This document shows, piece by piece, positions 1-32,865 of a stretch of DNA of 32,865 bases. The notes under the pieces were generated by a model that worked only from the letters and a program-made list of their open reading frames with translations, did no database searches and was not told the origin of the DNA. The position numbers were made by a program, and so were the translations under genes. Within the stretch, counting starts at the first letter, position 1; each line of letters starts with the position of its first letter. The stretch spans positions 1 through 32,865 of the forward strand of contig NZ_JALJYG010000018.1 of NCBI RefSeq assembly GCF_024170505.1, written 5' to 3'. Source of the DNA: Methanocalculus alkaliphilus. Lineage in GTDB: Archaea; Halobacteriota; Methanomicrobia; Methanomicrobiales; Methanocorpusculaceae.

Positions 1-95
1 GGCGGTTGTAACCTATTTTTTTTTGCAAATTTGGGTTTGTTGTAGGGTTTTCAACCCTCAAGTGATCGTTGTTGGGGGGGTTAATCGAAAAACTC
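1..95. repeat. 95-bp terminal repeat, left copy (inverted relative to the right end)
   Basis: Bases 1-95 are the exact reverse complement of bases 32771-32865, including a run of nine T, and the match stops abruptly after base 95. The repeat holds a small hairpin, AGGGTT-TTC-AACCCT, at 44-58, a GGTT-GT-AACC palindrome at 4-13 and a G7 run. Read outward from either contig end, the sequence entering the repeat is the same. This suggests the edge of a dispersed element, probably an insertion sequence, where assembly stopped. No transposase is visible because the element lies outside the window. Confidence 0.9.
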
Positions 96-967
96 GTCAG
101 TTCAGCGACGAGGTTCATCTCAGGGGGGTTGTCATTCCCGGTGAGATCAACAAAAACATACCTGATGATCGTATCTGTATCCGGATTCTCGATGACATAC
201 TCCTCACCGGTCTCAAGGACTGTCGCAATGATCCTGCTTATCTCCTCCTCAGGTATGTACGATGGGTTTTCAATTTCACCTCCCAGATAATGGAAAACCC
301 GGATTGATGTCAGATATGGATTATTCTCAAGAATTGTTTCCACGGCTTCCTGATAGAGGAGGGCAGATCGCATCTCTTCGATATCATCATTTATGTAGCC
401 GATCTCAAGAATGTACTGATGATCCGGGGTTGGATGATAGGCATATTTACGTAACTGGCCGGTCTGGATATCAGGAATAACCCTGTCAGAGACGAAACGA
501 CTACCCATCCGGATACTGGTCAGCCGTTTCATAAAATTGGGCTGGAGAGAGAAATCCAGCAGATGATCGGGTGGATAGGTCGTGTATTCAATGATACCCT
601 TCTCGTTGATGATATAGAGTTCATAGCCTTCACCAAACATCTCTTGTAATAGTTCGAGATCGATCTCTGCAGGGTTGCTATTACTCTCCTCATATGCTCT
701 GAGAAATATCGCCATCTCTCCCCAAAGGCGATAGTCAAGGGACTGATCAAAGAGCCGGAGCCCCTGGTCAGTAAGGATCAGAGACTGGATAAGGCTATAC
801 TCTGTATTCTCCTTCAGAACCCGGGTATGTTCCTCAAGGGTATTTTTTGAAGCATGATAATTGAGGTTCAGGATGAATCCTGTTATCAGCAGAATGATGA
901 CGATAATGATGCCAAACAGAAGCCATCGAAATGAAATACCCCTCTCAATTATACCTGTCACCACCAT
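1..967 (-). CDS. Membrane-anchored sensor protein, N-terminal part (dCache-like domain), partial
   Basis: A reading frame on the minus strand opens with ATG at 967 and stays open to the left edge, so no stop codon is present. About 291 residues are native; the last ~31 codons are read from the terminal repeat. One transmembrane helix lies at about residues 15-35. It is followed by an extracytoplasmic region with a pattern common in Cache-type ligand-sensing domains (YELYIINEKGIIEYTTYP, then LVAELT near the break). Such domains normally sit in front of HAMP, PAS and histidine kinase or chemoreceptor modules, none of which is visible. A GGGAGAT Shine-Dalgarno-like site lies about 13 bases before the ATG. 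The ligand and output are unknown. The gene appears interrupted by the repeat, or cut by the assembly, at base 95. Confidence 0.72.
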   Translation of the reverse strand, partial: MVVTGIIERGISFRWLLFGIIIVIILLITGFILNLNYHASKNTLEEHTRVLKENTEYSLIQSLILTDQGLRLFDQSLDYRLWGEMAIFLRAYEESNSNPAEIDLELLQEMFGEGYELYIINEKGIIEYTTYPPDHLLDFSLQPNFMKRLTSIRMGSRFVSDRVIPDIQTGQLRKYAYHPTPDHQYILEIGYINDDIEEMRSALLYQEAVETILENNPYLTSIRVFHYLGGEIENPSYIPEEEISRIIATVLETGEEYVIENPDTDTIIRYVFVDLTGNDNPPEMNLVAELTSFSINPPNNDHLRVENPTTNPNLQKKIGYNR

Positions 968-1027
968 GTACCCTGGTATCTCCCGGGAGTAGAACAAAGA
1001 AATGATGGATGGATAAATAAATATAAC

Positions 1028-1035
1028 TATTTATA
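1028..1035 (-). promoter_or_regulatory. TATA box of the sensor gene
   Basis: Read on the minus strand this is TATAAATA, inside a strongly AT-rich stretch, about 64 bases upstream of the ATG at 967. Initiation about 25 bases downstream would leave a leader of roughly 38 bases containing the GGGAGAT site. This is an archaeal promoter pattern; it has not been tested. Confidence 0.45.
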
Positions 1036-1056
1036 CTGATTGGTAAAATTTATATG

Positions 1057-2577
1057 TTAATTCTTTTTAAATATATACCATCCTGTCATCGTCGCATCCA
1101 GAACCTCGGGCTTGTTCTTCTTTGTAAGGAGACTGACGATGATCATCGCAAGGAGTGCGAGTGTCACCGAGTAGAGGCTGAAGTGGACCGGTAGTTTGTC
1201 GATGAATTGATGGTAGTATCCAAAGACACCAGATCCGATCAGTCCAAGGCTCATTGAGGCGAGAGCCCCTTTTGTCGTCGCCCCCCGCCAGTACAGACCT
1301 GCCAGAATCGGGACTGCGAAGGTTGAGAGCATCACCCCGATACCCATCCAGATCAACCAGGCAAGCATCTCAGGCGGGTTGATCGCAAGAAGAAGCGAGA
1401 TACCGGCGGCGAGGAAGACAGATATCTTAGAAATCCGCAGGACCTTCGCATCCGGTGCATCAGGATGAAGGATGTTTTTGTATATATCCCATGAAAACAT
1501 CGTTCCGATGGTGAGCATCAGACGATCGGTCGTCGACATCACCGCTGCAAGGACGATGACGGCAAAGATACCCCATACAAAGACGTTTGGAGCTGCAAAC
1601 TCAACACCATACATAAACGCAAAGTCCTGCGCGTTTACAGCATCAGGAAGGACGAGCGTCCCTTCCTCTACAAGGACGCGGACGGCAAATCCAGCAAATT
1701 TCACAAGGAACATGACAACCAGGTAGACGAGGAACGCAATGAGCGGAGCCCATTTGAAGTATGTCGTCTCCCGTGCAGCAAGGACATTATTGATGACATG
1801 CGGAGCACAGGCAAGACCCACAGTGAGAAGAAGCCCGAATGAGAGGAGGAACTCCGGTGTTGCAAAGGCATACGGGGCATAGACGGGCGAGGGGAACCAG
1901 GGCTGGACGAAATTTGGATCGATACCCGCAAGAACCTGGTTGATATGCGTCAGGCCGCCGGCTTTTGCTATCAGGAATGGGGTAATCCCGATGACACCTG
2001 CGATCAGCAGACCCCCCTGGAGGAGCGTCGTCCATGAGACGGCATAAAGACCCCCGACGACGGTATAGGCGGTAATGATAATACCCGATATGATCAGGGC
2101 CTGCCAGTGCTCAATACCAAAGAGCCAGACCAGAACGATACTGATCGCGGTATACTGGCCGACGAGGTAGATGAGAGAGACGGTGATTCCTGCAATCGCA
2201 GATAAGCCACGCAACTCCCGTGCACTCTCAAAGCGGTGTGCAAAGTAATCCTCAAGGGTGAGATAGCCGTTCTCCCGGCCGACCCGGTGAAGCTTCACCC
2301 CGAAGATGGTGATACAGAAGGCAGCAGCAAGCGGGACAGCAATCTGTTCCCAGATCCCCGGCCATCCTGAGGAATAGCCAAACCCGGATACCCCGACAAG
2401 AGTCATACCACTGCAGATAGATGCAACCATCAGGATGGTAAATACCCAGAATCCAAGCGATCGGCCGGCAAGGATGTAATCCTCGGTATTATTGATCTTG
2501 CGGGAGGCCCATCCTCCAATCCCGATGAGCACGATACAGTACAAAATGATGATACCGACGGTTATAGGATCAGCCAT
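1057..2577 (-). CDS. Sodium:solute symporter (SSS family)
   Basis: This 506-residue polytopic membrane protein belongs to the SSS family, which imports small organic solutes with sodium. The N-terminus carries the family pattern of a first helix followed by a segment containing NNTEDYILAGRSLG. About 13 hydrophobic helices are spread over the full length. The conserved sodium-site region AAVMSTTDRLML is near residue 345. The length is normal for the family. The substrate cannot be told from sequence; acetate, proline and pantothenate carriers all fall here. The ATG lies two bases after the stop of a 35-residue single-helix protein, so the two are almost certainly co-transcribed. That upstream protein resembles the small accessory proteins known to accompany some archaeal SSS symporters. 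Confidence 0.93.
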   Translation of the reverse strand: MADPITVGIIILYCIVLIGIGGWASRKINNTEDYILAGRSLGFWVFTILMVASICSGMTLVGVSGFGYSSGWPGIWEQIAVPLAAAFCITIFGVKLHRVGRENGYLTLEDYFAHRFESARELRGLSAIAGITVSLIYLVGQYTAISIVLVWLFGIEHWQALIISGIIITAYTVVGGLYAVSWTTLLQGGLLIAGVIGITPFLIAKAGGLTHINQVLAGIDPNFVQPWFPSPVYAPYAFATPEFLLSFGLLLTVGLACAPHVINNVLAARETTYFKWAPLIAFLVYLVVMFLVKFAGFAVRVLVEEGTLVLPDAVNAQDFAFMYGVEFAAPNVFVWGIFAVIVLAAVMSTTDRLMLTIGTMFSWDIYKNILHPDAPDAKVLRISKISVFLAAGISLLLAINPPEMLAWLIWMGIGVMLSTFAVPILAGLYWRGATTKGALASMSLGLIGSGVFGYYHQFIDKLPVHFSLYSVTLALLAMIIVSLLTKKNKPEVLDATMTGWYIFKKN

Positions 2578-2579
2578 GA

Positions 2580-2687
2580 TCAGTCACCCTCCGGAAATCG
2601 AAGTCCCCATATGATAAGCAGGATGATGATGATGAGCACGACACCACCGACGGTATAGACGGTAAGTTCAGGCAGTCCGAATAACAT
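2580..2687 (-). CDS. Tiny one-helix membrane protein, probable symporter small accessory protein
   Basis: The reading frame encodes 35 residues. It starts MLFGLPELTVYTVGG, continues as a single hydrophobic helix (about residues 13-27, rich in Val, Ile and Leu), and ends in a short charged tail, RFPEGD. Its TGA stop is two bases from the symporter ATG at 2577, which argues for one transcript and a shared function. Very short one-helix proteins encoded just upstream of SSS carriers are known in methanogens, where they are named symporter small accessory proteins; membership here is inferred from size, topology and position. There is no clear Shine-Dalgarno site. A TATA-like GTTATATGTT lies about 28 bases before the ATG, so the transcript may be leaderless. 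Confidence 0.72.
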   Translation of the reverse strand: MLFGLPELTVYTVGGVVLIIIILLIIWGLRFPEGD

Positions 2688-2710
2688 ATCATGCTAATGT
2701 GTGACATGGT

Positions 2711-2720
2711 AACATATAAC
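2711..2720 (-). promoter_or_regulatory. TATA-like element of the symporter operon
   Basis: On the minus strand this reads GTTATATGTT and is centred about 28 bases upstream of the ATG at 2687. The spacing matches an archaeal TATA box serving a transcript that begins at or near the start codon. It lies between ilvN and the symporter pair and suggests the pair has its own promoter. Confidence 0.4.
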
Positions 2721-2773
2721 ATGCTCGATCTGATTCAACAGATAAAGCGGAAAACGAAAGATAAAAAGAGGGA

Positions 2774-3274
2774 TCAGTCCCCGGCTGAGGTCTTTGCCCC
2801 GCGGAGGACGGCGATCGTTCCTGTACGAATCAGCTCCTTGACCCCGTACTGCCTGAGAAGTGTTTCAAGAGCATCAATCTTGTCGGGATCGCCAACGACC
2901 TGAAGGACGAGGGTCTTTGCCCCGACATCGATGATCTGCGCCCTGAAGATATCTGCAATCTGCATCACCTCGGCCCGGGTCGTCCCCGGGCTCGCAGCAA
3001 CCTTGATGAGTGCCAGCTCCCGCCTGACATGCTCCCGATAGGTGATGTCTGAGACCTTGATGACATCGATGAGTTTATTCAACTGTTTTTTGACCTGCTC
3101 GATGACGGTATCATCACCCCTGACGGTGATGGTGATCCGGCTCATCTCAGGCTGCTCACAGGTACCGACGGCAAGGCTCTCTATGTTGAACCCACGCCGT
3201 GAGAACATCCCGGAGACCCTGGAGAGGACACCGGCACGGTTCTCAACAAGGATTGAGAGGGTATGGATCTTCAT
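2774..3274 (-). CDS. ilvN: Acetolactate synthase small (regulatory) subunit
   Basis: This 166-residue protein is the regulatory subunit of acetohydroxyacid synthase, which binds the catalytic IlvB subunit and confers feedback control by branched-chain amino acids. The N-terminal ACT domain opens with MKIHTLSILVENRAGVLSRV and includes GMFSRRGFNIESLAVG. The C-terminal small-subunit domain occupies about residues 85-160. Length is normal for an archaeal IlvN/IlvH. The start ATG overlaps the ilvB stop by four bases (ATGA), and a GGAGG site lies about nine bases upstream inside the end of ilvB, so the two subunits are translationally coupled. The gene ends the cimA-ilvB-ilvN cluster. ilvC and ilvD are not in the window. 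Confidence 0.96.
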   Translation of the reverse strand: MKIHTLSILVENRAGVLSRVSGMFSRRGFNIESLAVGTCEQPEMSRITITVRGDDTVIEQVKKQLNKLIDVIKVSDITYREHVRRELALIKVAASPGTTRAEVMQIADIFRAQIIDVGAKTLVLQVVGDPDKIDALETLLRQYGVKELIRTGTIAVLRGAKTSAGD

Positions 3275-4944
3275 TTCTGCTGGCCTCCAATCATCTCATT
3301 GATGGCAGCACCTGCCGGAACCATCGGGAAGACATTCTCTTCACGGGCGATCCTGAAATCAAGAACATATGCACCATCGGTGTCGATGGCGGTCGTCAGT
3401 GCCTCTCTCACCCCGTCTGCCGAGTCGACCCGCATCCCGTCGATACCATAGGCACGTGCGATTCCGACGAAGTCGATCTCAGGCAGTTCCGTATACGAAT
3501 ACCTCCGGTCATAGAAGAGCTCCTGCCATTGCCGGACCATACCGAGGTACATGTTATTCAAAATAACAATCTTGACCGGGATATCATACTGGGCAACCGT
3601 TCCAAGCTCCTGAATATTCATCTGGATGCTGCCATCGCCTGCGATATCAAAGACCGGGAGATCCGGACGTGCGAAATGGGCACCGATTGCGGCAGGGAAG
3701 CCATAGCCCATCGTTCCAAGACCTCCGGAGGTGATCCAGGTCCTTGGATGTTTGAAACAGAAGTGCTGGGCGGTCCACATCTGGTTCTGACCGACCTCGG
3801 AGACGATGATCCCCTCTCCATCCAGGAGGTCGGAGAGGGTACGTATGATCATCTGCGGCCTGAGGAGCCCGTCATCCGGAACGGACATCGGATAGGTCAC
3901 CTTCCAATGATTGTATTTTTCATCCCAGGCCGCCCTCTGCTTCTTCTGCGGGAGGCGATCGATGAGGCATGTCAGGATAGAGCGGCAGTCTCCGACGATC
4001 GGCACATCGACCTTCTTATTCTTCCCGATCTCCGCCGGGTCGATATCAATATGGATGACGCCTGCATTTGGAGCAAATGACTCGATCCTTCCGGTGACCC
4101 GATCATCGAATCGTGCACCGATTGCGATGAGGAGATCAGACTCGGTGATCGCGTAATTGGCAGAGCGGGTACCGTGCATCCCGAGCATGCCGAGATTGAG
4201 CGGATGATCGCATGGGAGGGAACCGATCCCCATCAGGGTCGTCGTCACCGGAATACCGGTCATCTCGGAAAACCTGATCAGCTCAGCCGATGCATCGGAG
4301 GCGATGACACCACCACCGGCATAGATGATCGGCCGCTCTGCCTCTGCAATGAGAGAGAGTGCCTTCTCGATCTGCCGGAGATGGCCCTTCAGGGTCGGAT
4401 TATACCCTCTCCGGATAATCTCCTCAGGAGGTCCGGGCTCAGGCGCCTGGTTCGTCAGGACATCTTTTGGGATGTCAATCAGGACGGGGCCCTGTCGTCC
4501 GGTTCCGGCGATATGAAATGCCTCTCTGACGATGCCGTTGAGATCCTCAACACGTTTGACAAGATAATTGTGTTTGGTCACCGGCATCGTGATACCGGTG
4601 ATATCAGACTCCTGGAAGGCATCATTCCCGAGCATGGAGGTTGGCACCTGCCCGGTGAGTGCAACCACCGGAACAGAGTCCATATATGCTGTTGCAATAC
4701 CTGTAACGAGGTTGCAGGCCCCTGGACCTGATGTTGCAAGGCATACCCCTGTCCTACCGGAGGCTCGTGCGTACCCGTCAGCCGCATGTGCAGCCGCCTG
4801 TTCATGCCGGACCAGGATATGCCGGAGGGGGGAGTCATAGAGCTCGTCATAGAGGGGGAGCACTACGCCGCCGGGGTATCCAAAGATGGTCGTCACTCCC
4901 TGCTGTATCAGTCCTTCAACCAGTAATTTTGCCCCGGTCTTCAT
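3271..4944 (-). CDS. ilvB: Acetolactate synthase large (catalytic) subunit
   Basis: This 557-residue thiamine-diphosphate enzyme condenses pyruvate with pyruvate, or with 2-oxobutyrate, to make acetolactate or acetohydroxybutyrate for valine, leucine and isoleucine. The N-terminal domain has the catalytic glutamate E48 in RHEQAAAHAADGYARASG. A central FAD/DHS-like domain follows. The C-terminal domain carries the ThDP/Mg motif that begins GDGSIQMN and ends NN near residues 440-470. Length and architecture are standard. The start has a good Shine-Dalgarno site (GAGGAAGAG) and overlaps the end of cimA by 29 bases. Together with cimA upstream and ilvN downstream, this forms a minus-strand operon making isoleucine precursors. 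Confidence 0.97.
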   Translation of the reverse strand: MKTGAKLLVEGLIQQGVTTIFGYPGGVVLPLYDELYDSPLRHILVRHEQAAAHAADGYARASGRTGVCLATSGPGACNLVTGIATAYMDSVPVVALTGQVPTSMLGNDAFQESDITGITMPVTKHNYLVKRVEDLNGIVREAFHIAGTGRQGPVLIDIPKDVLTNQAPEPGPPEEIIRRGYNPTLKGHLRQIEKALSLIAEAERPIIYAGGGVIASDASAELIRFSEMTGIPVTTTLMGIGSLPCDHPLNLGMLGMHGTRSANYAITESDLLIAIGARFDDRVTGRIESFAPNAGVIHIDIDPAEIGKNKKVDVPIVGDCRSILTCLIDRLPQKKQRAAWDEKYNHWKVTYPMSVPDDGLLRPQMIIRTLSDLLDGEGIIVSEVGQNQMWTAQHFCFKHPRTWITSGGLGTMGYGFPAAIGAHFARPDLPVFDIAGDGSIQMNIQELGTVAQYDIPVKIVILNNMYLGMVRQWQELFYDRRYSYTELPEIDFVGIARAYGIDGMRVDSADGVREALTTAIDTDGAYVLDFRIAREENVFPMVPAGAAINEMIGGQQK

Positions 4945-6394
4945 CTCTCTTCCTCAATAACCTGTTCATTCCTGATATCATGGCCTCCACAGACGCCATG
5001 ACAATATCTGTCCGTGCGCCGCGGGAGGTAATCAATTCTCCGTCCTTGCGTAATGTGACGGTCACATCGACAAGGGCATCAGTTCCGCCATAGATGGCAT
5101 CGACATGATACTCCTCAAGGGTGATATCACCCACATCCTGCACAGCCTTCCGAAGTGCCATTATGACCGCGTCAACAGGGCCTGCACCGGTCGATGCCTG
5201 CGTGATCTCATCGCCGTTGACAAGGAGGGTCACTGAGGCCGTCGGCATGACACTGTTTCCTGAGACTGTCGTGTACTGTTTCATCCTGATGACAGGAGTA
5301 CAGGAGATGTCAAGGACCGCCTCGGCGATGGCATGGAGATCCGAGTCGGTCACCCGTTTGCCATCATCGCCAAGTTTCTTGACCCGTGCGACGATCTCCT
5401 GGAGCTGTCTCGGCTCGGTGATGTACCCCATCTCGGAGAGGGCCGCTTCAACTGACGCACTCCCTGAGTGTTTTCCAAGCAGAATCCGACGCTTCCTCCC
5501 GACCATCTCAGGGCTGATAGGCTCATAGGTCGCCGAGTCACGAAGGATACCATGCGCATGGATGCCACTCTCATGAGTAAATGCCATCTCACCAACGATC
5601 GATTTGTTCGTGGGGAGCGGAACCCGGGTCATCCGTGAGACGAGGGTGGAGAGATGATAGATCTTCTCAGTATTGATCCCGGTATCGAGACCATACAGCA
5701 CCTCAAGCGACATCACAAGATCCTCCAGGGGAGTATTGCCTGCCCGCTCTCCAAGACCGTTTACCGTGACATGCGCACATGTCGCCCCGGCCTTCAGTCC
5801 GGCAAGCGTCGTTGCAAGCCCCATTCCAAGGTCATTATGGCAATGGATGGAGAGGGGGGCGATACAGTACTGCGGTAAGAGCTCCATGGCCCGCTCCGGT
5901 GTGAGCACACCAACGGTATCACAGAAGCAGAGGCGGTCTGCACCCCGATCAACGCCACCTGAATAAAGATCCAGAAGATATGCCGGGTCAGCCCGTGATG
6001 CATCCTCCCCCGAGAGCTCAACGATCAGACCGCGATCCTTTGCATATTCAACAGAATCCCATGCCATCTTCGTGACATACTCACGATCCTTCCTCAGCTT
6101 CTTCTCGATATGAAGATCAGAGACAGGGATGACGAGATGTACGGAATCTGCACCATAATCTGCGGCATAGTCTATATCAAGCTTCACTCCGCGAACGAAT
6201 GTACAGATCTCTGCCTTCAGACCTGCATCCGATATGAGCCGGAGAGACTCTCGTTCACCATCAGATGCCGCGGCAGAGCCGACCTCGATGACATCAACAC
6301 CGATGTCAGAGAGGAGTGTTGCAATACTCAGCTTATCTTCAGGCTTGAGCGATACCCCTGGTGTCTGTTCACCATCACGCAGGGTCGTATCCAA
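4916..6394 (-). CDS. cimA: (R)-citramalate synthase (CimA), 2-isopropylmalate synthase family
   Basis: This 492-residue enzyme of the isopropylmalate/citramalate/homocitrate synthase family most likely condenses pyruvate with acetyl-CoA to citramalate, the threonine-independent route to 2-oxobutyrate and isoleucine. The TIM-barrel domain opens with DTTLRDGEQTPGVSL and has the metal site SIHCHNDLGMG. Segments such as EVGSAAASDGERE and ADRLCFCDTVGVLTP resemble archaeal CimA more than LeuA. A LeuA-dimer-type regulatory domain fills about residues 365-480. The first start codon available is TTG at 6394, giving MDTTLRDG. The in-frame residues just upstream (R-I-L) match the usual family N-terminus, but no ATG or GTG is found there. 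LeuA or homocitrate synthase activity remains possible. Its position before ilvBN supports a role in isoleucine synthesis. Confidence 0.88.
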   Translation of the reverse strand: MDTTLRDGEQTPGVSLKPEDKLSIATLLSDIGVDVIEVGSAAASDGERESLRLISDAGLKAEICTFVRGVKLDIDYAADYGADSVHLVIPVSDLHIEKKLRKDREYVTKMAWDSVEYAKDRGLIVELSGEDASRADPAYLLDLYSGGVDRGADRLCFCDTVGVLTPERAMELLPQYCIAPLSIHCHNDLGMGLATTLAGLKAGATCAHVTVNGLGERAGNTPLEDLVMSLEVLYGLDTGINTEKIYHLSTLVSRMTRVPLPTNKSIVGEMAFTHESGIHAHGILRDSATYEPISPEMVGRKRRILLGKHSGSASVEAALSEMGYITEPRQLQEIVARVKKLGDDGKRVTDSDLHAIAEAVLDISCTPVIRMKQYTTVSGNSVMPTASVTLLVNGDEITQASTGAGPVDAVIMALRKAVQDVGDITLEEYHVDAIYGGTDALVDVTVTLRKDGELITSRGARTDIVMASVEAMISGMNRLLRKRDEDRGKITG

Positions 6395-6519
6395 AATACG
6401 TGGCCGATTAACAAATAAAGCAATCCCTCATAGTGGAAAGCACCAATTACACTTTGGGGCTGAGATTATTTAATAGGTGATGTCTGCACAGCAGAATAAA
6501 AAGAAGAGAGTATTCCCGC

Positions 6520-7161
6520 TTATGCAGGGACACTGTCATAGATTATTGTAAGATACCGTGCCGAGAAGATGGCAAATGCCGGAGCAAGGATGAAGAGAAG
6601 GAACAAGCCAAGAACCGGGATGATACCAAGGACGAACTGAACGACAGTGATGACAACTGCAAGAATGAGCAGTGCGATGATATACTCGACCCAGCCGATC
6701 TTTCCGATGTGGCCGAAGATGGCACTGAAGTTGAATGCCTCCCCAATCGATCCGGTGCGTGCAAACCGAATCCATCCAAAGGGCATAATCAGTCCGATGA
6801 TGATAAAAACGATCATAACAGCGAGGAGGCCAATCATTGCCCCTCCTGCCATTGCAGCATTTGGGGTTCCCATTGCCATACCTGTAAGTGCTGCACCGAC
6901 CCCGAAGATCAGGGCGACAATGAAGACAGGTATGACGTAGATGATATTGATTATCAGGAGCTTGATCCCATCGATGAAGAGACCTCCCCAGTCCTCAAGC
7001 TCCGGGGCAGGACCCTCGGCCCTGTATACCCTGACAATATATCCGTACAGAAGAGGGAAGATGATGGTCGAGACGATAAGAAGAATCCATTTCATCCACT
7101 TACCAACCAGCCCTTCCTTCACATACTCAAAAGAGTCACCTAGCATTTGACCATATTCCAT
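6520..7161 (-). CDS. DUF4013 family membrane protein (copy 1)
   Basis: This integral membrane protein of about 213 residues has the DUF4013 pattern: a short amphipathic N-terminus (DSFEYVKEGLVGKWMKW), then FPLLYGYIVRVYRAEG, a loop with PAPELEDWGGLFIDG, and four or more hydrophobic helices. The family is widespread in methanogens and its function is unknown. ATG 7161 is preferred over GTG 7170 because a GAGGTGG Shine-Dalgarno site lies just before it and overlaps the GTG. The next gene upstream on the same strand is a second DUF4013 protein with the same layout, so the two arose by tandem duplication. Small hydrophobic residues (Gly, Ala) are abundant in the middle of the protein. Confidence 0.85.
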   Translation of the reverse strand: MEYGQMLGDSFEYVKEGLVGKWMKWILLIVSTIIFPLLYGYIVRVYRAEGPAPELEDWGGLFIDGIKLLIINIIYVIPVFIVALIFGVGAALTGMAMGTPNAAMAGGAMIGLLAVMIVFIIIGLIMPFGWIRFARTGSIGEAFNFSAIFGHIGKIGWVEYIIALLILAVVITVVQFVLGIIPVLGLFLLFILAPAFAIFSARYLTIIYDSVPA

Positions 7162-7321
7162 AATGACCACCTCTGTGGTACGCAGATTTGTAAACTTCTT
7201 TGTATTTATATTTTCCCCATATAATCTTCATAGAATGAGGTATTTCCTCGAACAAAAAGATAAGAAGGGAAGATATCGAGATCAGGGTTAAAATAAATAA
7301 TTAAATTAAAATATAAGAGTT

Positions 7322-8014
7322 TCAGATGGTTTTCTGATCAGCCTTCCCATGCAGATAGATCCCACGTATATATCGGGCATGGAAGATTGAGACTGCAGGC
7401 GATATGGCAAAGCTCAGAACCATCGTGAAAATGTAAAAGAACGGAATAATGAAGCCGATGAATGAGAGAATCTGAATTGCAACACTGATCCCTGCCATAA
7501 TGACAAAGAGGATGAGGAGTGCAAGGATATACTCTATCCACCCGATAGAGCGGATGATTGCAAGAATCTTACTGAAATGGAACGCCTCACCAATGCGGCC
7601 GCTCCGTGCAAATGATACGAGTGCCATGGGGAGGATGAGCGTATAGGCGATCAGGTAGATGATCAGGGCAAGCAACAAACCGGCAGTAGCCAGACCTGGT
7701 GTGAAGGCGACTGATGATGAGAAGACGGGGCCATCAAATGAGAGAGCACTTGCCACAGTCGCTATGGTGAGAATGATCGCCGGAACTCCATAGATGATCT
7801 GAATCAGAAAGAGTTTCAGACCATCGACGAAGAGGCTCAGGTACCCCTCCACCTCTGGTGCCATGTCGTTACCCTGCATCACCCGGACGGTATATCCATA
7901 GAGGATTGGGAAGATCAATGTCCCGATGATGAGGATGAACCAGCGACGCCAGTGGCCGATGAGGCCATCTTTTGCATAATAAAAAGAAGAGGTTACGATT
8001 TTTCCAATATCCAT
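7322..8014 (-). CDS. DUF4013 family membrane protein (copy 2)
   Basis: This 230-residue polytopic membrane protein is a paralogue of the one at 6520-7161. Shared landmarks are the N-terminal FYYAKDGLIGHWRRWF, FPILYGYTVRVMQGND, a loop with APEVEGYLSLFVDGLKLF, a conserved SFARSGRIGEAFHFSKI segment before the last helices, and a C-terminal IFHARYIRGIY that matches FSARYLTIIY in copy 1. The function is not known for this family. The start lacks a Shine-Dalgarno site, but TAAAATATCC lies about 24 bases upstream of the ATG, which fits a leaderless transcript. It lies 40 bases after the stop of purH on the same strand. Confidence 0.85.
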   Translation of the reverse strand: MDIGKIVTSSFYYAKDGLIGHWRRWFILIIGTLIFPILYGYTVRVMQGNDMAPEVEGYLSLFVDGLKLFLIQIIYGVPAIILTIATVASALSFDGPVFSSSVAFTPGLATAGLLLALIIYLIAYTLILPMALVSFARSGRIGEAFHFSKILAIIRSIGWIEYILALLILFVIMAGISVAIQILSFIGFIIPFFYIFTMVLSFAISPAVSIFHARYIRGIYLHGKADQKTI

Positions 8015-8053
8015 ATCATACGATAGGTGTCAAGGATATTTTACATTACCTTT

Positions 8054-9538
8054 TCAATGCCTGAAGTGTCGGACCCCGGTGAAGACCATCGCCATATTCC
8101 GCCTGTTTGCCTCGGCGATCACCTCTGCATCACGGATGGAGCCGCCGGGCTGGACAAGTGCAGTCGCGCCGGCATCGGCGGCAACCTCAAGGGTATCAGG
8201 GAACGGCAGGAAGGCATCGGATGCGGCAACAGATCCATTGAGCGGCTTTCGTGCCTTGTCGATGGCAATCTTCGCCGCATCAACCCTGCTCATCTGGCCG
8301 GCTCCAATACCGAGTGTCTCTTTCTGGTCAGCAAAGATGATGGTGTTGCTCTTGGTATGCTTGCAGACCCGCCAGGCAAGCCGCATCGCATCAAGTTCAG
8401 CAGCCGTCGGCTCCCGTTCGGAGACGACCTGCCAGTGCTCACGGTACGGGGGGGTCCGCAGATAGAGCATCCCGCCGTCGATCGACCGGATCTCATCGGC
8501 GAGAGATGGTGCTGGGAGGATGAGTATCCGCATATTCTCCTTCGCCTCCATCATAGCAAGTGCCTCCTCCGAGTACGAGGGGGCGATGACAACCTCAACA
8601 AAGGTACTGCAGATCGCTTCTGCCACATCAGCGCCGATCTCCTGGTTCATCGCGATGACCGATCCATATGCTGAGACCGGATCGACGTCGCGGGCCCGGA
8701 TATATGAGTCAAGGAGCGTCGTTCCCGTAGCAACTCCGCAGGGATTGTTGTGCTTGACGATGACGGTACAGATCTCGTCAAATTCCCGCAGAAGGCCGAC
8801 GGCGGCATGGACGTCAAGGTAATTGTTATAGGACATCTGCTTGCCCTGCACCGGCACTGCACCGGCGATCCCGGCATCTCCATAGACTGCCGCCTGCTGA
8901 TGGGGATTTTCACCATACCTGAGCTGACGGCCGCCTGAGAACTGGACGGTGAGTGTCTCAGGGAAGGTGCTGTCGATCCCGGAGAGATGGTTGCTTATCG
9001 CGGCGTCATAGGCGGCAGTCCGTGCAAATGCCTTTTTTGCAAGGGAGAAGCGAATCTCATCGGGTATGCCGCCCTGGCCGAGTGCATCCAGGACTCTTCC
9101 GTAGTCTGATGGATCCGTAATGACTGCCACATCACGGTAGTTCTTGGCAGCAGCCCGGATCATCGCAGGGCCGCCGATATCGATAAACTCGACGAGTTCG
9201 GAGAGGGGGAGATTCTTTGCTGCCATCGCCTCAAACGGATAGAGGTTCACACAGAGGATATCAATCCCGGGGATGTTATGTTGTGCCATGACGGCATCAT
9301 CGATACCACGCCGTCCGAGGAGGCCGCCATGAATCTTTGGATGGAGCGTCTTGACGCGTCCGTCCATCATCTCAGGGGAGCCGGTGTATGCCGAGACTTC
9401 AGTGAAAGGGATACCTGCTTCAGCGAGTGCCTTTCCCGTCCCTCCCGAGCTCAGGATGGTGACACCCCGTGCATGAAGAGACTCGGCAAATGCAATGATA
9501 CCAGTCTTGTCAAAGACAGAGAGGAGAGCTGTCGTCAT
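8054..9538 (-). CDS. purH: Bifunctional AICAR transformylase / IMP cyclohydrolase
   Basis: This enzyme catalyses the last two steps of de novo IMP synthesis: formylation of AICAR with 10-formyl-tetrahydrofolate, then ring closure to IMP. The N-terminal IMP cyclohydrolase domain begins MTTALLSVFDKTGI and contains SSGGTGKALAEAGIP. The C-terminal transformylase domain contains the hallmark KHNNPCGVATG. The chosen ATG at 9538 gives the usual N-terminus and 494 residues. In-frame codons continue 12 residues upstream and include a GTG at 9556, but a TATA-like TCTATTATAC lies only about 25 bases before the ATG, which favours a leaderless start there. Many archaea use PurP and PurO instead; the fused bacterial-type PurH is found in some methanogens. 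The gene diverges from grpE. Confidence 0.94.
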   Translation of the reverse strand: MTTALLSVFDKTGIIAFAESLHARGVTILSSGGTGKALAEAGIPFTEVSAYTGSPEMMDGRVKTLHPKIHGGLLGRRGIDDAVMAQHNIPGIDILCVNLYPFEAMAAKNLPLSELVEFIDIGGPAMIRAAAKNYRDVAVITDPSDYGRVLDALGQGGIPDEIRFSLAKKAFARTAAYDAAISNHLSGIDSTFPETLTVQFSGGRQLRYGENPHQQAAVYGDAGIAGAVPVQGKQMSYNNYLDVHAAVGLLREFDEICTVIVKHNNPCGVATGTTLLDSYIRARDVDPVSAYGSVIAMNQEIGADVAEAICSTFVEVVIAPSYSEEALAMMEAKENMRILILPAPSLADEIRSIDGGMLYLRTPPYREHWQVVSEREPTAAELDAMRLAWRVCKHTKSNTIIFADQKETLGIGAGQMSRVDAAKIAIDKARKPLNGSVAASDAFLPFPDTLEVAADAGATALVQPGGSIRDAEVIAEANRRNMAMVFTGVRHFRH

Positions 9539-9557
9539 ACCAGATCTATTGATCCTC

Positions 9558-9567
9558 ACGTATAATA
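9558..9567 (-). promoter_or_regulatory. TATA-like element of purH
   Basis: On the minus strand this reads TCTATTATAC, centred about 25 bases upstream of the purH ATG at 9538. The spacing predicts transcription starting at or close to the ATG and decides between the two candidate starts, because the upstream GTG at 9556 would lie ahead of the transcript. Confidence 0.42.
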
Positions 9568-9714
9568 GAAGCACCCATTATCAGATCCGGATCGCTTCCG
9601 GAGTATGCGCCTCTTTCATAGGGTGATATCCACAGTGAGAGGAGATAGAAGATATCAGAGGAGGATATGACTTCCGTTGATCGTTAAAACCCCATAAATA
9701 CCGTCTGGATGCAT

Positions 9715-9729
9715 CCCTCAGCCTGAGGG
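9715..9729. promoter_or_regulatory. Perfect inverted repeat upstream of grpE
   Basis: CCCTCA-GCC-TGAGGG is a six-base perfect stem with a three-base loop, located about 25-40 bases upstream of the grpE TATA box and about 80 bases from the start codon. It could be an operator for the chaperone operon or a transcribed hairpin of the divergent region. It does not resemble the bacterial CIRCE element. The role is speculative. Confidence 0.35.
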
Positions 9730-9750
9730 GGCACTTACATCAGGTAAGGG

Positions 9751-9764
9751 TTAATATTATATAG
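9751..9764 (+). promoter_or_regulatory. TATA box of the grpE-dnaK-dnaJ operon
   Basis: TTAATATTATATAG is the strongest TATA-like stretch in the purH-grpE gap. Initiation about 25 bases downstream would be near 9784, giving a leader of about 25 bases before the grpE ATG at 9809, with a GTGAT Shine-Dalgarno-like site just ahead of it. Confidence 0.5.
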
Positions 9765-9808
9765 AACTACATTGCAATAGGTACTGTAACACGTTGATGT
9801 GATCATCT

Positions 9809-10318
9809 ATGGAGGATGAGACAAAGGACAGACAGGAAGGGATTGTTATCGAAGAAGGTACTGAGAGAAACGATCAGGTATCCACTGAGGTTACCAGAGA
9901 GGAGTATGACGAGCTCTATGGGAAATACCTCCGTCTTGCTGCTGACTTTGACAATTACAGAAAGCGATCCGCCCGGGACCAGGAACGGATCATTCAGTTC
10001 GCAAACGAGAGGTTTGCCCTTGAGATCCTCGATGTCCTCGACAACTTTGAACGGGCACTGAAGGCGGATGACGCCGATCTCAGGGAAGGGCTTGTGCAGA
10101 TTCATAAGCTCTTCCTCTCCGTCCTGGAACGAAACGGCATCACCCCGATCAGAAGTGAGGACTCCCCCTTTGATCCGGAGAAGCATGAGGCGATAGCATA
10201 TCTGCCATCTGAGAAGGACGAAGGGGTTGTCCTCGATGAGGTCTGCCGTGGGTACTGTATGCATGACAAAGTAATCCGATGCGCCAAAGTGGCGGTCTCA
10301 AAAGGAAATAAACAATAA
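9809..10318 (+). CDS. grpE: Nucleotide exchange factor GrpE
   Basis: This 169-residue co-chaperone releases ADP from DnaK. It has an acidic, disordered N-terminus (about 1-30), a long coiled-coil helix from EEYDELYGKYLRLAADFDNY through about residue 90, and a C-terminal beta domain with HEAIAYLPSEKDEGVV and the typical ending VIRCAKVAVSKG. Length is normal for an archaeal GrpE. It is the first gene of a grpE-dnaK-dnaJ operon, with only 11 bases before dnaK. The system is bacterial in origin and was acquired by mesophilic archaea; its presence argues against a hyperthermophile. Translation likely uses the GTGAT element five bases before the ATG. Confidence 0.96.
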   Translation: MEDETKDRQEGIVIEEGTERNDQVSTEVTREEYDELYGKYLRLAADFDNYRKRSARDQERIIQFANERFALEILDVLDNFERALKADDADLREGLVQIHKLFLSVLERNGITPIRSEDSPFDPEKHEAIAYLPSEKDEGVVLDEVCRGYCMHDKVIRCAKVAVSKGNKQ

Positions 10319-10329
10319 GGTGAATTATT

Positions 10330-12156
10330 ATGGCGAAAGAAAAAATCCTCGGAATTGATCTTGGAACGACGAACTCATGTATGGCGATCATGGAGGGTGG
10401 GGAACCGAAGGTGATCCCAAATTCAGAGGGTGCCCGGACAACCCCCTCCGTTGTTGCATTCTCAAAAGATGGTGAGCGTCTTGTCGGAAGTGTCGCCAAG
10501 CGCCAGGCTGTGACAAATCCGGGACGCACAATTGCATCCATTAAGCGGCAGATGGGAACAAATTACACCGTCGCCATCGATGACAAAAAGTACTCTCCAC
10601 AGGAGATCTCTGCGATGATCCTTCAGAAACTGAAGATTGATGCAGAAGCATATCTTGGAGAGAAGATCACAAAGGCGGTCATTACCGTCCCGGCATACTT
10701 CAATGACGCACAGAGGCAGGCGACGAAGGATGCAGGAAGAATCGCAGGACTGGAGGTTCTCAGGATCATCAACGAACCAACAGCCAGCTCCCTTGCCTAT
10801 GGTCTTGACAAGGAAGGCGAATCGACGATCCTCGTCTATGACCTTGGCGGCGGAACATTTGATGTCTCGATCCTGACCCTCGGCGATGGTGTCTTTGAGG
10901 TCCTTGCAACGACCGGGATCAACCACCTCGGCGGCGATGACTTCGATGACCGGATCATCGATTATCTTGTCGATGACTTTAAGAAGAAAGAGGGGATCGA
11001 TCTCAAAAAGGACCCGGTCGCCCTGCAGCGCCTGAAGGATGCGGCAGAGAGGGCGAAGATCGAACTCTCCACGCTTCAGAAGACGAATATCAACCTCCCC
11101 TACATCACATCCACCGACTCGGGTCCGAAGTTCCTCGATATTGACCTGACCCGTGCAAAGTTCGAGCAGCTGATCGGTGATCTCGTCGAGAAGACGGTTG
11201 AACCGGTGAAACAGGCGGTCAAGGATGCAGGCATCAATGCAAAGGATCTCAACCATGTCCTCCTCGTCGGCGGATCGACCAGGGTACCCCTCGTCGTCGA
11301 GACGGTACGGAAGATCCTTGGAAAGGAGCCGGACAAGGGGATCAACCCCGACGAGTGTGTCGGCCTTGGTGCCGCCATCCAGGGTGCAGTCCTGACCGGT
11401 GAGGCAAAGGATGTCGTCCTCCTTGATGTGACACCGCTTACGCTTGGGATCGAGACCCTCGGCAATATCGCAACCGCAGTAATCGAGCGCAACACCACCA
11501 TCCCGACACGGAAGAGCCAGATCTTCTCCACTGCTGCAGACGGGCAGACGAGTGTCGAGATCCATGTCGTCCAGGGTGAGCGGCAGTTTGCACGCGATAA
11601 CTTCTCACTCGGCAGGTTCCAGCTGACCGGTATCCCCCCTGCACCACGGGGTATACCACAGATCGAGGTTACGTTTGATATCGATGCCAATGGTATCGTT
11701 CATGTCTCAGCCAAGGATCTCGGTTCAGGCAAAGAGCAGTCGATCACCATCCATGGCAAGAAAGATCTTGATAAGGACGAGATCGAGAAGATGGTCAACG
11801 ACGCCAAACTCTACGAGGAGGAGGACAAGAAGAAGCGTGAGGAGATCGAGATCCGCAACAACGCTGATATGGCTGCATACAGCGCAGAGAAGCTGATCAA
11901 AGAGAGCGGAGACAAGATTGAGGAGGCTGACAAAACTGCTATTGAAGAGGCGGTTGCGGGTCTCCGGACAGCACTTGAAGGTGATGATACCGTCGTCATC
12001 AAAGAGAAGATGGATGCCCTGCAGGAGGCAGTCTACACAGTCTCAACCAAGCTTTACCAGAAGGCAACTGAAGAGGCTCAGGCAGCCGGTGAGGGGGCAG
12101 AACCCGCACAGGACGATACCGTCGTTGATGCCGACTACGAAGTCAAGAAAGAGTGA
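10330..12156 (+). CDS. dnaK: Molecular chaperone DnaK (Hsp70)
   Basis: This 608-residue Hsp70 binds unfolded polypeptides in an ATP-controlled cycle with DnaJ and GrpE. The actin-like ATPase domain begins with [16 protein letters not shown] and includes [32 protein letters not shown] and [13 protein letters not shown]. The substrate-binding domain starts near [13 protein letters not shown], with [15 protein letters not shown] further on. The C-terminal lid ends in an acidic tail closing with [11 protein letters not shown]. Length matches typical DnaK, slightly short in the lid as in Gram-positive-type proteins. An AGGTGA site lies seven bases before the ATG. The stop overlaps the possible GTG start of dnaJ, indicating translational coupling. 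Confidence 0.98.
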
Positions 12157-12161
12157 GTCGG

Positions 12162-13295
12162 ATGGTTGCGGAGAGCTACTATGAAACCCTCGGCGTTCCC
12201 AAAAACGCATCGGAGAAGGATATAAAGAAAGCCTACCGCAACCTTGCCCGGAAATATCATCCGGATGTCTGCAAGGATGAGGGTGCAGAGGATCGGTTCA
12301 AGAAGATCAATGAGGCATACAGCATCCTCTCCGATACTGAGAAGCGGCGCCAGTATGACCAGCTCGGCCATGAGGCATATACCAATGCCTCAAAAGGCAG
12401 TTATAGTGGGGCTGGCGGGGCAGGGTATGGCTTCTCATCAGACTTTGCCGGCTTTGGAGACATATTCGACTCCTTTTTTGGAGGGAGAGGGCAGCGGGGC
12501 GGTCCCCAGCGAGGATCTGATCTCCTGATGCGGGTCTCGGTCTCTCTTCGCGATGCGGTCTTTGGAATAGACCGGGACATCAGGGTGATGCATGCCGAGC
12601 CATGCCCTGCCTGTGACGGCAGTGGAAGCGCCAACAAGCGGGTGAAGACCTGTGCACGATGCGGAGGGAGCGGTCAGATGCGATCTGTCAGCCAGTCGCT
12701 CTTTGGCCAGTTCGTCAGGATGACCACCTGTACAGAATGTGGCGGACGAGGAAAGATTCCTGAGGAGACCTGCACCTCATGTAGCGGAAGTGGCCATACA
12801 CAGGTTCAGAGGACGGTGACAGTCCATATTCCGGCTGGTGTCGAGACAGGAATGCGCCTGAAGATGGACGGGTACGGCGAGGCAGGCGACTTTGGTGCAC
12901 CAGCCGGGGATCTCTATATTGAGATACTGGTGGAGCCGGATACACGGTTTGACCGGAAGGGAGATAATCTTGAGACCGGGGTTGAAGTCTCACCGGCACA
13001 GGCAGCCCTTGGATCGGAGGTCGAGATCGAGACGATCGACAGCCGGAAGGTAAGCCTGAAGATCCCACCGGGTATCCAGTATGGAACCGCACTCCGAATC
13101 CCAGGGGAGGGTGTCCGGCGGCGGGGCAGGCCCGGGGACCTCCTCGTCCGGGTCGTTGTGGTGACCCCAAAGAGCCTCGATGGCGATCTCAGAGAGCTTT
13201 ATGAGAAGATCCGTGAGATCGAGATTGGAGCAGAGGGGAAGGGATCCACCTCGAAGACGAAGAAGGGCTTCTTTGAGAAGGTAATGGGGCGATGA
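12162..13295 (+). CDS. dnaJ: Chaperone protein DnaJ (Hsp40)
   Basis: This type I J-protein stimulates DnaK ATPase and delivers substrates. The J domain (about 4-70) contains [16 protein letters not shown] and the HPD tripeptide in KYHPDV. It is followed by a short Gly/Phe-rich linker ([23 protein letters not shown]). The zinc-finger region has four CXXCXGXG repeats: [24 protein letters not shown] and CTSCSGSG. Two C-terminal substrate-binding domains follow. About 377 residues is normal for the family. ATG 12162 gives the conserved N-terminus; an in-frame GTG at 12153 overlaps the dnaK stop and would add three residues. It closes the chaperone operon. Confidence 0.97.
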
Positions 13296-13359
13296 GCCAC
13301 CCTTCCGTCGTATTTCTTTTGCGCAGGTATTTCATCTTCCATACCAAAGTATAACCGGG

Positions 13360-14313
13360 ATGAAACTCCTCTTTGAACTCTCTGGTGAACACCCCGGCAT
13401 TCCCCTCGCTGAGATAGAGTGTCTTGGAACAATTACGGCATCTGCACCGCAGGTTGCAGTGGCAGACTGTCCATGTCCCGGAGAGGTATCCAGGCTTGCC
13501 CAGACACATCTTGTCATGGAGTACCTGGGGGAGTGCGAAACGGATCTGATCTCATTTCGATCCCTCCTCTCTGATCTCTCCCTATCTACGGAAAGGTCAT
13601 TTGCCTGCCGTGTGAAGCGGGTACACCCTTCAGTTCTTCCTGCAGGGAAGGGGGATCTTGAGCGGATGATGGGAGATCTGATCACCGGAGATGTCTCACT
13701 GAACAACCCGCAGGAAGAGTATCGTGCCATCTTCTCAGATGGTACATGCTATCTTGGGAGGGTTATTCACCGGATTGAACGCGGCTCCTATGCGTACCGT
13801 AATCCGATGAGGCGTCCTTTCTTTCATCCCGGTGTGATGATGCCACTCATGGCCCGTGCCATGGTGAATCTCACCCATGTCAGGCCCGATGAGATATTCT
13901 ATGATCCATTCTGTGGAACAGGAGGGATTCTTCTCGAAGCAGAACTTATCGGGGCACGGACAGTCGGATCTGATATCGATCCAAAGATGATCGATGGGTT
14001 CTGTAATAATATCCGCGATGCGGTGTGTTTCCGTGCTGATACATGCCAGCTCCCGATAGGGGATGGTGCGGTTGATGCTATTGGAACCGATCTCCCGTAC
14101 GGGCAGTCAACCGCAATCGGTGCATCGAGCCTTGAGCGGCTCTATGATGCCTCGTTATCAGAGATACGACGCGTACTCAGGAGAGGAGGGAGGGCCGTGG
14201 TTGTAACCCACCGTGACATCTCATCTGCCGCATCAGAATACTTTGATATCATCCATGCCTTCGACCAACGGGTGCATAAGAGCCTGACCCGACGAATACT
14301 GGTACTACAATAA
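13360..14313 (+). CDS. trmG10: THUMP-domain tRNA (guanine10-N2)-methyltransferase, TrmG10 type
   Basis: This 317-residue methyltransferase probably adds one or two methyl groups from S-adenosylmethionine to N2 of G10 in tRNA. The N-terminal THUMP-like region (about 1-150) precedes a Rossmann methyltransferase domain. The SAM motif is DPFCGTGG at 182-189, with SDID at about 204-207. The catalytic (N/D)PPY-type motif appears as DLPYG at 244-248, a form used by this archaeal group. RNPMRRPFFHPGVMMPLMAR is the characteristic segment before motif I. It follows dnaJ by 64 bases on the same strand. A related THUMP methyltransferase modifying another tRNA position cannot be excluded. Confidence 0.87.
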   Translation: MKLLFELSGEHPGIPLAEIECLGTITASAPQVAVADCPCPGEVSRLAQTHLVMEYLGECETDLISFRSLLSDLSLSTERSFACRVKRVHPSVLPAGKGDLERMMGDLITGDVSLNNPQEEYRAIFSDGTCYLGRVIHRIERGSYAYRNPMRRPFFHPGVMMPLMARAMVNLTHVRPDEIFYDPFCGTGGILLEAELIGARTVGSDIDPKMIDGFCNNIRDAVCFRADTCQLPIGDGAVDAIGTDLPYGQSTAIGASSLERLYDASLSEIRRVLRRGGRAVVVTHRDISSAASEYFDIIHAFDQRVHKSLTRRILVLQ

Positions 14314-14348
14314 AATAAGGTGATACATATAATTGGAGGAACAAGCGG

Positions 14349-15479
14349 GTGCTGAACTGGATAGAGGATAACTGCGCCAGATTTGAGCCGAGCCGGGCTC
14401 TGGCCATACGGGCCCTCCGCCATCTGAAGAAGGGTGATAACCAGAAGCTCTTCTCAGAGGATATCATGGAGATGCGGACGGTGGAGGGGTACTGGTATGA
14501 AGCCCTCATCTATGAACTCCTCCTTGATATTGCAGCGGATACCGAATCGATCAAGAAGATTGTGAAGAAGGGGGCAGATGCCCCCCGGAGGCCGGTTCGC
14601 CTGGCACTCGGCCAGAACGGCATCTATTATGCCGAGAAAGGGGATATCCGGGTCAGAGGCAATGGCCAGGATCTCGCCGAGGTGGATCTCCTCCTGATAG
14701 ATGATAACAACAAGGTCTCGTTCGCCGAGATCGTCACCTCTCCCGCGGATCTCAAGGATCTTGAGGCTGAGATTAAGTACAAAAAGAAGCTCTTCGGCTA
14801 TCTCTTCAGGCAGGAGACGGTGGAGTTTATCCTCTTCTCATCAGTTGACATCTCAAATACCCAGGTTGTCAAGAGGCTCTGCAGAGAGAAGGAGAATGCT
14901 TATGTCGGGACACACAGCTGTGAGGATCTGAAGGCATCGCTCCGCTCCATCCGCCTTGCACCGTTCCCACGAAAAGCAGCCAACAACCCGAAGCTGATCA
15001 GTGCACTCTCGCTCAGGGCCCGCCCCTTCGATTACCGATATTTCCATGATATTGCCCTCTCCCGCCTGAATCTGGCTGCTTCCAGGCAGAAGACACCTGA
15101 GGAGACGCTTGCGGATCCGGACATCTCACCGCTTGTCAAGAAGATCATCTGTGGTGCACTGATCCCATCTGCGCAGAAGGCTCTTATTCAGGATTATGGG
15201 CTCCGGGTGAAGAGTTCTGTCCTCGATTATCATGATCTGATGCAGAACTACTCAAAGGCGGTCCTTGCCGTCGATCTCCCCGAACTCTCACCGGTCATCT
15301 ACCTCAGACCGAAAAAGAAACGGATGTACTATAAGATGGTGCCTGAGAAGTCCGGGGGGTTCAAGTTTGAACGCCTCACCCCCGGGCGGGTGGGTTTCTA
15401 TCTCTGGCTTGAGTCGACGAAGCCGTCCGTTGAGACAGGGAGGATGAAGGAGATACTGAGTCTCTGTAATGGGGGGTGA
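14349..15479 (+). CDS. Hypothetical protein, possibly with a PD-(D/E)XK-like nuclease fold
   Basis: The gene encodes 376 residues and I do not recognise a named family. A strong GGAGG site lies eight bases before the GTG start. Residues 45-150 show a pattern reminiscent of restriction-endonuclease-like folds: a helix with E51 (GYWYEALIYELLL), a strand with AEVDLLLIDD (D113), a strand with VSFAEIVTS (E127), and a Lys-rich helix (IKYKKKLFGYLF). The canonical lysine after E127 is missing, so catalysis is doubtful unless the lysine has moved. The C-terminal half is basic and of unknown fold, with YLRPKKKRMYYKM near residue 320. There is no signal peptide or transmembrane helix. It follows the tRNA methyltransferase by 35 bases and may share its transcript. 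An RNA- or DNA-binding role is only a guess. Confidence 0.75.
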   Translation: MLNWIEDNCARFEPSRALAIRALRHLKKGDNQKLFSEDIMEMRTVEGYWYEALIYELLLDIAADTESIKKIVKKGADAPRRPVRLALGQNGIYYAEKGDIRVRGNGQDLAEVDLLLIDDNNKVSFAEIVTSPADLKDLEAEIKYKKKLFGYLFRQETVEFILFSSVDISNTQVVKRLCREKENAYVGTHSCEDLKASLRSIRLAPFPRKAANNPKLISALSLRARPFDYRYFHDIALSRLNLAASRQKTPEETLADPDISPLVKKIICGALIPSAQKALIQDYGLRVKSSVLDYHDLMQNYSKAVLAVDLPELSPVIYLRPKKKRMYYKMVPEKSGGFKFERLTPGRVGFYLWLESTKPSVETGRMKEILSLCNGG

Positions 15480-15651
15480 TGAAGTACCGATGTGGCGTGG
15501 ATTCATGAAGGGGAGGTAAAAAGCGGTTCTCAAGAGGCTTTTGCAGGGTTCAAGGAGTGATGGCGAAACTGCCGACTCATCTTATTAAAAATCCGCAAAC
15601 CTTCATACGCCTTTGATAAACAGATCCGTATGGAACAATATCTTCACAAGC

Positions 15652-15660
15652 TTTTTTATC
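15652..15660 (+). promoter_or_regulatory. TATA-like element of hicBA
   Basis: TTTTTTATC lies about 40 bases upstream of the hicB ATG at 15696. Transcription starting near 15682 would give a very short leader containing GGAGA at 15683-15687, eight bases from the ATG. The surrounding DNA is clearly more AT-rich than the flanking housekeeping genes. Confidence 0.4.
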
Positions 15661-15695
15661 ATACAGATTCCATAATCTAAACCGGAGAATGTTGT

Positions 15696-15920
15696 ATGCT
15701 GGTGCTATTTGAAACTACCTGTGAAGATGGATACTGGTCAGCCTGCGCTATCGGATTTAGTATTTTTACCGATGGAAAAACATTCGAAGAGCTGCTGAAA
15801 AACATTGAAGAAGCCGTACTGTTATATTTTGAAGATGAAATAAAGCCTGACGAACAGATCACGATAGAGACCCGGACCATACACCAGGTGCATCACGTTG
15901 CCACATCTTCCGGTTGTTAG
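15696..15920 (+). CDS. hicB: HicB-family antitoxin
   Basis: This 74-residue protein has the HicB partial RNase H-like fold: a first strand LVLFETTCEDGYWSA, then the typical helix TDGKTFEELLKNIEEAVLLY and a short acidic tail. It should neutralise the HicA mRNA interferase encoded by the overlapping next gene. No C-terminal DNA-binding helix-turn-helix or ribbon-helix-helix domain is present, so autoregulation by this protein alone is unlikely. The last residues overlap hicA by 23 bases. Antitoxin-first order is common for this class. The pair sits between chromosomal genes in AT-rich sequence, suggesting it arrived by transfer. Confidence 0.88.
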   Translation: MLVLFETTCEDGYWSACAIGFSIFTDGKTFEELLKNIEEAVLLYFEDEIKPDEQITIETRTIHQVHHVATSSGC

Positions 15921-16140
15921 CAGCACGGATATCATCAGAGTCCTAACAACACTTGGCTATTCTTTTGTCCAACAACGCGGAAGTCACATCAAGATGGCTA
16001 AAAAAACCGAACGGGGAAATCATATTATTATCATTCCATTCCGAAAAGAACAACAAAAACGAACATTAAATAGTATCTTCCATGATATCGCAGACCATAA
16101 CAATATGACGAAACAAGAAATTATTAATTTATTTCTTTAA
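15898..16140 (+). CDS. hicA: HicA-family mRNA interferase toxin
   Basis: This 80-residue protein has the dsRNA-binding-like fold of HicA toxins, which cleave mRNA to stop growth. It begins MPHLPVVSSTDIIRVLTTLG and has the catalytic histidine H30 in RGSHIKM, followed by the strand NHIIIIPFR and a C-terminal helix ending MTKQEIINLFL. All expected key residues are present, so it appears intact. The start is a TTG at 15898, inside the end of hicB, which implies coupled translation. Its last 17 bases overlap the end of asnB on the opposite strand. Confidence 0.9.
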   Translation: MPHLPVVSSTDIIRVLTTLGYSFVQQRGSHIKMAKKTERGNHIIIIPFRKEQQKRTLNSIFHDIADHNNMTKQEIINLFL

Positions 16141-17989
16141 TCAAATATCCTTTTCCTTTTATTCCCTGTCCGGGCGTGTCGATAGACCGTCTGAGCCAGA
16201 GTTCGGTGCAGATGATCCGCCAGATCTCCCCCGAATAGGAAGAGCGTCCATCAACAAACTCACGATAGCTTGCAAGCACCTCATCTGCATTCCAGTAGGG
16301 GCGTTGGGCGAATGAAGGGGAGGTGAGGATCGCAAGGATGCCGGGCTGCATCGCCCCCCTCATCCAGATCTCCTCGGGTGTTGAGAAGCCCCGTTTATCC
16401 ATCCGGCATCTGATCGCCTCTGGGAGGAGGCCTTTTGTTGCCTTTCGTAGGATGTACTTTGTTATGCCGTTTCTGATCTTCTGATCCTCGGGAAGGGATG
16501 CAAGATATTCGACGATACGATAGTCGAGGAATGGAACCCGGGATTCGATGGAGAAGGCCATTGAGGTTCTGTCTTCCCAATGGAGCATGTACGGGAGATT
16601 GGCACGGGTGAGATCGACAAGCAGCGTTTCGCCAAGTGTCCCCTGATATCGGGGCAGGGGATCAGGACGTACATTGCAGATCAGACCACGACGTTTCTTT
16701 CTAACCAGAACCTGGTGGAGAGCAGACCAGAAGAAGCTCCTGTGATGGCGGAGAATACCAAATAATTCGGAAAGAGCCAGAAGAGGACGTTTCGCCTGAA
16801 GAAGACCACGGATATGCGGAACATGGTAGGCGATATACCCACCGAGCAGCTCATCTGCCCCCTGCCCATCGAGGACGACCTTGACCCGCTTACTTGCTTC
16901 ACGCATGACACAGTACTGGGAGTAGATGGTGAGACTGGCGAACGGCTCGTCGTTGCTGGAGAGGAGGTGATCGAGATCCTCCCAGATGGTCTCTGTTCCG
17001 GGATAGGTTGGATGTGATTTCACCTCTGTATCCTCTGCAATTATATCGATATACTCGCTCTCATCGAACCGTTTGTCAGAGAAGCAGGCAGAGAATGTAT
17101 TCTGGAGTTTATTTCCTTTTTCCGGGTCCTCTTCATTCAGAATCCTGTTGATCAATACAGTCAGTGTCGATGAGTCAAGACCCCCTGAAAGGCATGTGCC
17201 AACCGGTACATCTGATCTGAGATGTACCCTGATCGCATCGGTCATAAGATCGAGGAAACCCCCGGCCGCCTCCTCATCATGTATCTCTCTCGATTGCAAT
17301 GCAGGGTTCATCGAGAGATTCCAGTATGCCGCCGGTTCCCCGACACCCTCTGCTGTCACTGTCATGGCATGGCCGGGGAGGAGCTGGAAGATACCGTCAA
17401 AGAAAGTCTCATCTGTATGATCGGCTAGACTCCATGCAAGAAAATCAGAGAGCCTCGCCTCATTTGGCCGTCTCCCTATTGCGGGGTTCTCCCGCAGTCC
17501 CTTAATCTCGGAGGCGAAGAAGAACGATCCATTGTTGACGGCATAATAGAATGGCTTAATCCCGAGGCGGTCCCGCGAGCAGAAGAGCTCTCCTTTCATA
17601 TTATCCCAGAGTGCAAATGCCCACATTCCATTGAATCGGGAGAGGCACTCCTTGCCCCACGCTGCATATGCATGGAGGATAACCTCGGTATCAGATTCTG
17701 AACGGAATATGTATCCGAGATTCTTCAGTTCTTCCCTGAGTTCCTTATAATTATAGATCTCGCCATTATAGACGATCCAGAGGGTCTCTTCGGCATTTGA
17801 CATTGGTTGATGCCCAGCCCCGGAGAGATCGATGATGGCAAGGCGGCGGTGGGTAAGACCGATACGGTCACTGATATAGATTCCATCACCGTCCGGACCC
17901 CTATGGGCGAGGGTTGCGGACATCCGGTGGAGGAGATCAGAGTCGATCTGATCCCCATCTATGACAAACTGCCCTGCAATGCCGCACAT
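16124..17989 (-). CDS. asnB: Asparagine synthase (glutamine-hydrolysing) family amidotransferase
   Basis: This 621-residue class II glutamine amidotransferase has the N-terminal nucleophile Cys2 (MCGIAGQF), glutaminase motifs LAHRGPDG and VYNGEIYNY, and a C-terminal ATP-pyrophosphatase domain with the PP-loop SGGLDSS at about 268-274. Both half-reactions therefore look intact. The textbook product is asparagine. However, the gene is the last of a minus-strand run of three nucleotide-sugar genes, 62 bases after the aminotransferase, and AsnB homologues in glycan clusters can amidate the carboxyl of uronic acid sugars. I cannot decide between these roles from sequence. Its stop overlaps hicA tail to tail. 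Confidence 0.93.
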   Translation of the reverse strand: MCGIAGQFVIDGDQIDSDLLHRMSATLAHRGPDGDGIYISDRIGLTHRRLAIIDLSGAGHQPMSNAEETLWIVYNGEIYNYKELREELKNLGYIFRSESDTEVILHAYAAWGKECLSRFNGMWAFALWDNMKGELFCSRDRLGIKPFYYAVNNGSFFFASEIKGLRENPAIGRRPNEARLSDFLAWSLADHTDETFFDGIFQLLPGHAMTVTAEGVGEPAAYWNLSMNPALQSREIHDEEAAGGFLDLMTDAIRVHLRSDVPVGTCLSGGLDSSTLTVLINRILNEEDPEKGNKLQNTFSACFSDKRFDESEYIDIIAEDTEVKSHPTYPGTETIWEDLDHLLSSNDEPFASLTIYSQYCVMREASKRVKVVLDGQGADELLGGYIAYHVPHIRGLLQAKRPLLALSELFGILRHHRSFFWSALHQVLVRKKRRGLICNVRPDPLPRYQGTLGETLLVDLTRANLPYMLHWEDRTSMAFSIESRVPFLDYRIVEYLASLPEDQKIRNGITKYILRKATKGLLPEAIRCRMDKRGFSTPEEIWMRGAMQPGILAILTSPSFAQRPYWNADEVLASYREFVDGRSSYSGEIWRIICTELWLRRSIDTPGQGIKGKGYLIKEIN

Positions 17990-18050
17990 CTGATATATCT
18001 ACGATTTTGATAGGTAAAAATGATGCTCTGAAAGCTCGCGGGATGTGGTG

Positions 18051-19136
18051 TCATCCGGTGATTTTATTAAGAGCATGGCATACCATCTCGCATTCCTTCA
18101 TTGTGATCCGTGGATGTACCGGAAGACTGAGTACGCTCTTTGCGAGAGTCCGGGCAACCGGGCATTTTGTCTTGTAGTCGGCAAAGACCGGCTGATCAGG
18201 GAGTGCAATCGGATAATGAACCGCGGTTCCGATGCCGTTATCTTTGAGATACACCATCAGGTCATCCCTTGAGAGGGGGCGCTCATCAGTCACCCGGATG
18301 ACATACTGATGGTACACATGCCGGACTCCGGGCATCACTGCGGGGGTGATGATGCCGGGGACTCTGATATGAGTATCATAGTACCTAGCGTTTTCCCTTC
18401 GTCGATCAGTGTACTGTTCGAGCCTGCCAAGTTGCACCAGCCCGATAGCTGCTGCGATATTGGTCATCCGGTAGTTGTAGCCGATCAGGGTATGGAGATA
18501 CTTCTCGCTCTGGCCATGATTTGCATAAAGCCGTGCCTTGCGTGCGATCTCCGGATCATTTGTTGTGATCATCCCACCCTCTCCGGTCGTCATATTTTTT
18601 GTCGGATAGAAGGAGAAGGAGCCAAATGTTCCAAAGCTTCCTGCCCTCCGCCCCTGATACTCAGCCCCATGCGCCTGGGCGGCATCCTCGAAGAGCATGA
18701 GTGTGTGGTCAGAGCAGATCTCCTGGAGTGCATTGAGATCAAATGGCTGTCCAAAAAGGTGAACCCCCATCACCGCTTTTGTTTTTTGTGTGATCACCTC
18801 TGCCACCGATATAGGATCGATGGTGAAGGTTATTGGATCAACATCCGCAAAGACAGGAGTTGCTCCGCACATCAAAACACTGCTGGCGGTGGCAAAGAAG
18901 GTGAAGGCAGGGACGATCACCTCATCGCCGGGTCCGATCCCGGCGGCGAGCATCCCGGCATGAAGCGATGTGGTTCCGTTTGAGGTTGCGATGGCATGTT
19001 GTGTGCTGCAGTATCCGGCAAATGCCTCTTCAAATGCAGCCACCTTCGGGCCTGAGGCGAGCATGCCGGATCGGATCACCGCTGTGGCTGCTTCGACCTC
19101 TTCATCCCCAAGGTCAGGTTGTGCAATCGGTATCAA
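18051..19136 (-). CDS. DegT/DnrJ/EryC1/StrS-family sugar aminotransferase (WbpE/WlbC-like)
   Basis: This 361-residue PLP-dependent enzyme transfers an amino group to a keto sugar nucleotide. The Schiff-base lysine is K180 in FYPTKNMTTGEGG; cofactor-site motifs include ATSNGTTSLHAG and FEDAAQAHGAEYQGR. In the neighbouring context (a UDP-sugar 6-dehydrogenase and a MocA-type 3-dehydrogenase) it most likely makes UDP-3-amino-GlcNAc uronic acid, as WbpE/WlbC does in the UDP-GlcNAc3NAcA pathway. Its start directly follows the stop of the dehydrogenase gene, so the two are coupled. Other positions on the sugar cannot be excluded without substrate data. Confidence 0.92.
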   Translation of the reverse strand: MIPIAQPDLGDEEVEAATAVIRSGMLASGPKVAAFEEAFAGYCSTQHAIATSNGTTSLHAGMLAAGIGPGDEVIVPAFTFFATASSVLMCGATPVFADVDPITFTIDPISVAEVITQKTKAVMGVHLFGQPFDLNALQEICSDHTLMLFEDAAQAHGAEYQGRRAGSFGTFGSFSFYPTKNMTTGEGGMITTNDPEIARKARLYANHGQSEKYLHTLIGYNYRMTNIAAAIGLVQLGRLEQYTDRRRENARYYDTHIRVPGIITPAVMPGVRHVYHQYVIRVTDERPLSRDDLMVYLKDNGIGTAVHYPIALPDQPVFADYKTKCPVARTLAKSVLSLPVHPRITMKECEMVCHALNKITG

Positions 19137-20594
19137 TCAGATCACCGTATGGTTGTTCTTATCGCCCCGGCCGATCCCCTTATAGATGAACCCGGCGTTG
19201 ATGAATGAGTCGGGATCGATTGTATTGCGCCCATCAACGATCACCGGGTGGTCTTCCCCTGAGAGCCACTTCACGGTTAGAGGATCAAGATTCCGGTATT
19301 CAGAATGGCCGGTGAAGATGACGATCGTATCTGCATCGCGGAGAACGGTATCCAGATTGTCTTCTATCGGAACGCCTGCTTCATCATCTGCAACAAACGG
19401 ATCATGCACCATCATGCCTGCACCATACCCCTCCATCTCATTATAGAATGGTTCAGACGGGGTATTTCGGGCATCACCCGAGTCGTTGATGAACGCCCAG
19501 CCAAGGAGGGCAATATGCGATTCGGCAACATCTATCCCTGCACGATCCTGCGCATCTCTTGTCAGCTGTGCCATGTGGGATGGCATGAAGTCGTTGATCG
19601 CCCGGGCAACCCCGAAGATCGAATGCTGGCCGTGGGGATACCAGAGCTCGCCGCCGAGCTGCTGAGCACCCCGCTCAAGGTGCCAGGTGTCTTTTGTCAG
19701 GCAGTGGCCCCCGACCCCGGCACCAGGCCAGAGGATTGCCCGAGTGATCCCCTCTCCTTTCAGTGAATCGATACCTTTCCGGACATCATAGACATTGACA
19801 CCCATCGCCTCACAGTGGAGTGCGAGCTGATTTGCTGCTGCTATCTGGAGGTCTCGGAATGCGTTTTCTGCAGTCTTTGTCACCTCAGCCGCGGTTGCCG
19901 TCATCGGGATGATGCTACCGGTGGTCAGCACAGGAATGTACAGTTCAATAGCGCGCCGGGTACTTGGATCATCAATCCCACCGACAATCCGGTCGTGCTC
20001 CCGGATATTCTTCAGGAGCCTGCCAACCATTACCCGCTCCGGGGCATGGGCGAGTGCAAAGTCCTCGCCTGCACGGAGGCCGGATTCCCCTTCGAGTATC
20101 TCCCGTGCCATGCCTGTGGTCGTGCCCGGGGTGATGGTGGACTCAAGGACGACAAGGGCACCTTCTGAGAGGTACTTCCCTGTCTGCCTGAGTCCCTCCT
20201 GCAAAGGTCCAAAGTCCGGGATGAGATCTTTTGGATTGGCAAACGGCGTCTGTATGGCAAGGCAGATGGCATCGCACTCTGCAATTCTTGAAAAATCTGC
20301 AGTGCATTCAAATTTCCCTCCAGAGACGACCTTTGAGATCAGATCACCCAGTTCCGGCTCATCCTTATCGAGTGGGGACTCGCCCCGGTTGATCAACTCA
20401 ATTTTATATCCTGAGCTTTTGGAATCCCGCTGAAACCCATAGACTTTCTGAAATTCAGGGGCATCGGCAAAGAGGGCAGCTGCCGGGATGCCGACATACC
20501 CCATCCCAATTACGCCGACTGTTTTGATCGGACCGCGTTTCTCTATGATAGCTGTGAGACGGTTCTGGTACTTCTTCTGATGATGGTCGGTCAT
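19137..20594 (-). CDS. UDP-sugar 6-dehydrogenase (UDP-GlcNAc/UDP-ManNAc dehydrogenase type)
   Basis: This 485-residue NAD-dependent enzyme oxidises C6 of a UDP-sugar to a carboxylate in two steps. The N-terminal Rossmann domain has VGVIGMGYVGIPAAALFAD (about 26-44), the middle domain carries EVTKTAENAFRDLQIAAANQ, and the catalytic cysteine is C298 in GAGVGGHCLTKD. The C-terminal UDP-binding domain follows (IALLGWAFINDSGDARNTPS, then GHSEYRNLD). It most resembles the acetamido-sugar branch (WecC/WbpA) rather than plain UDP-glucose dehydrogenase. It lies between the MocA-type dehydrogenase and the aminotransferase, consistent with synthesis of a diamino uronic acid donor for the N-glycan. Confidence 0.93.
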   Translation of the reverse strand: MTDHHQKKYQNRLTAIIEKRGPIKTVGVIGMGYVGIPAAALFADAPEFQKVYGFQRDSKSSGYKIELINRGESPLDKDEPELGDLISKVVSGGKFECTADFSRIAECDAICLAIQTPFANPKDLIPDFGPLQEGLRQTGKYLSEGALVVLESTITPGTTTGMAREILEGESGLRAGEDFALAHAPERVMVGRLLKNIREHDRIVGGIDDPSTRRAIELYIPVLTTGSIIPMTATAAEVTKTAENAFRDLQIAAANQLALHCEAMGVNVYDVRKGIDSLKGEGITRAILWPGAGVGGHCLTKDTWHLERGAQQLGGELWYPHGQHSIFGVARAINDFMPSHMAQLTRDAQDRAGIDVAESHIALLGWAFINDSGDARNTPSEPFYNEMEGYGAGMMVHDPFVADDEAGVPIEDNLDTVLRDADTIVIFTGHSEYRNLDPLTVKWLSGEDHPVIVDGRNTIDPDSFINAGFIYKGIGRGDKNNHTVI

Positions 20595-20767
20595 GGTCTT
20601 ATCCTTTTATATGATCTGTGGATTGAATACGATGGCAGCGATATTTCGGGGTTCCATAAAGGTAGTTGTCATGCTCGAAGGCGAGTCCTCACTACCTGTA
20701 TTAACTGCAAGGGAAGAGAACTGGTAGGCAGGATCCCCTTCGATCGTACAGTTCTGGTTCTCTCCTA

Positions 20768-21682
20768 TCACCTGGAAATCCCCCGCTGGATCGCCTCACA
20801 GATCCTTAGATTTGTCAGCCCCTCTTCAGGCGTCACATCAAACATTCTGCCATCCCTGGCAGCCCGGACAAATGCCTGAAGTTCGACCTTCAATGGCTCG
20901 ACCTTATTCACGAGCACCTTCTCGATGATATTCTCCTGTCGGTATAAGCCGTTCGTCTGATCATAGGTCTCCGGTTTCCGGTATACATAGATCTCCTGGG
21001 TCATGAAATCGCCCTCGACTGTTCGCTCTTCTTCCTCGATGTATATTGATCGAATCTTTTTCGCGGATTTTCTGGAAGCAGAGAGGTAGAAGGAGGTCGA
21101 ATCAACTCCTCCAAGGACATGGGCGATGTCTTTGCTTCCGCGTACTGAGAAGGAATACTCTGAATCCGGGAAGAAGGCGTTAACGAGGATGTCAATGTCA
21201 TGGATCATCAGGTCCTCGACGATCGAGGCATCGGTGATTCTGCCGGATGCCGGATTGTGGCGGTGGAAGGCGATATACCGGGGGGCTTTAGCGATTCTTT
21301 GGATCTCTGGGACGATCGGGTTAAAACGCTCGATATGACCGACACCTACAACAATCCCCTCAGGAATCTCCTGTATCAGCTGCTCCGCCTCGGACACGGT
21401 GGCGCAGATCGGTTTTTCGATCAGGGTATGCACCCCCGATGCGATCACCTGCTTTGCAGTCTCGAAGTGGTACCGGGTGGGAACCACGAGCGAGACAAGG
21501 TCGACCTTCCTGAGCATTTCATCAATCGAGGAGCAGACCTCAGCTCCCGTCTGGGCAGCGACCTCTTCAGCACTCTTTGCATCAAGATCAAAGACATAGG
21601 TCACCCCGACCTCTTTTAGTTCATTGTAGATGCGGGCATGATTTCTGCCCATCACCCCCACTCCGATAACACCAACGTCCAT
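20768..21682 (-). CDS. Gfo/Idh/MocA-family sugar-nucleotide dehydrogenase (WbpB/WlbA-like)
   Basis: This 304-residue NAD(P)-dependent oxidoreductase has the N-terminal GVIGVGVMGRNHARIY dinucleotide motif and the family EKP motif at 89-91 (LIEKPICATVSEAEQ), followed by a C-terminal alpha/beta substrate domain with VGHIERFNP and EDLMIHDIDIL. WbpB/WlbA enzymes oxidise C3 of UDP-GlcNAc uronic acid to prepare it for transamination, and this gene precedes the 6-dehydrogenase and the aminotransferase in the same direction. The acetyltransferase (WbpD/WlbB) that would complete UDP-GlcNAc3NAcA is not in the window. There is no clear Shine-Dalgarno site before the ATG. Confidence 0.88.
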   Translation of the reverse strand: MDVGVIGVGVMGRNHARIYNELKEVGVTYVFDLDAKSAEEVAAQTGAEVCSSIDEMLRKVDLVSLVVPTRYHFETAKQVIASGVHTLIEKPICATVSEAEQLIQEIPEGIVVGVGHIERFNPIVPEIQRIAKAPRYIAFHRHNPASGRITDASIVEDLMIHDIDILVNAFFPDSEYSFSVRGSKDIAHVLGGVDSTSFYLSASRKSAKKIRSIYIEEEERTVEGDFMTQEIYVYRKPETYDQTNGLYRQENIIEKVLVNKVEPLKVELQAFVRAARDGRMFDVTPEEGLTNLRICEAIQRGISR

Positions 21683-21846
21683 CTGATTAACCCCGACTGT
21701 TCTGGATCATTATCGGTTTTCATCTTGTAAAACAGGATCTGTACTCTGAGGAGGTTCGAGAAGAAGATAACCAGATTGCACTGCCTGCCCGTTCGTGTGG
21801 CAGAATTAATAGTGCCGGGTACAAACAGGTTATCATGCAGATGGCG

Positions 21847-21860
21847 TACTTAAAATATCC
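21847..21860 (+). promoter_or_regulatory. TATA-like element of the glycosyltransferase-aglB unit
   Basis: TACTTAAAATATCC is the best TATA candidate in the divergent gap between the MocA-type dehydrogenase and the glycosyltransferase. It lies about 80 bases before the ATG at 21934. A near-complete Shine-Dalgarno site, GGAGTGAT at 21919-21926, follows seven bases before that ATG. Confidence 0.35.
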
Positions 21861-21933
21861 AGCATTAATTCACGGGTCGAAGGATCAGATTGAATGTTCA
21901 TTATTCTGGAAAGATACCGGAGTGATCTGATCG

Positions 21934-23094
21934 ATGGGTGAGAAACGGCGTATCCTCCTCGTCTCGACGCAGGATTACATCCACCATCCGATCCCATCCC
22001 GCCATCATTATATCTGCGAGGAGCTGGCACTCCGGCATGACGTTCATGTTCCACACTTTCATGTCAGCCGGGGAGAAGAGAGGGAGACGAGGCTGAAGGT
22101 GCATGAGGCGACGCTCTTCCCCTTCCAGAGTCCGCTGCTTCATTATACACTGAATGCCCCCCACCATTTCAGGGTGATCAACCGGATCATTAAGGAGGAG
22201 GATATCGATATCGTTGTCGGGGCGCATGTCCTCGCCGGAGCTGCGATGATCCGGGCAGCAGAGAAACATGAAATTCCGGTTCTCTTCGATCTCAAGGACT
22301 GGTTTCCTGACTCTGCTGCTGCTTATTATAATAACCGTATCCTCAAAGAGGCAATCCGGTCGACCGTCTGGAATATTACCCGGTGGAATCTCTCTCATAG
22401 CACCCGGGTGACGACGGTATCACCCTCCCTGGTTCGTCAGCTGGCAGAGTATGGGTTCTCTGCCGGGCTCATCACAAACGGTGTTAATACCGATCTCTTC
22501 TATCCACGTGATATAGGGGTCTGTAAGCGAGATATAGGGCTCGATCCGGAGAGTTTTGTGATAGGCTTTGCAGGGAGCGTCGAGCGCTGGTATGCCATCG
22601 ATCAATTGATCAGGATGCTCCCTGAGATCCGATCCTTCTGCCCGGAGGTTCATCTCCTTATTGTCGGCGGCTCCCTCTTCACCGACTATATTGAGGAGCT
22701 GCAGGCGCTTGTTCTCTCGCTCGGACTCTCGGAGATGGTTACGTTCACCGGCGGAAAGCGGTATGATGAACTCCCGCTCTACATGAATGCGATGGATGTC
22801 TGCACCATCCCTCTTTCTCCACCGCAGTGGGTGCAGATAGCACTTCCAAACAAGTTTTTTGAATATTCTGCATGCTCAAGGCCGATCCTCTCAACCCCGA
22901 TCCCGGATGTCGAGGCGATCGGGGGGCCTCATCTTCATATCTATCGAAGCCCGGGTGAGTTTGTTAATACGGTTCGGCAGATCTACCTTGAGAGGGTGGA
23001 GTATACCATTGATTTCTCCCGTTTCTCCTGGAAGAGGAAGGCAGCCGAATTTGAGACTGTAATAGAAGAGGTCCTCTCCGGCGGGGATCGATAA
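21934..23094 (+). CDS. Glycosyltransferase, GT-B fold (GT4-like)
   Basis: This 386-residue cytosolic glycosyltransferase should add a sugar to the lipid-linked glycan. The N-terminal acceptor domain contains ILLVSTQDYIHHPIPSRHHY and VLFDLKDWFPDSAAAYY. The hinge and donor-binding domain contain LITNGVNTDLFYP, IGFAGSVERWYAIDQL, HLLIVGGSLF and the C-terminal nucleotide-sugar region PNKFFEYSACSRPILST, where the family glutamate sits. The sugar donor and linkage cannot be told. It is followed after 40 bases by aglB on the same strand, pointing to N-glycan assembly. A strong Shine-Dalgarno site supports the start. Confidence 0.92.
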   Translation: MGEKRRILLVSTQDYIHHPIPSRHHYICEELALRHDVHVPHFHVSRGEERETRLKVHEATLFPFQSPLLHYTLNAPHHFRVINRIIKEEDIDIVVGAHVLAGAAMIRAAEKHEIPVLFDLKDWFPDSAAAYYNNRILKEAIRSTVWNITRWNLSHSTRVTTVSPSLVRQLAEYGFSAGLITNGVNTDLFYPRDIGVCKRDIGLDPESFVIGFAGSVERWYAIDQLIRMLPEIRSFCPEVHLLIVGGSLFTDYIEELQALVLSLGLSEMVTFTGGKRYDELPLYMNAMDVCTIPLSPPQWVQIALPNKFFEYSACSRPILSTPIPDVEAIGGPHLHIYRSPGEFVNTVRQIYLERVEYTIDFSRFSWKRKAAEFETVIEEVLSGGDR

Positions 23095-23134
23095 ATACTA
23101 TCTATTATTATGCCCTGATGCATAGATTGATCAT

Positions 23135-25768
23135 ATGCTTAAGGGGTCGAATATTCAGATAACCAGGCGAACGATCAGGTATTCATTCATCGGTGCCTGT
23201 TTAATCGCCTTTTCCCTCCTCACTTTCTGGCTGCGGACCCTGCCGATCCCCAGGATTGTATCCGACGACTGGGTTAATCTCCTTGGGAATGATCCCTGGT
23301 ACAGTCTTCGCCAGATCGAACAGATGGCTCTTGATTTCCCTGCGTACTCCTGGTTTGATCCAATGTCGCATTTCCCGGTTGGTGAGGCAATTTACTGGGG
23401 TCCGCTCTTCAGGTTGCTTGCGGTCGTTCTTGTGATCCTGGCGGGAGCCTCCACTCGCCCGGAGATTATGTATGTCGCCTCGTTCCTTCCTCCGCTGATG
23501 GCAGTTGCAATGGTACCGGTGATGTACGGACTCGGTGCCAAGCTTGTGGACTGGAAGACCGGGCTTGTCTCTGCCGGATTTATCTCGGTTATCGCGGGCC
23601 AGTATGCGTACCGTTCACTGTACTCGTTTGTTGATCACCATATCACCGAGACGCTCTTCTCAGCACTCTTCTGTTTGTGTTTTATCATTGCGATGATGAA
23701 ACTGAAGGAGAGCGGGGTGAGACTCACTGATCTTCAGAGCCTGAAGAATCCGGTGCTGACCTATCCGGCACTTGCAGGGTTTGCATTCCTCCTCGGGTTT
23801 TACAATATGACGACGATGGTGATCTTCGGTGTGATTGTGGTCATCTATACGATCATCCAGATGCTGCTTGACCATATCCGCAAAGAGGCATCTGATTATC
23901 TCATCCTGACAAACTGTGTCACATTTTTCGTGGTTATTCTCGGGATCATTCCGTTTGGATTGAAACAGACAGGGTTTGGTGTTGGAGTCTATGGCCCCGG
24001 GAACATCATCGTCTATGGTCTGATAATCATCGGCACGCTTCTCCTCTATGCTATCTCCCAGTATCTGTCAGATAATCCCTGGTACTTCTATCCGGCGTCT
24101 CTTGTTGGTCTGACCATCGCCTCTCTGATTGTTGGTTTGCTGGCATTGCCAAATCTGACGCGGGGATATATAGGACAGTTCACCGCTGTCTTCGGAATGC
24201 GGGCCGAGGTACTCACCGTCCAGGAGGCGATGCCCTGGCAGTTTGCAAATGCAGTATCGGTCTTCAACTGGGGGTGGATTCTTGTTGCCGGGGGGACTGT
24301 GTACCTTCTATATCGGATCTGGAAACAGAATAATGCCCCCGCACTCTTCACACTCATCTGGTTTGCCCTCATCTTCCTTGCAACCACCCGGCAGGTCCGG
24401 TTTGAGTACTATCTTGCCGCGAATATCGCGCTATTAGCTGCGCTTGCTGTTGGTGCGGTGATGCAGATCGGCGGCCGGGATCTCCTCCGGATGGCGGGCA
24501 TTGAAAAGCTCCTTGATCCGCAGAATGAGATCCCACCCGAGATGCCCCCCGCAGAGCCGGAAGGAGCAGAAAAGAAGGGGAGGAAAGAGAAAAAACCACA
24601 GAAAACAACTGCAGAATCTTCTGGCAGCCCTCTCCGGGTGGGACTCCTTGTAGTGACGGTGATCATCGCCCTCCTCTTTGCCTGGTCGGGTGTGTCCGCA
24701 AATATCATGATGGGATCAAATGTCGGTGGTGGAATCAATTCCGACTGGAAAGCCGCCCTTGTCTGGCTGGGGGAGAATACCCCGGATCCCGGTGTGGATT
24801 ATTATGAGATCTTTGATACACCACAAATGCGTGGTGTGTATGAATATCCTCCCGAGGCTTACGGTGTCATGTCGTGGTGGGATTACGGCCACTGGATCAC
24901 CTTCGTCTCCAAACGGATACCGCATGCAAACCCGTTCCAGCGTGGTGCAGTGACTGCAGGTGGCTTCTTCATGGAGACGGATGGAGAGAAAGCATCGGCC
25001 ACACTTGAAGAGTTAGGTATCCGGTATGTGATCACTGACATCGAGATGGCGACCGGAAAGTTCTGGGCGATGGCAACCTGGCCTGACCCGGTGAATGCCA
25101 CCAGACCATTCCAGCAGGTTATGCTCTACCAGCAGTCGCCCACAACGGGTTCATACCAATCGATTCAGCTCTACAGGGAGACGTACTATCAGACGATGAT
25201 CCAGCGGCTTCATGTTTTTGATGGTTCGGCGACACCGGCCGGAGAGATTCTCGTCGTCGAGTCAGCTCCTGCATCTGCACTGGGGCTTGGAACAAGCCCA
25301 TACCCGGTGATCACCAACGTCCAGCAGGCAGACACAACTGAGGATGCACGGCGGTACATCGAGGAATTCACCCGGGCTGCCCCGGCGAACCATTCTGCCG
25401 AGATCCTCTCCCCGGAGATGTTTACACCATCGACAGACCTTGATGCACTGCAGCGGTTCAGGCTTGCCTACGAATCCCCGACAAATGTCCTTAGCAGTGG
25501 CGGCGATATCCGGTATGTGAAGATCTTCGAGTTCGTCTCCGGTGCAGTTCTCGAAGGAGAAGGAACGATTGAGGTGCCGGTTGAGACGAATACCGGCAGG
25601 ACATTCACCTACCGGCAGGAGAGCCGGGACGGGATCTTTGTGCTGCCGTATCCGACCGAGGCCGGGCCGGATGATGTGGTTGTGGCAACAGGACCGTATC
25701 GGATTGTTGAGACGGGGCAGGAGATTTCGGTGTCGTACCGGGCGGTGATGGAAGGTTTGAGGATTTGA
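23135..25768 (+). CDS. aglB: Dolichyl-phosphooligosaccharide-protein glycotransferase AglB (STT3 family)
   Basis: This 877-residue oligosaccharyltransferase transfers a preassembled glycan from a polyprenyl phosphate carrier to Asn in N-X-S/T sequons outside the cell. The membrane half (about 1-450) has the acidic metal-site motif LGNDPWYSLRQIEQM in the first external loop and FVDHHITETLF later. A charged Pro/Glu/Lys-rich linker (about 462-502) precedes a further transmembrane helix (about 503-523). The soluble catalytic half starts with the signature WWDYG at 581-585 (VMSWWDYGHWITFVSKR). Size and order are standard for euryarchaeal AglB; the lysine-rich linker is longer than I would expect. 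Targets usually include S-layer protein and archaellins. It is flanked by sugar-nucleotide, glycosyltransferase and ABC exporter genes. Confidence 0.95.
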   Translation: MLKGSNIQITRRTIRYSFIGACLIAFSLLTFWLRTLPIPRIVSDDWVNLLGNDPWYSLRQIEQMALDFPAYSWFDPMSHFPVGEAIYWGPLFRLLAVVLVILAGASTRPEIMYVASFLPPLMAVAMVPVMYGLGAKLVDWKTGLVSAGFISVIAGQYAYRSLYSFVDHHITETLFSALFCLCFIIAMMKLKESGVRLTDLQSLKNPVLTYPALAGFAFLLGFYNMTTMVIFGVIVVIYTIIQMLLDHIRKEASDYLILTNCVTFFVVILGIIPFGLKQTGFGVGVYGPGNIIVYGLIIIGTLLLYAISQYLSDNPWYFYPASLVGLTIASLIVGLLALPNLTRGYIGQFTAVFGMRAEVLTVQEAMPWQFANAVSVFNWGWILVAGGTVYLLYRIWKQNNAPALFTLIWFALIFLATTRQVRFEYYLAANIALLAALAVGAVMQIGGRDLLRMAGIEKLLDPQNEIPPEMPPAEPEGAEKKGRKEKKPQKTTAESSGSPLRVGLLVVTVIIALLFAWSGVSANIMMGSNVGGGINSDWKAALVWLGENTPDPGVDYYEIFDTPQMRGVYEYPPEAYGVMSWWDYGHWITFVSKRIPHANPFQRGAVTAGGFFMETDGEKASATLEELGIRYVITDIEMATGKFWAMATWPDPVNATRPFQQVMLYQQSPTTGSYQSIQLYRETYYQTMIQRLHVFDGSATPAGEILVVESAPASALGLGTSPYPVITNVQQADTTEDARRYIEEFTRAAPANHSAEILSPEMFTPSTDLDALQRFRLAYESPTNVLSSGGDIRYVKIFEFVSGAVLEGEGTIEVPVETNTGRTFTYRQESRDGIFVLPYPTEAGPDDVVVATGPYRIVETGQEISVSYRAVMEGLRI

Positions 25769-25783
25769 AGAGGAATCTCTCAA

Positions 25784-25975
25784 TTAATTTTTATTTGTGT
25801 TGAGATAATCTTCAATTGCCCCTTTGAAGAGAGCAAAGTCTCCAAGGTTTTCCTGCAGGATTGCAAATGCAATCTCATCGTTCATGCGGCCATATCTGTG
25901 AACCACCAGATTAAGAAACCCCTTTATTGTCCTCAGTTTCTCATGCATTTCAGACCCGATGACTCCATGTTTCAT
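25784..25975 (-). pseudogene. HepT-like (DUF86) RNase toxin, C-terminal fragment
   Basis: The frame encodes 63 residues matching only the second half of a HepT-type HEPN protein, which is normally about 110-140 residues: HGVIGSEMHEKLRTIKGF, then NLVVHRYGRMNDE, then a helix ending FKGAIEDYLN. In the catalytic R-X4-6-H-X-Y motif the His and Tyr remain (HRY) but the expected Arg is Leu (GFLNLVVHRY). In-frame codons extend seven residues upstream of the ATG (EDSIIHL) and look like native HepT, so the apparent ATG is internal. The N-terminal half is missing and the fragment is joined to a truncated nucleotidyltransferase. It is probably inactive. Confidence 0.72.
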
Positions 25976-26205
25976 GAGATGGATGATACTATCCTCATCC
26001 TCGCCAGGAACCGAAACCGTTCAGCCTCGATTTTATCGCCATCATACCAGAGACAGAGATCGATATCCGAATCAATCCGTGCCTGCCCTGCTGCAACGGA
26101 TCCATAGAGGAATATGAACCGAACGTGATCAAAGCCATTGATAGTTTTTATTCGCTCGACTGCTTCGATTGCGAGGTCTTCCGTGGGGTGCATGCCCGGT
26201 CCCAT
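25972..26205 (-). pseudogene. MNT-type minimal nucleotidyltransferase (MntA-like antitoxin), N-terminal fragment
   Basis: The frame encodes 77 residues beginning MGPGMHPTEDLAIEAVERI, with an intact active-site signature GSVAAGQARIDSDIDL (the GS and DXD pattern of minimal nucleotidyltransferases). Family members run to about 130 residues. Here the sequence loses homology after RFRFLARM and stops at a TGA overlapping the HepT-like ATG. MntA normally AMPylates and silences its partner HepT. The missing C-terminal half of MNT and N-terminal half of HepT are explained by one internal deletion of a few hundred bases that fused the pair. It lies on the strand opposite the glycosylation genes. Confidence 0.75.
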
Positions 26206-26555
26206 ACGTACTCAATTAATGGGCGTTCATCATCATATTAGTAGTTTCATACAATAGCCAATGGGATCCTCATGGCGTTTTGGGAACCATGAGATAAGTT
26301 CATTCAGGCTGTTATTGGGAGAGGAAACGGTCCTTAGTATCCACAGAGAATGAAGATGAGTTCATCTGAAAGGAGCGTAATCACGGTACAATGATCGTTA
26401 TAGAAGAGGCTGTCATAGGGCTCACCCTCGTGCCTTAACCATAATATTCGACCCTATTTTCCGAGAGGGGATTATCAGCCTCCCGTTCTCCGATATTCCT
26501 CATCGAATACTAGATACGTCTGTCCAACACGTACGTACTCTATGAGGCATGTCCC
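26206..26555. other. 350-base gap without a recognised gene
   Basis: No convincing coding frame, tRNA or repeat array is seen in this stretch between the decayed MNT/HepT pair and the ABC exporter. One inverted repeat, CTCATGG at 26269-26275 with CCATGAG at 26287-26293, has an 11-base loop and unknown role. A GAGG at 26544-26547 serves as the likely Shine-Dalgarno site for the GTG start at 26556. Confidence 0.5.
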
Positions 26556-28373
26556 GTGTCGGTTATCAGGAACGCAGTAAACATTCTCTACTACCTCTTC
26601 AGCCCCTTCAAGAAGATGCTGGCACTATATCTTCTGGCGGTCATCGCACTCTCAGGACTGGAGGTATTCCGGATATCGCTTGTATACCCGATCATTAACT
26701 ATGGGCTTGATGTCGAGAACCAGCACCGGCTCCTTGATACTTTTTATGATATCATCCTTCCTTCAACGCTTAATCCATTTCTAGCATCTGCACTCCTTCT
26801 GCTTCTGACAACCGCATTCATCGCCGGGTTTTACGGGATTGTTGCCTACTCGGGGGCATATGTCTTTGCAGCGGTACGGGATTCGCTTGACAGGCGGATC
26901 TTTGCCCGCCTGATTGGCAATGATTACAGTTATTTTGCCGCAAAGAAGCAGGGCGATCTGCTGTATATCGGGCAGGGAGCGGTGACAGAGTCCGGCCAGG
27001 CGATCAACCAGTTCATGGAATGCGTTAAGAACTCCCTGATGGCACTGCTCTATTTCCTTTTTATCATCTATCTCTCCTTCTGGCTAGCTTTCGCACTGGT
27101 GATCCTCGGAATAATCTATGCATATCTTATCAGGCAGCAGCTCTTCACCCGTGTCTACCGGAACAGTTCAGCTTTGAATACTGCACTTATGCAGAAGTCC
27201 GTTGCCTACCAGGAGTTCATCTCCGGGATCAAGACGATCTTTATCACGGGTTCACATTCTTTCTGGGCTGAAAAATATGATGCTGCTGTTTCGAAGCTCA
27301 GGCAGGCATATACTTTTGTGAATGCCCTTGGAAAGCTTCCATCGATCATCAATGATTTCCTGATGTTCTCGGTGATTGCAATCGGCGCTCTTGCCCTCTA
27401 TATCTCAACAGGTGGGGATTTTCTCTCCTATGTTGGTCTTTTTGGAACATTCATGCTCGCGCTGTACCGGCTTGTGCCAACGGCAAGTGCCGCGCAGAGT
27501 AATCTCACCTATATGGTCCAGTACCTGCCTGCTCTAGAGCTCGTGTATGCTGAACTCATCCAGGAAGAGAGTGAGCGCGAGAAGAAGAGGCTGCGGGGCG
27601 GGGGCCTCCCCCTCTCCTTTGATCAATCAATTGCGTTTGAAGGGGTAGGGTTCCGGTACCCGGATGCGGCCGGGGATACGATCAGTGATCTCTCGTTTGC
27701 AATTCAAAAGAATACCTCTGTTGCTATCGTCGGCGACTCCGGATCCGGCAAGACGACGATTGCAAACCTTCTCGCTCTCCTATATTCTCCAGATTCCGGC
27801 AGGATCGCAATTGACGGGGTGGATATCAACGAGTTTGATCAGGTCAGCTATCTCCGGTCACTCGGATACATCGGCCAGGAGACCTTCATCTACAATGATT
27901 CTATCAGGGAGAATATCCGGTTTGGCCTCGACTGCACCGATGACGAGATCATCGAGGCGGCCCGGCGTGCCGATGCCCATGAATTCATCATGCGAACCGA
28001 TCATGGCTATGCTACGATCATCGGCGACCAGGGAATGAAGCTCTCAGGGGGGCAGCGACAGCGGGTGGCGATTGCCCGGATTATCCTGCGGAACCCGGAG
28101 ATCCTGCTGCTGGATGAGGCGACCAGTTCGCTTGATAATATCTCTGAGAAGCGGATCATCGAATCTGTCAAGCGGCTTTCTGAAAATATGACGGTGATTA
28201 CGATCGCTCATAGACTGTCGACGATCCAGGATGCCCATGTGATCCATGTCCTGAAGGCAGGGAGAATTGTGGAGAGCGGAAGTCATGAGGAGCTGTTGGA
28301 GCGGAAGGGAGAGTATTATCGGTTGTACCTTGGGCAAGAGCAGAAGGAGGACCGGGATGAGGGTGGGGAGTGA
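26556..28373 (+). CDS. ABC transporter, fused permease and ATPase; candidate lipid-linked glycan flippase (PglK/MsbA-like)
   Basis: This 605-residue half-transporter has an exporter-type membrane domain (about 1-320, six helices) and a C-terminal ATPase. The Walker A motif GDSGSGKTT starts at residue 393, the signature LSGGQRQRVAIARI at 496, and the Walker B EILLLDEATSSLD follows. It should work as a homodimer. Exporters of this form flip lipid A or, in Campylobacter PglK, the lipid-linked N-glycan. Its position between aglB and the phosphoramidate-like cassette makes glycan flipping the leading hypothesis, but peptide or drug export is possible. The start is GTG with GAGG eight bases upstream. 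Confidence 0.92.
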   Translation: MSVIRNAVNILYYLFSPFKKMLALYLLAVIALSGLEVFRISLVYPIINYGLDVENQHRLLDTFYDIILPSTLNPFLASALLLLLTTAFIAGFYGIVAYSGAYVFAAVRDSLDRRIFARLIGNDYSYFAAKKQGDLLYIGQGAVTESGQAINQFMECVKNSLMALLYFLFIIYLSFWLAFALVILGIIYAYLIRQQLFTRVYRNSSALNTALMQKSVAYQEFISGIKTIFITGSHSFWAEKYDAAVSKLRQAYTFVNALGKLPSIINDFLMFSVIAIGALALYISTGGDFLSYVGLFGTFMLALYRLVPTASAAQSNLTYMVQYLPALELVYAELIQEESEREKKRLRGGGLPLSFDQSIAFEGVGFRYPDAAGDTISDLSFAIQKNTSVAIVGDSGSGKTTIANLLALLYSPDSGRIAIDGVDINEFDQVSYLRSLGYIGQETFIYNDSIRENIRFGLDCTDDEIIEAARRADAHEFIMRTDHGYATIIGDQGMKLSGGQRQRVAIARIILRNPEILLLDEATSSLDNISEKRIIESVKRLSENMTVITIAHRLSTIQDAHVIHVLKAGRIVESGSHEELLERKGEYYRLYLGQEQKEDRDEGGE

Positions 28374-28540
28374 TGGGAGATGTTCTTTGTGTGGAAGCTC
28401 ACGGGGATACTGTATCTTATCAAAGCACTTATCGTCCCTTTTTGCTCATAGTCTGTGAGAATAAAAGAGTTATTAGCATTTTGTAAAAAAACGAATTGTA
28501 GTATTGATGTGTTGATTATTGAATTTAATCAGTGATTTGA

Positions 28541-30961
28541 ATGATATATAATGACTCACAGATAAGAAAAATCAAATTCGGCTCGAAAGCCGAGACGCTT
28601 GCACAAATCAATAATTTATCATTATCATGTACGATACCGCCCTTCACATTCTTCTCTCGAAAAGACTGGAGAATTCAGTCAGCTTCCCTGCTGGAAAAGA
28701 TATCAAAATCATTCCAACCTTATCTTGTTGCAGTACGCAGCTCGGCTGCCTGTGAAGACGGAATCGGTCTGTCAAATGCCGGGGCATTTGAATCTATCCT
28801 CAATATTAATCCAGACAATACAAAAGAACTTCGTGAAGCGATTGAAAAGGTATTCGCCTCTTATCCTGAAAAGGACGAAGCAGATCAGGTTCTTGTTCAA
28901 CAGATGGTTACAGGGATTGCCGTCAGTGGTGTCATCCTAACCCGCTTCGTTGATGATGGATCTCCCTATTATGTGCTCAACTATGATGACGAGACCGGCC
29001 GAACCGATTCCATCACAGGCGGTACCGGCGTTCACAAGACGGTGATGGTGTACCGGAAATATAAGGAAGAATATTTCGATTCTCCCCGTGTCCGAAAGAT
29101 GCTTGCTTTAGCTCAGGAAATTGAAGAGATCTGTGGGTGGGTCCCCCTTGATATCGAGTTTGCCATTGATCATGATGGCTCCGTGTATCTATTACATGTT
29201 CGGAGGATCAGCACCGTTGGAGGCTGGCATCCGGATACAGAACACCGGGTATCTCGTGTAATCCCCCAGGTAGAACGCTTTATTGAGCACCTCTCTGCAC
29301 GAAGAAAAGGTCTTTTCGGGGCATCGTCGATATTTGGCAATATGCCGGATTGGAATCCTGCAGAACTGATTGGTCCTATCCCTTCTCCCCTCGCCGCATC
29401 ACTCTTCCGAAAACTGATCTCTTCGAATGCCTGGAGTGTTGCACGGGCGCAGATGGGCTACCATAAGATACCCCGTACAGAGTTGATGGTGCTCATCGGC
29501 GGGCGGGCATATATTGATGTCCGGGCCAGTTTCAACTCATTTCTCCCAAAGGGGATCCCTGAAGAGATTGGAGAGAAGCTGATCAATGCATGGCTTGCCA
29601 GACTCTCGGCCAACCCAAGTCTCCATGATAAAGTCGAGTTTGAGGTTGCCCACACAGTGCTGGACTTCACATTTGATACCGTATTTGCTGAGCGATATGG
29701 TGACGTTCTAACTCCTGAGGAGACTTGTATCTTCAAAGCCTGCCTTCAGGAATTTACGAACAATGTTCTTGATATGAGCGCTGCTGGCAACCTGCCAATG
29801 GCTCTCTTCAGGATTGATAGCCTGGCAGAGAATCAGAGCAATGGTGTCCTCGCAATCAAGACAGAGAGCCCTGTTGCTCTGGCAGCGTTTATTGCCGATC
29901 TTCTGGAAGACTGCATTCAGTATGGCACCATTCCGTTTACCATCATTGCCCGGCACGGGTTCATAGCTGAGACACTGCTTCGCTCTGCCATACAACGCGG
30001 CGCGATCACCAGGGAACGGGTAGCAGAATTCAAATCATCATTCAATACAATTATGGGAGAACTGGCACATGATACGCAGGCAGTCTGCGAAGGCCGCCTT
30101 GATGAAGCTGTATTTCACGAGCGCTACGGTCACCTGCGGCCCGGAACTTTTGATATCATGTCACCCTGTTACCGGGATCGACCCGATCTCTTTGACAACT
30201 GCAACATAGCAGATAGAGCGGATCATCAGGATCCATTCACTTTAACTGATGAGGAAGAGCAGGCAATCAATACACTCTTGCAGGAAGCGGGTCTTGACTC
30301 CATAGACGCAAAAGGACTCTTTGCATATGCTCAGGTAGCAATCTGCGGGAGGGAGTATGGGAAGTTTGTCTTCTCCCGCAATCTTTCAGCAGCGCTTGAG
30401 GCTATCGCATCATGGGGTGAATTTTATACCCTCGGGAGAGAGGACCTCTCTTATCTCACGATTGATGATATCATCAACAGCTGCTACACCTCAACACGGG
30501 ATGAGATGACATCTGTCCTGATGCAGAAAGTAGATCAGGCACGCATCGGACAATCTTTTGCCAAACTGTTGAAACTCAGTTATCTGATTCGTGGTGTCCG
30601 GGATATTCATGTCGTACCTATACATCGCTCTGATCCGAATTTTATCACACAGAAGAAGATCGAGAGGCCTTGCAAGTTCCTTGATGCAACAACGCTCAAT
30701 TCAGGTTCACTGAAAGATTATATCATCTGTATCGACAATGCCGATCCCGGTTTTGACTGGATCTTTTCAAAAAGTATTGCAGGATTAATAACAAAATATG
30801 GGGGGGCAAACTCTCATATGGCGATCCGTTGTGCCGAACTGCAGCTGCCTGCTGCCATCGGCTGTGGTGAGGATCTCTTTGAAAGGTTACGGAACTGCCG
30901 GAAGATTGTACTGAATTGTGAATCAAGGGTAATCAGACCGCTGGGGTATTATGAGGGGTAG
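28541..30961 (+). CDS. PPDK/PEP-synthase-like kinase, probable L-glutamine kinase (Cj1418-like)
   Basis: This 806-residue protein has the N-terminal ATP-grasp domain of pyruvate phosphate dikinase-like enzymes (VAVRSSAACEDG with R66; DIEFAIDHDGSVYLLHVRR near 200-218) and a C-terminal swivelling domain with the phosphorylatable histidine H759 in YGGANSHMAIRCAELQ. The long middle region does not look like a PEP/pyruvate barrel. In Campylobacter, Cj1418 with this layout phosphorylates the amide nitrogen of L-glutamine, giving AMP and phosphate. Identification rests on layout and on the next three genes, which match Cj1417, Cj1416 and Cj1415 in order. An AGTGAT Shine-Dalgarno-like site precedes the ATG. 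The stop overlaps the next gene by 11 bases. A different acceptor than glutamine is possible. Confidence 0.85.
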   Translation: MIYNDSQIRKIKFGSKAETLAQINNLSLSCTIPPFTFFSRKDWRIQSASLLEKISKSFQPYLVAVRSSAACEDGIGLSNAGAFESILNINPDNTKELREAIEKVFASYPEKDEADQVLVQQMVTGIAVSGVILTRFVDDGSPYYVLNYDDETGRTDSITGGTGVHKTVMVYRKYKEEYFDSPRVRKMLALAQEIEEICGWVPLDIEFAIDHDGSVYLLHVRRISTVGGWHPDTEHRVSRVIPQVERFIEHLSARRKGLFGASSIFGNMPDWNPAELIGPIPSPLAASLFRKLISSNAWSVARAQMGYHKIPRTELMVLIGGRAYIDVRASFNSFLPKGIPEEIGEKLINAWLARLSANPSLHDKVEFEVAHTVLDFTFDTVFAERYGDVLTPEETCIFKACLQEFTNNVLDMSAAGNLPMALFRIDSLAENQSNGVLAIKTESPVALAAFIADLLEDCIQYGTIPFTIIARHGFIAETLLRSAIQRGAITRERVAEFKSSFNTIMGELAHDTQAVCEGRLDEAVFHERYGHLRPGTFDIMSPCYRDRPDLFDNCNIADRADHQDPFTLTDEEEQAINTLLQEAGLDSIDAKGLFAYAQVAICGREYGKFVFSRNLSAALEAIASWGEFYTLGREDLSYLTIDDIINSCYTSTRDEMTSVLMQKVDQARIGQSFAKLLKLSYLIRGVRDIHVVPIHRSDPNFITQKKIERPCKFLDATTLNSGSLKDYIICIDNADPGFDWIFSKSIAGLITKYGGANSHMAIRCAELQLPAAIGCGEDLFERLRNCRKIVLNCESRVIRPLGYYEG

Positions 30962-31598
30962 TACGGATCTCCGTCTGGGTCTATCCATGCGGGTTGTGGA
31001 GGCGACCGGATATGTTGAGCCTCGTGATGCCCTGGCACAGGACTGGTCGGTCTTTCTAAAGCGTGTGCTCCCGAACGTCCATTGGATTCCTGTGCCCAAT
31101 ATTGGGAAGGACGTTAGTGAATTAATTGAGTACTGGGGTTTGAATGGTTTCATCCTGACAGGTGGGAACAATATCTATGATGCTCCAATACGTGATGAAA
31201 CCGAATTGACTATGCTGGAGTATGCAACCCGGAATACATTGCCGGTCCTTGGGGTCTGCCGGGGGATGCAGATGATCTGCCATTACTATAATCAGAGTCC
31301 TCTCCCCTGCCAGAATCCTCACAACCATGTTGCAACAATCCACAGGGTACATTTGACAGACAATTTTCTGCAATGGGATGAAGATGAATTGACGGTCAAC
31401 TCATTCCATGAGCAGTGTGTGGGTACAGGCGATCATTTTAGAGGAGAGTTAAAGTCATTTGCCATTGCCGATGATGGACTTGTTGAGGGGGTCATAAATG
31501 CCGAAAAGACGTTGCTTGGTATCATGTGGCATCCCGAGAGAGAGAATCCGGCGTCAGACTTTGACGAATATCTAATTAGAACTTTCTTTTCGAGATAA
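30951..31598 (+). CDS. Class I glutamine amidotransferase-like hydrolase, probable gamma-glutamyl-CDP-amidate hydrolase (Cj1417-like)
   Basis: This 215-residue protein has the alpha/beta fold of the peptidase C26 group. The nucleophile is C103 in LGVCRGMQMICHYY, and the catalytic pair is H194 and E196 in IMWHPERENP. The triad is complete. No synthetase domain is attached, so it is a stand-alone hydrolase. In the Campylobacter pathway Cj1417 removes glutamate from CDP-L-glutamine to release cytidine diphosphoramidate. The start overlaps the kinase gene, and the cytidylyltransferase starts 11 bases after its stop, indicating a tight operon. In isolation it could be called a gamma-glutamyl-GABA hydrolase; the context argues otherwise. 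Confidence 0.88.
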   Translation: MRGSTDLRLGLSMRVVEATGYVEPRDALAQDWSVFLKRVLPNVHWIPVPNIGKDVSELIEYWGLNGFILTGGNNIYDAPIRDETELTMLEYATRNTLPVLGVCRGMQMICHYYNQSPLPCQNPHNHVATIHRVHLTDNFLQWDEDELTVNSFHEQCVGTGDHFRGELKSFAIADDGLVEGVINAEKTLLGIMWHPERENPASDFDEYLIRTFFSR

Positions 31599-31609
31599 GA
31601 GGAATAAAA

Positions 31610-32350
31610 ATGCGTGGAATCATACTTGCAGCAGGACGCGGTTCACGACTGGACCGAAGAACCGATGACAGGCCGAAATGCCTGGTGGAGCTATCCGGAC
31701 ATCCGCTATTAGAGTGGCAACTGGGAGCGATGCATAATGCAGGCATCGATGATATTCTTGTTGTCAGAGGATATCGCGGTGAGATGATAAAAGGAGCATT
31801 TGAGGTGCGTGATAACCCCGACTGGCCGCAGACACACATGGTAGCAAGCCTGATGTGTGCCCATGAATGGCTTGCTGAGGATGAGTGTATTATATCATAC
31901 TCTGATATCGTGTATGGTGCAGATGCCATTACTCAGTTGAGTAATGCGGATGGATCACTTGCCATCCTCTATGATACACGGTGGCGCGAACTCTGGCAGG
32001 AGCGGTTTGATGATCCGCTCTCTGATGCAGAGAGTTTCTCTGTTGATGAGAATGGAAATATTCTGGATATTGGGCGGAAAGGAGTTTCATTTGATGATAT
32101 CCATGGACAATACATGGGTTTGTTGAAGTTCACTCCTGAATCATACCGGTGGATTGCTACACTGCTTGATAATCAGGTCGAGTTGAAGAACAAACTGGAT
32201 ATGACGTCTCTACTATCACGCCTTATTCAGGACGGACATTCTATTCAGGGAGTACCCTGGGATGGGGTATGGTGCGAGGTTGATGATGGATCTGATCTTG
32301 AAGTTGCTGAAGGAAAGGTTCGGGCAGGAGAGCTTGTTTTTCCCAAATAG
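31610..32350 (+). CDS. Nucleotidyltransferase, probable CTP:phosphoglutamine cytidylyltransferase (Cj1416-like)
   Basis: This 246-residue enzyme has the sugar-phosphate nucleotidyltransferase fold. The N-terminal loop is MRGIILAAGRGSRLDRRTDD followed by RPKCLVEL with K23. A metal-binding aspartate is D99 (IISYSDIVYG) and a second acidic site lies near the end (WCEVDDGSDLEVAE). Length fits Cj1416, which transfers CMP from CTP to L-glutamine phosphate to give CDP-L-glutamine. Generic annotation would be an NTP transferase for sugars or choline phosphate. A GAGG site lies before the ATG. The gene is in the middle of the four-gene operon. Confidence 0.88.
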   Translation: MRGIILAAGRGSRLDRRTDDRPKCLVELSGHPLLEWQLGAMHNAGIDDILVVRGYRGEMIKGAFEVRDNPDWPQTHMVASLMCAHEWLAEDECIISYSDIVYGADAITQLSNADGSLAILYDTRWRELWQERFDDPLSDAESFSVDENGNILDIGRKGVSFDDIHGQYMGLLKFTPESYRWIATLLDNQVELKNKLDMTSLLSRLIQDGHSIQGVPWDGVWCEVDDGSDLEVAEGKVRAGELVFPK

Positions 32351-32379
32351 TTCAAAACGATTTGTTGAGGTTCTCTGAT

Positions 32380-32808
32380 ATGATCATATGGCTGGTAGGG
32401 TTGTCCGGGTCAGGGAAGACAACCATTGGAAGAGAGATGTATAAGCTCTGGAAGCCTCATGCTCCAAATACCGTCATGGTTGATGGGGACGATGTCCGGA
32501 GGATACTTGGCTGTGATACCGAGCCCCGTGACTATACAATGGAGGGGCGAAGAAATCTGGCCATGCAATATGCTGAGATCTGTTTATGGCTGGATGAACA
32601 GGATATTAATGTGATCTGCTGTACCATCAGTAACTTTGAAGATATCTATATCAATAATCGGGAGCGGTTTTCTAAGTACTATCAGGTCTTTATTGATGCA
32701 CCAATTGAACTTCTGAAAAAGAGAGATCCGAAGGGTCTTTACAGCCGGGCAGCAGCGGGTACAGAAACAAGAGTTTTTCGATTAACCCCCCCAACAACGA
32801 TCACTTGA
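32380..32808 (+). CDS. APS-kinase-like protein, probable CDP-amidate kinase (Cj1415-like), C-terminus replaced
   Basis: The ATG at 32380 gives a CysC-like P-loop kinase: Walker A GLSGSGKTT at 7-15, substrate region VDGDDVRRILG, and FIDAPIELLKKRDPKGLYSR. Family members run to about 170 residues. Here the native sequence ends near residue 130, where the 95-base terminal repeat begins at 32771; 12 chimeric residues (ending LTPPTTIT) lead to a stop at 32808. Cj1415 phosphorylates the 3'-OH of cytidine diphosphoramidate; plain APS kinase is the generic alternative, but the neighbours are not sulfate genes. The truncation removes the C-terminal segment and may inactivate the enzyme, unless it reflects an assembly join. 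In-frame TTG codons upstream at 32362 are less likely starts. Confidence 0.83.
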   Translation: MIIWLVGLSGSGKTTIGREMYKLWKPHAPNTVMVDGDDVRRILGCDTEPRDYTMEGRRNLAMQYAEICLWLDEQDINVICCTISNFEDIYINNRERFSKYYQVFIDAPIELLKKRDPKGLYSRAAAGTETRVFRLTPPTTIT

Positions 32809-32865
32809 GGGTTGAAAACCCTACAACAAACCCAAATTTGCAAAAAAAAATAGGTTACAACCGCC
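32771..32865. repeat. 95-bp terminal repeat, right copy
   Basis: This is the exact reverse complement of bases 1-95. It begins within the codon for residue 131 of the APS-kinase-like gene and runs to the contig end. The outward reading starts GAGTTTTTCGATTAACCCCC. Since it interrupts a different gene from the left copy, the two ends are best explained as boundaries of two copies, or two ends, of the same dispersed element. Confidence 0.9.

Follow-up and report, generated by a model that had tools for sequence, protein, structure and literature searches.

Small subunits of SSS carriers are known from bacteria, with DUF4212, DUF485 and YhdT as kinds of them. NCBI also holds a family of 'symporter small accessory proteins', NF045580, and peptides of this kind are already known to NCBI curators under that accession. 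Among open-access papers, none was found that uses the phrase 'symporter small accessory protein', and near phrases and the accession NF045580 gave nothing relevant among the matches listed. For SGLT2, PMC10803289 describes a MAP17 helix in contact with TM13, attributes to it a presumed role in folding, stability and surface expression, and reports that the activity of SGLT2 is greatly enhanced by MAP17. The small protein CbrX is described as bound to the SLC5 domain of CbrA, on TM3/TM8 by cryo-EM, although PMC13022988 reports it to be dispensable for growth on histidine. According to PMC8871633, full translation of cbrX is required for that of cbrA, and mutations in cbrX leave Cbr activation unaltered. 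In archaea, sORF_05 of M. mazei is reported in PMC11456600 to be visible by Ribo-seq and to occur chiefly in the membrane fraction.

We analysed a stretch of 32,865 nucleotides from Methanocalculus alkaliphilus, which we call the window, where a short frame lies immediately before the gene for an SSS carrier. The relevant features are:

Positions 1057 to 2577, minus strand: SSS carrier of 506 amino acids (TIGR00813 over its cut-off, E 1.2e-58; PF00474; AlphaFold; Foldseek).
Positions 2580 to 2687, minus strand: one-helix peptide gene of 35 codons (translation; conserved before SSS genes; dN/dS 0.04–0.35; helix at residues 7–30).
Positions 2584 to 2592, minus strand: Shine-Dalgarno-like GGAGGGTGA ahead of the SSS gene, within the final codons of the peptide frame.
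Positions 2688 to 2725, minus strand: promoter-like block, with GTTATATGTTACCATGTCACA at 2720 to 2700 and then ACATTAGCAT; the TATA-like box is about 30 nt before the ATG.
Positions 2774 to 3274, minus strand: acetolactate synthase small subunit gene (ilvN), the upstream neighbour (TIGR00119 over its cut-off).

The sequence-only reading had claimed a 35-residue frame with an ATG and with a stop two bases before the symporter ATG, and both are confirmed, on the minus strand; the reading itself had named no strand. From 2687 to 2580 the DNA translates to MLFGLPELTVYTVGGVVLIIIILLIIWGLRFPEGD, followed by a TGA stop; the ATG occupies 2687-2685, the TGA 2582-2580, and two bases separate the latter from the ATG of the SSS gene (2577-2575). 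Reading the plus strand from 2580 gives different residues and no start codon there. The peptide is shorter than the limits of most gene finders. No NCBIfam model matches it, and its single Pfam match, to OppC_N, is at chance level (E 0.91). A profile built from 44 peptide rows (A1, which includes the window peptide and excludes the diverged peptides of genomes G057 and G099) found one match in the own genome at E ≤ 0.01, with an E value of 1.6e-17. The peptide is under purifying selection: in 28 pairwise comparisons among eight genomes of the genus, dN/dS ranged from 0.04 to 0.35 (a few of the values are simple ratios, with synonymous sites saturated), and the peptide genes of the window and of M. 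chunghsingensis differ by eight synonymous changes and one non-synonymous change. Coding constraint, which the sequence-only reading had made its touchstone, is thus what we found, and the 35-codon frame is a real gene.

Conservation before the SSS genes of other methanogens, also proposed as a check, is extensive. The peptide is directly before 82 of the 92 SSS matches above 400 bits in 100 related genomes; 74 were found by sequence match at E ≤ 1, five of them weakly (E 0.2–0.5) and resting on position too, and eight diverged peptides, at or overlapping the SSS start, were read by eye from fetched DNA (G035, G040, G045, G050, G057, G060, G088 and G099). Those of G057 and G099 are without the GLP motif and were assigned by position and hydrophobicity; profile A1 matches the one in G099 at E 0.002 and does not match the one in G057. 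Likewise, 75 of the 77 named loci carry the peptide directly before the SSS gene. Of the two loci without it, L247 has only 2 nt of DNA before the SSS gene, whereas at L192, the second SSS copy of M. taiwanensis, the peptide is truly absent. In the window, ilvN/ilvB/leuA-type genes are directly upstream of the peptide gene. Because ilvN was found upstream in just 33 of the 77 named loci (up to 3 kb upstream, with some loci holding little upstream DNA), the link between peptide and SSS gene outlives changes of neighbourhood. A second window-type peptide gene in another genome (L273 from base 205; G015:C3:2104-2208) has no SSS frame behind it; the frame that follows resembles a small kinase by eye, and a tandem duplication of the SSS locus may have left this gene behind.

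Ten of the 92 close SSS genes, three from Methanocalculus and seven from Methanocorpusculum (loci L061, L062, L063, L070-L074, L077 and L078), have no adjacent peptide, and adjacency is therefore not obligatory. Each of the genomes concerned has another SSS copy that does carry the peptide, and in G006 and G007 the peptide-less and peptide-bearing copies are in tandem. The three Methanocalculus copies are 84–88% identical to the window SSS, and the eight of the ten copies that were placed on the SSS tree fall into two distinct groups, each with support and each confined to one genus. These copies suggest that a duplicated carrier can lose its adjacent peptide gene, presumably in this direction, and either share a peptide in trans or do without. 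Compared with 173 peptide-bearing rows, W23, E32 and L251 are changed in all three Methanocalculus peptide-less copies, and 17 other residues in all five Methanocorpusculum ones, with no changed position common to the two genera. The residues altered in peptide-less paralogs are at most a lead.

Profile A1 matches 101 of 392 genomes of the phylum, 34 of which are outside the window's order. Twenty of these 34 genomes had their matching loci fetched, and in every one the peptide immediately precedes an SSS gene. Seven of the matches belong to family f22, that of Methanothrix harundinacea, with SSS 53–61% identical to that of the window; two are from family f10 (72–74%), and eleven from family f9, where ten SSS are 32–34% identical to the window's and one 53%. 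Five matches among the other 14 genomes, in frames of more than 100 codons, are probably due to chance. The peptide family thus recurs before Methanothrix-type SSS genes and before a group of SSS of another family with about 33% identity.

The single hydrophobic helix that had been read from the letters agrees with the AlphaFold model of the window peptide, which has one helix at residues 7–30 and a mean pLDDT of 94. The same holds for the charged C-terminus: a Lys or Arg follows the last Trp in 43 of the 44 A1 peptides, and none of the 44 has one within its first nine residues. From this pattern, the positive-inside rule predicts an N-out/C-in orientation, and the peptide would span the membrane once, with its N-terminus outside and its C-terminus inside. 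Across the 44 A1 rows, residues L5, P6, T9, L24 and W27 never vary; in the broader alignment A3, of 27 rows, this holds for T9, L24 and W27.

The carrier of the window shares 98% identity with the M. chunghsingensis SSS, and the PanF and PutP models remain below their cut-offs on it (170 of 328 bits and 158 of 516 bits, respectively). Its AlphaFold model has a mean pLDDT of 87.7 and, by our own reading of the helix list, 13 membrane helices. The best Foldseek match of the model is 7wmv_A, a complex of SGLT1 and MAP17; when matches are ranked by VIA-align Z, carriers of sialic acid and choline come first (38.1 and 38.0), and SGLT1 scores 36.0. Those SGLT alignments that cover the model to its last residues break off at residue 567-569 of the SGLT chain (568 for SGLT2 7vsi, of 672 aa). 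The window carrier therefore seems to have no counterpart of the last SGLT helix, the 14th (TM13), with which MAP17 interacts in SGLT2. Sodium dependence of PutP-type carriers is marked by an aspartate, Asp55 in PutP; at about residues 53-57 of the window SSS this aspartate seems, by eye, to be replaced by a non-acidic residue, leaving the coupling ion of the carrier uncertain. ActP is also discussed for this aspartate in PMC7746861.

The promoter-like block before the peptide ATG looks like a TATA-like box plus a repeated TTAGCAT-like element. A block resembling TTATATGTTAGCATGGCAC, with at most 4 mismatches in 19 positions and 29–36 nt before the peptide start, occurs in 52 of 74 rows, a count made without a shuffled control on 73 named loci plus the window, of 78 examined. 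It is weaker in most Methanocorpusculum loci and was not found in the four Methanothrix-type loci examined and a few others. The window form is the sole match in its own genome at up to 3 mismatches, and within 200 nt of nine of the ten peptide-less SSS copies (all but that of G020) the best match has from 5 to 10 mismatches; the match with 5, in G006, is 128 nt away and keeps the TTATATG core. The conservation of such a block for one operon suggests a dedicated regulator, and the distance of the TATA-like box from the ATG points to a nearly leaderless message. In five loci, four titled Methanothrix and one Methanosarcinales, there is instead a ribosome-binding match 13 nt before a TTG or GTG start.

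As for the carrier, 78 loci were examined, which gave 73 rows, the window among them; in 53 of the 73 a ribosome-binding match of at least 5 nt precedes the SSS start, versus 355 of 2000 random 22-mers of the window. The distance from the peptide stop to the SSS start ranges from −17 to +23 nt, with gaps of 23 nt in five Methanothrix-type loci, and the three relative frames are used by 42, 20 and 11 of the 73 rows; as all three occur, the frame relation is not the conserved feature. For the same reason we rejected a programmed frameshift joining peptide and carrier, and no natural fusion of the two was seen among the frames inspected at the fetched loci.

Our preferred explanation, which we consider probable, is that the frame encodes an accessory (beta-type) one-helix subunit for the carrier whose SSS gene follows it immediately. 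The sequence-only reading had already suggested a subunit needed for folding or activity of the carrier; what stands of it is a membrane peptide closely linked to one SSS clade, while binding to the carrier and a functional need for the peptide are putative. MAP17 on SGLT2 and CbrX on CbrA are experimental precedents for such partners of SSS-fold proteins, but the ten close SSS genes with no adjacent peptide, and CbrX, which binds yet is dispensable for growth on histidine, count against a strict need. The frame might instead be a leader whose translation delivers ribosomes to the SSS start, its peptide having little or no function. The SSS ribosome-binding site inside the frame and the genes that mostly abut or overlap agree with this, and in cbrX there is a precedent, reported in PMC8871633, of translation that is needed for that of cbrA; however, the constraint on the amino acids (dN/dS 0.04–0.35), the invariant residues, the near-fixed length, helix and charge pattern, and the 23-nt gaps of the five Methanothrix-type loci all argue against it. 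The amino-acid constraint makes a pure coupling role unlikely, and we give it a low probability, while a double role, as subunit and in translational coupling, is quite possible. The peptide might also be a small membrane regulator or inhibitor, one that switches the carrier off or leads to its degradation and is not its constant subunit; co-location alone would fit this too, and a small protein of M. mazei is reported to mediate inhibition of ammonium transport (PMC10714827). We nevertheless regard this as improbable, since close co-location behind one promoter-like block better suits a stoichiometric partner.

Leaders of the IlvL type sense branched-chain amino acids through a run of Ile, Leu and Val codons beside acetolactate synthase genes. 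The peptide has such a run (VVLIIIILLII) and ilvN/ilvB/leuA-type genes directly upstream, but the positions that never change hold L, P, T, L and W, and within the Ile run A, G, F, T, S and V also occur. Moreover, ilvN was not found upstream in 44 of the 77 loci, some with little upstream DNA, there is no Rfam match within positions 2400–2900 of the window, and the two bases between the peptide stop and the SSS ATG leave no room for a terminator, all of which makes an attenuator controlling the SSS gene very unlikely. Lastly, short frames are common, with 84 ORFs of at least 30 aa overlapping the first 8 kb; yet an open frame due to chance is refuted by the conservation at 75 of 77 loci, the synonymous bias and the single profile match in the genome, and its probability is negligible.

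If the peptide is a subunit, the conserved promoter-like block before its ATG would drive transcription of the peptide-SSS pair, and ribosomes would reach the SSS gene through the ribosome-binding site inside the peptide gene, so that peptide and carrier would be made together. The helix of the peptide would then pack against the lipid-facing exterior of the 13-helix carrier, by analogy with MAP17 on SGLT2 or CbrX on CbrA, and would probably make contact through its GLPxxT cap and the end that holds Leu24 and Trp27; there it would stabilise or tune the carrier, and it may fill the place of the apparently absent TM13. A mean-field coupling analysis of 150 paired peptide and SSS rows put 12 of the 30 top couplings on TM11/TM12, with the strongest single coupling between peptide position 33 and SSS position 333. 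With 135 pairs, 8 of 30 were on TM11/TM12, and 11 of 12 within-clade permutations gave at least 8, while the mean top coupling score exceeded the real one in 7 of 12; as the candidate signal for a contact with TM11/TM12 failed this control, we rejected it as shared ancestry.

A broader and rather doubtful reading is that archaeal SSS are two-subunit carriers by rule, in which each SSS clade has a one-helix subunit of its own, the window and NF045580 types having one ancestor, and these subunits replace the extra helix of 14-helix relatives such as SGLT and are assembled during translation; it includes a nearly leaderless two-gene message and duplicates that borrow the subunit in trans or escape the need for it. 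Were the peptide a subunit, a carrier family usually treated as single-chain would have an overlooked second chain in many methanogens, and carriers expressed alone might show poor yield or wrong activity, as can be compared with SGLT2 without MAP17 (PMC10803289). Genomes with both peptide-bearing and peptide-less carrier copies offer a ready-made comparison.

Among described peptides, those of NF045580 (symport_access, 'symporter small accessory protein') are over the cut-off in 64 of the 100 relatives. In the genome of the window, NF045580 matches only at C12:58632-58730, a peptide with sequence MFGIPDPYIWVAYLLIIALAGACILYGLVNWNSGEGDLGS, and this makes a second peptide-SSS pair of NF045580 type in the same genome (G000:C12:58632-60108, L274), whose SSS is 27% identical to that of the window. 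The likeness in kind to known accessory subunits of archaeal symporters, claimed from the sequence, is therefore borne out by a peptide beside the other SSS of the same genome. At the 35-bit cut-off of NF045580, neither the window peptide nor nine relatives gave a match, whereas a true member scored 59.3. Both types have about 31–41 aa, one hydrophobic stretch and a gene directly before an SSS gene, and the charges of NF045580 peptides are as in the window type, with Lys or Arg near the N-terminus in 0 of 15 and near the C-terminus in 14 of 15. In contrast, the motifs differ, M.G[IL].D...Y-G in NF045580 and FGLP..T...L..W in the window type, and the NF045580 invariants G3, D6, Y26 and G27 (in 15 A4 rows) are replaced by others in the window type.

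The SSS partners also belong to different clades. We sorted 271 SSS frames from the fetched loci, overlapping loci included, by the peptide that precedes them: the window type is before 198 frames more than 50% identical to the window SSS and before 10 distant ones, whereas the NF045580 type is before 42 distant frames, of which none exceeds 50% identity. Neither type is present at 21 of the 271 frames, which are known peptide-less copies, loci cut at their ends and one uncut locus (L169). When the three peptide labels are mapped on an SSS tree of 79 rows (two of the 'none' rows being cut loci), they need five changes, compared with a mean of 26.8 in 200 shuffles. This sorting by SSS identity, together with the few changes on the tree, indicates that each SSS clade keeps its own type of peptide.

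Both types share an N-terminal cap M-x-G-[ILM], some 20 hydrophobic residues, an aromatic residue, a G or A and a basic stretch. Profile-profile comparison gave 68% over 12 columns for A1 against A2, and 87.8% (E 3.3e-6, 38 columns) for A3 against A4, to which sequences from f9 and Methanothrix had been added; slightly different settings gave 59% and a score of 29.8 for the latter pair. Over 60 shuffles of each sort, the control maxima were 7.8 with full column shuffles, 15.3 for the cap only and 36.7 for the helix columns only, versus the real 29.8. Given that helix-only shuffles reach 36.7 and cap shuffles 15.3, the likeness is above chance but comes from the end caps alone, and common descent of the two types is plausible from these sequences. 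Six of the ten f9 genomes searched score over the NF045580 cut-off; weak members at the f9 loci L180-L183 and L186-L188, with MLGMADVWTALGYLMTILSVIFCIAYGVWKWRG and similar peptides, look intermediate between the families.

No model of the DUF4212, DUF485 and YhdT kinds in Pfam and NCBIfam matched the window peptide at E values up to 1. A PDB search with the peptide profile retrieved no MAP17 chain, and its one match (E 0.85) was taken as chance. MAP17 (PDZK1IP1), as an auxiliary subunit of SGLT2 (SSS/SLC5), is a single-helix partner of a carrier with the SSS fold, as is predicted for the window peptide, and the window carrier is a relative of SGLT1/2, the partners of MAP17, in both fold and sequence; the contact helix TM13 of SGLT2, however, seems absent from the 13-helix carrier of the window. 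With CbrX of Pseudomonas, the window peptide shares a small hydrophobic product and a gene immediately upstream of, or overlapping, one with an SSS domain, and translational coupling of the CbrX type would fit the geometry of the window, where a putative ribosome-binding site is inside the frame, as it would the genes that mostly abut or overlap. CbrX differs in being described as a protein of 58 aa and two helices whose partner is a sensor kinase (PMC13022988, PMC8871633), whereas the window peptide has one helix, at residues 7-30, and no two-helix hairpin. The sORF_05 protein is likewise reported as an archaeal small membrane protein in a permease operon, but the permease is one for trimethylamine, and a subunit role is speculation by the authors of PMC11456600. 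In all, the window peptide is a second family, so far without a model, of a kind known from NF045580, and it is tied to its own SSS clade; this window-type family needs a profile model of its own, as the existing Pfam and NCBIfam models all miss the window peptide. What is new here is a separate family with its own motif, its own SSS clade and its own promoter-like block.
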